Of a stretch of DNA of 64,000 nucleotides, positions 1-64,000 are shown in pieces. This stretch comes from Frigidibacter sp. ROC022 (lineage in GTDB: Bacteria > Pseudomonadota > Alphaproteobacteria > Rhodobacterales > Rhodobacteraceae). Numbering within the stretch: the stretch's first letter is position 1; every line of letters begins with the position of its first letter. The translations under genes and the position numbers were made by a program. Under the pieces are notes generated by a model. It searched no databases. It saw only the letters and a program-made list of their open reading frames with translations, and was not told the origin of the DNA. The stretch spans positions 62,001 to 126,000 of the forward strand of contig NZ_JANQDU010000004.1 of the NCBI RefSeq assembly GCF_024723735.1. Reading direction: 5' to 3'.

Positions 1-506
1 ATGGCCGTCACTTTCTCATGTCCGAGCGAAATCCGCACTGCAATTTCGACACTGTTGGATGCCCATGGAGCTCTCGCAATTCGATCCGGCGGAGTATTCC
101 CCCCAATACATCGCCCCGTGATCCGGAACGCAAGGATCGCGCCCTGGATCGCTCGTAAATCGCGCCTTTCGTGGCACGACATTGGGCACAGGCGTCCAAA
201 GAAAGCTTGGAGAGCACGAAATTCGCAATGGCGGGTCGGCAGGCGCCCGGTAACTCTTCCCGCCAATTGCCGACGTCAACCACTATTACCTGACCTTCCA
301 TCGAAGAACCGGATATCTCGGCCATTTTCCGGCCTCCCAAGCTGGGTCATCGGCGGATTCCTGATCTAATTCAGCTGGCCCTCCCGAGACCTTGACTCCG
401 GAAATCAGCCGCGGACATAAGGCGGCGCTCCGCCGGTTGCTCTACGAACTGCGTCTGGTTTCCGACCGAGGGCTGTCTGAAATGGCAACAAGGGCATCTA
501 CACGAC
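1..506. other. no supported gene before the first glycosyltransferase
   Basis: I see no gene I can support here. Open frames exist on both strands (for example a 110-codon frame on the minus strand at 8-340), but none shows a recognisable motif, ribosome binding site or domain, and frames of this size arise by chance in high-GC DNA. The stretch could hold the end of a decayed gene or a promoter region for the glycosyltransferase that starts at 507. Confidence 0.4.
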
Positions 507-1346
507 ATGGTGCGGTTTTCGGTCATCACGGCCACCTACAATCTGATTGATTGCGATCGCATAGACAGCTTCCGGAAGGCGGTTGCCTCGGTCAGGGCTC
601 AGACCCATGCCGACATCGAGCATATCGTGGTTGACGGCGCTTCGACGGATGGAACTGCCGAGCTTCTGAACCGGATGTTCGCAGACGGGGAATTCGACAT
701 CCTGATCTCGGAACCCGATCAGGGAGTCTATGATGCGATGAACCGCGGGGTGGACGCGGCGAGCGGCGATTTCGTTCTCTTTCTCAACTCTGACGATTCC
801 TATCATGACCCGAACGGGCTGTCGGATCTGGCCCGGCACTCCGCCGCGGATTTCATTGCCAGCCCGGTCGTCACCCGAAGCGAACGGGGTGACAGGATTC
901 TTGCCGTCAGCAAGGGCTTTGCAAGAGTGCTGCTGACGATGCCGTTCAATCATCAGGGTCTCGCGGTGCGTCGCGAGTTGTTCCACCGGCTCGACGGCTT
1001 CGATCTGGCGTTCAGGATCGGGGCGGATTACGACTTCATCCTTCGGATGCTGATGTCGGGGGCCAGAGGGGCGCGGACCTGCAAGCCTTTCGTGACCTAT
1101 CTTGAAGGGGGGCTATCGTCGGACAGGACGCGCGCTATGGCCGACGGCGTAGCGGTCTGGCTGAAAAACTACTCGGCACATGCCGACCTTTCCCGCGCGG
1201 AATGGGAAAGCGCGATGGCCCGCCGAATTGTCCCGGTGAAACTCTGTCGTGCGATGCTCCTGGACGCCAGCCTGCCGTTTGTCATTCGGCGCAGCGCCCT
1301 GGTGCAGCTGGGACGTGCAATGCTCAAGGGCAGCGGCAACCCCTGA
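507..1346 (+). CDS. glycosyltransferase family 2 protein
   Basis: The 279-residue protein has the GT-A fold signature of family 2 glycosyltransferases. It opens with FSVITATYN, followed by DGASTDGT (nucleotide-binding Asp) and LNSDDSY, where SDD is the DxD-type metal/nucleotide site. The later PFNHQG is typical of GT2 enzymes that act on lipid-linked sugars for exopolysaccharide or capsule. No transmembrane segment is visible, so it is probably a cytoplasmic or membrane-associated enzyme using a nucleotide sugar. Acceptor and sugar cannot be told from sequence. It converges on a sulfotransferase gene 48 bases downstream, which suggests that both modify a surface glycan, but this is inference. 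Confidence 0.88.
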   Translation: MVRFSVITATYNLIDCDRIDSFRKAVASVRAQTHADIEHIVVDGASTDGTAELLNRMFADGEFDILISEPDQGVYDAMNRGVDAASGDFVLFLNSDDSYHDPNGLSDLARHSAADFIASPVVTRSERGDRILAVSKGFARVLLTMPFNHQGLAVRRELFHRLDGFDLAFRIGADYDFILRMLMSGARGARTCKPFVTYLEGGLSSDRTRAMADGVAVWLKNYSAHADLSRAEWESAMARRIVPVKLCRAMLLDASLPFVIRRSALVQLGRAMLKGSGNP

Positions 1347-1394
1347 TTCAGGGACGGATATCCGCGAAGCTCGATTTGCGCCGAAGCAGATGAC

Positions 1395-2345
1395 TTAGCG
1401 CCGCGCAAAGCGATGACGTCCGGTACGTCCCGCCTTCGTGCTCAATGCATAGGGTTCGATCAGGTGATAGAGCCGGGAGGTCCCAAGGAACCATGCATCG
1501 CTCCAATGCCGCTCACCATCGCGCGAAAGACCGTCGAGCAGGGTGCCTCGATCATAGCCCATGAAGCCAAGGTTCTTGTCGCCCAACTGCGCGAGATACC
1601 GCGCCGCCCACCGTCGGCGCAGCTCGCCGCCGAAACCGGTCTTCCACAGCCCGGTGGGTTGGGTCGCGGTGCCTGCATATCTGGCCTGTCCGGTCTGGTC
1701 CCCCATCCGGGACAGAATTTTCGGCGGTTTCTGGAAATATGCCGGGTCATAGCTGGCCCCGAAATGAGCAAACACCGCGGGCCAGGTTTCTTCCGGCCGG
1801 GCAACGAGGTCTTCGTAGCGCACGGCCATCACGTTCGAATGGCCAGCGAACTGGCGAGCGGTTGCGATCAACGCGGGTAGGCCGAGATACAGGTCGTAGT
1901 GGTAGAAATGTGCTTTCCAGCGCCCGCGGCCCCAAGTCCGGTTCATCGACGCCACGATCGAGAGCGGATTGCGCCAGAGAAACAGAACCGGTGCGTCGGG
2001 GAAGGTCGTGACGATCTCGCGGGAAAACAACGCATTCCGGGGGGTCTTCTCGAGGAACGTCTGGCCGGGCCCGACAAAATTGGAAAACAGCTTCTCCGCC
2101 GCCGCACGCAGCGCCTCGCGCCAGGCGTGTTCGCCGTCGTCGAGCCGGGCCAGCACGTCGTCGAGCCCGGCCCGTACGTGATCATAGGCGAAATCGGCCA
2201 GCGGCGCATCGCCAGAGCGGATGCCGAACAGCGCCGGCAGGAGCCATGTTTCCGGGGTGGTGGCGATTTCAGGCGCGGCGGAAAGCACCCGTTGGGCATA
2301 GGTCGAGCCGGAGCGCGGCAGCGAGAATATGAAGCCGATGGGCAT
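1395..2345 (-). CDS. sulfotransferase family protein
   Basis: This 316-residue protein begins with FIFSLPRSGSTYAQRVL, the 5'-phosphosulfate-binding loop of PAPS-dependent sulfotransferases. A plausible 3'-phosphate-binding segment, FLWRNPLSIVASMNR, lies near residue 125. It should transfer sulfate from PAPS to a hydroxyl or amine on a carbohydrate or other acceptor in the cytoplasm. The ATG at 2345 gives the phosphate loop directly at the N-terminus, as in relatives. It converges with the GT2 gene at 507-1346. Sulfation of a surface polysaccharide is a reasonable guess, but the acceptor is unknown. Confidence 0.85.
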   Translation of the reverse strand: MPIGFIFSLPRSGSTYAQRVLSAAPEIATTPETWLLPALFGIRSGDAPLADFAYDHVRAGLDDVLARLDDGEHAWREALRAAAEKLFSNFVGPGQTFLEKTPRNALFSREIVTTFPDAPVLFLWRNPLSIVASMNRTWGRGRWKAHFYHYDLYLGLPALIATARQFAGHSNVMAVRYEDLVARPEETWPAVFAHFGASYDPAYFQKPPKILSRMGDQTGQARYAGTATQPTGLWKTGFGGELRRRWAARYLAQLGDKNLGFMGYDRGTLLDGLSRDGERHWSDAWFLGTSRLYHLIEPYALSTKAGRTGRHRFARR

Positions 2346-2739
2346 AGGGGGGCGTCCTTTGGCAACCAGGGTAGAGGAGGCGTGCAGACTTCGTCAAAGT
2401 GACCCGCCACGATCGGTTCGCGGCGGCACTTCTGCGCCGATGGACCGTGTGTGTTCAAGAGCCGGGACCGTCGGCGTGCGATCAATCCCGCAGCCTTTGA
2501 CGCCTTCCGCAAGGCCGCTACGCATTGAATAGCCGAGGGTTGTCGAGAATATGATCCCGGCGGGGGCAAATCCCGTTGGCCTCGCCCGGAACTGTCGAAG
2601 CTGGCTGATTGACAACCCCGTGATTCCACGGTCTCCCTCTTCCGGCCAAGCGGTTTCCGAGTGAAACCGGCGAACAACAAGAAGCCACTTAGACGTTGAT
2701 CCCGCATTCTTCCTTCCTTCGGAATCTCAGGTGTCCGCA
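2346..2739. other. intergenic region between divergent sulfotransferase and MFS genes
   Basis: These roughly 390 bases separate two divergent genes and should contain both promoters. I find no convincing operator or RNA. Short open frames here lack motifs. Confidence 0.4.
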
Positions 2740-4011
2740 ATGATCCGGTTGCCCGATTTCAGCGGCGCGCGGCGTGCCCTCGGGCCGGGGCCGTTCCGGA
2801 TCTACACGGTCGGCAATGTCACCTCGCTGATCGGGACCTGGATGCAGCGGATTTCGGTCGGCTACCTGACCTGGGAAATGACCCATTCTGCCACCTGGCT
2901 GGGGCTGATGGCCTTTGCCGATCTCTTCCCGACGGTCATCATCGGTCCCTTTGCGGGGGTCGCCGCCGACCGGTGGAGCCGCCAGCAGGTGTTGCGGATC
3001 ACCCAGTTCCTGGGCCTTGTGCAGGCCCTGTCGCTGGCTGTGCTGCATATGATGGGCCTGCTCAGCGTCGGCCTGCTGCTGGTCATCACGCTGGCTCTGG
3101 GCATCATCGCGGCCTTCGCGCAGCCGTCGCGGCTTGCATTGATTTCTTCGATGGTCCCGCGCGAGCTGGTGGCCTCGGCGGTGGCGGTCAATGCGATCTC
3201 GTTCAATCTTGCGCGGTTCCTTGGGCCGGCGGTGGCGGGAGTCCTGATCTCGACCTTCAGCGTCTCGGCGGCCTTCGCGGTGAATGCGCTGACCTATGCG
3301 GTGTTCATCTGGGCGCTGGCGCGTCTGCCTGACCTGCCGACCGGGCGCAGCAAGGCACCGGGAAGCTTCTGGGCCGATCTGTTTTCCGGGTTTGGGTATA
3401 TCCGGCGGGAACGGGCGGCGGCCGAGGTGTTGCTGGCCATGGCCGTGTCGGGAATTGCTGCCCGCCCGGTGATCGAGCTGATGCCGGGCTTCGCGGGGCA
3501 GGTCTTCGACCGTGGCGCGGCGGGGCTGGCGGCACTGACCTCGGCGATCGGTATCGGTGCGATGCTGGGCGGAGCCTGGATGGCGGCACGGCCGCCGGGA
3601 AGCCCGCTGGCCCGGCCAATGGTGCTGGCCGGGCTGATTTCGGCCCTTGGCGTGGTCGCGTTTGCCTGCGCGTTCAACTTCTTCCTGGCGCTGGTGGTGA
3701 TCGCGCTGGTCGGCGGCTGCTGGGTGGTCGCGGGGATCACCGCGCAAACCCTGTTGCAACTTGGGGTCGCCAGCGAGGTGCGGGGCAGGGTGCTGGCGAT
3801 CTACGGTCTGATCCTCAAGGCCAGCCCGGCGCTCGGGGCCTTGGCGACGGGCAGCCTGGCCGATGTCCTGGGGTTGCGGTTCAGCGTGGCCGGGGCTGCA
3901 ATTCTTGCCAGTCTCTACATGGCCTATCTGCTGCTGCGGGTGCGGCAGCGCTTCGCCGGGCTCGAACCGGAGCCGCAGCCCGATCAGGCCAGGACCGGCA
4001 CACGCCGCTGA
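2740..4011 (+). CDS. MFS transporter (EntS/MFS_3-like exporter)
   Basis: This is a roughly 423-residue protein of about twelve hydrophobic segments, matching the MFS_3/EntS-type exporters. It has the conserved start GNVTSLIGTWMQRISVGYL and the cytoplasmic loop DRWSRQQVLR between helices 2 and 3, the equivalent of the MFS A motif. It should be an inner-membrane, proton-coupled efflux carrier of unknown substrate. I chose the ATG at 2740 because AGGTG lies six bases before it; a GTG nine bases upstream (2731) is in frame and possible. A second member of the same subfamily lies at 43462-45102. Confidence 0.87.
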   Translation: MIRLPDFSGARRALGPGPFRIYTVGNVTSLIGTWMQRISVGYLTWEMTHSATWLGLMAFADLFPTVIIGPFAGVAADRWSRQQVLRITQFLGLVQALSLAVLHMMGLLSVGLLLVITLALGIIAAFAQPSRLALISSMVPRELVASAVAVNAISFNLARFLGPAVAGVLISTFSVSAAFAVNALTYAVFIWALARLPDLPTGRSKAPGSFWADLFSGFGYIRRERAAAEVLLAMAVSGIAARPVIELMPGFAGQVFDRGAAGLAALTSAIGIGAMLGGAWMAARPPGSPLARPMVLAGLISALGVVAFACAFNFFLALVVIALVGGCWVVAGITAQTLLQLGVASEVRGRVLAIYGLILKASPALGALATGSLADVLGLRFSVAGAAILASLYMAYLLLRVRQRFAGLEPEPQPDQARTGTRR

Positions 4012-4265
4012 TCTGACGTCGTGGTGCCGGCCGGGCTCCGCACACTATGCTCAAGATACGCAGTCGTTGCTATGAATGCGGGCGCCGCATGCCTGCGCCT
4101 CGATGGTTATCGTCATCACGCCACACCGCAATCAGACTTCGGCCCCGGTCTCCCACCGGCCCCGGCTGCTGCCCGGCGTTCACAGGCCCCTGAATTCCGT
4201 GCTACCCATCTGCGTAGCGTCCCGCGGAGGGCCGCGGATGGAGAACCGACCGGACTGCATTCGAT

Positions 4266-5153
4266 ATGGACAAGCTTTCCGTCATGCGGGCCTTCCGCCG
4301 CATCGTCGAACGCGGCAGTTTCGCGCGTGCGGCCGAGGATCTCGGCGTCTCGCCGGCGCTGCTGAGCCGCGAGATCAAGCTGCTCGAAGAGAGTCTCGGC
4401 AGCACCCTTCTGACACGCACGACCCGCTCCATGTCGCTGACCGATGCCGGGCGGCTCTACTACGACGAGGCCAGCGGCATCCTCGATGCCGTGGCCGGGG
4501 TCGAAGCCCGCATCCGCGACTGGGCCGGGGCAGTGCGGGGCCATCTGAAGGTGAACGCGCCGACCTCCTTCGGGCAGTCGGTGATCGCTCCCATGCTGCC
4601 CGCCTTTCTCGAGGCCCATCCCGATCTGAGACTGACGCTGTCGCTCGACGACCGCGTGGTGGACATGGTCGAAGGCGGGTTCGACCTGTCGATCCGCATC
4701 CGGGCCGAGATGCCGGATTCGGCGCTGGTGGCGCGCAGGATCGCCACCACGCGGCAACGGCTCTTCGCCGCGCCTTCCTATCTGGAGCACGCCGGCACGC
4801 CGCTGAGGCCCGAAGACATTCCGCGCCACCGGATCGTCGGCTTTCTCTACGCGAACCACCTGACCTGCTGGAGCCTGCACGGGCCCGAGGGCACGATCAC
4901 GCTCGATCTCGATCCGCCGGTCCGGGTGGGTAGCAGCCTTGCCCTGCGCGACCTGCTGATCGCCGGCCAAGGCATCGGCACGCTTCCCGATTTCGTCTCG
5001 TCCGAGGCCGAGGCGCGCGGCGATCTGGTGCGCGTCCTGCCCGCATGGGAACTGCCCGCGCCGGGCGTCTTCGCCGTCACCGCTTCGCGGCTGGGCATGG
5101 ACGCGAAGGTCACTGCGTTCCTCAATCACCTGCGTACGGCGCTCACGGCCTGA
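4266..5153 (+). CDS. LysR family transcriptional regulator
   Basis: The 295-residue protein has an N-terminal winged helix-turn-helix (residues 1-60: RIVERGSFARAAEDLGVSPALLS, then the linker helix) and a periplasmic-binding-like effector domain starting near residue 90. Such LTTRs bind T-N11-A palindromes and respond to a small ligand. It reads the same way as wrbA. A perfect palindrome of the right form lies immediately after its stop codon, so control of wrbA and the genes after it is likely. The inducer is unknown; quinones or electrophiles would fit a WrbA target, but that is inference. Confidence 0.93.
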   Translation: MDKLSVMRAFRRIVERGSFARAAEDLGVSPALLSREIKLLEESLGSTLLTRTTRSMSLTDAGRLYYDEASGILDAVAGVEARIRDWAGAVRGHLKVNAPTSFGQSVIAPMLPAFLEAHPDLRLTLSLDDRVVDMVEGGFDLSIRIRAEMPDSALVARRIATTRQRLFAAPSYLEHAGTPLRPEDIPRHRIVGFLYANHLTCWSLHGPEGTITLDLDPPVRVGSSLALRDLLIAGQGIGTLPDFVSSEAEARGDLVRVLPAWELPAPGVFAVTASRLGMDAKVTAFLNHLRTALTA

Positions 5154-5178
5154 CATTCTTGACCATGCGTAAAGAATG
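5154..5178 (+). promoter_or_regulatory. LysR-type binding box upstream of wrbA
   Basis: The sequence CATTCTT, eleven bases, then AAGAATG is a perfect 7-bp inverted repeat with the T-N11-A spacing expected of LTTR operators. It starts at the base after the lysR stop codon and lies about 80 bases before the wrbA ATG. The location argues that the adjacent LysR protein binds here. An accidental palindrome is possible but unlikely. Confidence 0.6.
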
Positions 5179-5258
5179 AAGTGAGGGCGGGCCGGTTTTT
5201 CCGGCCGCCCGCATCCCCGATCCTCCCGGCATCAGAACCGACAGCCCGAGAGGATCCC

Positions 5259-5882
5259 ATGACCCGCGTTCTCGTTCTCTACTATTCCAGCTATGGCCAT
5301 GTCCGCGCGCTCGCACAGGCCGAGGCCGAAGGCGCCCGCAGCGTCCCCGGAACCCACGTCGATCTGCGCCGTGTCCCCGAAACCGTTCCCGAAGAGATCC
5401 GCGCCAAGGCCGGTTTCGTCGCGGACGACACACCGGTCGCGTCGCCCGCGGATCTCGAAGCCTACGACGCCATCATCTTCGGGACGCCCACCCTGTTCGG
5501 CATGATGGCCGGGCAGATGAAATCCTTCCTCGATCAGGCCGGCGGGCTCTGGGCGCGGAACGCGCTGGTCGGCAAGGTGGCTGCGGTCTTCGCCTCTACC
5601 GGCTCGCAGCACGGCGGCCACGAAGCAACGCTGCTGTCCACCCAGATCCCGCTCCAGCATTTCGGGATGCTCATCGCCGGCATGCCCTACTCCTTCGCCG
5701 GCCAGACGACGGCCGACGGGATCGTCGGTGGCGCACCCTATGGCGCGGGCACCATCGCCGGCGCCGATGGCTCGCGCGTGCCCACCGAGACCGACCTCGC
5801 CGGCGCGCGATTCCAGGGGGCGCATGTCGCGCGGATCGCCGCCCGGCTGGCTGACGCCAATCCGCTGGCGGAGGCCGCCTGA
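5259..5882 (+). CDS. wrbA: NAD(P)H:quinone oxidoreductase, WrbA type
   Basis: The 207-residue flavodoxin-like protein starts [12 protein letters not shown], the FMN phosphate-binding loop of WrbA. It continues with [20 protein letters not shown] and [15 protein letters not shown], both diagnostic of the WrbA family, and ends at the usual length of about 200. WrbA is a tetrameric cytoplasmic FMN enzyme that reduces quinones by two electrons and so limits semiquinone stress. The ATG at 5259 is chosen because an in-frame start at 5181 would add 26 residues without similarity. A LysR gene and its likely operator lie directly upstream. Confidence 0.93.
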
Positions 5883-6034
5883 CGGCCCTCGCCGGGCGAT
5901 GCGCCCGCGCGCCGCGCCCGGTCCCCGCTCCGGCCCCGGTATCCGCGACAGGGGCCACGCATCGTCAACCGCGCGAGGATCCGGCCGCTTGACCGCGCAC
6001 CACCCTCCGCGCCTGCCAATGAAAGGAGATACCG

Positions 6035-6187
6035 ATGACATTCACGATCTTCCGTCGCAAGGATCGGCTACGCCGCCAACTGGCCCGTCGCAGCCTCGCG
6101 CCCGATCTTTCGCCCCACCTGATGCGCGACATCGGGCTCGAACCGTTGCCCGAACGCACGCGCCTGTCTCTTCCCGACTTCAGATAG
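6035..6187 (+). CDS. DUF1127-like small basic protein
   Basis: This 50-residue basic peptide has a strong ribosome binding site (AAAGGAG seven bases before the ATG). Its central segment LSPHLMRDIGLEP matches the DUF1127 hallmark, in which an Arg-rich helix is followed by LxDIGL. In alphaproteobacteria such peptides have been linked to RNA binding, sRNA turnover and phosphate or stress metabolism. It sits 152 bases after wrbA and 22 bases before the kinase gene, probably in one transcript. The Arg-rich domain is shorter than usual, so assignment is by motif only. Confidence 0.7.
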   Translation: MTFTIFRRKDRLRRQLARRSLAPDLSPHLMRDIGLEPLPERTRLSLPDFR

Positions 6188-6209
6188 GCCAACGCCCAGG
6201 AGGCGCGTC

Positions 6210-6704
6210 ATGCCCGACAAATCGCCGGTCCTTCACATGCTGTGCGGCAAGATCGCCGCCGGCAAGTCCACGTTGGCGGCTCGGCTCGGAGACCTGCCCG
6301 GAACCGTCCGGATATCGGAGGACGACTGGCTGCACGCGCTCTATTCCGACGAGCTGCGCGGATTGGAGGATTACGCCCGGTGTTCCTCGAAGCTGCGGCG
6401 GATCATGGGTGCCCATGTCGCCGGATTGCTTGGCGCGGGATGTTCGGTCGTTCTCGATTTTCCGGCGAACACCGTCGAGCAACGCCGCTGGATGCGCGGC
6501 ATACTGGAGAGCACGGCCGCCTCTGGCCAGCTTCACCTGCTCGATACACCCGACGCGGTCTGCCTCGCGAGGTTGAGCGAGCGCAACGGTCGAGGCGACC
6601 ACCCGTTCAAGGTCACCGAGGCCCAGTTCCGCCAGTTCTCCGGTCACTTCGCGGCGCCATCACCGGACGAAGGCTTGCCCATCGTCCGTCATCGCGGCGG
6701 CTGA
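6210..6704 (+). CDS. P-loop (AAA/zeta-toxin-like) kinase
   Basis: The 164-residue protein has a Walker A GKIAAGKST at residues 13-21, followed by ISEDDWLHALY, a likely acidic/substrate loop, and VVLDFPAN, a Walker B-like strand. This is the small P-loop kinase fold shared by chloramphenicol phosphotransferase-like and zeta-like ATPases. Substrate is unknown. The start has an AGGAGG ribosome site six bases upstream. It lies between the DUF1127 peptide and an EamA exporter, all on one strand. A decayed relative of similar fold lies at 17492-18008. Confidence 0.82.
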   Translation: MPDKSPVLHMLCGKIAAGKSTLAARLGDLPGTVRISEDDWLHALYSDELRGLEDYARCSSKLRRIMGAHVAGLLGAGCSVVLDFPANTVEQRRWMRGILESTAASGQLHLLDTPDAVCLARLSERNGRGDHPFKVTEAQFRQFSGHFAAPSPDEGLPIVRHRGG

Positions 6705-6787
6705 CGTTCCCGAACCCGAGAGTGCCGGGAGGCGGGAACCCGGGTCGGCCCTCACTTCCTTCCCAATTCCCGAAAGCGAGAAACCCG

Positions 6788-7687
6788 ATGTCACGCACCT
6801 TCGATATCCTCCTCACCGCGCTCGCCCCGGCGGTCTGGGGCAGCACCTATCTCGTCACCACCGAGACGCTGCCCACGGGCTACCCCGTGACCCTCGCGGC
6901 GCTCCGCGCCTTGCCGGCAGGGCTCTTGCTGCTCGCGGTCACGCGATGTCTGCCGCCACGCGCGTGGCTGGGCCGCAGCTTCCTGCTCGGCAGTCTCAAC
7001 TTCGCGGTCTTCTGGGCGCTCCTATTCGTGGCCGCCTATCGGTTGCCCGGCGGGATCGCGGCAACGCTGGGTGCGATACAGGCGATGATGGTCATCTTCA
7101 TGGCGCGCGGATGGCTCGGCACCCCGATACGCGCCGGGGCCGTCGCCGCGGCGGCGACGGGCGTCCTCGGCGTGGCGCTGCTGCTGGTCGGCCCGGAAGC
7201 GCGGCTCGACCCCGTCGGCATCGCTGCCGGCCTGGGCGGAGCCGCTTCCATGGCGGCGGGCACGGTTCTAAGCCGGAAATGGCAACCGCCCGTCTCGGCT
7301 CTCGGCTTCGCAGGCTGGCAACTGACGGCCGGCGGGTTGATCCTGCTGCCGCTGGCCCTGGTTCTGGAACCGCCGCTGCCGCCGCTGTCGGTCGGCAACC
7401 TTTTCGGCCTCGCCTGGCTTGGTCTTGTCGGCGCCGCCGCGACCTATGCGCTTTGGTTCCGGGGCGTCGCAAGGCTGGAGCCCGGGGCGGTCTCGATCCT
7501 GGGCATGATGAGCCCGGTGACGGCGGTGGCGCTCGGCTGGGTCTGGCTCGACCAATCCCTGTCGCCGATCCAGATCATCGGCGCCGTGATCGTCCTTGGT
7601 TCGGTCTGGGCAGGCCAGCGCGTCAACCGCCCGAATGGCGATCCCCACATTGCGCATCCGGTCGCGGCACGGGCAAGACCCGCCTGA
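6788..7687 (+). CDS. EamA/DMT family transporter
   Basis: This 299-residue membrane protein shows about ten hydrophobic helices in two EamA repeats. It has the start LAPAVWGSTYLVTTETLP and the second-repeat feature GLVGAAATYALWFRGVARLEPG, typical of YedA/RhtA-like exporters of the drug/metabolite superfamily. It probably exports an amino acid or other small metabolite. The ATG at 6788 is chosen because the longer open frame upstream overlaps the kinase gene out of frame and has no similarity. It is the last gene of the wrbA group. Confidence 0.9.
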   Translation: MSRTFDILLTALAPAVWGSTYLVTTETLPTGYPVTLAALRALPAGLLLLAVTRCLPPRAWLGRSFLLGSLNFAVFWALLFVAAYRLPGGIAATLGAIQAMMVIFMARGWLGTPIRAGAVAAAATGVLGVALLLVGPEARLDPVGIAAGLGGAASMAAGTVLSRKWQPPVSALGFAGWQLTAGGLILLPLALVLEPPLPPLSVGNLFGLAWLGLVGAAATYALWFRGVARLEPGAVSILGMMSPVTAVALGWVWLDQSLSPIQIIGAVIVLGSVWAGQRVNRPNGDPHIAHPVAARARPA

Positions 7688-7778
7688 TCGCCGCCGAAGG
7701 CTGGTCGAAGTCATGCCGGAACATGCACGGCAGGAGGCGGCGCCCGTGGCGACTCTGCGATCCGTTGCGCGCCGGACA

Positions 7779-7905
7779 GGTGAGCGGCCCGAAATCCTGT
7801 GCTCCGTGCAGTGACCTGTCGCAGCCGACCGAAACAGTCCGGCGCGCCAGGTGCATCACTTCACGCAACTATCCGGCATGGAATGCGTTGGCTGGGGCGG
7901 CAGGA
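7779..7905. repeat. 127-bp repeat copy 1, ending in tRNA-Gln 3' end (att-like)
   Basis: These 127 bases align without gaps to 18020-18146 with about 13 mismatches (roughly 90% identity). The right-hand 19 bases, GTTGGCTGGGGCGGCAGGA (7887-7905), are identical to the 3' end of the tRNA-Gln gene on the minus strand at 19892-19910, including its CCA. This is what an attachment-site core left by a tRNA-targeting integrative element looks like. No integrase gene is seen nearby. Confidence 0.75.
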
Positions 7906-8000
7906 CGCCTCGTCGGCCGCTTCTTTTCGATGAAGTTCCGACGGAAGCATGCCTTGGATGCGTATAGAGACAGAACTCAGAACAAGCCGAGGACCGCTCA

Positions 8001-8999
8001 ATGCCGAAAAAAGCAACGCAACACCGTCGCCGAGCGACACGATGCGGGATGCTTGCGCTTGCCCTGTTCGGCCCGACACTCGCTTGGTCACATGATGACG
8101 TCGATCATTGCGAGGCCGTGAAAGCCTCTGTGGAGGATGCAGGCTTTGCGGATCAGGTGACCGTCACCTGCGACGGCGACACGGCCTTCATCGTATCGGA
8201 TACCTATCCCGACCATGAGATGATGACTGGCATCGTCGGCACGAACGAGCAGATTCCGGTTCCCGCCAAGGATTACGCCGCGCCGATCCCGCTGGCGCCT
8301 GTTCTGGGCACGACGCCCCAGACCCGCGATGCGGCTCTGGGCGTGGCCGTGAACGGCGTGCCGATCTACGACTATACCGGCGGTGGCGAAATGACGGTGG
8401 AAGACCTCTACCACGCACAAACCCACCACGACACGCTGCTGACCCAGCAGCTTGATGCATGCGGCGGACATGCGGGGCGGGGCAACGACTACCACTATCA
8501 CGTCAAGCCGGTCTGCATGATCGAGCAGATGAAGAATGCCGGCGATGCCGCGATCATCGGCTGGGCCTATGACGGTTTTCCGATCTATGGCGACAACAAC
8601 CCCGACGGAACGCATATCGCGCTGGATGTTCTCGATGTCTGCAACGGGCAGCCCGACGCCACTTTCGGCTATCGCTATCATACCTCGGTTCAGGCCCCCT
8701 ATATCATTCAGTGCCTGATGGGGGAGGTTCCCGATATGCGCAACCTGCCGCGCGTCGCGCCGATGAAATCGGCAGGACTATTGGGTGGCGGTCAGGAATC
8801 GGGCGTGCCGCCCCGGGGCGGCGTGCAAGACCTCGTGTTCACACAAGACGCCGATGGCAGGCGCTCCATGGACTACACCTATGAGGGCGAGGCCTACTAC
8901 ATGCGCTACACGCCCGCAGAAACGCCGGACTGCTACGATTTCGAAACCCGCACCGTCACTGATGGCGGCCAGGTCAAGACAGGGGAATACTGCCGGTGA
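8001..8999 (+). CDS. secreted YHYH domain protein
   Basis: The 332-residue protein carries an N-terminal signal peptide (basic start, hydrophobic stretch, LAWS cleavage region). Near residue 160 it has GRGNDYHYHVKP, the motif that names the YHYH domain. GWAYDGFPIYGD and GYRYHTS follow, both conserved in the family, with several Cys residues suited to disulfides outside the cytoplasm. The function of YHYH proteins is not established. It starts 95 bases after the first tRNA-Gln repeat. The next gene, a PEBP pseudogene, overlaps its stop codon, so the two were once translationally coupled. Confidence 0.88.
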   Translation: MPKKATQHRRRATRCGMLALALFGPTLAWSHDDVDHCEAVKASVEDAGFADQVTVTCDGDTAFIVSDTYPDHEMMTGIVGTNEQIPVPAKDYAAPIPLAPVLGTTPQTRDAALGVAVNGVPIYDYTGGGEMTVEDLYHAQTHHDTLLTQQLDACGGHAGRGNDYHYHVKPVCMIEQMKNAGDAAIIGWAYDGFPIYGDNNPDGTHIALDVLDVCNGQPDATFGYRYHTSVQAPYIIQCLMGEVPDMRNLPRVAPMKSAGLLGGGQESGVPPRGGVQDLVFTQDADGRRSMDYTYEGEAYYMRYTPAETPDCYDFETRTVTDGGQVKTGEYCR

Positions 9000-9573
9000 A
9001 GCGCCCGTAGTCCACGCACATCGCGTAGGCACTGACCGGGTTCGCCTGGGTAGGCCCGGCTGCGGCGCAGGGTACGCCGATCCTGACCCGCCCCGCGTTT
9101 CCGGATTGTGGAGCTTTGCCTGACGATCTGAAATGCAAGCGCGACGACGGCGATGGCCTGTCGCCGCCGCAGGATTGGGCCGGCGTGCCAACCGGACCCA
9201 AAGCCTGGCGGTGATCACGTATCACTATCCCAGGGGCACCGTCGAAGGCGTCGACCCGCCCAGCCAATACTGGTTGTTGTGGAATATCCCTGCAGGCGCG
9301 AGGTCATCGTCGCGCGGCAACCCTCAGTCCATCGGCGACGAGGGCTCGGACAAGGACGAATAACCCACGGGCTACACCCCGCCCTGTTCTCCGGCACCGT
9401 GGTTTTCGTTCGCCAGCGGCCCGCAGCACCAATACTCTATCGAACTCTTCGCCTTGAATGCTTCGCTGACGACTGTGCAGGCACATGCCGACGTGCCGGT
9501 CGATTGGGCAACCTTGACGGTCGCGATGAAGGACAAGGCGATCGCAACGTCGCGGATATCCTTCTGGAGCTGA
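8996..9573 (+). pseudogene. decayed PEBP (YbhB/YbcL) family gene
   Basis: Pieces of a phosphatidylethanolamine-binding-like protein are readable in order. First comes a GTG overlapping the YHYH stop and a signal-peptide-like stretch broken by two TAG codons. Next come FPDCGALPDD and GLSPPQDWAGVPTGPKA in one frame. A one-base shift near 9205 leads to SQYWLLWNIPAGA and GNPQSIGDEG in another frame. An in-frame TAA at 9361-9363 is followed by GYTPPCSPAP and YSIELFALNA, both PEBP hallmarks. Three stops and one frameshift make function very unlikely. Loss of a secreted partner of the YHYH protein is the likely reading. Confidence 0.8.
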
Positions 9574-9619
9574 TCCGGCAATTCTGCCTGATAAGACATT
9601 GACAAACAAAGAAAATCTC

Positions 9620-10268
9620 ATGCGGGCAGCCCTGACAATCGGCATGATCCTGAACGCAACCACGGCATTGGCCGAACCCAAATCCGTCACTGCGGAGATC
9701 TGGGTCGACAACTGGTTCGAGATGCATGCAAACGGTGAAAAGGGTGATCGAGGATTCAGTGCCAATCACCACCGAGCGTTCCTTCAACGCCGAAACCACG
9801 ACCTTTGAGGCCGATCTGCCGATGACGATTGCGATCATGGCCAAGGACTTCAAGGAAAACGATAGCGGTCTGGAATACATCGGAACAAACCAGCAGCAGA
9901 CGGGCGACGGCGGGATGATCGCGCAGTTCCATGACGCCGTGACGGGCGATCTGATCGCTGCCACGGACAGCAACATGCGCTGTCTGGTCGTGCAGCATGC
10001 GCCGGTGGATCGCGCATGCGTGAAGGAAGCCAATCCTGTAGCGGGGCAGGGCGCTTGCGCCTTTGTCGAAACACCGGTCCCGGCCAACTGGACCGTGCCG
10101 GATTTTGACGACAGCGCCGGGCCAGCGGCGGCCGAACATACTGCTCGCGAGGTCGGATCGAAAGACGGATATGACGAGATTAACTGGGATCAGTCCGCGA
10201 AACTGACATGGAGCGATGATCTGGTGCTGGACAATACGTTGCTGTGCCGACTGGTCGTGACCGAGTGA
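9620..10268 (+). pseudogene. frameshifted secreted protein of unknown family
   Basis: Two overlapping frames together encode one protein. An N-terminal signal peptide (MRAALTIGMILNATTALAEP) and the segment EIWVDNWFEMHANGEK lie in the first frame. The rest, from about 9740 to the stop at 10266-10268, lies in the next frame (EDSVPITTERSFNAETTTF onward, about 170 residues with several Cys). A one-base change near 9740 would restore one reading frame of about 215 codons. I do not recognise the family. Its place after YHYH and PEBP genes suggests an exported protein from the same group. It may be a sequencing error rather than a true mutation. Confidence 0.65.
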
Positions 10269-10809
10269 ATGCGCAGCAAGTCAAGAACTCCGCGCCCTGA
10301 GGTGAACAACGAAACCGTAATGTTCCCAATGTGCGTTGACCTCCCCGCTGTCCGCGGCCATGCCATGGCCAGTATCTAAATGGCTGCTGGAAGTACTGCG
10401 CTGCCACGCGGGATTTTGCTGAACGGGGTTCACTCCGGCTCAGTATCGTGCATTTCGAGAAGACCGGGTCCGCCCCGAAAGTCCTGGGCGACGGCAGGGG
10501 CGGAAGGCAGGCGAGCGATGCGCATCGGGCATACGCCAGTTCCGCGGACAAGGCGGACCCGAGTAAACAGATGCGGAATCGTGGCAAGACAAGCGGACTC
10601 TGAAAGATCGCCGCCCTGAAAGGGGGCCGCTGCCCTCGGAGGTGCAGGGAAGGCATGCCGCGCTGCGCAAAGCACCGTGCCCGGGGGAGCGGAGGCAACC
10701 TCTTTCTCTTAAGGGAAGCGGATGACCAAACGTCATGGGAACGGAAATGCCACGCTCATCCGTATTACCCTCACTGTCCCAGTGCGTCCGTCCGAAAGGC
10801 CCATATTTC
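10269..10809. other. gap before macA, no gene seen
   Basis: This 540-base stretch has no supported gene. An in-frame ATG at 10735 could extend MacA by 25 residues, but that part lacks a signal sequence, so the region is better read as leader or promoter DNA. I see no clear terminator or operator. Confidence 0.4.
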
Positions 10810-11973
10810 ATGAAAAAAACGCGCATGTTGATTCCGCTCGCGTTGGCGTTGGCGGCGGTTGGGGGCTGGTTCTATTTCGCCGGTAGCGAAGACGTTGCGT
10901 CCCCGACGACGGCTGCCGTCACCCGCGCCACGGTGGAGGAGACGGTGCTGGCGTCGGGCACGATGGAGGCCAAGCAGCTGGTAAGCGTTGGCGCTCGGGT
11001 CTCGGGGCAGATCGAGACGCTGGCAGTCGCGCTTGGTGACGAGGTCGAGCAAGGCGACCTGATCGCGCAGATCGACAGCCAGGACCAGGAGAACGACGTA
11101 TTGACGGCGAAGGCGAACCTGGCCAACATCAAGGCCCAGATTGCCGCCAAGAATGCCGGATTGGTCAAGGCTGAGCGCGTTCTGGAGCGGCAAATGAAGC
11201 TGATGACCTCGGACTATGTCTCGAAGGAGGACCTTGAGTCCGCGCAGGCCGATGTCGATGTCTACAAGGCCGAACTAGACGCGCTGGCAGCACAGAAGGC
11301 GAGCGTCGAGGTCACAGTCTCGACTGCGCAGATTGCGCGTGAGCGGACCCAGATCACCGCACCGATCTCGGGCACGGTCGTTGCAATCGTCAATGACGAG
11401 GGCCAGACGGTGAACGCCTCGCAGAGCGCGCCGACAATCGTCAAACTTGCCGAGTTGGACCAGATGGTGGTGAAGGCGGAAATATCCGAAGCCGACGTGG
11501 TGCACGGAATTCCCGGCCAGCAGGTGGTCTTTACTATCCTGGGAGAACCTGATCACCCATTTTCCGCCACCGTGCGCGACGTCGAACCTGCGCCTCCGGA
11601 AATCGAGGACAGCGACACGATTTCGACCGACAAGGCGATCTATTACAACGGCTTGCTGGAAGTGGACAATCCCGACCATCTGCTGCGCATCGGGATGACC
11701 GCCGAAGTCTCGATCATCCTCGACAAGGTCGAGAACGTGCTGACCGTCCCGGCCTCGGCGCTTGTCAAGGGGCCGCAGGGCTACACGGTGAAGCTATTCG
11801 ATCCGGTCACCGGCGTCACCAGGGCGCAGGCGGTCGAGGTGGGGCTGAACAACAAGGTCATTGCCGAAATCAAATCGGGTTTGAGCGAAGGCGATCTGGT
11901 GGTCACGGGCACTGCCGTCGCCGCTGCGGCGTCGTCCCAGAGCAGTACCCGCATGCCTCCAATGGGCCTGTGA
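10810..11973 (+). CDS. macA: MacA-like periplasmic adaptor of an ABC efflux pump
   Basis: The 387-residue protein begins with a short basic start and one membrane anchor (LIPLALALAAVGGWFYF). A biotinyl-lipoyl half (SVGARVSGQIETLAVALGD), a coiled-coil hairpin at about residues 95-190, the second lipoyl half (RTQITAPISGTVVAI) and a beta-barrel/membrane-proximal domain follow. This is the HlyD/MacA layout. It should link the MacB ABC permease to an outer-membrane TolC-type channel for export of macrolides, peptides or similar compounds. The macB gene follows after two bases. No TolC gene is in the window. Confidence 0.92.
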   Translation: MKKTRMLIPLALALAAVGGWFYFAGSEDVASPTTAAVTRATVEETVLASGTMEAKQLVSVGARVSGQIETLAVALGDEVEQGDLIAQIDSQDQENDVLTAKANLANIKAQIAAKNAGLVKAERVLERQMKLMTSDYVSKEDLESAQADVDVYKAELDALAAQKASVEVTVSTAQIARERTQITAPISGTVVAIVNDEGQTVNASQSAPTIVKLAELDQMVVKAEISEADVVHGIPGQQVVFTILGEPDHPFSATVRDVEPAPPEIEDSDTISTDKAIYYNGLLEVDNPDHLLRIGMTAEVSIILDKVENVLTVPASALVKGPQGYTVKLFDPVTGVTRAQAVEVGLNNKVIAEIKSGLSEGDLVVTGTAVAAAASSQSSTRMPPMGL

Positions 11974-11975
11974 CG

Positions 11976-13921
11976 ATGGGAGACCCCCCTGATTTCCGCG
12001 CGCGGGATCTCGCGCGACTTCCAGGCCGGCGACGAAACGATCACCGTCCTGCGCGACGTCGACGTTGACATCTGGCCAGGCGAACTGGTGGCGATCATCG
12101 GCGCTTCCGGCTCGGGTAAATCGACGCTGATGAACATCCTCGGCTTCCTCGACCGCGCCAGCGCGGGCAGTTATCGCTTTAACGGTCAGGATGTGAGCAA
12201 GCTCGACCCCGATCAGCTTGCCCAGCTGCGGCGCGAGCATTTCGGCTTCATCTTTCAGCGCTATCAGCTGCTGCCCGATCTCGACGCGGTGGGCAATGTC
12301 GAGGTGCCCGCGATCTATGCCGGCGAAGGCCGCGCGGCCCGACATGCGCGCGCCGCCGATCTGCTGGGCCAACTCGGCCTGGCCGAGCGGCTGGACCACC
12401 GCCCCGGCGAGCTTTCGGGGGGACAACAGCAGCGGGTCTCGGTGGCGCGCGCCCTCATGAATGGGGGAGAGGTGATCCTGGCCGACGAACCGACCGGTGC
12501 GCTCGATACGACAAGCTCGAAGGAGTTGATCGATCTGCTGCTGGAACTGAACAACAAGGGCCACACGGTCGTCATGGTCACTCACGACCCGGAAGTCGAC
12601 CAGCACGCGCATCGCACGATCGAGATCAGTGATGGGCGGATCGTCTCGGATACGAAGACCGCTCCCGAAGATATCGCCAATGTCGAACGGCTGGATCGCG
12701 CGCCTGCGAAGCAGCGGCCAGGGGCCGCGCTGTTGCGACTGCGCGAGGCCCTTGACATGTCGCTCAAGGCTCTGCTTGCGCATCGGGTGCGTTCGGTGCT
12801 GACGATGCTGGGGATCATCATCGGCATCGCCTCGGTGGTGCTCGTGGTCGCGCTCGGGACTGGCACGCAGGAGAAGGTGCTCGACAACATCTCCTCGCTC
12901 GGGACCCGCACGATCACGGTGCGCTCGGGATCTGGCTTCGGCGCGCGCGACGTCAACAAGGTGCAAACGCTGATGCCGTCGGATGCCGATGTGCTGGCGC
13001 TGCAACCCTATGTCGATGGCGCCTCGCCCTCGGTCGCGACCAAGAGCACGGTTGTCTATCGCAGCACCTCCTCCGACGCCTCGATCAACGGGGTGGGCGG
13101 GGATTATTTCCAGGTCCACAACTACATCACCGTGAATGGCGCCACCTTCGGTTCGGAGGATGTCAAGAACCGCGCCCAGGTCGCGGTGATCGACGAACAC
13201 GCGCGACACCTTTTTTGATGCCGATGTCGATCCGGTGGGCAAGGTACTGCTGCTGGGCGGCGTGCCGGTGCGGGTAATCGGTGTGGTGCGCTCGAGCGGC
13301 GCGAGCTTTGGGCCGGAATTGCTCAATGTCTGGGTGCCTTATACCACGGTGATGACGTGGATTTTCGGGCAGAATTTCCTTGATAGCGTCGAGGTGCGGG
13401 TAAGAGATGACTACGACACCTCGCTTGCCGAGGCCGAGATCAACGCCCTGCTGACCACCCGCCACGGCACCAAGGATTTCTTCCTTTCAAACTCGGACAC
13501 GATCCGCGATACGATGACCTCGACCACGGAAACGCTGACCTTGCTGGTGGCGATGATCGCTGTGATCTCGCTGATTGTCGGGGGGATCGGGGTGATGAAT
13601 ATCATGCTGGTATCCGTTACCGAGCGCACGAAAGAGATCGGCGTGCGCATCGCGATCGGGGCGCGGCGGTCGGATATCGTGGCGCAGTTCCTGATCGAGG
13701 CGGTGCTGGTTTGTCTGACTGGCGGCGTGCTGGGGATTGCCGGCGCGCTGATCGGCGGGCAGATGGTCGGCTACTTCTCGTCCGATGTGCGGCTGAGCTT
13801 CTCGGTCACGGCGATCGTGGTGGCGTTCCTGTCTTCGACCCTGATCGGGATCACCTTCGGCTACCTGCCCGCGCGTTCGGCGGCCTGGCTCGACCCGGTG
13901 GTGGCGCTCAGCCGCGAGTAA
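11976..13921 (+). pseudogene. macB: MacB ABC efflux ATPase/permease, frameshifted twice
   Basis: A full MacB is spread over three frames. The ABC ATPase carries Walker A GASGSGKST, signature LSGGQQQR and Walker [12 protein letters not shown]. It is followed by the first membrane helix, a periplasmic domain, and in another frame the last three helices with GGIGVMNIMLVSVTERTKEIG and a C-terminus LDPVVALSRE typical of MacB. The first shift lies in a C6 run (11984-11989): one C fewer joins the ATG at 11976 to the ATPase frame. The second lies in a T6 run (13211-13216): one T fewer joins the two permease parts. Both being homopolymers, a sequencing error or slippage is as likely as true loss of function. 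Confidence 0.85.
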
Positions 13922-14108
13922 TCGAAACGGGGCGAGGAGACGGGTAGGGAGCCGGTTCGAGGGTATCTCGATGCCTGGTCCGGAGCGCCCTCCGGTGACC
14001 AATCTTACCACCGGGCATTAGGAGGCCGTCGTCGCTGGCGGGCAAGGCTTCGCATTCAAGCCGTTCTGTGAGTAACCTGCTCCCCTGCGCGTCCACGTTT
14101 CTGGGTTG

Positions 14109-14129
14109 GCTCTGCTCACGGGGCAGAGC
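14109..14129. terminator. hairpin between convergent macB and dctM
   Basis: GCTCTGC and GCAGAGC form a 7-bp stem around a 7-base loop in the gap between two converging genes. There is no T-run, so a terminator role is only inferred from position. Confidence 0.3.
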
Positions 14130-14163
14130 AGGGTGGAGCCCCGCGCCCCGGACTGGCCCGCGG

Positions 14164-15447
14164 CTAATAGAAGCGTGACGGCAGGTCCAGCGCCAGGCCG
14201 GGAAACAGCATCAACAGTAGAACCATCGCTATGAGGGCCGCCACGAAGGGGAGAGCGCCAAGAATGACGTCATCGACATTGCCGGTGCGCCGCACGCCCT
14301 GGATGACATAGAGATTCAACCCGACCGGCGGGGTGATCAGCGCAGTCTCGATCAACAGCATCAGGATGATGCCGAACCAGACCGGATCGTAGCCCAGCGA
14401 GAATACCACCGGCGCGATGATCGGGATCGTCGTGATCATCAGCGTGAGGGTTTCGAGGAACAGTCCCAGAACGAGGTAGAGCCCCACGATCATCAGAAGC
14501 GAAATCGCTGGCGGATACTCGAGACCTGTCACGAAATCACTGACCGCCTGCGGCAACCCGATCGTGGCCAGCACGAGGTTGAGGAAGAAGGCCGCAACGA
14601 CGATCAGCATGATCATGGAGCTTGTCTGCATCGAGCCCTCGATCGACTCGGCGAGTATTCTCAACGTCAGCTTGCGTCTAGCCATAGCCAGAATCAGGGA
14701 ACAGACCACACCGAGAGCGGCGGATTCCGTGGGCGTTGCGAAGCCGGCATAAATCGAGCCGATCACGACCAGAAAGATGAAGGCGGGGGGCAGTAGGTCG
14801 GGGAGGCTGCGCAGCCGATCGCTCCAGGAGAACCGGAGCCGGCGCCCGCCGAACTCCGGCCGGATCAGGCAGGCGAGGATCACCGTTGCACTGAACAGCG
14901 CCGCCAGCACCAGCCCCGGGACAATGCCGGCGAGATAGAGCTCGGGGATCGAGGTGTCGGTCAGGGCGCCATAGATGATGATGTTGATCGAGGGAGGAAT
15001 GAGGATGCCCAATGTGCCGCCCGAGGCGAGCGTTCCCAAGAACAGCTTCCGGTTGTAGCCATTCCGCTCCATCTGCGGAATCGCGACTGTGCCGATCGTC
15101 GCGGCGGTGGCGACCGTTGATCCCGAGATCGCGGCAAATGTCGCACAGGCGCCGATATTGGAATGCATGAGCCCGCCGGGCAGCCAGGTGAGCCAGGTCG
15201 AGACGGACCGATAGACCGCGTCCGCGATGCCGCTGCGCAGCAGGATTTCTCCCATGAGCACGAACAGGGGAATTGCCACCAGCAGGGAATCGGTCGAGGC
15301 CGACCAGGCGATATCGCCCATCGCGCGGTGCAGCGGCATGAAGGAATAGAGCTGCTCGAGGATAAGCCCCAGCAGGCCAAGCGCTGCCGCCACCGGGATC
15401 GACAGGCCGATCAGCAGCAACAACAGCAGCAGGGATGTCTTAAGCAT
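14164..15447 (-). CDS. dctM: TRAP transporter large permease (DctM)
   Basis: The 427-residue protein is hydrophobic through about twelve segments and has typical DctM features, among them ASGGTLGILIPPSINIIIYGALT and LPFVAALIAMVLLLMLFPGLAL near the end. It is the main membrane subunit of a TRAP importer that uses the sodium gradient to take up organic acids or similar solutes. It is the last gene of the dctP-dctQ-dctM operon and follows dctQ after 17 bases. All three genes look intact, unlike the neighbouring macB and pseudogenes in this segment. Confidence 0.94.
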   Translation of the reverse strand: MLKTSLLLLLLLIGLSIPVAAALGLLGLILEQLYSFMPLHRAMGDIAWSASTDSLLVAIPLFVLMGEILLRSGIADAVYRSVSTWLTWLPGGLMHSNIGACATFAAISGSTVATAATIGTVAIPQMERNGYNRKLFLGTLASGGTLGILIPPSINIIIYGALTDTSIPELYLAGIVPGLVLAALFSATVILACLIRPEFGGRRLRFSWSDRLRSLPDLLPPAFIFLVVIGSIYAGFATPTESAALGVVCSLILAMARRKLTLRILAESIEGSMQTSSMIMLIVVAAFFLNLVLATIGLPQAVSDFVTGLEYPPAISLLMIVGLYLVLGLFLETLTLMITTIPIIAPVVFSLGYDPVWFGIILMLLIETALITPPVGLNLYVIQGVRRTGNVDDVILGALPFVAALIAMVLLLMLFPGLALDLPSRFY

Positions 15448-15464
15448 TTTGTCTGGCGCTCTTT

Positions 15465-16049
15465 CTATCGGCTGCTTTCGGCGGGCTGGTTTGGCGGCAA
15501 TTCGTCATCCATGGTTCGGCTGCCTGCGAGTTCCGACACGCGGTCTCGGTCGCCCTTCAGCAGCGCATGGAGGCAGGCGACAGCCAAGAGCACGCTCGAC
15601 AGCGAGAACTGGATCATGCCGATCAGCCATAGCCCTTGCGGCAGCCAGAGCGGTATCGCCAGCGTCGACGTCGAGATCGCCGAGAGGTTCAGCGAATCCT
15701 GCAAGACGCGCCAGCAGAACCAGGTCAGGATCACCGAGAAGGTCGCAATCGAGACGATGCCCAAGCAGTCGAGCCAGGCCCGTGGCCCGGACGGAAGCCG
15801 GGTATAGAGTGCATCGACCCGCACATGCGCTTTTGCGTGAAGCGTGTAGGAGAGCGCCCAGGTGGAACTGATCGCGAGCGCATAGCCCGAAAGCTCGTCC
15901 GTCCCGCCGGTCGAGATGTTGGCGAACCTTCGAAGCAGGATTTCTGCGGTGATGAGCAGCGCGATCAATACGATCAGGCTGCCGCCGGTGCGGATGGCGA
16001 GGCGTGACATCGCCTCGCTCAGTCCAATGAGTCCGCGATGGCGATCCAT
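15465..16049 (-). CDS. dctQ: TRAP transporter small permease (DctQ)
   Basis: This 194-residue protein has four predicted membrane helices, with the conserved start of the small TRAP subunit (LIALLITAEILLRRF, then TGGTDELSGYALAISSTWALSY). It pairs with DctM in the inner membrane. It starts seven bases after dctP. Sequence conservation of DctQ is low, so the assignment leans on topology, motif and operon position. Confidence 0.88.
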   Translation of the reverse strand: MDRHRGLIGLSEAMSRLAIRTGGSLIVLIALLITAEILLRRFANISTGGTDELSGYALAISSTWALSYTLHAKAHVRVDALYTRLPSGPRAWLDCLGIVSIATFSVILTWFCWRVLQDSLNLSAISTSTLAIPLWLPQGLWLIGMIQFSLSSVLLAVACLHALLKGDRDRVSELAGSRTMDDELPPNQPAESSR

Positions 16050-16056
16050 CCGCGGA

Positions 16057-17121
16057 TTACTCGGTGGGCGCGCTCAAACCGATCGCTGCGCCGGCGGTTT
16101 CGTTCCAGCGCGCAGCGCATTCCGAACCACAGCGCTCGGCCCATTTCGGAATCACAACGTCCTGCATGATGGTGCGGAGCTTCTCGTAGTCGCCCTCGGG
16201 GATCTTGCTCAGCGTCATGTGCGCGACATTGCCGCCGACGCATTCGCCACCAGTGTTGCAGGCAATCCCTTCGGCCGTTTCAGAGCGTCCCGACTCCCAG
16301 GCAGAATCCTCCCAGGGGCCGATCTCCTTTTCGAGCAGGGCCCGCACCTCGGGGTCGAGGCCGTTCCAGAAATCGAGATTTGCCGCAACGAAGGTGATCG
16401 CCCAACTGATCGGAAGCGGGTAGAGATTGGTCGTGGCCTGCTGCCATTTGGCCAGGTTTCCGCTGAGCGCCCCGGCGATGGCGCAATCGACGACGCCCTT
16501 CTCCAGTGCCGGAACCACCTCGCCAAAGGGCATGCCCACCGGCGTGCCGCCGAGCGCCTCGATCATGTCGCTTTGCGAGCGGCCCGAAGTGCGCACCTTC
16601 AGGCCCTTGAAGTCCTCAAGGCTGTCGATGGGCGCGTTACAATAGCTGATCTGCGCGTGATAGGGGATGATGGCGAGCAGCTTGACGCCGTATTCCTTTT
16701 CGAAGACCTCGGCCAATACCGGCTTGTAGGCGTCCGAAATCCGGTGCGCCTCGTCGATGTCGCGGGTGATCCCGGCCAGGTCGACGGCTTCGGCTTCGGG
16801 GATATCCCCACCGACGTAGGACAGCAGCGTGGCGCTCATGTCGAGCACGCCGTTGCGCAGCAGGCGCAGAATCTCGTCGCCCTTCAGGCCCAGTTCGGTG
16901 AAGGGCTGCACCTTGACGGTGATCGCGCCGCCGGACTTCTCGGAGATGGTGTCTCCCCAAAAGGGCTTTTCGACCTTGTTGTAAAGCGTCAGGTTTCCCC
17001 AGGTTCCGACATAGGTGAATTCTGTCTTGGGCAGGTCCTGGGCCTGAGCGGCGCTGGTGCCGATGGCCGCGGCGCACAGCACAGCGGCGCGGCACAGGCC
17101 GGTGATCGACGAAGTTCGCAT
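16057..17121 (-). CDS. dctP: TRAP transporter substrate-binding protein (DctP)
   Basis: The 354-residue protein has a clear signal peptide (AVLCAAAIGTSAAQAQ) and the DctP fold. FKGLKVRTSGRSQSDMIEAL contains the conserved Arg that holds the ligand carboxylate, and GMPFGEVVPALEKGVVDCA is the family motif. The protein captures a carboxylate-like solute in the periplasm; the substrate is unknown. The start at 17121 is chosen for its signal peptide and a GGGAG ribosome site; the open frame continues upstream without similarity. A promoter-like sequence lies 58 bases upstream. Confidence 0.92.
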   Translation of the reverse strand: MRTSSITGLCRAAVLCAAAIGTSAAQAQDLPKTEFTYVGTWGNLTLYNKVEKPFWGDTISEKSGGAITVKVQPFTELGLKGDEILRLLRNGVLDMSATLLSYVGGDIPEAEAVDLAGITRDIDEAHRISDAYKPVLAEVFEKEYGVKLLAIIPYHAQISYCNAPIDSLEDFKGLKVRTSGRSQSDMIEALGGTPVGMPFGEVVPALEKGVVDCAIAGALSGNLAKWQQATTNLYPLPISWAITFVAANLDFWNGLDPEVRALLEKEIGPWEDSAWESGRSETAEGIACNTGGECVGGNVAHMTLSKIPEGDYEKLRTIMQDVVIPKWAERCGSECAARWNETAGAAIGLSAPTE

Positions 17122-17179
17122 GGCTTTCTCCCGTTGACGGTACCGGCCATTCTCGCGAGCCGGCGACTCGATAACAGGG

Positions 17180-17207
17180 AGTATACCTTGTTTTATTTTC
17201 GGCTCAA
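17180..17207 (-). promoter_or_regulatory. sigma70-like promoter of dctPQM
   Basis: On the minus strand TTGAGC and TATACT are separated by 16 bases of AT-rich DNA, unusual in this high-GC window. The -10 box ends 58 bases before the dctP ATG. Position and match to the -35/-10 consensus support it; no operator could be assigned. Confidence 0.55.
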
Positions 17208-17491
17208 TGCGCAAGTGGTCGCATGTGAATTCCTGTCGCCAGACCAACGGTTCGCGTGGGACAGCCGGGATCAATGCGGTCGGCCGAAGACTGAATCGCG
17301 CCGGGTTGGCCGAGGGATGGTTCGTATCTATTAGTGCGATCATGTTCTCAGAACCCATGGTCGCGTAGCAATCCATCCTGCCTTCGGCAGTCGGGATGCT
17401 CCCGATCGGCTCGTGGGCCAAGGGCATCTCTATCCAATGCCGATCGTCGAACGATGTGCGATGGAGAACCGGATCGAGTCCATTGATGCCG

Positions 17492-18008
17492 TCAAAGGTG
17501 CCGTCTGATCTCCGACACGGCATCCGCAACACCCATCTTGGCCGTGTCGATCTGGACATCGGCCGTGGCCCACGGTGTGTAGTCCCGGGCAAGGACGTCT
17601 TGCCAGTCAGGTTTGCAAAGGCCGGGCACATCGATGTCGCGTTCTTCGACACGCGCACGATGCAGGTTCAAATCAGAGCAACGCGTCTCTACACCGAGCA
17701 AACCTGCATCAGCTCGCTTCGCCGCATCCGCGAAAATCCGGCGTGTCATGTCCCACGGGTTTATGCAGTCAACGATCACTGTATGTCCCAGCCAGAGGTT
17801 GGAGGCCGCAAGGGCAGCCGCCATATGAATGATAGCTCTCCGGGCCAATCTCCCGATCAGGATCATTGGCCCAGATCGCGGCGTCGATCTCGTCAATACG
17901 TATATAGAACGCCCCTGTCGCAACCGACAGTGCCCTTGCAATGGTGCTCTTGCTGGTTCCCGGCAAGCCCGCGAATGAAATCAGGACAGCCACAGTTAAC
18001 CCTAGCAT
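17492..18008 (-). pseudogene. frameshifted P-loop kinase (AAA family ATPase)
   Basis: Two overlapping minus-strand frames make up one small kinase. The first gives VAVLISFAGLPGTSKSTIAR and a RIDEIDAAIW segment. After a one-base shift near 17825 the second gives AAALAASNLWLGHTVIVDC, then ETRCSDLNLHRARVE and PDWQDVLARDYTPW, which fit P-loop kinases of about 170 residues. The Walker A reads GLPGTSKST, where the family has GTGKST, so Ser replaces the key Gly. The frameshift and this change both argue for a dead gene. It abuts the second tRNA-Gln repeat. Confidence 0.72.
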
Positions 18009-18019
18009 ACCTCCGTCGT

Positions 18020-18146
18020 GGTGAGCGGCCCGACGTCATGCGCTTCGTGCAGTGACCTGTCACAGCCGACCGCAACAGTCCGGCGTGCCGAGTGCATCAC
18101 TTCACGCAACTGTCTGGCATGGAATGTGTTGGCTGGGGCGGCAGGA
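18020..18146. repeat. 127-bp repeat copy 2, ending in tRNA-Gln 3' end (att-like)
   Basis: This is the partner of 7779-7905 (about 90% identical, ungapped). Its last 19 bases (18128-18146) equal the minus-strand 3' end of the tRNA-Gln at 19894-19968. With copy 1 it brackets a 10.2-kb segment, and with the tRNA it brackets a 1.75-kb segment. Confidence 0.75.
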
Positions 18147-18548
18147 GTCCTTGCACGACCTTGAACCGGATCGCTTACCGTCAGTGGTGGGCTCGACTGG
18201 GGCAGTTGGTGGGGCCTTTGGGGGGTGTTGAGGGGCCTCTCCGGGCCTCTGACGGGGGGCTGGTGGTGTTCGGAAACTCCTGTGCAATGCTCCGAGTTCA
18301 ATATGGTAGCTTACAGGCCTCTCTGAGCCCACTGGCGGCTTAGTGACTTGCTGGGACTGGTGCTGTGGATTGGACGATGAGCTGCTGTGCTTGAAGATTC
18401 CGCCTTGCGCATCGAACTGCCACGAGATGCCATATTCTGAACGCCGCAAAGGCGAACTCGACCAGCTTGCCGCGGGAGAGCACCGGGTTTGACCGAATCC
18501 CTTGGTTGCCCCTAGGGTAGCAGACTGGGAAAGTTGGAGACAGCCGAC
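18147..18548. other. leader region of the homocysteine methyltransferase
   Basis: About 400 bases without a supported gene. I looked for the conserved cores of SAM or SAH riboswitches before the methyltransferase and saw none that I could defend. A promoter-like pair is listed separately. Confidence 0.35.
18489..18518 (+). promoter_or_regulatory. possible promoter of the homocysteine S-methyltransferase gene
   Basis: TTGACC and TAGGGT are 18 bases apart and end 30 bases before the chosen ATG. The -35 box is good, the -10 box weak. Confidence 0.35.
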
Positions 18549-19514
18549 ATGCGCGCAGACATTCTCCCTCCCCGTTCAGATGACCGCCTATATCTGACCG
18601 AGGGCGGCATCGAGACAGAGATCATGTACAAGGACGGCTTCGAATTGCCGCACTTCGCGATGTTTCCACTGCTTGATGATCCTGCGGCGCTGGAAGCCAT
18701 GAAACAGATGTGGAGGCGCATGCTTGGCGTCGCAGCTGAAACCGGATTCTGTGTCGTGTTGAACGGGCTGGACTATCGGGCAAGTCCGGATTGGGGACGA
18801 TTGCTGGGCTACTCACCGGAAGGTCTGGCGACGATCCAGCATCGGTGCATCGATTTTCTCCGTGACCTCGCCCGAGAATTCGAGAACTCAATCGAGAAGA
18901 TATACATATCCGGAACGGTTGGGCCACGTGGCGATGCCTACTCTTTGAATCGAACGATCACCGCCGACGAGGCGGAAGAGTATCATTCCGTTCAGTTGGA
19001 AACGTTGAGGGAGGCAGGCGTAGATTTGGCTTGGGCGATGACATTCAACAATGTCCCCGAGTCAGTTGGGGCAACGCGTGCGGCGAATGCGTTGGGTGTT
19101 TCATTTGCAATGGGACTGACGCTTGACAGCAGTTGCAAGTTGAAATCCGGGCCAACCTTGGCACAAGCGATCGTCGAGATAGACCAGCAAACCAGCTTCG
19201 GGCCTGAGTTTTACGCCTGCAACTGTTCGCATCCACTGGAATTCGAGCCAGCCCTCGATGGCGGGGCCTGGCAGGAAAGACTGCGCTGTATCCGACCGAA
19301 CGCCTCTGCGATGGAGAAGATCGCACTTTGTAAGCTTGGGCACCTCGAGGACGGAGACCCGGCAGAACTTGGTCAGCAAATGGCGGACGTCGCGCAACGC
19401 CTGCCACACATGGATATCTTTGGAGGCTGCTGCGGAACTGATGAACGTCATCTACGCGAGATTGCTTACCGTGTGCGCAACATCCGAAGGAAAATGGTCC
19501 GCGAGCAAGAGTAG
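18549..19514 (+). CDS. homocysteine S-methyltransferase family protein
   Basis: The 321-residue protein has the (beta/alpha)8 homocysteine-binding domain: LTEGGIETEIMYKDG at the N-terminus, then the three zinc ligands in NCSHP and GGCCGTDERH near the C-terminus. Enzymes of this family move a methyl group to homocysteine from S-methylmethionine, betaine or similar donors. The length matches the stand-alone MmuM-like type without a cobalamin domain. The donor is unknown. The ATG at 18549 follows a GGAG; a TTG at 18534 is also in frame. It is alone between an att-like repeat and tRNA-Gln, and its codon use seems less GC-rich than the core genes. Confidence 0.9.
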   Translation: MRADILPPRSDDRLYLTEGGIETEIMYKDGFELPHFAMFPLLDDPAALEAMKQMWRRMLGVAAETGFCVVLNGLDYRASPDWGRLLGYSPEGLATIQHRCIDFLRDLAREFENSIEKIYISGTVGPRGDAYSLNRTITADEAEEYHSVQLETLREAGVDLAWAMTFNNVPESVGATRAANALGVSFAMGLTLDSSCKLKSGPTLAQAIVEIDQQTSFGPEFYACNCSHPLEFEPALDGGAWQERLRCIRPNASAMEKIALCKLGHLEDGDPAELGQQMADVAQRLPHMDIFGGCCGTDERHLREIAYRVRNIRRKMVREQE

Positions 19515-19893
19515 GACGCAGAGATTAACACGATGGAAGTCCATGCCGGGGCCGTATCTGCCGCTAGCATGGCTCTGCGCTGAGGTCGGCTTTGGGTGAC
19601 GTGTCTGGCAGAGCACCAAAGGCCCAGCCACTTGGGTCGCCTGATCTGATAAGAAATGCAAAGCAAACCTGACCCCCGACAATTCCGAAGAGCCACCGGA
19701 GATCGTTTCAGTTCGGTAGTCCCCGCTTCAACACGTACCCAGCCAACCAGCCGAAGTAGTGGTCCGCATCGCTGAACCCTTGCGCCTGGGCAGCAAGGTC
19801 CTCTGCCCTCTGTCAGGGGACTGGGGCAGTTTCCGGGGCACTCTGGATTCCGCTCTGGGGCCAGTTCCACCAAACCTTCAGCTTTCAGGAGGT
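19515..19893. other. gap between methyltransferase gene and tRNA-Gln
   Basis: No gene is supported here. The stretch is less GC-rich than the core and may be the edge of an integrated element. Confidence 0.35.
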
Positions 19894-19968
19894 TGGCTGG
19901 GGCGGCAGGATTCGAACCTGCGAATGCCGGTACCAAAAACCGGTGCCTTACCACTTGGCGACGCCCCA
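19894..19968 (-). tRNA. tRNA-Gln (anticodon TTG)
   Basis: A complete 75-base cloverleaf is readable on the minus strand. The acceptor TGGGGCG pairs with CGCCCCA, the anticodon loop is TTTTTGG with TTG as anticodon, the T-loop is TTCGAAT, and CCA is encoded. The 3' end is copied at 7887-7905 and 18128-18146. Confidence 0.95.
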
Positions 19969-20065
19969 ACGGTGGCCGCTTTTACTGACCCCTCGGCGCT
20001 GCCGCAAGCCCTCTTTCGCAGCAAATTGCACCTCCGCGCACCTGGCGTGTCGGTGGTGCTGCGAG

Positions 20066-21751
20066 TCAGGCGGTTACCTGCTCCTTCAGGATCGACGCGG
20101 TCAGGGAAATCATCAGATAGATCCCCGAGAATACCAGGAAGGACAGCAGGGTGTTCTCGAACTTGCGCGGATAGGTCGGCTCGTCCGGGGCGACCGGGCT
20201 GACGCCTTCGGTGATGTAGCGGACCTGCTTGTTGGCCTCGATCCGCGCGGTTTCCAGTTGCTGCAGGGCGGCCTGCATCATCATCTGCCGGGTCGCGAGA
20301 TCGGTTTCGGCCATCTTCAGCTCGCCGGAGATGCGCGCCAGCGAGGCCGAACCGTCGGCGTTCTTGGTCAATTGCGAGCGCAGTTCGGCGACCAGCGCCC
20401 GCAGCCGGTCGATATCGCCCTGGACACCATCGACCCGGGCCTGGTTGGGGCGGGCGTTGTCCTGGAGCTGTTTCAGCTCCAGTTCCTTCTGCCGCAGGAG
20501 TGTTTCGAAATTGGTGATCTGGCCCATCAGCGCCGCGGTTTCCGAGACCGGGTCCAGCACGCCCAGACGTTCCTGCAGTTCCAGCACCCTGTCCTGGGCG
20601 GCCTGCATCTTGGCCTCGGCAGCCTCGTAGCTCTCCTTGGCGCCCTTCATCTGGTCTTCGCGCAGGCGTTGCGACATCTGGTCCACCTGCTCTTCGGCAT
20701 ATCCGATCAGGGCCTCGGAGAACTCCTCCGAAGTCTGCGGATCGGCTGCGATCACCTCCATCTTGATGATCCCTTCCGAGGGGTCGAAGCCGATCTTCAC
20801 ATGGCTCTGGTAGATCTTGTAGGCGTCCTCGTTCGTGGCATCGGGCGGCAGGCGCTTGATCGGGTCGATCGATTCCTGGCTGAAATGCGCCTTGAACCCG
20901 TGCTCCCGGTCCAGCCGCTGCATCGCCTCGCGCGACTGCAGGTAACTCTGCACGGTGATCGAGTCCTGCGTGGTGGCGAACTGGGTGCCGGAGAACAGGC
21001 TGCCGAGGCTTCCGGGCGTGGTGGCGTCGGCCTTCTGGATCAGGAACTCGGATTTGGTCGCATAGAGCGGGGTGGCGATGTTGTAGTAGTAGAAGCCCGC
21101 GATCAGCGTCGGCAGCAGCACGAAGGCCGCCAGACGGCTCAGCAGCAGCATCAGCCGGCGGCGGCGGCGGCGCGCGATGTCGCGCTGGATGTTGAAGATT
21201 TCCTGGGCCCGCGCCTCTTCGCCCATCATCTTGGCCGAGGGCAGCTGCGGTTTCTGGATGGTTTGCGGCAGATTGGGCCCCGCAGGCTTCAGCTGCCCGC
21301 CGCCGCCCGCCGGCTTGCCGTCGGCAATCACCAGCTCCAGCATGGTCGAACGTTCGAACGGGTCGATGCCCTGCTCGCGCAAGAGCCGCACCGCGTCGAA
21401 ATCGGATGTCGGCGCGAGTCCGTGCTTCTGGGCCACCCGCCGGGCCATCCGCAACTGGCGCCCGGTCAGGCCTTCACGGCGGATCGCATCCAGCGCCGCG
21501 TCGCTGGCCACTTCCTCGGGCTCGGCGATATTGGCGTTCTGGGCGGGGGTGAACTTCTGGTCGCCGAAGCCGTCGTCATGGTTCGCGAATGCGGTGTCGG
21601 AGTCGAAATCCGGGGCCTGGGTCCGTGCCGCCGCGGCGCCGCCGCCGCTGCCGGGGGCCTTCGTGGTGCCGACATTTGCCGGGGCCGGATCGCCGGCCAG
21701 AGAGGCGGAGCGGCGAATGCGGAACTTCTTGGCCTTAGGCTTGGTAGTCAT
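20066..21751 (-). CDS. kpsE: capsule polysaccharide export inner-membrane protein (KpsE type)
   Basis: The 561-residue protein has a long, low-complexity cytoplasmic N-terminus (about 190 residues, rich in Ala, Pro and Gly), then an Arg-rich stretch and a first membrane helix near residues 200-220. A periplasmic region with long coiled coils (about 340-480) and a last membrane helix near 530-550 follow. This is the polysaccharide co-polymerase layout of KpsE/CtrB/BexC, which bridges the ABC exporter and the outer-membrane channel. It is longer than the usual 380 or so residues because of its N-terminus. It overlaps kpsT by 17 bases; kpsM is not here. Confidence 0.9.
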   Translation of the reverse strand: MTTKPKAKKFRIRRSASLAGDPAPANVGTTKAPGSGGGAAAARTQAPDFDSDTAFANHDDGFGDQKFTPAQNANIAEPEEVASDAALDAIRREGLTGRQLRMARRVAQKHGLAPTSDFDAVRLLREQGIDPFERSTMLELVIADGKPAGGGGQLKPAGPNLPQTIQKPQLPSAKMMGEEARAQEIFNIQRDIARRRRRRLMLLLSRLAAFVLLPTLIAGFYYYNIATPLYATKSEFLIQKADATTPGSLGSLFSGTQFATTQDSITVQSYLQSREAMQRLDREHGFKAHFSQESIDPIKRLPPDATNEDAYKIYQSHVKIGFDPSEGIIKMEVIAADPQTSEEFSEALIGYAEEQVDQMSQRLREDQMKGAKESYEAAEAKMQAAQDRVLELQERLGVLDPVSETAALMGQITNFETLLRQKELELKQLQDNARPNQARVDGVQGDIDRLRALVAELRSQLTKNADGSASLARISGELKMAETDLATRQMMMQAALQQLETARIEANKQVRYITEGVSPVAPDEPTYPRKFENTLLSFLVFSGIYLMISLTASILKEQVTA

Positions 21752-22388
21752 AAAGCTGCTTCGCCTCTTCCAGAGAATCGAACTGATAGAGCTGCCCGTC
21801 GCGCAGCACCGCCGCCCGCTGGCAGAACTTCTCGAGCGTGTCGGCGGAATGCGAGACCACGATCACCGTCGCACTTTCCAGCCGCTCGCGCAGGATGTTG
21901 CCCGCCTTGCGGTTGAACTCGACGTCGGTCGAGGACGGCATCCCCTCGTCAATCAGGTAGATATCAAACTCCAGGGCCAGAAGAAGCGCAAAGGAGAAGC
22001 GGGACTTCATTCCGGCGCTATAGGTGCCCAGAGGCATGTCGTAATACTCCCCCAGGCCGCAGAGCCAGCGGGTGAAGGCTTCCATGTAGTCCGGGTCGAT
22101 TCCGTAGAGCTGGGCGATGTAGCGGGCGTTCTCGCGCGCGGTATGGCGGCCGACGACGCCCCCCATGAAGCCCAGCGGAAACGAGACTTTCGAGGTCCGG
22201 CGCACCTCGCCTTCGTCGGGCTTCTCGAGCCCGGCCATCATGTTGACCAGGGTCGTCTTGCCGGTGCCGTTCGGCGCCAGAATGCCCAGCGACCGGCCCA
22301 GCTCGACGCGAAACGAGGCGCGATCGAGGATGACCTTGCGCTGGCTGCCCGTCCAGAAGGACTTGCTGACATTAATGAACTCGAGCAT
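21735..22388 (-). CDS. kpsT: capsule polysaccharide ABC transporter ATP-binding protein (KpsT)
   Basis: The 217-residue ATPase has Walker A APNGTGKTTLVN, the degenerate signature TYSAGMKSRFSFALLLALE and Walker B IYLIDEGMPSS, all as in KpsT-type ATPases for group 2 capsules. It powers export of a lipid-linked polysaccharide through KpsM. The gene overlaps the start of kpsE by 17 bases, showing translational coupling. No kpsM lies upstream; the next gene in that direction is nhaD. Confidence 0.93.
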   Translation of the reverse strand: MLEFINVSKSFWTGSQRKVILDRASFRVELGRSLGILAPNGTGKTTLVNMMAGLEKPDEGEVRRTSKVSFPLGFMGGVVGRHTARENARYIAQLYGIDPDYMEAFTRWLCGLGEYYDMPLGTYSAGMKSRFSFALLLALEFDIYLIDEGMPSSTDVEFNRKAGNILRERLESATVIVVSHSADTLEKFCQRAAVLRDGQLYQFDSLEEAKQLYDYQA

Positions 22389-22645
22389 TTGGTTACATGC
22401 GCCCCGACGCCTGCCACAGTAGCATTTCCAGCTCTTAACCGAGCATTGTTAACGATCGGAGCTATGGCAGTCCATTTGGGCCATATTATGTCCAATCGAC
22501 GCCTCCAGAGAAACGGGAAACCCCGGATTTGTGGCGAATCGGGCCTTCGCATGCGGGGGATTGTTCCCGATTCGCGATCAATCGAAACCTGTCCGGCAGC
22601 TCTGCCGGACAGCGGGGCGTCGGGCCGGGGAGGCCGGGCCAAGGG

Positions 22646-24154
22646 TCATTGCATCGTGTGAATCATCACATGCACGCCGATGCTCGCGAGATAGCCAAGG
22701 GCGACCGCCCAGGTCCAGCGGATGTGGCTCATGAACGTGTAGACCGAGACGTAGCGGCCGTCCTCGTTCTGCATCTTGGCGGCGCCCATCAGCGCCACCC
22801 CCGCAGCCGAACCGATCGACAGCAGCGAGCCTCCGACCCCGGCCGTCAGGGTGACCAGCATCCACTGGCCATGTACCATCTCGGGATCCATCCTGAGCAC
22901 CGCCGACATCACCGGAATGTTGTCCACGATCGCCGACAGCACGCCGACCAGGCTGTTGGTGACGGTCGCGCCCAGGTGGCCGTACATGAGCTCGGAGACC
23001 TTCACCAGATAGCCGACCTGCGCCAGCCCGGCGACCGCCATCAGGATGCCGTAGAAGAACAGCAGAGTGTCCCATTCGAGGTTCTTGATCGAGATCATCG
23101 GGTCGAACGGACGATACCGCGGCTTGAACTGGCGTTCGATCAGTTCGCGGTGCTCGAAGGCGATGCCCGAAGGCAGGGCCGGCGCTTCGAAGTGGAAATG
23201 CTCGTGATGCGACAGGAAATAGCCATAGAGCATCAGCAGGCCAAGCCCGGTGGTCATCCCGATGACCGGCGGCAGGTCGAGGACCATATGGGCCATGACC
23301 GCCATGAAGATGGTGACGCCGAACAGGGCGATCATCACCCGGGCGCCGTGCTTCATCTTCGCCGGTTCGTTCTTGGCATGGGCATCGCTGTTCTGGATCG
23401 CCAGGGACATGATCACGGCGGGGACCAGCCAGTTGATCAGCGATGGCAGGAAGATCGAAAAGAACTCGAGGAATTCCACCTTCTCGGCCTGCCAGACCAT
23501 CAGGGTGGTGATGTCGCCGAACGGGCTGAATGCGCCGCCGGCATTGGCCGCGACGACAAGGTTGATTGCCGCGAGCGTGACGAACTTGCGGTCCTGGGTG
23601 GCCGAGCCGACCGCCAGAACGACGCTGATCAGGGCCAGCGCGGTGGTCAGGTTGTCGAGAAACGGCGACAGCACGAAAGCCGCGAGGCCCGTCACCCAGA
23701 AGATCGACCGTTGCGACAGGCCGGCATGCAGCATCCGGTAGCGGATCGCTTCGAAGACGTTCCGCTCCTGCATGGTCACCACATAGGTCATGGCGGTCAC
23801 GAGGAAGAAGGTCAGTTCGCCGATCTCGATGACCGAAGTCTCGAATCCGGCTTTCATCACCTCGACAAGCTCGGGGTCGTGTTGTTCATGATAGACCAGC
23901 GCGACGAAGGTCCAGATCACGCCGGCACCGATCAGGACCGGGATCGATTTCTTCAATTCGTGCTTCTCGCCCCAGACCACGAAGCCATAGGCGATTACCA
24001 GCGACGCGACGACGGCCCAGGAAAGGATGTTTCCGGTCAGATCCGGCGGTGCGGCGGCGGCTTCCTCTGTCCAACCCGGGACTGCAGTTGCAAGAAGGGT
24101 CAATACTGTCAGCAGTACCCGCACGGGCAGAATCCTTTCGTCCAAATGCCGCAT
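22646..24154 (-). CDS. nhaD: Na+/H+ antiporter, NhaD type
   Basis: The 502-residue membrane protein carries a signal-like N-terminus and about a dozen membrane helices. It has the NhaD hallmarks FVLSPFLDNLTTALALISV and ANAGGAFSPFGDITTLM, where Asp, Asn and Thr residues form the ion path, and IVDNIPVMSAVL in the second half. NhaD exchanges sodium (or lithium) for protons across the inner membrane and is common in halophiles and marine bacteria. The gene is alone on its strand, with 336 bases to the divergent UDG gene. Confidence 0.92.
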   Translation of the reverse strand: MRHLDERILPVRVLLTVLTLLATAVPGWTEEAAAAPPDLTGNILSWAVVASLVIAYGFVVWGEKHELKKSIPVLIGAGVIWTFVALVYHEQHDPELVEVMKAGFETSVIEIGELTFFLVTAMTYVVTMQERNVFEAIRYRMLHAGLSQRSIFWVTGLAAFVLSPFLDNLTTALALISVVLAVGSATQDRKFVTLAAINLVVAANAGGAFSPFGDITTLMVWQAEKVEFLEFFSIFLPSLINWLVPAVIMSLAIQNSDAHAKNEPAKMKHGARVMIALFGVTIFMAVMAHMVLDLPPVIGMTTGLGLLMLYGYFLSHHEHFHFEAPALPSGIAFEHRELIERQFKPRYRPFDPMISIKNLEWDTLLFFYGILMAVAGLAQVGYLVKVSELMYGHLGATVTNSLVGVLSAIVDNIPVMSAVLRMDPEMVHGQWMLVTLTAGVGGSLLSIGSAAGVALMGAAKMQNEDGRYVSVYTFMSHIRWTWAVALGYLASIGVHVMIHTMQ

Positions 24155-24490
24155 GGGGGCGGCGCTCAGTTGGCAAATCGCATGCTGTGCGCCGATATGC
24201 TGAACGCGCAGGCGTCGAACCAGCTCGACCGGACGTATTTGCCCTATGGTCCGGACGCATTTTTGAGATACGGCAAAGCGCAGGGGGCGGCAACCCTAGG
24301 CAGACGCCAGAAACGCCCGATCATGCCTGTTATTCATGGTCTTGCATGGTTTTGGGCCCCGCCCCGGTCGAGACGGGGGAGGGCTCCGGCCGGGGCGGCA
24401 GGTGGGGATCATGACGGCGCGGGGGGGCGACCTGCCGGCAATCCGCGCCGGCACTTTCCCTTTCCCGGGTCAGGGACTATTCCGGTCCGC
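24155..24490. other. gap between divergent nhaD and UDG genes
   Basis: No gene or RNA is seen. The region should contain the two divergent promoters; I could not place a convincing box. Confidence 0.35.
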
Positions 24491-25072
24491 ATGTCGCTGC
24501 TGGATGACATCGCCGCCTGCCGGCTCTGCGCCCCCGCCTTTGCGGCCACGGCCACCGCCCATGCGCCCCGGCCCGTGGTCTGGATTCGGCCGGGTGCGCG
24601 GCTGCTCATCGCCGGGCAGGCCCCGGGGCTCAGGGTGCATGAAAGCGGCAAGCCCTTCACCGATCCGTCCGGCGACCGGCTGCGGGACTGGCTGGGCCTC
24701 GATGAAGCGACCTTCTACGACCGGGACAGGATCGCCATCGTGCCCATGGCTTTCTGCTTTCCCGGCTATGATGCCAAGGGGTCCGACCTGCCGCCGCCGG
24801 GACTCTGTGCCCGGACCTGGCGGGCGAAAGTCATGGAAGCCCTGGGGCAGGTCCGGCTGACGCTGCTGGTCGGAAGCCATGCCCAGAACTGGCATCTGGG
24901 CAAGGGTTCCTCGGTCAATGCAAGGGTCGCGGACTGGCGCCGCCATGCGCCATCGGTCTTCCCTCTGCCGCATCCGTCCTGGCGCAACAGCGGCTGGCTG
25001 AAACGCAACCCCTGGTTCACAAGCGAATTGCTGCCCGCGCTGCGGGCCCGCGTTGCCGAGGTGCTGGCATGA
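24491..25072 (+). CDS. uracil-DNA glycosylase family protein
   Basis: The 193-residue protein has the UDG-like motif LIAGQAPGLRVHESGKPFTD and a C-terminal HPSWRNSGW, which fits the His-containing active-site motif of the superfamily. An early CRLC pair is reminiscent of family 4 iron-sulfur enzymes, but the full set of four ligands is not obvious. It probably removes uracil or related damaged bases, but this subfamily is poorly studied. The stop overlaps the start of the SseB gene by four bases (ATGA). Confidence 0.82.
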   Translation: MSLLDDIAACRLCAPAFAATATAHAPRPVVWIRPGARLLIAGQAPGLRVHESGKPFTDPSGDRLRDWLGLDEATFYDRDRIAIVPMAFCFPGYDAKGSDLPPPGLCARTWRAKVMEALGQVRLTLLVGSHAQNWHLGKGSSVNARVADWRRHAPSVFPLPHPSWRNSGWLKRNPWFTSELLPALRARVAEVLA

Positions 25073-25869
25073 CCGAAGACCCGACTCCGCTGGATCGTGC
25101 CCATGCCGCGATGGAGGCCGCCCCCGAGGATGCCACCCTGCGGTTGCGGTTCTACGAAGCCCTCGTCGAGGCCGAGTTGATCCTCTGGCTGGCCGCCGAC
25201 CCGGCCCCCGGCGCCGATCCGGCCCCGGCCCTGTTCGACACCGAGGACGGCCGCCTGGCACTGAGCTTCGACAACGAGGCCCGGCTGGCCGCGTTCACCG
25301 GCGCTCCGGCGCCCTATGCGGCGCTGCCCGGGCGGGCCCTGGTGCAGATGCTGGCCGGGCAGGGCATCGGGCTGGGGCTGAACCTCGGAGTGGCGCCGTC
25401 CTCCTTCCTGCTGGGGGCAGAGGCAATCGACTGGCTGGCCGAGACCCTTGCCGTGGCGCCCGAGCCGATGCAATCGCGCCCGGTCCATCTGGCGCCCCCG
25501 CGCCTGCCACCCGAGGTCATCGCCGCCCTCGACCGAAAGCTGGCACGGGCCGCGGGCCTGGCCAGCCATGCGCTGCTGGCCGAGGCACGCTGGTCGGACG
25601 GGCGCGAGGGCCATCTTCTGGCGCTGGTCGGTGCTGTCGCCGGGGCCGAGCAGGCGCTGGCGCAGGCTTTGGGCGAGGCGCTGATCTTTTCGGGGCAGGA
25701 GGCAACGGTGCTGGACGTGGCCTTCCTGGCCGAAAACGACGCGCTGACGGGGCGGCTGGCCGGTCAGGCGCTGCGCTTCGATCTGCCGAGTGGCGCGCAG
25801 CCCGAGACCGACGCGCCCGGACCGCAACCGCCGGGCTCGGACCCGAACCGTCCGCCACGCCTGAGATAA
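25069..25869 (+). CDS. SseB family protein
   Basis: This 266-residue cytoplasmic protein has the SseB domain pattern: FYEALVEAELILWLA near the start, PALFDTEDGRLALSFDNEAR, then ALPGRALVQMLAGQGIGLGL. The role of SseB-like proteins outside enteric virulence is not defined. It is coupled by ATGA overlap to the UDG-family gene. The C-terminus is Pro-rich and likely disordered. Confidence 0.85.
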   Translation: MTEDPTPLDRAHAAMEAAPEDATLRLRFYEALVEAELILWLAADPAPGADPAPALFDTEDGRLALSFDNEARLAAFTGAPAPYAALPGRALVQMLAGQGIGLGLNLGVAPSSFLLGAEAIDWLAETLAVAPEPMQSRPVHLAPPRLPPEVIAALDRKLARAAGLASHALLAEARWSDGREGHLLALVGAVAGAEQALAQALGEALIFSGQEATVLDVAFLAENDALTGRLAGQALRFDLPSGAQPETDAPGPQPPGSDPNRPPRLR

Positions 25870-25900
25870 GGCTCTGCCGCGGATCCGCGCTCTGCTGGTC

Positions 25901-26815
25901 TCAGGCGCTGGCCTGGCTCATCACCCGGCGCAGGTCGGCTTCGAGCCCGTCCATCAGTTCGGGGCCGACCCGGCGCGAGAGTTTCATCAACTGGGTGCGG
26001 CGGTGACCGGGCGATTCCATCTCGACCGAGACCTCGATCTTGTGCCCCAGACGGGTCGCCAGATGCAGCGTGCCGCAATCGGTCTCGATCCGCCGACGCT
26101 GCTCGATGACCTCTTCCTGGCTTCCCAGCAGCCGCGTCAGCCGCCCCGATGACGGCCCCTGCACAACCTCGGTGCCGCTGTCCGAAAGGGTCCGAAGCGT
26201 GAGTTTGCGCAGGAAAACCCGCGCCAGGGCTCCGGGCACCGACCGGTCTTCGGCCAGGGCCGCGACAATGGCACTATGCGGGTCATTGCCCCAGACCTGG
26301 GCCAGGGAGTCGATGGCGCTCTGATAGCTGCTGGCGCTGACCGGCTCGACCTTCACGGCCCGGCACAACCGGGCGATGGTGGCATCGACAAATCCCTGCC
26401 AGCCCCAGTTCTCGAGCGTCCGGCGCTCGCTGTCGGTGATCTGCGTGTCCAGCGACTCGGCGAGGGCCTGACGTTCGTCGGCGGTCGCTTCTCGCAGGGC
26501 GATGAAACGCGGCGCGATCAGGTCCAGCAATCTGGTCTTGCCGGCCCGGCGCAGCCCGTCCAGCGCTTCGCCGGCGCGGTCCGACTGAACGCCGACATGC
26601 TTTTCGTAGGCAGCGAAACCGTGGTCCGGGTCGGCCAGCATGTTCATCAGCTCGGGGACTGTTTCCAGGGCCCTGAGATCAATGGGAAACCGCACCATCG
26701 GCACGCCGCGTGCAACAAGGTCGCGCAGCGGGCTGAGGTAGGCGGCGACCTTGTCGACCAGTTCCGGTGCGGCCAGGGCCTCGGCGGGCACTGGCAGGGA
26801 ATCTTCGCTGAACAT
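25901..26815 (-). CDS. hypothetical protein, conserved-looking, no known domain
   Basis: I do not recognise this protein of about 304 residues. It lacks a signal peptide and membrane helices and is predicted to be mostly helical with charged segments. The start at 26815 (MFSEDSLPV) has GGAG six bases upstream; an in-frame start at 26878 is possible and would add 21 residues. It converges on the SseB gene and is followed upstream by the D-amino acid transaminase, also on the minus strand. Codon use and GC match the core genes. Confidence 0.65.
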   Translation of the reverse strand: MFSEDSLPVPAEALAAPELVDKVAAYLSPLRDLVARGVPMVRFPIDLRALETVPELMNMLADPDHGFAAYEKHVGVQSDRAGEALDGLRRAGKTRLLDLIAPRFIALREATADERQALAESLDTQITDSERRTLENWGWQGFVDATIARLCRAVKVEPVSASSYQSAIDSLAQVWGNDPHSAIVAALAEDRSVPGALARVFLRKLTLRTLSDSGTEVVQGPSSGRLTRLLGSQEEVIEQRRRIETDCGTLHLATRLGHKIEVSVEMESPGHRRTQLMKLSRRVGPELMDGLEADLRRVMSQASA

Positions 26816-26940
26816 CAAATCTCCGAACGCTCCTGACTGGGACAGGTCGGCTCGAAGTATTGTCAGGAATTTGGCCAAACTCGTGGCACCATGATGCCAA
26901 TCCCGGGGCCGAATGACCCGCCCCGGGCGAGGTTTCCCTG

Positions 26941-27804
26941 TCAGATCGCGGTCTTGCGGCTTTCTTCCAGGTAGATTTCGCGCAGCCGCCCCGCGACCGG
27001 GCCGGGCTTGCCGGTGCCCACGGCCGTGCCGTCGATCTCGATGACCGGAGTCACGAAAGACGAGGCCGAGGTGATGAATGCCTCATCCGCCGCCTGCGCC
27101 TCGTCGATCGAGAAAGAGCGTTCCTCGACCTTCATCTGCGCCTCGCGGGCAAAGCGCAGCACCGCGGCCCGGGTAATGCCGTGCAGGATGTCGTTCGACA
27201 GGTTGCGGGTGATGATTGCGCCGTCCTTGACGATATAGGCGTTGTTCGAGGTGCCTTCGGTCACCATCCCGTCCTCCACCAGCCAGGCATCATCGACGCC
27301 GGCCTTCTTGGCCATCATCTTGGCCATCGAGGGGTAGAGCAGCTGCGTCGTCTTGATGTCGCGCCGGTTCCAACGCATTTCGGGGACCGAGATCACCTTC
27401 AACCCGGATTTCGCAGCCGGGCTGTCGGCAAGGCCGGGCTTGGACTGGGTGAACAGGATCAGGGTCGGGGACACTTTCTCGGGGTCGGGAAAGGCGAAAT
27501 CCCGGTCGCCGGGATTGCCGCGGGTGACCTGCAGATAGATCATGCCGTCAACCAGCTTGTTGCGTTCGACCATCTCGCGGAAGATCGCCAGCAGTTCGTC
27601 GTCCGAGACCGGCGGGGTCATATCGAGTTCGGACAGAGAGCGCGCCAGCCGCGCGGCATGGCCGGGATAGTCCAGAATCTTGCCATCCAGGACCGAGGTC
27701 ACCTCGTAGACCCCGTCGGCCATCAGGAAGCCGCGGTCGAAGATCGACACCCTGGCTTCGGCCTCATCCACATAGTCGCCGTTCACATAGACGATCCGAC
27801 CCAT
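26941..27804 (-). CDS. dat: D-amino acid transaminase / class IV aminotransferase
   Basis: The 287-residue protein belongs to fold type IV PLP enzymes. FDRGFLMADGVYEVTSVLDG at the start and the catalytic Lys in WNRRDIKTTQLLYPSMAK are close to bacterial D-amino acid transaminase. EGTSNNAYIV, then ITRAAVL, is the phosphate-binding part. It converts D-amino acids such as D-Ala and D-Glu and the matching keto acids, feeding peptidoglycan precursors. Branched-chain or 4-amino-4-deoxychorismate activity is a less likely alternative. Confidence 0.88.
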   Translation of the reverse strand: MGRIVYVNGDYVDEAEARVSIFDRGFLMADGVYEVTSVLDGKILDYPGHAARLARSLSELDMTPPVSDDELLAIFREMVERNKLVDGMIYLQVTRGNPGDRDFAFPDPEKVSPTLILFTQSKPGLADSPAAKSGLKVISVPEMRWNRRDIKTTQLLYPSMAKMMAKKAGVDDAWLVEDGMVTEGTSNNAYIVKDGAIITRNLSNDILHGITRAAVLRFAREAQMKVEERSFSIDEAQAADEAFITSASSFVTPVIEIDGTAVGTGKPGPVAGRLREIYLEESRKTAI

Positions 27805-27995
27805 TCCGCGTCCCTCACTTTGCCTTGAAATTCCTGCGCCGGGATGCGGGAAGGGCCATGCCCTGCCTGAACGCCCGGTCGCTGTCGCTGTTGCTGTTCA
27901 TGCCGTCGATTTGCCCTGCAATACTTGGGGCCGAGGGGGCGCGTCAATGACCGTCGCTCCCGAAGCCGCGGCCGCCGCTGCCGGCCTCCGCTGGA

Positions 27996-28685
27996 TCAGA
28001 TCCGCAGCCGCGCCATTCCGGCGATCTGCCGGGCCAGGGTCAGTGGCGATGCGCTGCGCAGTAGGTCGGCGATCATCCCGGCATCGGCGCGCAGCCCCGC
28101 GATCCAGCCGAACTTGCGGGCCTTCAGGGGGCTGTTGACGTCGGGCCAGTGCACCACCGCGATCCGGGCCCGGCGGGCCAGGCAAAGCTGGTTCATCCAG
28201 ACCTCGAAACCGAAACGCGGCAACCCGCGCAATTCGTCCAGCCGGTCCGAGATCAGGTCGCGATGCAGCGCCCGTTCGCCCGAGATGTAGTCGATGCCGA
28301 TCCAGTGCCACAGCTTCGGGGCATTGCGGCGCAGGCTGATGGCCATCTCGGCATGTCCCCCGAGCACCGGTTCGACCAGCGCGGTGATGTCGCTGGCGCG
28401 CAGCCCCAGCAGGTCGGCGTCCAGGAACAGAAGATGGCTGTGCGCCGCCTCGGCGATCCCGGTGGCCAGAGCCGCGGTCTTGCCGCCATTGGGCCATTGC
28501 CGGATCAGCCGCACCCCTTCGGCGGCTTCGGCGACGGCTGCGGTCTCGTCGGTCGAGCCGTCATCGACCACGATCACCTCGTCGATCTGCGGATGCGCCG
28601 CCAGGGCGGAAAGAACCGCAGCGATCCGGGGGCCTTCGTTATAGGCCGGAACGATGCAGGATATGCCGGGGCCGTATTCTGTCAT
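27996..28685 (-). CDS. glycosyltransferase family 2 protein
   Basis: The 229-residue enzyme shows ISCIVPAYNEGPRIAAVL, EVIVVDDGSTDETA and LLFLDADLLGL (the DxD motif), the DPM synthase-like subset of GT2. No membrane helix is apparent. It is the last gene of a four-gene operon and its ATG overlaps the stop of the VTT gene (ATGA). Sugar and acceptor are unknown. Its companions (a metallophosphoesterase, a GT21 enzyme and a VTT protein) suggest a lipid or polyprenol acceptor. Confidence 0.88.
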   Translation of the reverse strand: MTEYGPGISCIVPAYNEGPRIAAVLSALAAHPQIDEVIVVDDGSTDETAAVAEAAEGVRLIRQWPNGGKTAALATGIAEAAHSHLLFLDADLLGLRASDITALVEPVLGGHAEMAISLRRNAPKLWHWIGIDYISGERALHRDLISDRLDELRGLPRFGFEVWMNQLCLARRARIAVVHWPDVNSPLKARKFGWIAGLRADAGMIADLLRSASPLTLARQIAGMARLRI

Positions 28686-29257
28686 GACCTTTGCGCCCTG
28701 TGCCTGAGAAACCAGATCAGCGCCACCACCCCCAGAACGAACACCACCAGCGAACCGCGCCAAAGCCAGGTGCTGATCAGGGTCTGGGCATGGCCCATCG
28801 CATAGCCGAGCAGCATGAAGGCCAGGGTCTTCGGCAGGGTTCCCAGGAAATTGAACCAGAGGAAGGGCAGGAACGGCATCCGCGCCACGCCCGATGCGAT
28901 CAGCGCCGCGAAGCCAAGAGAATGAGTCAGCTTGGCCAGGATCAGCGTCCGCCCGCCCCTGACCTCGAAATGGTTCACCAGCGCCTGCATCGCCGCTGAA
29001 TCGATGCCGAGCCGCTTGCGCCAGCGCTCCGGAAACAGGCGCAGCCCGCTGCGCCCGGCGGCATAGTGCAGCGCATCCCCGATCAGGTCGCCGAGGATCA
29101 GGATCACATAGGCCCAACCGAAGGAGACGAGCCCCAGCTTCGCCATCCAGCCCGCCCCGACCGAGACGATCGGCCCCTCGACCACCGAGAGCGGGAACAG
29201 CAACAGCAGTCCGTGTGCCTGGATCAGCTGTGAGATTGTGTCGGTCGAGATCGCCAT
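28682..29257 (-). CDS. VTT/DedA-like membrane protein
   Basis: This 191-residue protein has the VTT layout: an N-terminal amphipathic part, SVVEGPIVSVGAGWMAKLG (the re-entrant E-containing segment), ILGDLIGDALHYAAGRSGL, and the second half with FNFLGTLPKTLAFMLLGYAMG. DedA/VTT proteins are linked to lipid transport and scrambling of phospholipids or undecaprenyl phosphate. The gene lies nine bases after the GT21 gene and overlaps the next gene by four, so it is clearly part of the same operon. Confidence 0.86.
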   Translation of the reverse strand: MAISTDTISQLIQAHGLLLLFPLSVVEGPIVSVGAGWMAKLGLVSFGWAYVILILGDLIGDALHYAAGRSGLRLFPERWRKRLGIDSAAMQALVNHFEVRGGRTLILAKLTHSLGFAALIASGVARMPFLPFLWFNFLGTLPKTLAFMLLGYAMGHAQTLISTWLWRGSLVVFVLGVVALIWFLRHRAQRS

Positions 29258-29266
29258 GGCCCGGGT

Positions 29267-30403
29267 CTACTCTGCCGGATGCAGCGCGGTGTCGTCGTCA
29301 TGCATGGCGTTGCCGCGCCAGACGAAGCCACGGCTTGCAAAAGCCGTCAGCCAGACCGCCGGGATCAGCGTATCGCGCAGCAGCCAGGCCAGGACCTGCA
29401 CGGGGGACGATGGCCAGCCGGCGCGGCGGGCCAGGGCCCATTCGGCCCCATACCAGAGAACCGGATAGGCGAGTGCGAGGGGCGCGGGCATCGCCCCGGC
29501 AATGGCCAGCCCGGCCACGGCCACCATGGGCAGCGCCGCCGTCGAGAGCGGCTCGACCGCATAGAGCCCCGGAAAGCCGGAGCGGCGGACCCGCGCCCAG
29601 CGAAGCTGCCGCAGCCAGACCTCGTCCGCCGTCCGTCGGCCCAGTGGCTGCGGCAGCGGCCGATCCAGCACGCGAACCTTCAGCCCCGCCGCCCGCACCA
29701 CCTTGGTCGAGGCGACATCTTCGGCCAGGTCATGGCCCAGCACCGCCAGCCCGCCCGCCTGCTCCAGCAGGGCGCGCCGCCACATCAGCACCTTGCCCTG
29801 CGCAAAGCCGTTGCCGATCTGGTCCGAGGTCAGCTGCCAGCGGTCCTGATAGCTGTTGAGAAACCCGGCCTCGACCGCCGCCCAGAACCCGACCGGACGG
29901 ATTCCCGCCGGCGGCGAGGTGACCAGCCCGGTGCCGGGCGTCCAGTGATCGAACAACCGCTGGATATAGTCGTCCGGCAACAGCACGTTGCTGTCGATCA
30001 TCACGATCCAGTCGTTTCGCGCCGCCGCCCAGCCCTTGGCAAGGTTGTTCAGCTTGGGATTGCCGCTGATCCGGTCGTCGCCGATCAGCAGCCGCGCGGT
30101 GACCTGCGGGTTGGCGTCGATCAGCCTCTTCACCACCGGTATCGCCGGGTCGTCGGCTGCGGCGATGCAGAAAATCGCTTCGTCATCTTCCGACATGGCG
30201 GCAAAGGTGCTGGCCAGGGTCTCGTCCATATCCGGGTCCAGGCCGCAGACCGGCCGCAGCACGGTGATGGCCGGATGGGCCTGCGCCGGCTTCGATCCGG
30301 TGGTTCGGAGAAACCGTGGCCAGACCAGAGCGATCGAGGCCAGGTGGATCAACAGAGCGACCCCCGCAAGACCCGCGACGGACAGGATCAGCAGATGGGT
30401 CAT
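29267..30403 (-). CDS. GT21 family lipid glycosyltransferase (ceramide glucosyltransferase/Agt-like)
   Basis: The 378-residue protein has an N-terminal membrane anchor and the GT21 motifs in order: VLRPVCGLDPDMDETL, GNPKLNNLAKGWAAARNDW, MIDSNVLLPDDY (metal-binding Asp) and the (Q/R)xxRW-type box LRQLRWARVRR, then C-terminal hydrophobic helices. In alphaproteobacteria GT21 enzymes of the Agt/Pgt type make glucosyl- and glucuronosyl-diacylglycerols or ceramide glycosides. It starts one base past the stop of the metallophosphoesterase gene, which fits a shared pathway making glycolipids from a lipid backbone. Confidence 0.87.
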   Translation of the reverse strand: MTHLLILSVAGLAGVALLIHLASIALVWPRFLRTTGSKPAQAHPAITVLRPVCGLDPDMDETLASTFAAMSEDDEAIFCIAAADDPAIPVVKRLIDANPQVTARLLIGDDRISGNPKLNNLAKGWAAARNDWIVMIDSNVLLPDDYIQRLFDHWTPGTGLVTSPPAGIRPVGFWAAVEAGFLNSYQDRWQLTSDQIGNGFAQGKVLMWRRALLEQAGGLAVLGHDLAEDVASTKVVRAAGLKVRVLDRPLPQPLGRRTADEVWLRQLRWARVRRSGFPGLYAVEPLSTAALPMVAVAGLAIAGAMPAPLALAYPVLWYGAEWALARRAGWPSSPVQVLAWLLRDTLIPAVWLTAFASRGFVWRGNAMHDDDTALHPAE

Positions 30404-30404
30404 G

Positions 30405-31307
30405 TCAGGCGACGGGCGTCAGCCCGCCCTCCGTCTGGGGGCGCCGGCTTTCAGGGGCCGTTGTCTCGGTCTCGGGCGAGAGTTCCAGCAAACGAATCTG
30501 GCCGTCGAAACCCTCGGCAAGCGCCGTGTTGCTGCCGACCCAGTCGCCGCAATTGGCATAGATGACGCCATGCGCGCTGTGCAGCGCCGGCTGGTGGAAA
30601 TGTCCGCAGACGATTCCGTCATGGCCGCGCGCGCTCGCCAGGTCGGAGAGACGTTCCTCGAACCGGTCCCAGTGACGGATCGTGGCATTGGTCGCGTCGA
30701 TCATCCGGGCGATCCCGGTCCACTCCGATTTGCGCATCCGGCGACTGATGCTGCGCATCAGCCCGTCCAGGTGGTGGGCGCCGGTCTCGATCAGACTTCC
30801 GAGCCGGGCCAGAAGCGGTGCCCGGCGGGCGAAGACATCGGCGCAATCGCCGTGGACGACCAGATAGCTGCGGCCGTCGGCGGCCCGATGGGTCGCCTCC
30901 AGGCGCACCTCGATGCCCCCGAAATCGGTCCCGGCATACTGGCGGAAGAAGGCATCGTGATTGCCGGGGATATAGATCACCCGGGTACCGTTCCGAGCCA
31001 GGTCCAGGATGTGGTGCAGCACCTGATGGTGCGGCTCGGTCCAGTTCTGCGCCAGCGGGTGCCAGTTGTCGGCGATATCTCCGACCAGGTAGAGCGTCTC
31101 GGCCTCGTTTTCCTGCAGGAAGCGCAGGATGAGATCGGGCCGCGAGCCGCGGGCGCCCAGATGCATGTCGGACAGGAACAGCGTCTGATGTCTGGTCCTG
31201 TCGCGGGTGACCGTTCCGCGACCGGGCCGCTCCGTCACCGCCGGCGGGGTTGCCTTCGGCAAGGGCTGAGGGCCTGGACGGTGCAGGTTGCGGTCAAGTC
31301 CGGCCAT
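30405..31307 (-). CDS. metallophosphoesterase, UDP-2,3-diacylglucosamine diphosphatase/PlcP-like
   Basis: The 300-residue protein has the calcineurin-like motifs DMHLG, VGDIADNW, GNHD and CGHFHQP, with HGDC between. General annotation would be an LpxH-like UDP-diacylglucosamine hydrolase. Its placement directly before a GT21 enzyme instead recalls PlcP, the alphaproteobacterial phospholipase C that makes diacylglycerol during phosphate starvation. The choice between the two roles rests on context only. The start at 31307 is chosen for length; upstream in-frame codons are not similar to relatives. Confidence 0.8.
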   Translation of the reverse strand: MAGLDRNLHRPGPQPLPKATPPAVTERPGRGTVTRDRTRHQTLFLSDMHLGARGSRPDLILRFLQENEAETLYLVGDIADNWHPLAQNWTEPHHQVLHHILDLARNGTRVIYIPGNHDAFFRQYAGTDFGGIEVRLEATHRAADGRSYLVVHGDCADVFARRAPLLARLGSLIETGAHHLDGLMRSISRRMRKSEWTGIARMIDATNATIRHWDRFEERLSDLASARGHDGIVCGHFHQPALHSAHGVIYANCGDWVGSNTALAEGFDGQIRLLELSPETETTAPESRRPQTEGGLTPVA

Positions 31308-31771
31308 TGTCTTGATCCTCGGGTTCGCTTGTTTCGCGGGGGATATGGTCCTCGTGCCTCGCAGACACATCACGGCAACATTACAAACGTGCAACACTGG
31401 GCGTTCCGTCGGGTGGCATGGGGTGGCCGAATGCCCGTTTTTTGGCCGCCCGGACCGCCGCGGACATGTTCGCTGCCGTCTTTTCGACCGGACCGGTGCC
31501 CGGGGCCGGCAGGCTCGAAGGCATGCAATGCCCATCCAATGGCTCGGCGGGCTTCCCGTCTTGATCGTCTGTGGCCTTGGTCGCGTGGACGCTAACCCTT
31601 TGACAGAACGTTCCTTTCATGTGCGTGCGACGCCTTCGGCGTCAGGGGCCGTGACCGCGACGGTGGAGACCCTGTGGCACGGGGGGCGGACGTTCTGCAT
31701 CGCGCTTCCTGCCGGGCCGGACGACCGGCCAGACGGTGCAAGCGGAGGCCGGCGGGCGGCCCCGAAGCGTG
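31308..31771. other. promoter gap upstream of the PlcP-like operon
   Basis: About 460 bases between the end of dapB and the start of the four-gene operon. No gene is seen. I searched for tandem Pho boxes (CTGTCAT-like, 11-base phase) and found none that match well. Confidence 0.4.
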
Positions 31772-32590
31772 TCAGGCCTCGCTCAACCCCAGCACATCCA
31801 TCATGTCGTATTCGCCCGGCGCGCGGTCCTGCCCCCAGAGGGCGGCCCGGAGCGCACCCTTGGCGAACAGCGACCGGTCACTGGCAAGGTGCCGCAGCAC
31901 GATCCGTTCCCCCGGGCCGGCGAAGATCACGTCATGCTCGCCGACCACATCGCCGCCACGGATTGCGGCAAAGCCGATGTTTCCGCGCCGACGGGCCCCG
32001 GTGATGCCGTCGCGGCCCCGGTCGGCGACCTTGTCCAGATCGACGCCGCGCCCCTCGGCCGCGGCCTCCCCCAGCATCAGCGCAGTGCCCGAGGGGGCGT
32101 CGACCTTGCGGTTGTGATGCGCCTCGACGATCTCGATATCGAAATCCTCGTCGAGTGCTGCAGCGACCATCCGGGTCAGCTTGGTCAGCAGATTGACGCC
32201 AAGGCTCATGTTCCCGGCCCGCACGATCACCGCGTGGCGGGCGGCGGCCCGGATCGCGGCCAGATGCCCGGCCTCGAGCCCGGTGGTGCCGATCACATGC
32301 ACAGCGCGGGCCTGGGCGGCGAGTTCGGCGAAGCCGACCGTGGCGGCGGGAGCGGTGAAATCCAGAACCGCCTGTGCCCGTGCGAAGGCCTCCAGCGGAT
32401 CACTCTCGACCGTCAGGCCCATCGCAGCACCGCCCATCGCGGTGCCGAGGTCCTGGCCGATCCAGTCGTGGCCGGGCCGTTCGATCGCGCCGACCAGCCG
32501 GGCGCGGCCCGAGTCCAGCACCGTGCGGATCAGCATCTGCCCCATCCGCCCCGAAGCGCCCGTCACCACTATTCCCGGCAATTCCGCCAT
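31772..32590 (-). CDS. dapB: 4-hydroxy-tetrahydrodipicolinate reductase
   Basis: The 272-residue enzyme shows [13 protein letters not shown] (NAD(P)-binding), [11 protein letters not shown] and the catalytic [20 protein letters not shown] with His and Lys in place. It reduces hydroxy-tetrahydrodipicolinate in lysine and diaminopimelate synthesis. It is divergent from rbfA, a layout common in Rhodobacterales. Length is normal. Confidence 0.97.
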
Positions 32591-32733
32591 CGTTCCGCCT
32601 CCGCTTCGCCCTGCGCGTTCCGCCTCTTAGCGAAAGCTGCCGCCGCGCGCAAAGCCCGCGACCGAAGCTCTGCCACGGCAATGTCATCCTGCGCCCTGTT
32701 GCAGATGCCCGGCAAGGGGACTATCTGGCGCTC

Positions 32734-33153
32734 ATGGCCCGCGGCGCACATCCCCATTCCGGACCCTCGCAACGCCAGCTGCGCGTCGGCGAGCTGATTC
32801 GTCGGACTCTGTCCGATGTCCTGCAGAAGGGCGAGATCCACGATCCCGACCTGAACCGGATTCCGATCACCGTCGGCGAGGTCGTGGTGACCAGCGACCT
32901 CAAGATCGCCACCGCTTACGTTCTGCCGCTGGGCGGGCAGGGCCGCGACGAGATGCTGGACGCCCTGCGCCGGAACCGGTTCGAACTGCGCCGCGCGGTG
33001 ACAAGGGCGATGACGCTGAAATATTCGCCCGAACTGAAATTCGCCATCGACGAGACCTTCGACCGGCTCGACGCCACCCGCAGGATGTTCGCCGAAGAGC
33101 GGGTCAAGCGCGACCTGTCGGAGAGCCAGGACGATGTTCCGGACGGCGATTAG
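32734..33153 (+). CDS. rbfA: ribosome-binding factor A
   Basis: The 139-residue protein has the KH-like RbfA fold: [17 protein letters not shown] at the N-terminus and [15 protein letters not shown] near the end, which match the family. It assists late 16S rRNA and 30S maturation. The ATG at 32734 gives the normal length; an upstream open frame of 120 codons overlaps the dapB start region and shows no similarity. The stop overlaps the next gene by 20 bases, and truB follows, as usual. Confidence 0.95.
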
Positions 33154-33880
33154 GGCGGGTCTGGCGCTGGCGCTTCTGGCGTCCGCGTCCGGTGCCGCAA
33201 CCGCGGCGACCTGCGAGGAAATCAGCGACCGGGGCGAAACCTATGCCGTTTGCGAGATCGACGCCGGCGAAGACCTGCGCCTGTTCCTGAACGGCCGGGA
33301 CGGAAAACCCTATGGCAGTTTCGAAAGGCTCTCGGCGGCGCTGAAGGCCACCGGCAAGCGACTTGTCTTCGCGATGAATGGCGGGATGTATCATCCCGAC
33401 CGGCGCCCGGTCGGACTCTATGTCGAGAACGGCAGCCAGATTGCCGGGCTGGTGACGCGGGCCGGGCCGGGCAATTTCGGGCTGCTGCCGAATGGCGTCT
33501 TTTGCATCGAGGACGACCGGTTCCGGGTGGTCGAAAGCCGGGCCTACGAGGCCGAGCAGCCGTCCTGCCGTTTCGCCAGCCAGTCCGGCCCGATGCTGGT
33601 CATCGGCGGGGCCTTGCACCCGAAGTTCCTGAAGGATTCCGACAGTCGCAACATCCGCAACGGTGTCGGGGTCTCGGCCGATGGCCGCCGGGCCTGGTTG
33701 GTGATCTCGGACCGGCCGGTGACGTTCTATACCTTCGCCACGCTGTTCCGCGATCGGCTGAAGACGCCGAACGCACTCTATCTCGACGGCAGGATTTCGC
33801 GGCTCTATGCCCCGGAACTGGGCCGCGCCGACCCGGGCCGCCCGATGGGACCGATTCTGGGGCTGGTGGCCGGCGGCTGA
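33134..33880 (+). CDS. phosphodiester glycosidase family (NAGPA/DUF2233) secreted protein
   Basis: The 248-residue protein has a signal peptide ([16 protein letters not shown]) and the NAGPA-type catalytic domain: [20 protein letters not shown], then NGVFCIEDD and [13 protein letters not shown]. Homologues remove a sugar-1-phosphodiester cap in eukaryotes; the bacterial substrate is unknown, with wall or capsule components likely. It overlaps rbfA by 20 bases and is followed by truB after 161 bases. Its insertion between rbfA and truB is a recurrent arrangement in this group, as far as I recall. Confidence 0.85.
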
Positions 33881-34041
33881 GGTGCCCGGAAGGGCTGTGC
33901 CAGCGCGACCGGCAGTCGCGGGCGCCTGAGGCGGGGATCCCTGGAATAGGAAGCCGCAAGCGGTCCGGACCGGGCCGGGCGGGCGTTGACGGGCGCGGCC
34001 GGGCGCGATAGCAGGCCGTTTCACGTCACGAAGGGGCCGAC

Positions 34042-34944
34042 ATGGCACGCAAGAAGGGCCGCAATATCTCGGGCTGGCTGGTGGTGGACAAACCCGCAGG
34101 CCCGACCTCGACCGCCGTCGTCAACAAGCTGCGTTGGGCGCTGGACGCCAGGAAGGCAGGCCATGCCGGCACGCTGGATCCGGCGGCGACCGGGCTGCTG
34201 GCGGTGGCCTTCGGCGAGGCGACCAAGACCGTGCCCTTCGTCACCGATGACGACAAATGCTATCGTTTCACCGTCCGCTGGGGCCAGGCGACCAATACCG
34301 ACGATGCCGAAGGCGAGGTGATCGAGCAATCCGGGCAGCGCCCCTCGGACGAGGCGATCCGCGCTGCCCTGCCGGCCTTTGAAGGTGACATCCTGCAGGT
34401 TCCGCCGAAGTTCTCGGCGGTGAAGATCGACGGCGAACGCGCCTATGCCAGGGCCCGCGGCGCCGAGGAGTTCGAGATTGCCGCCCGCCCGCTCTGGGTC
34501 GAAAGCCTGACGCTGGTGGCACGGCCCGATCCCGATCATGCCGAGTTCGAGATGGTCTGCGGCAAGGGCGGCTATGTCCGCTCCATCGCCCGCGATCTGG
34601 GCCAGGCCCTGGGCTGTTTCGGCCATGTGACCGCCCTGCGCCGCATCTGGTCCGGCCCCTTCACCCTGGAGGGCGCGATCACCTGGGACGAGATCGAGAC
34701 GCTGGCCCGCACGCCTGATCTGGATGCCAGGCTGTTGCCGCTGGAAATTGCGCTGGAGGGCTTGCCCGAACTGCACTGCACCCCGGAAGGCGCCGCCAGG
34801 CTGCGCAATGGCAATCCGGGGCTGGTGCTGACCTCGGAGGCAAAATACGGCGACGAGGCCTGGGCCAGTCTCGACGGGCGCGCGGTGGCGGTGGGCATCT
34901 ACAAGGCCGGAGAACTGCACCCGAGCCGGGTGTTCAATACCTGA
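34042..34944 (+). CDS. truB: tRNA pseudouridine(55) synthase
   Basis: The 300-residue enzyme has [17 protein letters not shown], the catalytic [16 protein letters not shown] with the active-site Asp, and [17 protein letters not shown] in the C-terminal half. It makes pseudouridine 55 in the T-loop of tRNAs. It is in the standard rbfA-truB-rpsO-pnp block. Confidence 0.97.
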
Positions 34945-34962
34945 GCCGGCGCAGCGGCGGCG

Positions 34963-35529
34963 CTATCCGCGCACCGGACTGTCTTCGGTTGCCGGCAGGC
35001 CGGTCAGTTCGGCCAGCCGCGCCTGCGTTGCACGGGCCAGCCCTTCCTCGCTCGACTGGACCAGCCGCACCGTGTGCTTGCCCGCACCGTGCCGCAACTC
35101 GACCCCGTGCCGCGTGGTCCCGGTCTTGCTGCTCGATGGTGGCAGGACCCGGCGGTAGACCACGGCGGTATACTCCGACAGCGGCGCTTCCCAACTTGTC
35201 CCGCGCAGCGGAGTCTTGCGGTGGTAGCTGACCGTCTCGGGGCCCAGTTCAACGACCGTCCGGCTGTTCATGATCCACCAGCCCCAGGGGATCGCCAGCA
35301 ACGGCCCCGCGGCGAAGGCCAGCACGATCCAGCCCCAGGCGGCGGGAAGGCCCTGCGCGACCAGGCCGATCAGCCCAAGAATGCCGCCGATGACCAGCGG
35401 TCCGATGACTCCGGCGGCGATCAGCACCAGGCCGAACAGCGGCGTGCCCCCGATATGGAAGCTGGTCGGCAGGGCCGACAGGTCAGGCCCGGGCGGGACG
35501 AGATTTGCAAGGCGGTCGCTCTGGCTCAT
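34963..35529 (-). CDS. membrane protein with two helices and a PH-like C-terminal part
   Basis: The 188-residue protein has two hydrophobic segments (FGLVLIAAGVIGPLVIGG and AWGWIVLAFAAGPLLAIPW) followed by a basic, beta-rich tail (SRTVVELGPETVSYHRK) that recalls bacterial PH-like/bPH domains. I do not recognise a specific family. The start at 35529 is chosen because the open frame upstream runs antisense through the DUF1643 gene. It converges with truB. Confidence 0.7.
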   Translation of the reverse strand: MSQSDRLANLVPPGPDLSALPTSFHIGGTPLFGLVLIAAGVIGPLVIGGILGLIGLVAQGLPAAWGWIVLAFAAGPLLAIPWGWWIMNSRTVVELGPETVSYHRKTPLRGTSWEAPLSEYTAVVYRRVLPPSSSKTGTTRHGVELRHGAGKHTVRLVQSSEEGLARATQARLAELTGLPATEDSPVRG

Positions 35530-35619
35530 GGTCCGAGTATTGCCGACGAGCACGGTCTTGCCCATCCCCCGACGCTTGGCCGGTTTGCCTTTCGGTGCTT
35601 CGCGCGGCACAGAGGGCTG

Positions 35620-36129
35620 ATGATCGTCCGCAGCCATTCTTCGGGGGAAACCCGGTCGACCGCCGTCTATTCTGCCTGCGGGCGGTATCGCTATGCGCTG
35701 ACCCGGGTCTGGGACGCCGCCGCGCCGAAGCTGCTGGTGGTGATGCTGAACCCCTCCACCGCCACCGAGGAACGCAACGACCCGACCATCGAACGGGTCG
35801 AGCGGCGGGCGCGGCGGCTGGGGTTCGGCGCCTTTCGCGTCACCAACCTCTTTGCCCTCCGAGCGACCGATCCGAAGGCGCTGTATGCCCATCCCGATCC
35901 GGTCGGGCCCGACAACGATGCCGCGATGGCCGAGGCCGTCGCCTGGGCGGATCGGGTGCTTTGCGCCTGGGGCGTGCACGGTGCGCTGTTGCACCGGGAC
36001 GTCGAGGCGGCCGCGACCCTGCAGAACGGCGGCAAGCCGCTGTTCCACCTGGGGCTGACCAAGGCCGGGGCGCCGCGGCATCCGCTCTATGTCTCCTATG
36101 CGCAGGCGCCGCAGCCCTGGCGGCCCTGA
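35620..36129 (+). CDS. DUF1643 domain protein
   Basis: The 169-residue protein shows the DUF1643 pattern: YRYALTRVWD, LLVVMLNPSTATEERNDPTI, then RRLGFGAFRVTNLFALRATD. Function is unknown. It has no membrane or signal segment. It is divergent from the membrane protein at 34963-35529 by 90 bases. Confidence 0.88.
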   Translation: MIVRSHSSGETRSTAVYSACGRYRYALTRVWDAAAPKLLVVMLNPSTATEERNDPTIERVERRARRLGFGAFRVTNLFALRATDPKALYAHPDPVGPDNDAAMAEAVAWADRVLCAWGVHGALLHRDVEAAATLQNGGKPLFHLGLTKAGAPRHPLYVSYAQAPQPWRP

Positions 36130-36147
36130 GGCGCCCTGCGCGGGCCG

Positions 36148-37272
36148 TCAGGCGGCGAGGCCGGGCGGCAACTCGATGTGGATGTCCTCGGCCGTGGCCT
36201 CGGGCGCGCCTTGCAGTACCGCCACGGTGATGCCATCGACCCGGACCAGCCCGTCCTGCCCGTCCGTCGAGGCCGTGACCTCGCAATCGGGCAGGCAGGT
36301 GAATTGCGCCGGGTCGAGGGTGATCCGCAAGACATCCTGCCCGCTGACGAAATCGTCGATCAGCGCCGGCGCACCGGTGGCAGAAAAGAGCTGGAACAGC
36401 TCCGCCCCGGCCCCGCCGTTCGCGGTGCCGCCCGACCCGGGGAGCAAGCCATCGTCGCCACTGCCGTCTTCGGGATGGGGACCGTCCGAGCCTGTGTCCG
36501 GCAGGCCATCCACCATGCCGCCCCCGCCATTGGCCGGTTCTTCGTCATCCCCAGCCACCGGGGCGAGCACGATGTCTCCGTCCGCATTTCCGAGCGGCCT
36601 GTCGATGGCTTCCGGATCGCCGGGGGCGACGGCAGGGCCGTCGCCGTCATCGGCGGGTGTGACGATGTCCGCGGCCTCGGGATCGCTCGGGGTGAGCACG
36701 CTGCCTTCGCTGTCCGCCAGGGGAGGTTCGGAAACGCCCGACGGTGCGAGCGCAAAGCTATCCACTGCGCCGGTCAGCGGATCGGTCACCAGGATCGAGA
36801 TATCGCCCAAAGGCACTTCGGTCAGGCCCGCGAAGGTCACCACGCGGCTGCCGCTCTGGTCGTCGATATGCAGCTCCGCATCGCCGGTTTCGTCGTCAGT
36901 CCCGGAATGGAAATCGCAGCCCGGGCTGGTGATCCCGAGGTCAAGTCGGTCGATACCGGGGCGGAAGCCCGAAATCTGCGTATCGTCGGCATCTTCCGGA
37001 ACGCTGAGCGTCGTGCCCGAGGCTGTGCCATCCGCGGCGCCGTCCTCTGCGGCTGCGCCATCGTCCTCTTCCGAGGCGACATGCGGCGGCCCGCCGGGGT
37101 CATGCCCGGCTGCCTGGTCGATCCAGCCAGCCGAACATGCGGCCCCCGGACCCACCCCCTGGTCCGGGGGACCCCCGGAGTCGGCGTGGTCATCGGCCTC
37201 GTCATCGCTCTTCGGACTTTCAAACAGAAATGCCGCGGGAAGCAGCCCCAACAGCAACAACGCAGACAACAT
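36148..37272 (-). CDS. acidic secreted or membrane-anchored RTX-like protein
   Basis: The roughly 374-residue protein starts with one hydrophobic helix (MLSALLLLGLLPAAFLF) and is then very acidic, rich in Asp, Glu, Gly and Pro with few basic residues. Two modules, ISGFRPGIDRLDLGITSPG and IDDFVSGQDVLRITLDPA, match the DFxxGxDxLdl motif found beside RTX and hemolysin-type calcium-binding repeats in Rhodobacterales. The nonapeptide repeat itself is not seen. It may be an envelope or surface protein. The ATG at 37308 is an alternative start. Confidence 0.68.
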   Translation of the reverse strand: MLSALLLLGLLPAAFLFESPKSDDEADDHADSGGPPDQGVGPGAACSAGWIDQAAGHDPGGPPHVASEEDDGAAAEDGAADGTASGTTLSVPEDADDTQISGFRPGIDRLDLGITSPGCDFHSGTDDETGDAELHIDDQSGSRVVTFAGLTEVPLGDISILVTDPLTGAVDSFALAPSGVSEPPLADSEGSVLTPSDPEAADIVTPADDGDGPAVAPGDPEAIDRPLGNADGDIVLAPVAGDDEEPANGGGGMVDGLPDTGSDGPHPEDGSGDDGLLPGSGGTANGGAGAELFQLFSATGAPALIDDFVSGQDVLRITLDPAQFTCLPDCEVTASTDGQDGLVRVDGITVAVLQGAPEATAEDIHIELPPGLAA

Positions 37273-37842
37273 CACGCACCCGTTCCCTGATACACTCGAC
37301 CGCTGCATAGCATCGATCCGGGCCGCGACCGACCTGCAACTCCGTGCAATTCTAGGGAAATCCTGCCCGGTGCGGGATGCCGGGGCAGGGGTGTCGTTCA
37401 GGGTTTGGCGCATGGCTGCGGCCGGGATGTGGCGGCCCCGGGAGGATTCAAGGCGCGACATGCGCGGCTCTGCGACAGCGCAGGGGCACGAGCCGGAATC
37501 TGCCCCGTGCCGCACCGCCGCAATCGGGCCGCATTCCCTTGCCGCAGGTTACGAGCCGCCATAGGGTTTTCGGCGAATTCTTCGGACTTTCCTGGCCGGC
37601 CGGGGCGTCGGGACGACCGGGAACGGCGGCCGGGGCTGTCGGCGGTCCGAATCGGGCCTCACAGCCGTTCCGCCATGGCAACGGATCTGGTCGGTCCGGG
37701 AACTCTATGCTTTCCTTTTGACCCGCTTTCCCCTATATGCGCGCATCCGCTTGCGTCATCCGATGCCGGCGGCACTCTCCACGGGCCTTGCTGGACGACA
37801 TCCCGGCTTGCGCCATTCACCTTCAACTGCAAGGAGACCCCG
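37273..37842. other. gap between the acidic protein gene and rpsO
   Basis: This 570-base stretch lies between divergent genes. I see no gene. It must hold the promoter of rpsO-pnp; TTGACC and TATATG boxes near 37720 are only ten bases apart and so not a proper pair. Confidence 0.4.
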
Positions 37843-38112
37843 ATGTCGATTACTGCTGAAGAAAAGACCCGCCTGATGAAGGAATTCGCGACGAAGCCGG
37901 GTGATACCGGCTCGCCCGAAGTTCAGGTGGCCATCCTGTCGTCGCGCATCGCGACATTGACCGAGCATTTCAAGACTCACGCCAAGGACAACCACTCCCG
38001 GCGCGGTCTGCTGATGATGGTGGCACAGCGGCGCAAGCTGCTGGACTACGTCAAGGGCAAGGATGTGGCGCGCTACACCTCGTTGATCGAGCGTCTGGGC
38101 TTGCGCCGCTAA
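37843..38112 (+). CDS. rpsO: 30S ribosomal protein S15
   Basis: This 89-residue protein is a standard S15: [19 protein letters not shown], then [16 protein letters not shown] and [26 protein letters not shown] is placed eight bases before the ATG. S15 binds 16S rRNA in the platform and starts its assembly. In other bacteria S15 represses its own mRNA. Confidence 0.98.
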
Positions 38113-38125
38113 GACAGAAACGACA

Positions 38126-38153
38126 GGAACGCGCCCCGACCGGGGCGCGTTCC
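38126..38153 (+). terminator. strong hairpin between rpsO and pnp
   Basis: GGAACGCGCCCC pairs perfectly with GGGGCGCGTTCC around a 4-base loop, 14 bases after the rpsO stop. There is no T-tract, so it may be an attenuator or an RNase III or RNase E processing site, as known for rpsO-pnp transcripts. Confidence 0.65.
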
Positions 38154-38286
38154 GCATTCATCCAACGGTTGCCGGGCGGGCCTGCCGGTACCATGAGGCA
38201 AATCATAGGACAGGCCACGGGGCATACGGCCCCGTCCGTAAACGCCGCCGGGGATACGCTCCGGAGAGGCAAGCTAGGAAAAACAG

Positions 38287-40434
<2,148 letters not shown>

Positions 40435-40459
40435 GGCGCTGCCGATCCCGAATGACGAA

Positions 40460-40490
40460 AGGCCCCGGTGGAAACGCCGGGGTCTTTTCT
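40460..40490 (+). terminator. rho-independent terminator of pnp
   Basis: A nine-pair stem (AGGCCCCGG with CCGGGGTCT, one G-U pair) with an eight-base loop runs into TTTT, starting 25 bases after the pnp stop. Confidence 0.85.
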
Positions 40491-40510
40491 TGTCGGGAAG
40501 CGCGTTGTGG

Positions 40511-41029
40511 TCAGGTCCGGCCCGAGGGAACGAAGAAGTCCAGCACCGATCCGGCGCCGGGGCGGACCTCGGCCCAGGTCGGAACCTGGAAATCCACCAC
40601 CAGCGTCGCCGCGGTCGGATAGCGGCGGAAGTCGGCATCCGCGACCGGACCCGAGGGCAGCATCGCGGCCAGCTCGGCGATTCCGGGGTTGTGACCCAGC
40701 ATCATCACCGTATCGCCATGCGCGCGTTGCAGCAGTGTCAGCATGCGGTCCGAGGAAGCGTGGTAGAGTTCGGGCAGATAGCGGACCTCGGGGATGATCT
40801 CCAACGGAGTTGCGGCGACGGCGGCCCAGGTCTCGGTCGTGCGGCGGGCCGAGGAACAGAGCACCTCTTCGGGCAGATAGCCGCGCGAGGCCAGCCAGTG
40901 CCCCAGTTCACGCGCGGCGCGCAGGCCGCGGGCATTCAACGGGCGGTCGTGGTCGTCCAGCGTGGGATCGTCCCAGGCCGATTTCGCGTGCCGTGTAAGG
41001 ATAAGTCGGCGGCGGGGTCCCGTCGTCAT
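40511..41029 (-). CDS. histidine phosphatase (SixA-like)
   Basis: The 172-residue protein starts LILTRHAKSAWDDP, the RHG-type catalytic box in the SixA form, and has MMLGHNPGIAELAAM with the second catalytic His. SixA-type enzymes remove phosphate from phospho-His in phosphorelay proteins, although other small phosphate esters are possible. The ATG overlaps the stop of the ferredoxin-like gene by four bases. Confidence 0.9.
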   Translation of the reverse strand: MTTGPRRRLILTRHAKSAWDDPTLDDHDRPLNARGLRAARELGHWLASRGYLPEEVLCSSARRTTETWAAVAATPLEIIPEVRYLPELYHASSDRMLTLLQRAHGDTVMMLGHNPGIAELAAMLPSGPVADADFRRYPTAATLVVDFQVPTWAEVRPGAGSVLDFFVPSGRT

Positions 41030-41589
41030 TTGTGGAAATGCCTCATGTGATGGGCCGATTCACGGACCAGCCTGCCATAGCGGCGTGATGCCGGGCAAGC
41101 GCGACGCGCAGAACAGCCGGAATCCATGCAGTCCCTGCCCTCGGGTGTGTCCAGGAAACCGTGGCAACGGTCCAGGTCGTAATGGTCCTCGGCAAGGGCG
41201 TTCACCGGGCAGGCGGTGCGGCAGGGCTGGGTCGCGCAGCTCCGGCAGGGCGCCGGCGCCGGGGTGGCCGGAAGCGGATGTTTCAGCGCCAGGGCGCCTC
41301 GCCACGAGGCCATGAGCCCCATCCGGTCATGGACCAGCAGCGAGACCGGAGAGCCATGCGCGCGACCGGATCGCAGCGCCCAGGTCACGAAGGGCCGATA
41401 GGGTGGACCACCGAAGGGCAGCAGTGCCATTGCGTCCAGGGTCTGCGCCACGGCCTGCACGACCCGGGCCGACCAGCGGTCGAGCGGATCGGGCCCGCCA
41501 TCCAGGAACTCGGGCTGCGCGGTGACATGGTTCCAGAAGCCGGGCTCGTCCGGCGACAGCAGGGCAATCGAGACATAGGGGTCCGGCAA
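41026..41589 (-). CDS. ferredoxin-like protein with Cys clusters, start uncertain
   Basis: The 187 codons from TTG 41589 encode an N-terminal domain (SIALLSPDEPGFWNHV, WRGALALKHP) and a C-terminal Cys-rich part: CRSCATQPCRTACPVNA, then CHGFLDTPEGRDCMDSGCSAR, which recalls 4Fe-4S ferredoxin-type ligands in epoxyqueuosine-reductase-like proteins. Coding-like sequence continues upstream without stop to about 41660 (PHRLFVSGTLPVQPADG), but I find no ATG or GTG there. The true start may be a rare codon or was lost. It overlaps the SixA-like gene by four bases and follows argB. Confidence 0.75.
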   Translation of the reverse strand: MPDPYVSIALLSPDEPGFWNHVTAQPEFLDGGPDPLDRWSARVVQAVAQTLDAMALLPFGGPPYRPFVTWALRSGRAHGSPVSLLVHDRMGLMASWRGALALKHPLPATPAPAPCRSCATQPCRTACPVNALAEDHYDLDRCHGFLDTPEGRDCMDSGCSARRACPASRRYGRLVRESAHHMRHFHK

Positions 41590-41663
41590 TCCGTCGGCGG
41601 GCTGAACCGGCAGGGTGCCCGAAACGAACAGGCGGTGCGGGGCCGCCGCCGCGCCGATCTGCT

Positions 41664-42557
41664 CTAGATTCGCCGTGGCTTCACCCTTGGTTCCGAGGCG
41701 CGGATGATGGTTCCGGCGCCGTGTTCGGTGAACAGTTCCAGCAGCGAGGCATTGGGCAGCCGACCGTCGAGGATCACCACCGCGCGCACCCCCTGTTCCA
41801 GCGCATGCAGCGCGGTCTCGGTCTTCGGGATCATCCCGCCGGAAATGGTACCGTCGAGGATCATCTCGCGCAGCTGCTCCGGAGAGAGCTGGGTGACGAC
41901 CTCGTCTTCGGCGTTCTTGACCCCGGGCACGTCGGTCAGCAGCAGCAGGCGATCGGCTTCCAGCGCCCCGGCGATTGCCCCGGCGGCGGTGTCGCCGTTG
42001 ACGTTGAAGGTCTCGTTGTCCGCCATGCCGGTGGCCACCGGGGCGATGACCGGGATGATCCCGGCGCCATAGAGATCACGGATCACCTGCACGTTCATCT
42101 CGACCGGCTTGCCGACAAATCCCAGTTCCGGATCGTCGGCCTCCGCGATCATCATGTCGTCGTCCTTGCCGGAGATGCCCACGGCCCGGCCGCCGGCATC
42201 GTTGATCGCCTGCACGATCCGCTTGTTGACCAGCCCCGAGAGGACCATCTCCACGACCTCGACGGTGGCCTTGTCGGTAACCCGCTTGCCGCGCACGAAA
42301 TCCGACTCGATCCCGAGCTTGGCCAGCATGGCGTTGATCATCGGACCGCCGCCATGGACCACGACCGGGTTGATCCCGACCAGCCGCATCAGCACGATGT
42401 CGTTGGCGAACTCGGCCATGGCGGCATCGTCGCCCATCGCGTTGCCGCCGAACTTGACCACCACCACCGCCCCGTAGAACCGTTGCAGATAGGGCAGGGC
42501 CTCGGAGAGGGTCCGGGCGGTGGCGATCCAGTCGCGGTTCATGTTCTGCTTGCGCAT
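41664..42557 (-). CDS. argB: acetylglutamate kinase
   Basis: The 297-residue amino acid kinase has [25 protein letters not shown] and [12 protein letters not shown], all diagnostic for ArgB. It phosphorylates N-acetylglutamate in arginine synthesis and is often feedback-inhibited by arginine. An in-frame ATG five codons inside is also possible. Downstream, the ferredoxin-like gene follows on the same strand. Confidence 0.97.
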
Positions 42558-42698
42558 CCTTGGGGCATCCTTGGTCTGCCAGTGATAGGGACGGGGGAAA
42601 CGGGGTCAAGTGATTAGGCGTTGGCGGTTTCGGCTCTGGCGGTTGGCGGGCCGGGCCTGTCATACTAGCTATCACTTGGACCGAAAGGGGCAACAGGA

Positions 42699-43433
42699 AT
42701 GACCGATGATCGCAAGGTGATGCTGCTGACCGGAGCCAGCCGGGGGATCGGCCACGCGACGGTCAAGCGGTTCTCGGCCGAGGGCTGGCGGGTGCTGACC
42801 TGCTCGCGCCATCCCTTCGATGCGCGCTGCCCATGGCCGGGCGGCGCCGAGGACCATGTGGTGATCGACCTGGCGGACCCGAATGCCACCATCGCGGCGA
42901 TTGACGACATCCGCGAGCGGCTGGACGGGCGGCTCGATGCACTGGTCAACAATGCCGGAATCTCGTTGAAGGCCGAGGGCGGCGGGCGGTTGAACACCTT
43001 TGATACCAGCCTGCGCGACTGGGGACATGTGTTCCACGTCAATTTCTTCGCCCCGGTGGTCCTCGCCCGGGGCCTGAAGGAGGAACTGACCGCCGCCAAG
43101 GGCGCGGTGGTCAATGTCACCTCGATCGCCGGATCGCGGGTGCATCCCTTTGCCGGGCCGGCCTATTCGACGTCGAAGGCCGCGCTGGCGGCCCTGACCC
43201 GGGAAATGGCGCATGACTTCGGCCCTCTCGGGGTGCGGGTCAATGCGATCGCGCCGGGCGAGGTCGAGACCGCCATCCTGTCCCCGGGCACCGAGAAGAT
43301 CGTCGAGACCCTGCCGCTGCGCCGGCTTGGCCAGCCCTCGGAAGTGGCGGATGTGATCTGGTTCCTCTGTTCCGGCGCGGCCTCCTATGTCACCGGGGTC
43401 GAGATCGAGGTGAACGCGGGCCAGCACGTCTGA
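42699..43433 (+). CDS. SDR family oxidoreductase (FabG-like)
   Basis: The 244-residue protein has the SDR cofactor loop TGASRGIGHATV, NNAGIS, and the catalytic YSTSKAAL with Ser two turns before (VNVTSIAGS). This is a classical SDR, closest in form to 3-oxoacyl-ACP reductases, but the substrate cannot be given. It is divergent from argB and convergent with the MFS gene. Confidence 0.92.
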   Translation: MTDDRKVMLLTGASRGIGHATVKRFSAEGWRVLTCSRHPFDARCPWPGGAEDHVVIDLADPNATIAAIDDIRERLDGRLDALVNNAGISLKAEGGGRLNTFDTSLRDWGHVFHVNFFAPVVLARGLKEELTAAKGAVVNVTSIAGSRVHPFAGPAYSTSKAALAALTREMAHDFGPLGVRVNAIAPGEVETAILSPGTEKIVETLPLRRLGQPSEVADVIWFLCSGAASYVTGVEIEVNAGQHV

Positions 43434-43461
43434 ACCGGCCCGCCGGGGCCGTCGCGGGGTC

Positions 43462-45102
43462 TCAGCCGCCGCCGGGGATCTTGACATGCTGGACCGTCAA
43501 CGGGGTGTCGTCATGGCGCGGCACGGTCTGACGCTCGATCATCCGATGCACGCGGGGCCGTTCCGGGCCTCGGTGCAACGCCGTGAGACTGTCGAAATTC
43601 TCGGCATCGGCCTGGGTGCGGCGGTGGTTGTGGCGCAGGTATTCGTGCCAGGTCGGGACATGGTAGCTTTCGGTCCAGATCTCGGGGTCCTCCAGGTCCC
43701 GCAGCAGCGCCCATTGCCGGGCGCCGTCGCGGATGCGGATCCGGCGCCGCTGCGCCATCAGCGCCAGGAAGCGGGTCGTGTCGTCCAGGGCGATCCGGTA
43801 TTCGACCAGGATCATGATCGGCCCCGAACGACCCTGGATGTCGAGCGCCAGCGGCGGGACCTGGAAGCGGTCGAGCGGGTCGAGATTCAGCGCCGCCGAT
43901 TCGGGCAGCCGGTAGCGCAGGCCCAGGGCGGCGCCCAGCAGCATGGTCACGCCCGACAGCACCAGGGTCCATTCCGGGCCGATCCCGGTCGAACACTGGC
44001 CCCAGAGCCAGCTTCCCAGGGTCATCCCGCCGAAGGTGCAGCTCTGGTAAAGCGCCAGCGCCCGGCCGACGACCCAGCGGGGCGTCGAGAGCTGGACCGA
44101 GACGTTGAACAGCGACATCGCCTGAACCCAGGAGGCGCCGGTCAGCATCAGCGCCAGGAAGGACAGCCACTCGTAGGTCGAGAAGCCCAGCACGGCGGCG
44201 CCGAGAGCGAAGACCAGGAACGAGCCGCGGACGATGGTCTCGCTGTCATGGGCTTCGCGCAGCCGCGGGCTGACCAGGGCGCCGAAGATCGCGCCGAACC
44301 CGAAGGCGCCCAGCAGCACGCCATAGGTGATGGCGCCGCCGTCCAGCACGTCGCGCGCCACCACCGGCAGCAGCGCCAGGATCGAGATGCCCGAGATCCC
44401 GAATATCGTCGAGCGGCTGAAGATGGTCAGCAGGTTGGGCGACATGCGGACATAGCGCAGCCCGGCCGACATCGCGGCGCCCAGGGTTTCGCGCGGCAGC
44501 AGCCGCTCGGTCGGTTTCGGGTGCCAGCGGATCAGCGCCGCGATCACCGCCGCATAGCTGACCGCGTTCAGCGCGAAGGCACTGGCCGGGCCGGCAAAGG
44601 CCACGATCAGCCCGCCGACCGCCGGTCCGACCGAGCGCATCATGTTGAAGCCCATGGCATTCAGGCTGACGGCGGCCGAGAGGTCTTCCTTCGGCACCAG
44701 GTCGAGCATCGAGCTTTGCCAGGCCGGGTTGTTCAGGGCCCCGCCGCAGCCGATCAGGAATGTGAAGGCCAGCAGCGACCAGGGCCCCAGCAGCCCGGCA
44801 TAGGCGCTGACCGCCAGCAGCGCCGAGACGACGCACATGAAGACCTGCGCCACCAGCATGACCTTGCGACGCTCGAAATTGTCGGCCAGCGCGCCGGCCG
44901 CCAGCGCCAGGAAGAACACCGGCAGCGTCGTCGAGGCCTGGACCAGTGCCACCATCCCGTCCGAGACATCCAGCGCCGTCATCATCCAGCCCGAGCCGAC
45001 GGACTGCACCAGCCCGCCCAGATTGGAGGCCAATGTGGCGATCCAGAGCGAGCGGAACGCGGTGTGTTTCAGTGGCGCGAGAGGGGACGGGCGGTTCGGC
45101 AT
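43462..45102 (-). CDS. MFS transporter with C-terminal ABM-like domain
   Basis: The 546-residue protein has an MFS_3 membrane part (residues 1-400), with SLWIATLASNLGGLVQSVGS at the start and NNPAWQSSMLDLVPKEDL, and then a soluble C-terminal domain of about 120 residues. This tail (PIMILVEYRIALDDTTRFL, then RDGARQWALLRDLEDPEIW, WHEYLRHNHR) has the pattern of a dimeric alpha-beta barrel of the antibiotic biosynthesis monooxygenase type. Such fusions occur in proteobacterial exporters. The role of the tail is unknown, perhaps ligand sensing. Confidence 0.88.
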   Translation of the reverse strand: MPNRPSPLAPLKHTAFRSLWIATLASNLGGLVQSVGSGWMMTALDVSDGMVALVQASTTLPVFFLALAAGALADNFERRKVMLVAQVFMCVVSALLAVSAYAGLLGPWSLLAFTFLIGCGGALNNPAWQSSMLDLVPKEDLSAAVSLNAMGFNMMRSVGPAVGGLIVAFAGPASAFALNAVSYAAVIAALIRWHPKPTERLLPRETLGAAMSAGLRYVRMSPNLLTIFSRSTIFGISGISILALLPVVARDVLDGGAITYGVLLGAFGFGAIFGALVSPRLREAHDSETIVRGSFLVFALGAAVLGFSTYEWLSFLALMLTGASWVQAMSLFNVSVQLSTPRWVVGRALALYQSCTFGGMTLGSWLWGQCSTGIGPEWTLVLSGVTMLLGAALGLRYRLPESAALNLDPLDRFQVPPLALDIQGRSGPIMILVEYRIALDDTTRFLALMAQRRRIRIRDGARQWALLRDLEDPEIWTESYHVPTWHEYLRHNHRRTQADAENFDSLTALHRGPERPRVHRMIERQTVPRHDDTPLTVQHVKIPGGG

Positions 45103-45202
45103 CGGGACTCCTGCGGCGCAGAGTAGCAGGTCGGTTCGCGGGGTCGAGAGGGGGAACGACGGGAGCCGGGGTTTCGTCCCGGGCTGTGCCCGGGCCGACC
45201 GG

Positions 45203-45222
45203 CCGGGGGCTGCCGCCCCCGG
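45203..45222. repeat. GC-rich hairpin of the Rhodobacterales intergenic type
   Basis: CCGGGGGC and GCCCCCGG form a perfect 8-bp stem around TGCC, followed by GACCCCCGCGGATATTT. I recall very similar hairpins with a GGATATTT tail as a common intergenic element and probable terminator in Rhodobacterales genomes. Only one copy was noticed in this window. Confidence 0.5.
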
Positions 45223-45301
45223 ACCCCCGCGGATATTTCCAAGGTAAAGCCTGTGCGGGCGGCGCCAGGCGCCCGAAGCGGTATTCCGTTGCGGTGTGGC
45301 T

Positions 45302-45949
45302 TCAGTCGATCGCGGCGATGGCGGCGCGGAGCACGTCGATTCCGTCGCCCTTTTCCGAGGAGGTGAGGATCATCTCGGGATAGGCGGCGGGGTGCTTCTG
45401 CAAGGCGGCGCGGACCTGGGCCAGCAGCGCCGGATGCTCCGAGACCTTGATCTTGTCGGCCTTGGTCAGGACCACCTGGAAGGGCACCGCGGCCTTGTCG
45501 AGAAGGCCCAGGATCTCGTCATCGACCGGCTTCACGCCGTGCCGGCTGTCGATCAGCACGAAGGCGCGGCGCAGATTGGCCCGGCCCTGCAGGTAGCGTT
45601 TCAGCAGCGCCTGCCATTTTTCGACCACGACCTTCGGCGCCTCGGCAAAGCCGTAGCCGGGCAGATCGACCAGGTAGCGGTCGGCAAGGGTGAAGAAGTT
45701 GATTTCCTGCGTCCGGCCCGGCGTGTTCGACGCGCGGGCCAGCGCCTTGCGATTGGTGATCGCGTTGATCAGGCTGGATTTCCCGACATTCGAGCGGCCC
45801 GCGAAACAGACCTCGACCCGGTCGTCCGGCGGCAATCCGGACATTGCCACCACGCCTTTCAGGAATTCCGCCCCCTGAGCGAACATCCGGCGCCCGGACT
45901 CGATCTGCGAAGGCTCGGGGGCTGCGAGCGGGAAGGGCAGTTGCATCAT
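45302..45949 (-). CDS. engB: ribosome biogenesis GTPase EngB (YsxC/YihA)
   Basis: The 215-residue GTPase has G1 GRSNVGKSSLIN, G2/G3 NTPGRTQEINFF and DLPGYGFAEAP, and G4 TKADK. EngB acts in 50S assembly. Its ATG overlaps the stop of the MOSC gene by four bases; yidC-MOSC-engB is one operon here. Confidence 0.96.
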   Translation of the reverse strand: MMQLPFPLAAPEPSQIESGRRMFAQGAEFLKGVVAMSGLPPDDRVEVCFAGRSNVGKSSLINAITNRKALARASNTPGRTQEINFFTLADRYLVDLPGYGFAEAPKVVVEKWQALLKRYLQGRANLRRAFVLIDSRHGVKPVDDEILGLLDKAAVPFQVVLTKADKIKVSEHPALLAQVRAALQKHPAAYPEMILTSSEKGDGIDVLRAAIAAID

Positions 45950-46692
45950 ATCAGCTCCAACCGGTCGCCCAGAGCGATGCGGCCGGATTCGGCCACCGTG
46001 ACATAGATGCCGAAATCCTGATGCCCCCAGGTTGCATTCAGGGTGCCGAGAGTATCGGCATCGGTTTCGCCGGTCGCCGGGTTGGCCTTGGTGGCGTTGC
46101 AGCGGGTGATCCGCGCCTCGACCTTCAGCACCGCCTCCCCGAGCCGCAGGCTGCGCCCGATCCAGTCCCATTCCGCCCATGGGTCCAGACCGTCGATCAG
46201 CAGGTTGCCGCGCCAGCGCTCGGGCGAGAGGTCGATGCCGATCGCTTCCGACAGCGCCTGATTCGTGGCGCTGTTGAGCAGGGAGATCGAGGGAAAGGGC
46301 GTATCGGTCATGCCGCGCCCGGGCACCTGGACGAGGCGCACGGAACGGGCGCGGTCGGCGGGCATCAACGGGCCCACCCAGTCGATCATGCGCTGGCCTT
46401 CGGTGGCCGGGTCGAATTCGAGCGGCGGCAGCTCGGGATGGGTCAGGGCGATCCGGCCGCTTTCCTCGTCGAGCGTCGAACGGATCGCCGTCAACGAGCC
46501 GACCTTGGCGGCGCGGGTGAAATTGACGCAGGGCACCCAGGCGCTGCCGTCCGCCTTCGAGGCGTCATGCGCGACCGCCCAGAGCCGGTCGCCGGGCAGC
46601 GTCTCGCCGGCGGCCAGGGTGACATGGTCGAGAGACTCGCGCCCATGCGACTTGATCGGATGCCGCCAGATATGGGCGAGCGTTCCGGTCAT
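45946..46692 (-). CDS. MOSC domain protein
   Basis: The 248-residue protein has an N-terminal MOSC_N-like part (HIWRHPIKSHGRESLDHVTL) and the MOSC beta-barrel with LINSATNQALSEAIG-like and RCNATKANPATGE, which keeps the sulfur-binding Cys. MOSC proteins move sulfur or bind molybdenum cofactor. Between yidC and engB, it overlaps each by four bases. Confidence 0.88.
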   Translation of the reverse strand: MTGTLAHIWRHPIKSHGRESLDHVTLAAGETLPGDRLWAVAHDASKADGSAWVPCVNFTRAAKVGSLTAIRSTLDEESGRIALTHPELPPLEFDPATEGQRMIDWVGPLMPADRARSVRLVQVPGRGMTDTPFPSISLLNSATNQALSEAIGIDLSPERWRGNLLIDGLDPWAEWDWIGRSLRLGEAVLKVEARITRCNATKANPATGETDADTLGTLNATWGHQDFGIYVTVAESGRIALGDRLELI

Positions 46693-48542
46693 TTCTTCCG
46701 GCTGGGCTTCTTGGCCGAATTCGCCGCCTTTTCAGGCACCGGCACCGGTTTCTTGCGCGTCAGGCTGGCCTTGATGTTGCCGAAGACATCCGGCTTGTGG
46801 CCGTGGCTGCGCATGATCAGGTACTGCTGCACGAAGGTGATCGTGTTGTTGGTGATCCAGTAGAGCACCAGCCCCGAGGCGAAGGAACCGAGCATGAACA
46901 TGAACACCCAGGGCATCCAGGCGAAGATCATCTGCTGGGTCGGGTCGGTGGGCGCCGGGTTCAGCTTCTGCTGCAGCCACATCGAGATGCCGAGGAAGAT
47001 CGGCAGGATGCCCAGAGAGATAATGTGCAGCATCGATCCGGGATCGGGCGCGGCATAGGGCAGCAGGCCGAAGAGATTCAGGATCGACGAGGGGTCCGGT
47101 GCCGAGAGGTCGCGGATCCAGCCGATCCAGGGGGCATGGCGCAGCTCGATGGTGACGAAGATCACCTTGTAGAGCGAGAAGAAGATCGGGATCTGGATCA
47201 GGATCGGCAGACAGCCCGCCGCCGGATTGACCTTGTTGTCCCGGTAGAGCTTCATCGTGCCCTGCTGCAACGCCGCGCGGTCGTCGCCGAATTTCTTCTT
47301 CAGCTCCTCCATCTGCGGCTGCAGTTCCTTCATCCGGGCCATCGAGACATAGGACTTGTAGGCCAGCGGCAGGACCAGCGCCTTCAGCACCACGGTCAGG
47401 GCGATGATCGACCAGCCCATGTTGCCGATGAAGCCGTGCAGCCAGTGCAGCACGAAGAAGATCGGCTTGGTCAGGAAGAAGAACCAGCCCCAGTCGATCG
47501 AGTCGATGAAGTGATAGACGCCGTCCTTGTTCTGGTAGTTGCGGATCGTGTCCCATTCCTTGGCGCCGGCGAACAGCCGCGAGGTCGAGGACACGGTGGC
47601 GCCCGGGGCGACCTCGGTGACCGGCATCCGGGCGTCGACCTGGTAGGTATCGGCGGCGGGGGTATATTTCGCGACCGAGGTGAAGGCCTGACCCATGTTC
47701 GGGATCAGCGTGGTCATCCAGTAGGCGTCGGTAAAGCCGATCCAGCCGTTCTCGGTGGCCTCGTATTTCTTGCCGACCGCGCCTTCGAGCGGGTCTTCCT
47801 TGGGCATCTTGGCGTATTTGATCTCGTCCAGCTTGCCGTCGGCGAGCGAGATCACCCCTTCGTGGCGCACATAGACGGCGCGGCCTTCGGGCTTGCCCTT
47901 GCGGAAGACCTGGGCATAGGGGAACAGCCGCACCGGGGTGGTGCCGGTGTTCTCGACGCTCTGCTCGACGGTGAACATGAAGTTGTCATCGACCGAGATG
48001 GTGCGGTGGAAGATCAGGCCCTGGCCGTTGTCCCATTTCATCCGGACCGGGGTGGTTTCGGTCAGGGTGTCGCCGCTTTCCAGCGTATACAGCGTGGTGG
48101 CATCGGGGACCGCATCGGCGGGCAGGTCGCCGGCGGGGCCCCAGCCGTAGACCGCGTAATAGGCGTGTTCGGTGCCGACCGGCGACAGCAGGGTGACCGG
48201 CGGGCTCTCTGGATCAAGAGTCTCGCGGTAGTCCTTCAGCGCCAGCGTGTCGATCCGGCCGCCCAGCAGCGACAGGGCGCCTTGCAGGCGGGCGGTGTCG
48301 ATGGTGACGCGGGGGGCGTTCTTCAGCGCCTCGGCCGTTTCGGAAGCCGGGGCCGCGGCGGCGGGCACCTCGGCGGCCGGAGGCGGCGTCACCGCGATGG
48401 GCGCGCCCGAAGCATCGGTCGCCACCGTGCCGGGTTCCGGCACCGTCGGTGTGGCGGGCGGAAAGAAGGTGAGCCAGACCAGCATCACCAATCCGCTCAG
48501 CACGATCGCCAGAATGAGGTTCTTGTTGTTGTCGCTGTCCAT
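46689..48542 (-). CDS. yidC: membrane protein insertase YidC
   Basis: The 617-residue insertase has an N-terminal helix (NLILAIVLSGLVMLVWLTF), a large periplasmic beta domain (about 80-370) and the conserved five-helix core: WGWFFFLTKPIFFVLHWLHG, PLAYKSYVSMARMKELQPQM, then MPWVFMFMLGSFASGLVLYW. It inserts membrane proteins alone and with SecYEG. The basic C-tail (KKPSRKK) is normal for ribosome contact. Confidence 0.97.
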   Translation of the reverse strand: MDSDNNKNLILAIVLSGLVMLVWLTFFPPATPTVPEPGTVATDASGAPIAVTPPPAAEVPAAAAPASETAEALKNAPRVTIDTARLQGALSLLGGRIDTLALKDYRETLDPESPPVTLLSPVGTEHAYYAVYGWGPAGDLPADAVPDATTLYTLESGDTLTETTPVRMKWDNGQGLIFHRTISVDDNFMFTVEQSVENTGTTPVRLFPYAQVFRKGKPEGRAVYVRHEGVISLADGKLDEIKYAKMPKEDPLEGAVGKKYEATENGWIGFTDAYWMTTLIPNMGQAFTSVAKYTPAADTYQVDARMPVTEVAPGATVSSTSRLFAGAKEWDTIRNYQNKDGVYHFIDSIDWGWFFFLTKPIFFVLHWLHGFIGNMGWSIIALTVVLKALVLPLAYKSYVSMARMKELQPQMEELKKKFGDDRAALQQGTMKLYRDNKVNPAAGCLPILIQIPIFFSLYKVIFVTIELRHAPWIGWIRDLSAPDPSSILNLFGLLPYAAPDPGSMLHIISLGILPIFLGISMWLQQKLNPAPTDPTQQMIFAWMPWVFMFMLGSFASGLVLYWITNNTITFVQQYLIMRSHGHKPDVFGNIKASLTRKKPVPVPEKAANSAKKPSRKK

Positions 48543-48637
48543 GGCTGGACCACCTGCCTTGCCCGGAATCTGTTCGGGGGTTCAACAGGGCGCTCGGCCA
48601 AAGGTCAAGGGGTTTCCCGGCACGAGGATGCCGGATG

Positions 48638-50182
48638 TCAGGTCACGCGGCGTCTGATCGAACGCGTTTCGGCGATCTTCGCGCTGTTGGCGTGCATCCA
48701 GTTCAGCGTGTCGGCAAAGGGCATCGGGGCGGCGACGCCGAAACCCTGCACCGTGCCGCAGCCCAATTGTGCCAGCATCGCGTGCTCTCCGATGGTCTCG
48801 ACCCCTTCGGCCAGGGTCTGGAGACCCAGCCGCTCGGCCATAGACAGGATGGCTGCGACCATGTCCTGCTGCCCGCGGTCCTGATCAATTCTGCTCACGA
48901 AGGAGCGGTCGATCTTGATCCGGTGAACGTCAAAGCGGCGGATCGCGGCAATCGAGGCGGTGCCGGTGCCGAAATCGTCCAGGTCGATGGCGACGCCCAT
49001 CCCGGACAGCTGGGCGATGTTGCGGGTCATCACGTCTTCGGTGGAGGGCGTCAGGACCGTTTCGAGGATTTCGATGCAGAGACGTTCCGGCTTCAGGTCG
49101 AATCGGTCCAGTTCCCAGCGGACATGGTCGGGCAGAGCCGGATTGCGCAATTCCTCCTCGCCCAGGTTGACCGACACGGTCGGCACCTCCAGCCCGACCC
49201 GGTGCCAGTCGCGCAGCGCGGTCAGCGAGCGGTGCAGCATCAGCGTGCCCAGCTGGTCCATCCGGCCGGCGGCGCCGACGGCGGGCAGAAACTCGGCGGG
49301 GGACAGGACGCCATGCTTGGGATGAACCCAGCGGGCCAGCGCCTCGAACCCTGCGACTTCGCCGGTGTCGGTGGAAATCTGCGGCTGGAACCAAGCCTGT
49401 ATCTGATCGTTTTCGAGCGCATTGACCACGTCCAGGGTCAGCAGCGGGGTGCCGACACGGCCGCGTTTCTCGGCCGCATTATGGGCCCGGATCGAGCCCG
49501 GACCCTGCTGCCGCGCAACTGCCAGCGCCAGTTCTGCGGCCTCCAGCATCCGGGTGCCGTTGGCGGCGTCGATCTGGCGCGGCAGGACGAAGCCGACCGT
49601 CACCGAGACATAGACCCGCATCGCGTTGATCGAGATCGGTTCGGCCACGGCAGATTGCATCCGTGCCGCCAGCTGGATGGCGGTTTCCAGATTGGCGCTG
49701 CGCAGCGCTGCCGGGATCACCGCGAAGGTGCTGTCATCCAGCCGCGCGACGATATCGGTGTCGCGCAGCACCGATTGCAGACGCTCGGCAACCCGCTGGA
49801 CGATCTCGTCCAGCGCGGCGGCGCCATGGGTACGGCGCAGGGCGGCGAATTCGTCGATGCCGACCGCAAAGCAGGCCGTTGCGCGGCCGTTGCGCGGTGC
49901 CTCGGCCAGAAGCAGTTCCATCTCGGCCGTCGCGCCCTGGCGCAGCGGCAGCCCGGTCAGCCCGTCTAGCTGTCGGCCCTGAAAGGTCTGCGCATTGGTG
50001 ACCGAGGCCAGCGCGATGACGGCCGGGATCGACAGGCCGGCGATCAGCAGCAGCCCCTCGCCGCCGAACCAGTATCCCATCAGCATGGCGCCGGACAGCA
50101 GCGCCAGACCCTGCGGCCCGGCCAGCACCTGCCGCAGGCCGTTGAAGAGATGTCTCGGCAGTCCAAGTGTTTCGTCGGTCAT
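48638..50182 (-). CDS. c-di-GMP phosphodiesterase with degenerate GGDEF and EAL domains
   Basis: The 514-residue protein has two N-terminal membrane helices (about 15-65), then a GGDEF-like domain whose active loop reads RLDDSTFAV, so the GGDEF signature is lost, and an EAL domain with GFEALARW, AIDLDDFGTGTAS and HRIKIDRSFVS, the catalytic acidic residues retained. It is expected to degrade c-di-GMP and not to make it; the GGDEF part may be regulatory. The start at 50182 skips 17 codons without conservation. Confidence 0.9.
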   Translation of the reverse strand: MTDETLGLPRHLFNGLRQVLAGPQGLALLSGAMLMGYWFGGEGLLLIAGLSIPAVIALASVTNAQTFQGRQLDGLTGLPLRQGATAEMELLLAEAPRNGRATACFAVGIDEFAALRRTHGAAALDEIVQRVAERLQSVLRDTDIVARLDDSTFAVIPAALRSANLETAIQLAARMQSAVAEPISINAMRVYVSVTVGFVLPRQIDAANGTRMLEAAELALAVARQQGPGSIRAHNAAEKRGRVGTPLLTLDVVNALENDQIQAWFQPQISTDTGEVAGFEALARWVHPKHGVLSPAEFLPAVGAAGRMDQLGTLMLHRSLTALRDWHRVGLEVPTVSVNLGEEELRNPALPDHVRWELDRFDLKPERLCIEILETVLTPSTEDVMTRNIAQLSGMGVAIDLDDFGTGTASIAAIRRFDVHRIKIDRSFVSRIDQDRGQQDMVAAILSMAERLGLQTLAEGVETIGEHAMLAQLGCGTVQGFGVAAPMPFADTLNWMHANSAKIAETRSIRRRVT

Positions 50183-50321
50183 GGCTGTGCGTCCTTGTCC
50201 CCAACCCCGACCCCACGGGGCTTTGGATGCCAACCTAGAAGAGAGCCGACACCAGTCGGTTAACGCGACACCGGCAGTTGTGTCGCATTTTCGGCAAATC
50301 CGGTTTCGGGGACGCCGGTCG

Positions 50322-51173
50322 TCAGCCGGCGGGGTCGCCGTCGCCCGCCGGGCCCAGCGTCAGCCCGGCAAAGTCGAACAGCTTCGGGTCCAGCAGATGC
50401 GAGGGCCGGGCGTTCATCAGCGCCCGGAACATCTTTTGCCGTCGCCCCGGATGCGCCTTTTCCCAGCCGTCGATCAGGGTCTTGATCTGCTGCCGTTGCA
50501 GCCCTTCCTGGCTGCCGCAGAGATCGCAGGGAATGATCGGATAGGCCATAGCCCGGGCGAAACGGTCGCAATCGGCTTCGGCCACATGGGCCAGCGGGCG
50601 CAGAACGAAGAGGTCGCCCTCTTCGTTGACCAGCTTCGGCGGCATCGTCGCCAGCCGCGAGCCGTGGAACAGGTTCAGGAAGAAGGTTTCGAGAATGTCG
50701 TCGCGGTGGTGGCCCAGGACCACCGCCGAACAGCCCTCTTCCCGGGCGATCCGGTAAAGGTTGCCGCGCCGCAGCCGCGAGCAGAGCGCGCAATAGGTCC
50801 GGCCCTCCGGCACCTTGTCCAGGACGATGGAATAGGTGTCCTGGTATTCGATCCGGTGCGGCACGCCCATTCTGCTCAGGAACTCGGGCAGGACGGTGGC
50901 CGGAAAGCCGGGCTGGCCCTGATCGAGGTTGCAGGCCAGCAGATCGACCGGCAGCAGGCCGCGCCATTTCAACTCGTGCAGGATCGCCAGCAGCGTGTAG
51001 CTGTCCTTGCCGCCCGACAGGCAGACCAGCCAGCGATCGCCCTTGCGGACCATGCCGTACTGTTCCACGGCCTCGCGCACATCCTGCACCAGCCGTTTGC
51101 GCAGCTTGCGGAATTCGGTGCTTTTCGGGGCACCGTGGAACAGCGGATGGATGTCGTCGCCCTCGTCAAGCAT
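50322..51173 (-). CDS. ttcA: tRNA 2-thiocytidine(32) synthetase TtcA
   Basis: The 283-residue protein has the PP-loop [14 protein letters not shown], a [13 protein letters not shown] motif and a second CxxC in PCDLCGSQ. These Cys residues hold a 4Fe-4S cluster in TtcA, which makes 2-thiocytidine at position 32 of some tRNAs. The start at 51173 ([12 protein letters not shown]) gives the usual length. Confidence 0.95.
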
Positions 51174-51308
51174 GGCGCCGGGGTATCCTATGGGATGGCG
51201 TCGGGCAAGCCATTGCGGGGGGCTGCCGCAGCGGGCGCGGGGTCCGGAATCCCGCACGCGACGCCCTGATGCCGGCGTGCTACCTTGCGGTATTCAGGAG
51301 AGGTGGCC

Positions 51309-51857
51309 ATGGCCGGTATCGAAGAGCTGGAGAGCAAGATTCTCAAAGCGGTGGGCGAGGCCGAGAAGGGCCTCTCCAAGTTGCAGATGGACCTCGGCGT
51401 CGTCGCGAAGAAGCTGAAGGAGCCATCCGTCGATCAGGCCAAGGCCCTGGCCGCGATGAAGAAGGTCTATGCCTTCATGGGCAAGTACACGGCCGTGACC
51501 AAGATCCAGTCGTCGAAGGTCTTCGATCAGCTGTCGCCCAAGGCGCAGGCCAAGGTTGTCTGGATGGACAAGGTCATGGCCGAGCTGCTGAAGCAGGCGG
51601 ACCAGCTCAAGCAGGCGCAGAAAGAGTCCAAATGGGACCCGGACAAGAAAAAGCCGATGCTGCTCAAGGTGCTCAAGCAGCGGGTCCGCGAGGCGCCGCA
51701 GATGCCGCGCGGCGTCGGCACGCTGGTCAAGACCATCGAAAAGGGCAAGGATCTGGGCGGTTTCGACGGCGCCTCGATCGGCTTCTTGCCGATGGCGATC
51801 ATGTTGTGGATGATCTGGGATACGATCACGCGGGCCTTGAAGTCGAAACCGCGCTGA
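51309..51857 (+). CDS. alpha-helical protein of unknown family, paralogue 1
   Basis: I do not recognise this 182-residue protein. It is basic, mostly helical, with many Lys and Leu and few aromatic residues, plus a short hydrophobic stretch near the C-terminus (LPMAIMLWMIWDTITRAL). AGGAG is placed eight bases before the ATG. The next gene is a clear paralogue: both begin with a helix of the type KILKAVGEAEKGLSKL and share the sizes and the C-terminal hydrophobic part. Between ttcA and yidD-rnpA, they are divergent from ttcA. Confidence 0.72.
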   Translation: MAGIEELESKILKAVGEAEKGLSKLQMDLGVVAKKLKEPSVDQAKALAAMKKVYAFMGKYTAVTKIQSSKVFDQLSPKAQAKVVWMDKVMAELLKQADQLKQAQKESKWDPDKKKPMLLKVLKQRVREAPQMPRGVGTLVKTIEKGKDLGGFDGASIGFLPMAIMLWMIWDTITRALKSKPR

Positions 51858-51924
51858 GGCCCGGGATCGGCCCCTCGGTTCGCGCCGGGCAGGTCCGGAC
51901 AGCAAAGGACACCCATTGCCGGGC

Positions 51925-52476
51925 ATGGAAAAGATCGAGACCAAGGTCCTCAAGGCCGTCGGAGATGCGCAAAAGGCGATGGCGCGACTGATGACAGAGC
52001 TGCGGCCGCTGGTGTCCAATGTCCGCCGGGGCGAGATCGATGGTGGCCTTGCCGTAAAGCTCTACAAGCGTGCCAAGGCGACGCTGGGCAGGTTCGGCAA
52101 GGTGACGAGGCTGCGGGACCATCCGGTGTTTCCCAGGCTCTCGGAGGCGGTGCGGGCACAGGTCGATTGGATCAGCATGCTGATGACCGGGCTGCTGCAG
52201 TTGAAGGCGCGGCTGGACAAGGCCCGCAAGCAATCGAAGCTCTATGTGAGCCGGAAATGGCGGATGCATCTGAAAGTGGCCCGCGAAGCGGTGCGGGCCG
52301 CGCCGCAGGTGCCGCCGAAGCTCCGGGCGATGATGAAGAAGGCCGAAAAGGCAAAGGACGATTTCGAGGACGCCGACAGGGTGCCCTATGTGCCGATGTC
52401 ATTGCTGCTGGTGCAACTGGCCGATGCAATCTCGAAAGGGTTGAAGACGCGCCCCCGTATCGCGGCGCGGGTCTGA
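51925..52476 (+). CDS. alpha-helical protein of unknown family, paralogue 2
   Basis: This 183-residue protein resembles its neighbour: METKV-like start with KVLKAVGDAQKAMARL, a central basic helix-rich part (RLDKARKQSKLYVSRKWR), APQVPPKLRAMMKKAEKAKDDFEDAD, and a C-terminal SLLLVQLADAISKGLK. The shared segment around REAPQMPRGVGTLVKTIEKGKD in paralogue 1 is clear. A tandem duplication is the simplest history. A TTG at 51916 is an alternative start. Function is unknown. Confidence 0.7.
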   Translation: MEKIETKVLKAVGDAQKAMARLMTELRPLVSNVRRGEIDGGLAVKLYKRAKATLGRFGKVTRLRDHPVFPRLSEAVRAQVDWISMLMTGLLQLKARLDKARKQSKLYVSRKWRMHLKVAREAVRAAPQVPPKLRAMMKKAEKAKDDFEDADRVPYVPMSLLLVQLADAISKGLKTRPRIAARV

Positions 52477-52486
52477 AGGCGCAGGA

Positions 52487-52708
52487 TCAGTCGGGGACGT
52501 TGTCGATGCCGGAACCGCCCCAGGGATGGCAGCGTCCGATCCGGCGGATCGCCAGCCAGGTGCCCTTGATGCCGCCGTGCTTCTCCAGCGCCTCCAGCGC
52601 ATAGGCCGAGCAGGTCGGTTGATAGCGGCAGCCGTGCCCGACCCAGGGGCTGAGCAGCAGCCGATAGGCCCGCACCGGCACGGCCAGGACATGCGCCAGC
52701 GGGCTCAT
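52487..52708 (-). CDS. yidD: membrane protein insertion efficiency factor YidD
   Basis: The 73-residue protein shows RAYRLLLSPWVGHGCRYQP, then TCSAYALEALEKHG and RIGRCHPWGGSG with the conserved Cys residues. YidD aids YidC-dependent insertion. Its ATG overlaps the stop of rnpA by four bases. Confidence 0.95.
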   Translation of the reverse strand: MSPLAHVLAVPVRAYRLLLSPWVGHGCRYQPTCSAYALEALEKHGGIKGTWLAIRRIGRCHPWGGSGIDNVPD

Positions 52709-53145
52709 CCATGCACCCGTTCAAGGGCGCGGCGCAGCTCTTCCCGCATCAGGGCAAAGTCGCGTGTCGCGGTGGCCTCGCGGCGTCCGACCAGCACGTA
52801 ATCCCAGCCCGGACGGCCATGGGTGGCAAGGTCGAGCCGGGCAATCTCGCGCAGGCGGCGCTTGGCGCGGTTGCGGGCGACGGCATTGCCGACCTTCTTG
52901 GAGCAGGTGAAGCCGACGCGGATGCCCTGCCGGGCATCGGCGCGGTCCCGGGCCTGGAGCAGGAAGCCCGGTGTCGCCTGGCGTCGGGCCGAGGCGGCGC
53001 GCAGGAAATCGGGCCGGTGGCGCAGCCTTTGCAATGCGGCCTTCGTTGCGCCAGCGCTCTTGCCGGTCTCCGGACAAACGGAAACCGCCGGGGCGACCGC
53101 GGCCCCGGCATCTCTGCCTGCCTCAGCCTTCCCCGGCGGTGTCAT
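52705..53145 (-). CDS. rnpA: ribonuclease P protein component
   Basis: The 146-residue protein ends with the RnpA core: RIGVGFTCSKKVG-like (RVGFTCSKKVGNAVARNRAK), then RRLREIARL, the RNR motif that binds RNase P RNA. The first 40 residues are an extension common in Rhodobacterales. It lies between rpmH and yidD. Confidence 0.95.
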   Translation of the reverse strand: MTPPGKAEAGRDAGAAVAPAVSVCPETGKSAGATKAALQRLRHRPDFLRAASARRQATPGFLLQARDRADARQGIRVGFTCSKKVGNAVARNRAKRRLREIARLDLATHGRPGWDYVLVGRREATATRDFALMREELRRALERVHG

Positions 53146-53168
53146 CTCATTCGCCTTTCGGGCTGGCC

Positions 53169-53303
53169 TCAGGCCGAAAGCACCTTGCGGCCGCGGGCGC
53201 GGCGGGCATTGAGAACCCGGCGACCACCTTTGGTGGCCATGCGGGCGCGGAAACCATGGCGGCGGGCGCGCACCAGCTTCGAGGGTTGGTAAGTCCGTTT
53301 CAT
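53169..53303 (-). CDS. rpmH: 50S ribosomal protein L34
   Basis: The 44-residue protein is a standard L34 ([20 protein letters not shown] at the start, then [18 protein letters not shown]). It is the first gene of rpmH-rnpA-yidD and has a good promoter upstream. Confidence 0.97.
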
Positions 53304-53374
53304 CGTCTTGCTCCGTCACGCTCAGTCGACCGAATCCAATCGTCGGGTTCAGGTCGGGATAATCCGAAGCCCGC

Positions 53375-53403
53375 CGTCTAAGGGGGATGCCCGCGGTTGT
53401 CAA
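53375..53403 (-). promoter_or_regulatory. promoter of rpmH-rnpA-yidD
   Basis: On the minus strand TTGACA, 17 bases, TAGACG make a near-consensus promoter 72 bases before the rpmH ATG. Confidence 0.75.
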
Positions 53404-53563
53404 TCGCCGCCGACCGGGCCGCGGGCGGCGCGCCGTCTCCCTTCGGAGCCCGGTCCGGCGATCGGTCAGGAGCGCTGTCCCGCCGCACCTGCCCCCCTGT
53501 AAATCGTACCTTCGCTCTGCTAATCAGTGCATGTAATGGCGGTTCCCTGACGGGACGGAGTGC

Positions 53564-54967
53564 ATGTTTTTCAATACCCTTTCGGGCCGCTTCGTCGTTC
53601 TGACCACGATTTTCGTGCTTCTCGCCGAAGTGCTGATCCTTGTCCCCTCGGTGGCCCGGTACCGCGAGGACTATCTGTTGTCGCGGCTGGAACGGGCCCA
53701 GATCGCCTCGCTGGCGCTTCTGGCCAACGACATGATCGATTCCGACCTGGAAAAGGAACTGCTCAGGACCGCCGGGGTCTACAACGTCGTGCTGCGCCGC
53801 GACGAGGTCCGGCAACTGGTGCTTTCCTCGCCGATCCCCTCGCCGGTCTATGCAACCTATGATCTGCGCGATGCCAGTTCGCTGGACCTGATCCGCGATG
53901 CGATGGTGGATTTGTGGAGCGCCGAGAACCGGGTGATCCGGGTGATCGGCAACCCGGTCCAGCAGGCCGGACTGCTGATCGAGGTCACGACGGATACCGC
54001 GCCGATGCGCCGCGAAATGCTGGACTACGGCCTGCGGATACTGGTCCTCTCGGCGGTGATCTCGATCGTGACCGCGATGCTGTTGTTCCTGGCGGTGCGG
54101 CGATTCCTGGTGCGGCCGATCAAGGGCGTCGTGGGCGCGATGAAGAGCTATGCCGAGGCGCCCGAGGATGCCCGGCGGATCATCCAGCCCAAGGCCGGCA
54201 TGGTCGAACTGCGCGAGGCCGAGCAGGCGCTGGCCTCGATGCAGACCCAGCTGACCGGCGCGCTGAAGCAGAAGGAGAGACTGGCGCAACTCGGCGGCGC
54301 CATGGCCAAGGTGAACCACGACCTGCGCAACATGCTGACCACGGCGCAGCTGTTCACCGACCGGATGGAATCCTCTTCGGACCCGGTGGTCAAGCGCACG
54401 GTGCCGAAGCTGATCGGTTCGATCAACCGGGCGGTGAATCTTTGCGAGACCACGCTGGCCTTCGGCAAGACCGAAGAGCCGCCGCCGATGCTGACCCGGG
54501 TTTCACTGGCCGCGCTGGTCAACGAGGTGATGGACAGCGAACGGCTTGCGGCCGGCGACTATGACCTGTCGTTTTCCGAGGACGTGCCGACCGGCCTCGT
54601 GGTCCGCGCCGATGCCGAGCAGCTCTACCGCGTCATCGGCAATCTGGTCCGCAATGCCCGCCAGGCGATCGTTGCCTCGGGCAAGCCGGGCGAAATCTCG
54701 GTGCGTGCCACCGAGACCGACAGCGAATGGGACATCCATGTCACCGACACCGGCCCCGGCCTGCCGCCGAAAGCGCGCGAACATCTGTTCCAGCCGTTCC
54801 AGGGCGGGGTCCGCAAGGACGGCTTCGGCCTGGGCCTGGCGATCGCCGCGGAACTGACCCGCGGTCATGGCGGTCGGCTGGAGCTGCTGTCGAGCGGCCC
54901 GGAGGGCACATCCTTCGCGGTGCGGCTGCCGAAGACGCTGACCCAGCTGGAACAGGCCGCGGAATAG
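53564..54967 (+). CDS. sensor histidine kinase
   Basis: The 467-residue protein has two membrane helices (residues 6-28 and about 155-178) around a periplasmic sensor domain of about 125 residues, a HAMP-like linker, the H box KVNHDLRNMLTTAQLF, the N box NLVRNARQAIV, the G1 box DTGPGLPP and G2 GLGLAIAAELTRGHGG. No response regulator gene is adjacent, so the partner is unknown. The signal is also unknown. It reads divergently from rpmH. Confidence 0.93.
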   Translation: MFFNTLSGRFVVLTTIFVLLAEVLILVPSVARYREDYLLSRLERAQIASLALLANDMIDSDLEKELLRTAGVYNVVLRRDEVRQLVLSSPIPSPVYATYDLRDASSLDLIRDAMVDLWSAENRVIRVIGNPVQQAGLLIEVTTDTAPMRREMLDYGLRILVLSAVISIVTAMLLFLAVRRFLVRPIKGVVGAMKSYAEAPEDARRIIQPKAGMVELREAEQALASMQTQLTGALKQKERLAQLGGAMAKVNHDLRNMLTTAQLFTDRMESSSDPVVKRTVPKLIGSINRAVNLCETTLAFGKTEEPPPMLTRVSLAALVNEVMDSERLAAGDYDLSFSEDVPTGLVVRADAEQLYRVIGNLVRNARQAIVASGKPGEISVRATETDSEWDIHVTDTGPGLPPKAREHLFQPFQGGVRKDGFGLGLAIAAELTRGHGGRLELLSSGPEGTSFAVRLPKTLTQLEQAAE

Positions 54968-55064
54968 CAAGGCCTGCGAAGCCGGCAGGATCGAGGTTCC
55001 ACCACTTCACCTCGGAATCCCCTTGCATCGGTCCGGCCCGGCAGCTAAATCGCCTCCTGTCCGC

Positions 55065-55141
55065 GCGCTGGTAGCTCAGTTGGATAGAGTACTTGACTAC
55101 GAATCAAGGGGTCGGGGGTTCGAATCCTCCCCAGCGCGCCA
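55065..55141 (+). tRNA. tRNA-Arg (anticodon ACG)
   Basis: The 77-base cloverleaf has acceptor GCGCTGG with CCAGCGC, D arm GCTC, anticodon loop CTACGAA (ACG) with a CTTGA/TCAAG stem, T-loop TTCGAAT and an encoded CCA. It marks the left edge of an accessory region. Confidence 0.95.
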
Positions 55142-55306
55142 AATTCACAAATAAAACCAAGCAGTTACGGGTCGTTCGGCTTAGCTCTACATTGCCGTCG
55201 GACTTACCTAGCAACCAATTGGCAAGCAAACGCGAGCACTCGGCTCCGCCGCCGCAACCAACGTGCCAGATTTTAGCAACCCGCGTTTTGATTCAGTGGC
55301 TTGCTC

Positions 55307-56086
55307 ATGAAATACGTTTCACCCTCGGTCAAGGAGACCGCCTTCAATTGCCCGCACTGCGGGGCTTTGGCTCGCCAGTCTTGGTATTCCACTCACGCTG
55401 ACGCGATGGAGAAGGACACCCTACCCGATATCATTGCCGCCGAGAAGTTGGAGGAGTTGAGCCTCGACCATATCGAAGAGGCAGAGGTACGTGGTAGCCT
55501 GAAAAAGTGGGCCGAACGCAAGGCCACGGGACGCCCGTTCTTCGAGGAGCATTCCACATATGGAGAGAGAGACCACCTGAACAATGTCTGGATAAGCCGC
55601 TGTTTCAACTGTAGCGAAGTGGCGCTCTGGATTTGCGACCAGATGATCTACCCTCGGAGTGGTGAAGCGTCACCCGCCAATCCCGACACGCCGGACGACA
55701 TTCGCCGGGACTACGATGAGGCCAGCACTATCCTTGACCTCTCGGCCAGAGGGGCAGCAGCTCTCATCCGCCTCGGCATCCAAAAACTGTGCAAGCACCT
55801 CGGCCAACCGGGCAAGAGCATCAACGATGATATTATGGTCCTTGTTGCAGGAGGCCTCGATCCGCGCATTCAGAAGGCCCTCGATGTGGTGCGGGTCGTT
55901 GGGAACAACGCCGTTCACCCCGGTCAGATCGACCTCAAGGACGATCGAGCGACCGCGGAAAGCCTCTTCCGGCTGCTCAACTTGATCGTGGAAAAGATGA
56001 TCTCCGAACCCAAATACGTTGATGAGGTCTACGCGGCGCTCCCGGAGGAAGCACGCAAAGCGATTGAGAAGGGCGACGGCAAGTAA
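55307..56086 (+). CDS. DUF4145 domain protein with zinc ribbon
   Basis: The 259-residue protein has two CxxC pairs (FNCPHCGA near residue 15 and RCFNCSEVALW near 100), which would form a zinc ribbon, and a C-terminal helical domain with SARGAAALIRLGIQKLCKHL and VRVVGNNAVHPGQID, the DUF4145 hallmark. Such proteins lie often near restriction or other defence genes; some resemble HEPN-type folds. Its base composition is clearly lower in GC than the core genes, a sign of transfer. A TTG two codons upstream is possible. Confidence 0.87.
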   Translation: MKYVSPSVKETAFNCPHCGALARQSWYSTHADAMEKDTLPDIIAAEKLEELSLDHIEEAEVRGSLKKWAERKATGRPFFEEHSTYGERDHLNNVWISRCFNCSEVALWICDQMIYPRSGEASPANPDTPDDIRRDYDEASTILDLSARGAAALIRLGIQKLCKHLGQPGKSINDDIMVLVAGGLDPRIQKALDVVRVVGNNAVHPGQIDLKDDRATAESLFRLLNLIVEKMISEPKYVDEVYAALPEEARKAIEKGDGK

Positions 56087-56159
56087 GGCGCCCCCACAAT
56101 CCATGCTGCGAGGGCGCCTGTCGGTTCGGGCAGCGAAGGAGCACCGCCGCCGACTGGAC

Positions 56160-56243
56160 CCGATGATTTAGCGTCCGTCGGTTTCCTCAAGGACGCGCGG
56201 TTGGCAAGACCGCGTGTCGCTGCTCTGCCATTCCTGCGGCAGC
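56160..56243 (-). other. tRNA-like folded sequence
   Basis: On the minus strand GGAATGGCAGAGC resembles a D-arm, GCGGT-CTTGCCA-ACCGC forms a 5-bp anticodon-like hairpin, and GCGTCC/GGACGC (56171-56196) forms a long variable-arm-like stem. No normal T-arm with TTCGAAT is seen and the acceptor stem is poor. It may be a phage tRNA-like relic or chance folding. Confidence 0.35.
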
Positions 56244-56245
56244 GA

Positions 56246-56662
56246 CTAGAGTGACCCTCGACCCACTCCCGCACGGCGGTCAGTGGGTTGCTTGCATCCG
56301 TGACAGAGGCGGATGGCTGTCACGTCAGTGCTCCAAAACTGCGAACTGCATCGCAGGCAGACCCGCCAGCCGACGCGCCGAACCACGCGGGGCGGCGACT
56401 GGTCGAGGTCCAAGACCGGCTCGCGCCTCTTGCCTCCGTCGAACGGCCATGCCTCAAGGCGTGGCTCGCTGAACCCGAACTCGTTAGGGCGCGGCTGTGC
56501 TGGCGCTACAGCCGAGGATCGCCCCTCGCCGCCACCCTTGCCCCGAGCCGGTGCAACTCGCGGCTGTGCGGGCGGCGCTGTCGCGGCCGGGGGCGCTGTC
56601 TCGCCCCTGCGGTACGCGACCAGCCACGCAGGCTCGCCCGTCACCGCGCCCGCCCCGGCCAT
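56246..56662 (-). CDS. small phage-like protein with C-terminal zinc knuckle
   Basis: The 138-residue protein has a Pro/Ala-rich, probably disordered N-terminal half and a C-terminal RVCLRCSSQFWSTDVTAIRLCHGCK, two CxxC pairs typical of short zinc-binding proteins in prophages. A longer frame starts at GTG 56701. It overlaps the preceding small gene by 22 bases. Function is unknown. Confidence 0.55.
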   Translation of the reverse strand: MAGAGAVTGEPAWLVAYRRGETAPPAATAPPAQPRVAPARGKGGGEGRSSAVAPAQPRPNEFGFSEPRLEAWPFDGGKRREPVLDLDQSPPRVVRRVGWRVCLRCSSQFWSTDVTAIRLCHGCKQPTDRRAGVGRGSL

Positions 56663-56865
56663 TGTGCATACGCCGCCTGCCACGTTCCGTCCCGTTCCCA
56701 CTTCGTCAGACAGTCAATCGGGAAGTCCTTGGCAAGCTCGCTTGCCGCCATCTGTTCGCGGCACCTCGCCTCGAACTCCTCGAAGGGCGCGAATGGGGAC
56801 TGACGCGGCGCACGCGCTGCCTCAACCTTCGCAAGTCGTGTCAGCATTCCCCTGATCACCGCCAT
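56641..56865 (-). CDS. small hypothetical phage-like protein
   Basis: The 74-residue protein is charged and helical, with FPIDCLTKWERDGTWQAAY at its end. It follows the 43-residue gene by three bases and overlaps the zinc-knuckle gene, so the three look like one small operon. No family is recognised. Confidence 0.5.
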   Translation of the reverse strand: MAVIRGMLTRLAKVEAARAPRQSPFAPFEEFEARCREQMAASELAKDFPIDCLTKWERDGTWQAAYAQWPGRAR

Positions 56866-56868
56866 AGC

Positions 56869-57000
56869 TCAGTCGCCCAGCGCGAGCAGCGCTGCGCCAA
56901 GCTCAAGGGCGCGGCGGAAGCGACGGTCAGCCTCAGCCTTCCGCTCTTTCGCGGCGTCTTCCGCACGCTGCGCCAGCACCGGCTGTTCTGCCTGCGTCAC
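56869..57000 (-). CDS. remnant of a small helical protein next to the IS fragment
   Basis: About 43 codons from a GTG at 57000 give a charged helix (AEDAAKERKAEADRRFRRAL). The frame continues upstream into the IS fragment, so the gene may have been cut by the insertion. Support is weak. Confidence 0.35.
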   Translation of the reverse strand: MTQAEQPVLAQRAEDAAKERKAEADRRFRRALELGAALLALGD

Positions 57001-57019
57001 CGTGAAGTCTGGGACGACG

Positions 57020-57726
57020 ATAGGGGCCTCGCGGCGCTATTTCGTGTCGGAAGCCAGCGTTTACAGGGTTCTGAAGGCGCATGACCTGATCACCAGCCCG
57101 ACCTTCGTGGTCATCAAGGCAGCAGAGGAGTTCCACGAGAAGACGACCCGACCGAACCAACTCTGGCAGACCGGCTTCACCTACCTGAAGGTCATCGGCT
57201 GGGGCTGGTTCTACCTCTCGACCATCCTCGACGACTACAGCCGCTACGTCATCGCCTGGCGGCTCTGCACGACCATGAAGGCGTCGGATGCGACCGCGAC
57301 ACTGGAAGATGCTCTGGTCGCCTCCGGCTGTGATCGGGCCACAGTTGCCCACCGGCCCCGGCTGCTCAGCGACAATGGCAGCAGTTACATCTCCGGGGAA
57401 CTGGCCGACTGGCTTGCTGACGAGGGCATGGATCACGTCTGGGGCGCTCCCGCCACCCTCAGACCCAGGGCAAGATCGAGCGCTGGCATCAGACCCTGAA
57501 GAACCGCATCCTGCTTGAGAACTACTACCTGCCCGGCGCCCTGGAACAGGCGATCGGCGACTTCATCGACCACTACAACCATCACCGATACCACGAGAGC
57601 CTGGGCAACCTCGTGCCCGCCGACGTCTATCTCGGCAGGGCCGAAGCCATCCTGAAAACACGAAAGGAGATCAAAGCGAAAATCATCGAGAAGCGCCGCT
57701 TGCTGCATCGCCAGACCGCGGCATAG
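57020..57726 (+). pseudogene. truncated, frameshifted IS3-type transposase
   Basis: An integrase-core transposase is missing its N-terminal part. Recognisable are SEASVYRVLKAHDLI, LWQTGFTYLKVIGWGWFYLS, SDNGSSYISGEL and, after a frameshift near 57445, HPQTQGKIERWHQTLKNRI and NHHRYHESLGNLVPADVY. The first catalytic Asp of the DDE triad (usually QTDFTY) is Gly here. Truncation, frameshift and loss of Asp make it dead. It lies inside the tRNA-Arg island, between phage-like genes and the helicase. Confidence 0.85.
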
Positions 57727-57963
57727 ACTGAAACCCCAACGAGTCAGGCCCTCCGTTCTCGATCAGGCCCTCGTGTCCCAAATCATCTGACGACGGACAG
57801 GCTGATCCGGGTGAAGAAAACCATGTGGGCCGTGGCCGGGACCTGGGAACGCGCGTTCACGTGCCTTGGAAAGACGAGCGGCTCCTTCGGCGTTGTATCC
57901 TTCCAGCCTGGACAAGTCGGCCCGGATCCTTAGCCTGCCGGGCTGTGACCAGTCGAGGCGCTT
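57727..57963. other. gap between IS remnant and helicase
   Basis: About 240 bases without a supported gene. The right end of the IS should be here, but I could not pick an inverted repeat with confidence. The helicase frame has a TGA at 57946, so its start must be after that. Confidence 0.35.
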
Positions 57964-60894
57964 TTGGGTAACGCGAGCAAGACCTGTCCGATCTGTTCGG
58001 GACTTGAAGCGGGGTTGATTCCGGCACCGCGTCATGTGGCGCGCTGGGATGTGCTCACCGCGTCCGAACAGCTCGGACTGCTTGCCCAACTCGGAGAGGC
58101 GCTCGGGCGTGGGGCGCCTGGCTTCACCGCCTCTTCCGAATATGGTCACTTCCATCTCAGCGAGGCGCTGCCGCAGGGACAAGCGCCCATGCGCCTGACG
58201 ACCGGGGGCGAGGATCCGATGCTGCCCCTGCTGACTGAGAACTTGGATCAGGCGCATTCCGTCGATCTTGCGGTAGCGTTTGCAATGGACAGCGGTGTGG
58301 CGCTGTTGGAGCCGTGGTTTCAAGACCTACTGGAGCGCGGTGGGCGTCTTCGGGTCGTCGTAGGCGACTACCTCGATACGACCGATCCGGCCGCGCTGGG
58401 CCGGTTGCTCGAACTGGAGGGCGCCGAGCTTTACGTGTTCGAGACGGCGGGACTGAGCTTCCACCCCAAGGTTTGGTTGTTTCGCGCGGAAGACAACCGC
58501 GGCGCGATTGTCGGAAGCTCGAACCTGTCGCAATCCGCGCTGACGACCGGTGTCGAGTGGAACCTGCATACAGAGGACACCTCCGGGGAAATCGCCGAGG
58601 CGTTCGAGGCGTTGCTTGCACGGCCTGAAGTGAAACCGCTCACCCCAGAGTGGATCGACGCATATGCCGCGCGCCGACGCGCACGGCCCCTGCCGGAGTT
58701 CTCGGCCAAACTGCTGGAAGAGGAGGGGCCGCCGCCCGAGCCGCACGAGATACAGGTTGAGGCCCTCGAGGCCTTGCGTGCCACCCGCCAGACCGGACAC
58801 CGCGCCGGGCTCGTGATTCTCGCGACCGGATTGGGCAAGACCTGGCTCGCGGCCTTCGATACGGTGCAGGCCAAGGCCGGTCGCATACTCTTCGTCGCCC
58901 ACCGTGATGAGATCCTCACGCAGGCAATGAACGCTTTTCGAAAAGTTCGCCCGGATGCCCGGCTCGGCAAATACAACGGCCAGGAAAAGGACGCCGAGGC
59001 TGAGATCTTGTTCGGCTCGATCCAAACCTTGGGTCGCGTCGCGCATCTGCGGCAGTTTGCGCCCGACCACTTCGATTACATCGTCGTGGATGAGTTCCAT
59101 CATGCCGCCGCAAGCACCTATCAGAAGCTGATCGACCACTTCACGCCACGCTTTCTGCTCGGCCTGACCGCGACGCCGGACCGGACAGATGGCGCCGATC
59201 TGCTTGGGCTGTGTGGCGGGAACCTCGTCTATCAATGTGGGCTCTTCGACGGAATCGACCGGGGACATTTGTCGTCGTTCCACTACTTCGGCGTGCCCGA
59301 CGAGGTGGACTATGCCCAGATCCCCTGGCGCTCGGGTCAGTTCGACCCGACCGAGCTGGAAGCCGCGATGGCGACAGAGGCGCGGGCGCTGAATGCTTAC
59401 GAGCAGTTCCAGAAGCGCGCAAAGGGGCCGGCGATCGGGTTTTGCGTCTCGAAGCACCATGCCGATTACATGGCGGAGTTTTTCAAGGCGCGTGGGCTGC
59501 GGGCGGTCGCGGTTCATTCCGGTGAAAGTTCGGCGCCGCGAACCAGTTCGCTGGTCGCGCTGGGCAGGGGTGAGATCGACATCCTGTTCGCTGTCGACAT
59601 GTTCAACGAAGGCGTCGACGTGCCCGAGATCGGCACCGTGATGATGCTTCGCCCGACCAAGAGCGCGATCATCTGGCTGCAACAGCTTGGCCGGGGTCTG
59701 CGGCGCGTCGAAGGCAAGGTGCTCCAGGTCATCGACTACATCGGCAACCACCGCTCGTTTCTCACCAAGGCAGCGGCGCTCTTGCAGGCTGGCGGTGGTG
59801 ACAGGTCGATCAGCAAACGGTTGGATGATCTGGAGGCTGGGGCGTTCAAGCTTCCGGCGGGCTGCGAGGTCACGTATGAGCTTGAGGCCATCAAGTTTCT
59901 GCGCGACCTCCTCAAGACTAGCGACGCCCATGACGAAGGCGAGGCTTTCTATCGTGGGCATATCTTGCGGAGAGGGCGAAGGCCCACAGCCCTGGAATAT
60001 GCCGAGGCCGGGTTCTCCCCGGCCAAAACTGGTCACGGCACCTGGTTCGAGTTTGTGCGCGACATGGGAGATGAGGTTGCGCCGGGCGTATTCGAGAACA
60101 TGGGGCTGCTGAGAATGCTTGAGCGACCAAATCTCGCGACGCCGGAGGTTCCCGCTCTGATCGATGTCCTCACCTCCGGTGAACTTCTGCCGAAGAGTAA
60201 GATCGCTTCGGCGGTGGGCGAGACGCTCCAGCGTCATGGCCTCCGGCAAAGCGGCACGTCGGAAGAAATTGAGAGAGCCGTGGCCGACCTGCTGATGTCG
60301 CCACACGTGGTCGAAGCTCATGGCGTTGTGCGTTTTCGCCAACCCGTTTCGCAGGATCAAGCGGCGGCGTTGCGTGAACTCATTGCCTGGCGGTTGGATA
60401 CCTCGGTCGAGCGCGTGCGGCCATCAACGGAATTTGCGGAACCGGGGCCAGGTCCGATCCTGTGGCACGAATACATGCGCCAGGATGTGCCCGCATTGTT
60501 CGGAGAGACCTTCAACACGGGCAGCTGGAACCAGGGTGTCGTGAAGATCCCGAGCGGGCTGGTTCTGTTCACGACCTTGAAGAAGGGAGGGCTTTCACAA
60601 GGCGGACAGTATGAAGATCACTTCATCGACGACCAGACCATGCAATGGCAGAGCCAGACCAGCACACGCAGGAGCAGCGAGCGGGGGCGGATCCTTCTTG
60701 GTGAGGTCGAGGGGCAAGAGGTGCACCTCTTCGTACGCGGTTCCAAACTCCGTGGATCGACTGCCGCGCCTTTCCTCTACCTCGGAAAACCCCGTGTGAT
60801 CCGGTCCCGAGGGGAAGCGCCAATCACAATCGAATGGCAGCTTCCGGCCAAGATCCCGCCCGCTTTTCACGGGGCGTTCGGCTTGGGGCAGTGA
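57964..60894 (+). CDS. DEAD/DEAH-type helicase with PLD nuclease domain and DUF3427
   Basis: The 976-codon frame (from TTG 57964) encodes a HIT-like N-terminal part (IPAPRHVARWDVLTASEQ, residues 1-70), a phospholipase D-type domain (FHPKVWLFRAEDNRGAIVG and GSSNLSQ at 163-190), an SF2 helicase core with ATGLGKTW (Walker A), VVDEFHHA (Walker B), GLTATPDR and QLGRGLRR, and a DUF3427-type C-terminal region. Such proteins may act on DNA in defence or repair. The N-terminus lacks an ATG and the HIT catalytic His triad is incomplete (GHFHLSEAL), so the 5' end may be truncated by the nearby IS. It converges with the RecQ-UvrD gene. Confidence 0.88.
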   Translation: MGNASKTCPICSGLEAGLIPAPRHVARWDVLTASEQLGLLAQLGEALGRGAPGFTASSEYGHFHLSEALPQGQAPMRLTTGGEDPMLPLLTENLDQAHSVDLAVAFAMDSGVALLEPWFQDLLERGGRLRVVVGDYLDTTDPAALGRLLELEGAELYVFETAGLSFHPKVWLFRAEDNRGAIVGSSNLSQSALTTGVEWNLHTEDTSGEIAEAFEALLARPEVKPLTPEWIDAYAARRRARPLPEFSAKLLEEEGPPPEPHEIQVEALEALRATRQTGHRAGLVILATGLGKTWLAAFDTVQAKAGRILFVAHRDEILTQAMNAFRKVRPDARLGKYNGQEKDAEAEILFGSIQTLGRVAHLRQFAPDHFDYIVVDEFHHAAASTYQKLIDHFTPRFLLGLTATPDRTDGADLLGLCGGNLVYQCGLFDGIDRGHLSSFHYFGVPDEVDYAQIPWRSGQFDPTELEAAMATEARALNAYEQFQKRAKGPAIGFCVSKHHADYMAEFFKARGLRAVAVHSGESSAPRTSSLVALGRGEIDILFAVDMFNEGVDVPEIGTVMMLRPTKSAIIWLQQLGRGLRRVEGKVLQVIDYIGNHRSFLTKAAALLQAGGGDRSISKRLDDLEAGAFKLPAGCEVTYELEAIKFLRDLLKTSDAHDEGEAFYRGHILRRGRRPTALEYAEAGFSPAKTGHGTWFEFVRDMGDEVAPGVFENMGLLRMLERPNLATPEVPALIDVLTSGELLPKSKIASAVGETLQRHGLRQSGTSEEIERAVADLLMSPHVVEAHGVVRFRQPVSQDQAAALRELIAWRLDTSVERVRPSTEFAEPGPGPILWHEYMRQDVPALFGETFNTGSWNQGVVKIPSGLVLFTTLKKGGLSQGGQYEDHFIDDQTMQWQSQTSTRRSSERGRILLGEVEGQEVHLFVRGSKLRGSTAAPFLYLGKPRVIRSRGEAPITIEWQLPAKIPPAFHGAFGLGQ

Positions 60895-60996
60895 TGTCAT
60901 TAAGCGTTATTCGCGAATGGCGGCGCGGCAATCGCACCCTTCTGAGTTTGGGGGCCAGATCAGGGATGAAATCAGGTCGTCACGTCCGAGACTTGG

Positions 60997-63900
60997 CTAT
61001 CCGTCTTCGAACACCAACTCCGGAAGCACGACCTCCCATTCATCGCGCTTGAGGGTGTAATGAAACGCCTCGTCGCCGTCCTCCTTGCGCCAACGTAGAA
61101 TCGCTGCGATCTCGCCTCGGGCAAATCTGGTCCTGGGAGGCGGTGAGAAGGATTTTGCCATTCGTCCGAGAACCCGCCCCTTGGCGTCGCGAATGAACCA
61201 TTGGCCATTCTCAAGGTCGAGCCTCACAGGATCACCAATCTGCGCGTCAGCGATGGCCGCGAGCGCGGGATGGCCGGGGCGTTGACGACCGGCAAAGGAG
61301 AGATCGACCATCCGTGCTTCGGGCGAGACGTAGTGTCGCCTCGGACTCGGAAAGGCGGTAAGAATGGGTGTGACGTGGCGAGTCAGGATCGAGGGTGAGT
61401 CGGTGGGCAGGTATTCGTGGTTGTCGTTCGACATTACCGCGAGGCTACGGCGCGCGCGGGTCATGGCGACGTAGAACAGCCGGCGGGGGGCGTCCTGGTC
61501 TTCTTCGCGCGAGGGGCGCTCCCAACCGCCGTCGAGGATGACCACGTCGTCGAACTCAAGCCCCTTGGCGCGGTGGGCTGTGAGCAGCTTCAGGCCGCGT
61601 TGTTCGCCCCAGGAGTCGCGCGCCCATTCCGCGAACCATTCGATGATGTCGGTCGCAGGGAGCGAGCGGCTCTCGACATCGCGCGCGAGAAGGCCAAGGC
61701 CCTCGCCGATCCGATCGGTCCAGCGGGATGTCGGGATGGCGTTGAGCACTTGGGTCAACTCGGCAATGGTGAACATCCGGGTCAGGTCGGCGCGGATGGT
61801 CGCGACAAAGGTCTGCATTTCGCGCATTCGCCACAGGCCCGGCAGTCGGTCACTGGCCCATTCGACCGGGATGCCAAGGCTCTCGGCGTAGTCGCGTACC
61901 GGGGCGAGGCGGCGCCAGTCGCGGGCGATGATGGCGGCGCGAGACCATGTCCAATCCGGGATCAACCGCGACAGGCGTTGCAGCTCATCGAGCGCGGACA
62001 TGGCCTGCGCGTCGTTGCCAGGCGGGCAGGCGAGGATCTGGACACGTCCTTGCCCGACCGGGTCGAGTGACGCGAGCGCCCCGCCGGGATCGTCGTTCAA
62101 CCGCGCCGGATCAACAGTGATTTCGTGCCCGGTCTTCATCCGCTCTGCTGACTCGGCGATCACCGCGTTGGCCGCCGAGACGATGTGGCCGGAGGAGCGG
62201 TAGTTGTCGGTGAGGAAAACGGGCTTGGCGGAGTAATCCTCCTCGAACTGGCGGATGTAGCGGACAGACGCCCCGGCGAAAGCGTAGATGTTCTGGTCGT
62301 CGTCGCCGACGGCAAACAGGCTGAGTCGCTGGTCAGGGTCATCAAGGCTGCGGCCAGCGACCGCCGCGATGAGCGCGTATTCTCCCGGGCCGACATCCTG
62401 GTACTCGTCGACCAGGATCCAGCGGTAGCCCTGGATCAGGGTCTCTCGCAGGGCCTCGGCCTCTTGCTTGCTGAGCCCGTCGCCCCGGAGCAGTTGGACA
62501 GCCTTCTTGAGCAAGTCGTCGAAATCCACCGTTTCGGTCCGCGCCCCGGCGAAGCTGGCACCGACAAGGCGCATGGCGAGGGCATGGACCGTCGACACGG
62601 TGACAAAGGCTGCCTCATCGCCGATCAGGCGGCGCAGCCGTTCGCGGATCTCGGCGGCGGCATGGCGGTTGTAGGCCAGCACCAGGATGCCGCGCGGGTC
62701 TTCGCGCCGGATCCGCACGAGGTAGGCGATGCGGTGGACCAACACCCGGGTCTTGCCGGACCCGGGGCCAGCGAGAACCAGCACGTTTGTCTGTTCGCGG
62801 TCGTCGCGGACGATCTGTTCCTGCACGGGGTTGCCGAGAGAACCGACGATGGCCTTCCACGACGCGCCGGTGGCTTGCCTGCGGTACTCGGTGCCACGAC
62901 CCGGAAGCCAGCGGCGCATGAAGGTCTCGTGGTCGAGCGCGAAATAGTCTTCAGCCAGCCGTTCCGCCTCTTCGATGCTGTCGAGGCCCTTCTCGGCATA
63001 GGTGGCCATGACATGCGTCTGGATGGTCTGCTCGGTGTAATGTTCTTCGAGTGGCGCGAAGTGCTGTACCGTGAAGTTGCCGCCCTTGCGGTTGAGCCGA
63101 ACGGTCAGCGCCTGCCGGAACACGCTGAGCCCGCGACCGAGGGTGACGACCTGTTGCTCATGCAGCCAGAGGAGGGCGCGGTCCATCAACCGGTTCGGAT
63201 CGTGGATCTTCGCGCGCAGCAAGGCGTCACCGGTGATTGCGGCGAGCAGGCTGCCCAACGTGGTCTCAACCTGGATGTCCTTGCCGCGCGTTCCCTTCTC
63301 CACCTTTCCGACCAGATGATCGAGAAGTCGCTGAGCGCCCTGGCGGCGGACCTGGGCGGTCTGGTCGACGACTGGCCAGGACCGTTGAAGGCGGACCATA
63401 AGGCTGCTGCGCGCCGACTTACGCACTGACAGGTTTCCGCGCCCGCCGTCCATGTCGCGCCCGTCCTGCGCCATGCCGCGGATGAGCGCCTCGACCAGAT
63501 CTGGGCGCACATCAGAGTGGCCGCGCTCGCGCAGCGCCTGGCTGGTCTGGGCGAGGTTGAGCGGCAAGGGCTCATTCGCATCCGCATCGGGCGCGAGTTC
63601 CCGCATCAGGGCGATCAGGTCGGCCTCGAGAGCGGCGGCCCGGTCGAACCTGTTTTGCGACGAGTTTTCGATGCCGACGTGCGCGAAGATGGTGATGTTG
63701 GTGTCGTCGTTGGCGATGCCGACGGCTTCAAGGTCAGTGAGCGCCTTGCGCAGCGCGGCCCCGGACAGCCCGCTGACACCGGCAAGCTCGTCGGTGCTGA
63801 TCCCCTCGTCGACTGGCGCGTTGATGATGTGACGCACGATGTTGAGGAGGCGCTGTTTCTGCTTGCCGGAGATGGCGGCCCTGTCGAGGATCCTTTCAGC

Positions 63901-64000
63901 CGCGGCCAGATCGGGCACCCGAAGCGAGGCCGGAAAGACCTGTACACGGTTCTCCTCGCGCGACAGCAACGTTGCCTCTTCCAGCCAGGCGACAGCTGTC
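60997..64000 (-). CDS. RecQ-UvrD fusion helicase, C-terminal part (runs off the window)
   Basis: The frame stays open to the right edge, so at least 1000 residues of a longer protein are seen. First comes a winged-helix region typical of the end of a RecQ module (EENRVQVFPASLRVPDL, KQRLLNIVRHIINAPVDEG). Then comes a UvrD/Rep helicase with LAGPGSGKTRVLVHRIAYL, ILVDEYQDVGPGEYALI, GDDDQNIYAFAGASV, LTDNYRSSGH, TAHRAKGLEFDDVVI and FYVAMTRARR. A C-terminal tail of about 130 residues follows. Fusions of RecQ and UvrD of about 1700 residues exist in proteobacteria. The two motors may unwind DNA in turn. Its partner is likely the adjacent helicase-PLD gene. Confidence 0.88.
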   Translation of the reverse strand, partial: TAVAWLEEATLLSREENRVQVFPASLRVPDLAAAERILDRAAISGKQKQRLLNIVRHIINAPVDEGISTDELAGVSGLSGAALRKALTDLEAVGIANDDTNITIFAHVGIENSSQNRFDRAAALEADLIALMRELAPDADANEPLPLNLAQTSQALRERGHSDVRPDLVEALIRGMAQDGRDMDGGRGNLSVRKSARSSLMVRLQRSWPVVDQTAQVRRQGAQRLLDHLVGKVEKGTRGKDIQVETTLGSLLAAITGDALLRAKIHDPNRLMDRALLWLHEQQVVTLGRGLSVFRQALTVRLNRKGGNFTVQHFAPLEEHYTEQTIQTHVMATYAEKGLDSIEEAERLAEDYFALDHETFMRRWLPGRGTEYRRQATGASWKAIVGSLGNPVQEQIVRDDREQTNVLVLAGPGSGKTRVLVHRIAYLVRIRREDPRGILVLAYNRHAAAEIRERLRRLIGDEAAFVTVSTVHALAMRLVGASFAGARTETVDFDDLLKKAVQLLRGDGLSKQEAEALRETLIQGYRWILVDEYQDVGPGEYALIAAVAGRSLDDPDQRLSLFAVGDDDQNIYAFAGASVRYIRQFEEDYSAKPVFLTDNYRSSGHIVSAANAVIAESAERMKTGHEITVDPARLNDDPGGALASLDPVGQGRVQILACPPGNDAQAMSALDELQRLSRLIPDWTWSRAAIIARDWRRLAPVRDYAESLGIPVEWASDRLPGLWRMREMQTFVATIRADLTRMFTIAELTQVLNAIPTSRWTDRIGEGLGLLARDVESRSLPATDIIEWFAEWARDSWGEQRGLKLLTAHRAKGLEFDDVVILDGGWERPSREEDQDAPRRLFYVAMTRARRSLAVMSNDNHEYLPTDSPSILTRHVTPILTAFPSPRRHYVSPEARMVDLSFAGRQRPGHPALAAIADAQIGDPVRLDLENGQWFIRDAKGRVLGRMAKSFSPPPRTRFARGEIAAILRWRKEDGDEAFHYTLKRDEWEVVLPELVFEDG

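Follow-up and report, generated by a model that had tools for sequence, protein, structure and literature searches.

Prophages of the Rhodobacteraceae integrate at tRNA genes, tRNA-Gln being among their sites (PMC8224337). CIMEs are elements that have lost genes from an ICE or IME (PMC5704250), and the ssrA islands of Dehalococcoides lie in tandem, with a 20-bp repeat of the 3' end of the RNA gene at their borders (PMC3146451). The locus described here lies in a 64-kb window (the whole stretch of DNA that was analyzed), in which the 3' end of a tRNA-Gln gene is a docking site where small mobile pieces insert side by side. Judged from its sequence, segment B, next to the tRNA, is very probably an inserted element, while the status of its larger neighbor, segment A, as a mobile piece is less certain. 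The features of the locus, with strand where one applies, were as follows.

7779-7886: X, copy 1, the 108 nt after core copy 1, adjoining the left flank
7887-7905, minus strand: core copy 1, an exact 19-nt match to the tRNA-Gln 3' end
7906-18019: segment A, with genes for a YHYH protein, MacA, a frameshifted MacB and the TRAP transporter DctMQP, and a kinase fragment
18020-18127: X, copy 2, the 108 nt after core copy 2
18128-18146, minus strand: core copy 2, likewise an exact 19-nt match to the tRNA-Gln 3' end, at the distal end of B
18147-19893: element B, a putative 1.75-kb integrase-less insertion, GC 0.577 (measured on 18152-19891)
18198-18215, minus strand: right-end repeat pair of B, GCCCCA and TGCCCCA, 69 nt before the distal core
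18534-19514, plus strand: homocysteine S-methyltransferase-like (HMT) gene, PF02574, 326 aa from the first TTG, NCBIfam matches below cut-offs
19822-19840, minus strand: left-end repeat pair of B, TGCCCC and TGCCCCA, direct, 12 nt apart and 53 nt beyond the CCA of the tRNA
19894-19968, minus strand: tRNA-Gln(TTG), the target gene, its last 17 nt (19894-19910) being the attachment core
20066-22388, minus strand: two polysaccharide-export-like genes, which adjoin tRNA-Gln in many relatives and mark the side of the chromosome

Core copies, element B and the repeat-pair rule

The 17-nt attachment core consists of the 3' strand of the T arm, the acceptor strand and the CCA of tRNA-Gln and is also common to copies in other genera. 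The initial annotation had placed the 19-base 3' end of tRNA-Gln at two sites in addition to the tRNA itself, and all three were present, in one orientation. An 18-mer of this end had three exact matches in the 4.4-Mb genome and three further matches with 2 mismatches; the only sites with fewer than 2 mismatches were the three cores. A backwards 18-mer with up to 2 mismatches gave 1 + 1 matches, and a chance origin of the core copies was rejected on comparison of the three exact sites with this control. The two genes beyond the tRNA are presumably kpsE-like and kpsT-like, names that have no profile support. In 22 of 30 loci, the kpsE-like gene had tRNA-Gln on its downstream side, and the kpsT-like gene was also a neighbor.

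The HMT-like gene was the sole sizeable recognized cargo among the open reading frames of B, in which no phage gene was recognized and PF00589 had no match. The two strands of the window together contained only two TGCCCC-type repeat pairs, located exactly at the ends of B and in the correct orientation. B resembled the elements found at the same core in eight other genera, whose right-end spacing is 69 to 70 nt: it had a far-end copy of the 17-nt core, a left pair at 53 nt and a right pair at 69 nt, and it differed from full-size members in having no DUF6538/PF00589 integrase of its own. Homologues of the HMT-like protein were detected in 90 of 394 Rhodobacteraceae genomes at 1e-40, the best other match having 61% identity. 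In 29 other HMT loci (the match plus up to 1.5 kb on each side), a core was found in none and a repeat pair in one.

The position of the pairs was examined in 27 stretches containing 46 cores, 20 in tRNAs and 26 as copies. With distances of up to 130 nt allowed, a pair preceded 15 of the 26 core copies (9 genomes, counting the window), and its distance to the core was 69 or 70 nt in every case. A pair followed 24 of the 46 cores, at 51 to 54 nt in 22 cases and at 64 to 65 nt in 2, and locus L011 had one additional pair 132 nt after a core. No pair was found more than 200 nt from any core in 388,075 bases. A Markov-1 model predicted 0.37 ± 0.71 pairs per 64-kb window (30 runs), so that it is the position of the pairs, not their number, that counts. 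The exact right-end pattern was detected in 7 of 248 Rhodobacteraceae genomes (source included) and its backwards version in none of the 248. As the motif was first noticed on loci that were later tabulated, discovery and tally are not independent; the loci had been chosen without use of distances.

A strict upstream pair was absent from 11 of the 26 core copies: copy 1 of the window, two copies in each of the integrase-bearing G299 and G341, and a single copy in each of G038, G383, G334, G250, G073 and L014, with imperfect upstream pairs only in the last three. An AT-rich end type, found in G412, G074 and G185, was without repeat pairs. In Celeribacter locus L014, 5.3 kb separates tRNA-Gln from a second core. 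The sequence after this second core was 90.9% identical over 298 nt to that after the tRNA of L015, the tRNA of L014 itself having no such match, and the flanking genes of the two loci were syntenic. In this filled-versus-empty case, the left end alone has a strict pair, and the pair upstream of the core copy is imperfect. The initial annotation had proposed site-specific integration at tRNA-Gln for both segments; the paired end repeats at family spacing and the Celeribacter comparison give this good support for the 1.75-kb B.

Some relatives of B contained anti-phage genes. Several elements had, near the left end, a conserved protein of 506 aa with no match in Pfam, PADLOC, NCBIfam or PDB sequences and none in the source genome, in a search run without a positive control. 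Two unusual arrangements were seen elsewhere: arrays with an integrase that contain inverted cores, and tandem arrays of cassettes in small genomes.

A candidate integrase

In several genera, an integrase with DUF6538 and PF00589 adjoins the tRNA-Gln cores, and this enzyme is likely to be the integrase of the repeat-pair family, judging from its location. Of 22 integrase match regions, 11 had at least 57% identity to the G244 enzyme, and 9 of these had a core close by; of the 11 less similar regions, 1 did. Two or more cores were present in 9 of 21 genomes with an integrase match and in 40 of 373 others (Fisher p = 3e-4, with the lists taken by eye from tables). The association was not universal: the elements of G073 and G250 had no PF00589 match, and L014 had no tblastn match to the G244 integrase. 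The source genome had no homologue of the G244 group at E ≤ 1e-30, and its five tyrosine recombinases were only distantly similar to the tRNA-Gln-linked group; for this group, the earlier statement that no integrase is left was borne out. As the cores and end pairs are present and the integrase of its relatives is absent from the genome, B would be a single-gene member that needs an integrase in trans.

The left-end pattern had three matches in viral contigs. Two IMG/VR contigs contained tRNA-Gln followed by a left-end pair at 53 nt, and one of the two, L187, had tail genes according to PHROGs. The right-end pattern and relatives of the G244 integrase were not found in these contigs. A literature search, with most subscription papers outside its reach, found no paper on DUF6538 and none joining defense islands, tRNA-Gln and a tyrosine recombinase in Roseobacter.

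Segment A and repeat X

Segment A (10.2 kb) had a GC content of 0.618 (measured on 7911-18019), a core at each boundary and the same 108-nt X after each core. There were no TGCCCC-type pairs at its ends, both window pairs belonging to B, and PF00589 had no match in it. Its integration as an element at tRNA-Gln, the other half of the original proposal, is only plausible from its sequence: it is bounded by cores without the end signature, and one simple integration leaves the 108-bp repeat unexplained. The decayed genes attributed to this segment were confirmed in part. MacB_PCD was split across two reading frames, indicating a frameshifted macB, and the reading frames near 9.7 kb supported a secreted protein with a frameshift, the longer piece of which had no profile match. 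The kinase fragment (17769-18008) had a sub-threshold match to AAA_33 only. The PEBP label was not borne out, with no Pfam support on two pieces and none in NCBIfam on one.

The two X copies were about 88% identical and formed part of a 132-nt direct repeat (7779-7910 and 18020-18151) with 89% identity; none of the 13 mismatches in the 127-nt unit fell in its 19-nt tRNA-derived part. A search of 147 Rhodobacteraceae genomes with the 132-nt repeat (source included, up to five first-look candidates per genome being scored) gave only 25- to 36-nt pieces, in one other genome. A search of 394 genomes, a set overlapping the first, with the 311-nt stretch around the repeat (source included, up to two first-look candidates per genome) gave only pieces of this length, in six others. 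Plasmid sequences had no match to 7700-8000 and one 69% match to 17700-18530, located outside X. A 19-mer of X was not found in viral contigs.

There is a substantial, though minority, chance that A is chromosomal DNA from a related strain, X being native downstream of tRNA-Gln and the X sequences of two lineages having been joined by homologous recombination or through a two-core circle. Such an origin would account for the presence of X after both cores in copies that differ at 13 of 127 nt, for the lack of a PF00589 match and repeat pairs in A, and for a left flank that runs on into genes of the chromosome, trpA and ychF among them (names assigned by reading). Against it, X was found in no other genome among the few candidates scored in each, and a comparison of 31 loci gave no convincing match near tRNA-Gln for genes from A or from the left flank; EamA, MacA and three further genes of the left flank had no match at 1e-5 in loci L011 to L041. 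Neither parent lineage was thus seen in a comparison in which the source genus was represented by one genome.

It is rather unlikely that A belongs to a second element family at the same target, in which case X would form its left end and another tandem element would start in the DNA to the left of 7779. The arrays of G299, G341, G383 and G244, which have the same or similar left-end sequence after their cores, and the other end types at this site, as in G412, G074 and G185, are consistent with this; however, no X-like left end was found in other genera among the few candidates scored per genome, and the 18-mer, with fewer than 2 mismatches over the whole genome, detected no further core to the left. 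Finally, although 108 nt beyond the tRNA part are common to both copies, an ordinary interspersed repeat or local duplication with incidental tRNA-like bases is very improbable and was rejected, since the 127-nt unit had two copies in the 4.4-Mb genome rather than many unrelated to tRNA genes, the tRNA match stops near the same tRNA position as in the core copies of other genera, and the pairs of B lie at family distances from the core.

Proposed mechanism and relation to known systems

We consider it probable, with good confidence, that B is a non-autonomous integrative element of the CIME kind which used an integrase in trans and that A is an older neighbor. A tyrosine integrase of the DUF6538/PF00589 type would bind the TGCCCC pairs as its arm-type sites. 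This enzyme would have come from another element or a prophage, no longer present, and would have recombined circular B with the tRNA core, restoring the tRNA; B would then be a single-gene hitchhiker. A probably came first, beside the chromosome, with B entering later between A and the tRNA; A would most likely be an earlier insertion at this core, with ends decayed or of another system, or else a composite of two events. More speculatively, and with somewhat doubtful prospects, tRNA-Gln in the Rhodobacteraceae may be the anchor of an integron-like trans system, in which cassettes down to one gene and 1.75 kb, reduced to a core and two pairs at exact spacing, are collected by integrases of defense-carrying elements and temperate phages with the same code. 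If so, the inversion of cores in arrays that contain an integrase would imply that modules are also flipped by the same enzyme.

A core with repeat pairs at fixed distances provides a sequence rule by which integrase-less elements can be spotted without strain comparison. Through it, one docking site and perhaps one integrase group become common to three things within a single bacterial family: a cassette of one gene, elements that carry anti-phage genes, and prophage-like contigs. The movement of integrase-less islands has so far been mostly inferred and could be put to a direct test here.

B has the tRNA-Gln site in common with the Rhodobacteraceae prophages and differs from them in having no recognized phage gene; the accessible part of their description mentions neither TGCCCC repeats nor integrase-less cassettes (PMC8224337). 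The likeness to a CIME lies in the flanking attachment sites, the absence of integration genes and the tandem arrangement at one tRNA 3' end, B appearing to have both attL and attR; the difference lies in its size of 1.75 kb, its one recognized gene and its intact-looking end repeats (PMC5704250). Some ssrA islands likewise have no integration genes and show extra conservation around the repeats, but they combine a serine recombinase with ssrA, whereas B combines a candidate DUF6538 tyrosine integrase with tRNA-Gln (PMC3146451). Integron cassettes and CALINs (PMC11389934) are similar in being small cargo units stacked in one place with a recombinase in trans, while the sites of B are tRNA-derived cores with repeat pairs.

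Copies of the tRNA-Gln 3' end

The initial annotation had described three tRNA-Gln 3' ends in the window, and these were real rather than chance occurrences, an 18-mer of this end having three exact matches in 4.4 Mb; of three further sites with two mismatches, none was inside a tRNA or tmRNA gene. The features concerned were as follows.

7779-7886, 108 nt following the first core copy
7887-7905, first copy of the 3' 19 nt of tRNA-Gln, same orientation as the tRNA
7906-18019, segment A (10.2 kb)
18020-18127, 108 nt following the second core copy
18128-18146, second copy of the 3' 19 nt, same orientation
18147-19893, segment B (1.75 kb)
19894-19968, minus strand, tRNA-Gln(TTG), its last 17 nt (19894-19910) being the attachment core

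A 132-nt repeat around the two 19-nt copies exhibited 89% identity between copies. Many copies of its 127-nt part unrelated to tRNA genes would have told against the first reading; the genome search detected two only.

Among 30 loci of relatives found via a gene that we presume to be kpsE-like, tRNA-Gln was downstream of this gene on the same strand in 22, several of the other 8 being short contigs. The sequence after tRNA-Gln varied from genus to genus. When genes from the left flank of the window and from both segments were compared with these loci (L011 included), nothing stronger emerged than weak matches to ABC and TRAP transporters, and EamA, MacA and three further left-flank genes had no match at 1e-5 in the relatives' loci. 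The kpsE side is therefore backbone and the other side variable.

Of 394 Rhodobacteraceae genomes, 348 contained a match to a degenerate 17-nt pattern for the 3' end of tRNA-Gln, mostly a single one, and 49 contained at least two (counted by eye). Copies in the fetched multi-core loci formed two classes. In class one (genomes G033 and G229), ~45 nt of the tRNA was repeated in tandem; in class two, which includes the window, sharing with the tRNA barely exceeded 17 nt, and although the search pattern itself starts at 17 nt, the preceding bases of the copies differed from the tRNA. A pattern-free comparison of the window and locus L014 also placed the start of likeness 17 nt from the tRNA end.

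Other arrangements were observed. The small genomes G033 (L081-L082) and G229 (L083) carried five and three tandem copies, respectively, of ~45 nt of the tRNA-Gln 3' half, 1.3 to 15.6 kb apart and with recurring inner-end sequences, another type of cassette array. Loci of G412, G185 and G074 (L088-L091, L086-L087) held another element type with the same core, AT-rich right ends, no TGCCCC pairs and cores 15-66 kb apart. Cores in inverted orientation occurred in many multi-core arrays, mostly with an integrase gene (L092, L093, L094, L140, L141, L144, L153, L154), and lay ~2.5-3.5 kb from tRNA-Gln in five (G244, G036, G341, G388, G038); as a result, some modules were flanked by two left ends and others by two right ends. 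These arrays suggest inversion or head-to-head insertion.

A filled site was compared with an empty one in Celeribacter. In Celeribacter sp. PS-C1 (L014), 5.3 kb separated tRNA-Gln from a second 21-nt copy. The sequence after this copy was 90.9% identical over 298 nt to the stretch that follows tRNA-Gln in Celeribacter sp. HF31 (L015), with syntenic flanking genes, and 74% identical to L013 over 178 nt. The insert genes included a glycosyltransferase (Pfam), and tblastn with the integrase of genome G244 detected no such enzyme in the insert.

Paired repeats at the element ends

Two TGCCCC-like repeats, ~12 nt apart, were present just inside the ends of many class-two loci. In a tally of 27 stretches with 46 cores (20 within tRNAs and 26 copies), a strict pair preceded 15 of the 26 copies (9 genomes, window included), invariably at 69 or 70 nt. 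Pairs were also present after 24 of the 46 cores; the distance was 51-54 nt for 22 of these and 64-65 nt for the other two, with one further pair at 132 nt in L011. No pair was detected >200 nt from any core in 388,075 bases. Copies lacking a preceding strict pair were window copy 1, two each in G299 and G341 and one each in G038, G383, G334, G250, G073 and L014, the last three having imperfect pairs.

Segment B had the only two occurrences of the pair pattern in the window, one at each end (69 and 53 nt from the core); a Markov-1 model predicted 0.37 pairs per window. A search for the complete right-end pattern served as a second test: it occurred in 7 of 248 genomes, the source genome among them, and in none of the 248 when read backwards. 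At least two single motifs were present in the first 150 nt after tRNA-Gln at 11 of 63 loci (window included), compared to 114 of 13,913 other 150-nt windows; the 63 included loci selected for multiple cores, and one genome (G334) entered twice.

Integrases and cargo

The candidate integrase, a 433-aa DUF6538/PF00589 protein of G244, adjoined ends of the TGCCCC-pair type, and matches to it were detected in 21 of 394 family genomes, the source genome having none in the same search. A core was near 9 of 11 match regions with ≥57% identity to this enzyme and 1 of 11 below 57%; the exceptions were G056 (a 3.9-kb contig) and a G382 fragment and, in the opposite direction, G388. These 22 regions left out matches in G281 and on contig C11 of G038 and two more in G180. 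A tyrosine recombinase elsewhere in the genome had been proposed as a check; five were found, none close to the G244 enzyme: two that we take, by reading, to be XerC/D-like, one on contig C12 and two at the left edge of contig C16 (L049).

C16:495-1055, tyrosine recombinase gene
C16:3991-4446, tyrosine recombinase gene

The C16 genes lie ~58-61 kb left of the window and are no close relatives of the tRNA-Gln integrase group.

Twelve proteins, chosen by eye from loci of this tRNA-Gln site and hence implying no frequency, were scanned with PADLOC; seven gave strong matches, one gave weak Cas4 matches and four gave none. The strong matches were Thoeris ThsB and ThsA in G308, a type IIG-like enzyme in G299 (type ISP in Pfam), an AbiP2 reverse transcriptase in G244, a dCTPase in G073 and Septu PtuA and PtuB in L188. 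Close to the Septu genes were a 614-aa integrase and a tRNA-Gln-like core, which was followed at 52 nt by a left-end pair. In two IMG/VR contigs (L187 and L189), tRNA-Gln was followed by a left-end pair at 53 nt. L187 encoded tail-fibre, minor tail, tape-measure and head-tail adaptor proteins (PHROGs); L189 was judged, by reading only, to be similarly phage-like. A conserved ~510-aa protein encoded close to the left end in several elements (L099:1018-2538; homologues in L140, L141, L144 and L085), split into two pieces in G073, had no match in Pfam, NCBIfam, PADLOC or PDB sequences.

Segments A and B

Segment A had a GC content of 0.618 and contained the following genes.

YHYH protein
MacA
MacB, frameshifted
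secreted protein, frameshifted
TRAP transporter
kinase, fragment

The same 108 nt follows both cores bounding this segment and had no full-length match among the other family genomes searched; TGCCCC pairs were absent from segment A. Three explanations stand: segment A may be an old insertion whose ends have decayed, it may be chromosomal DNA that recombination brought in from a relative, or it may belong to a different element family.

Segment B had a GC content of 0.577, compared to 0.659 flanking the segments on either side. Its sole recognised gene encoded a homocysteine S-methyltransferase-like protein (PF02574; NCBIfam matches below their cut-offs) with ≤61% identity to relatives in other genera, and no core was found near such relatives at 29 loci scanned. 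Segment B has the end features of the TGCCCC-pair family and lacks a recombinase.

A limited literature search encountered neither the spacing rule nor its occurrence alike in a single-gene cassette, in elements carrying defence genes and in phage-like contigs. Segment B would fit a CIME within an accretion tandem (PMC5704250), and the layout resembles that of the Dehalococcoides ssrA islands (PMC3146451).
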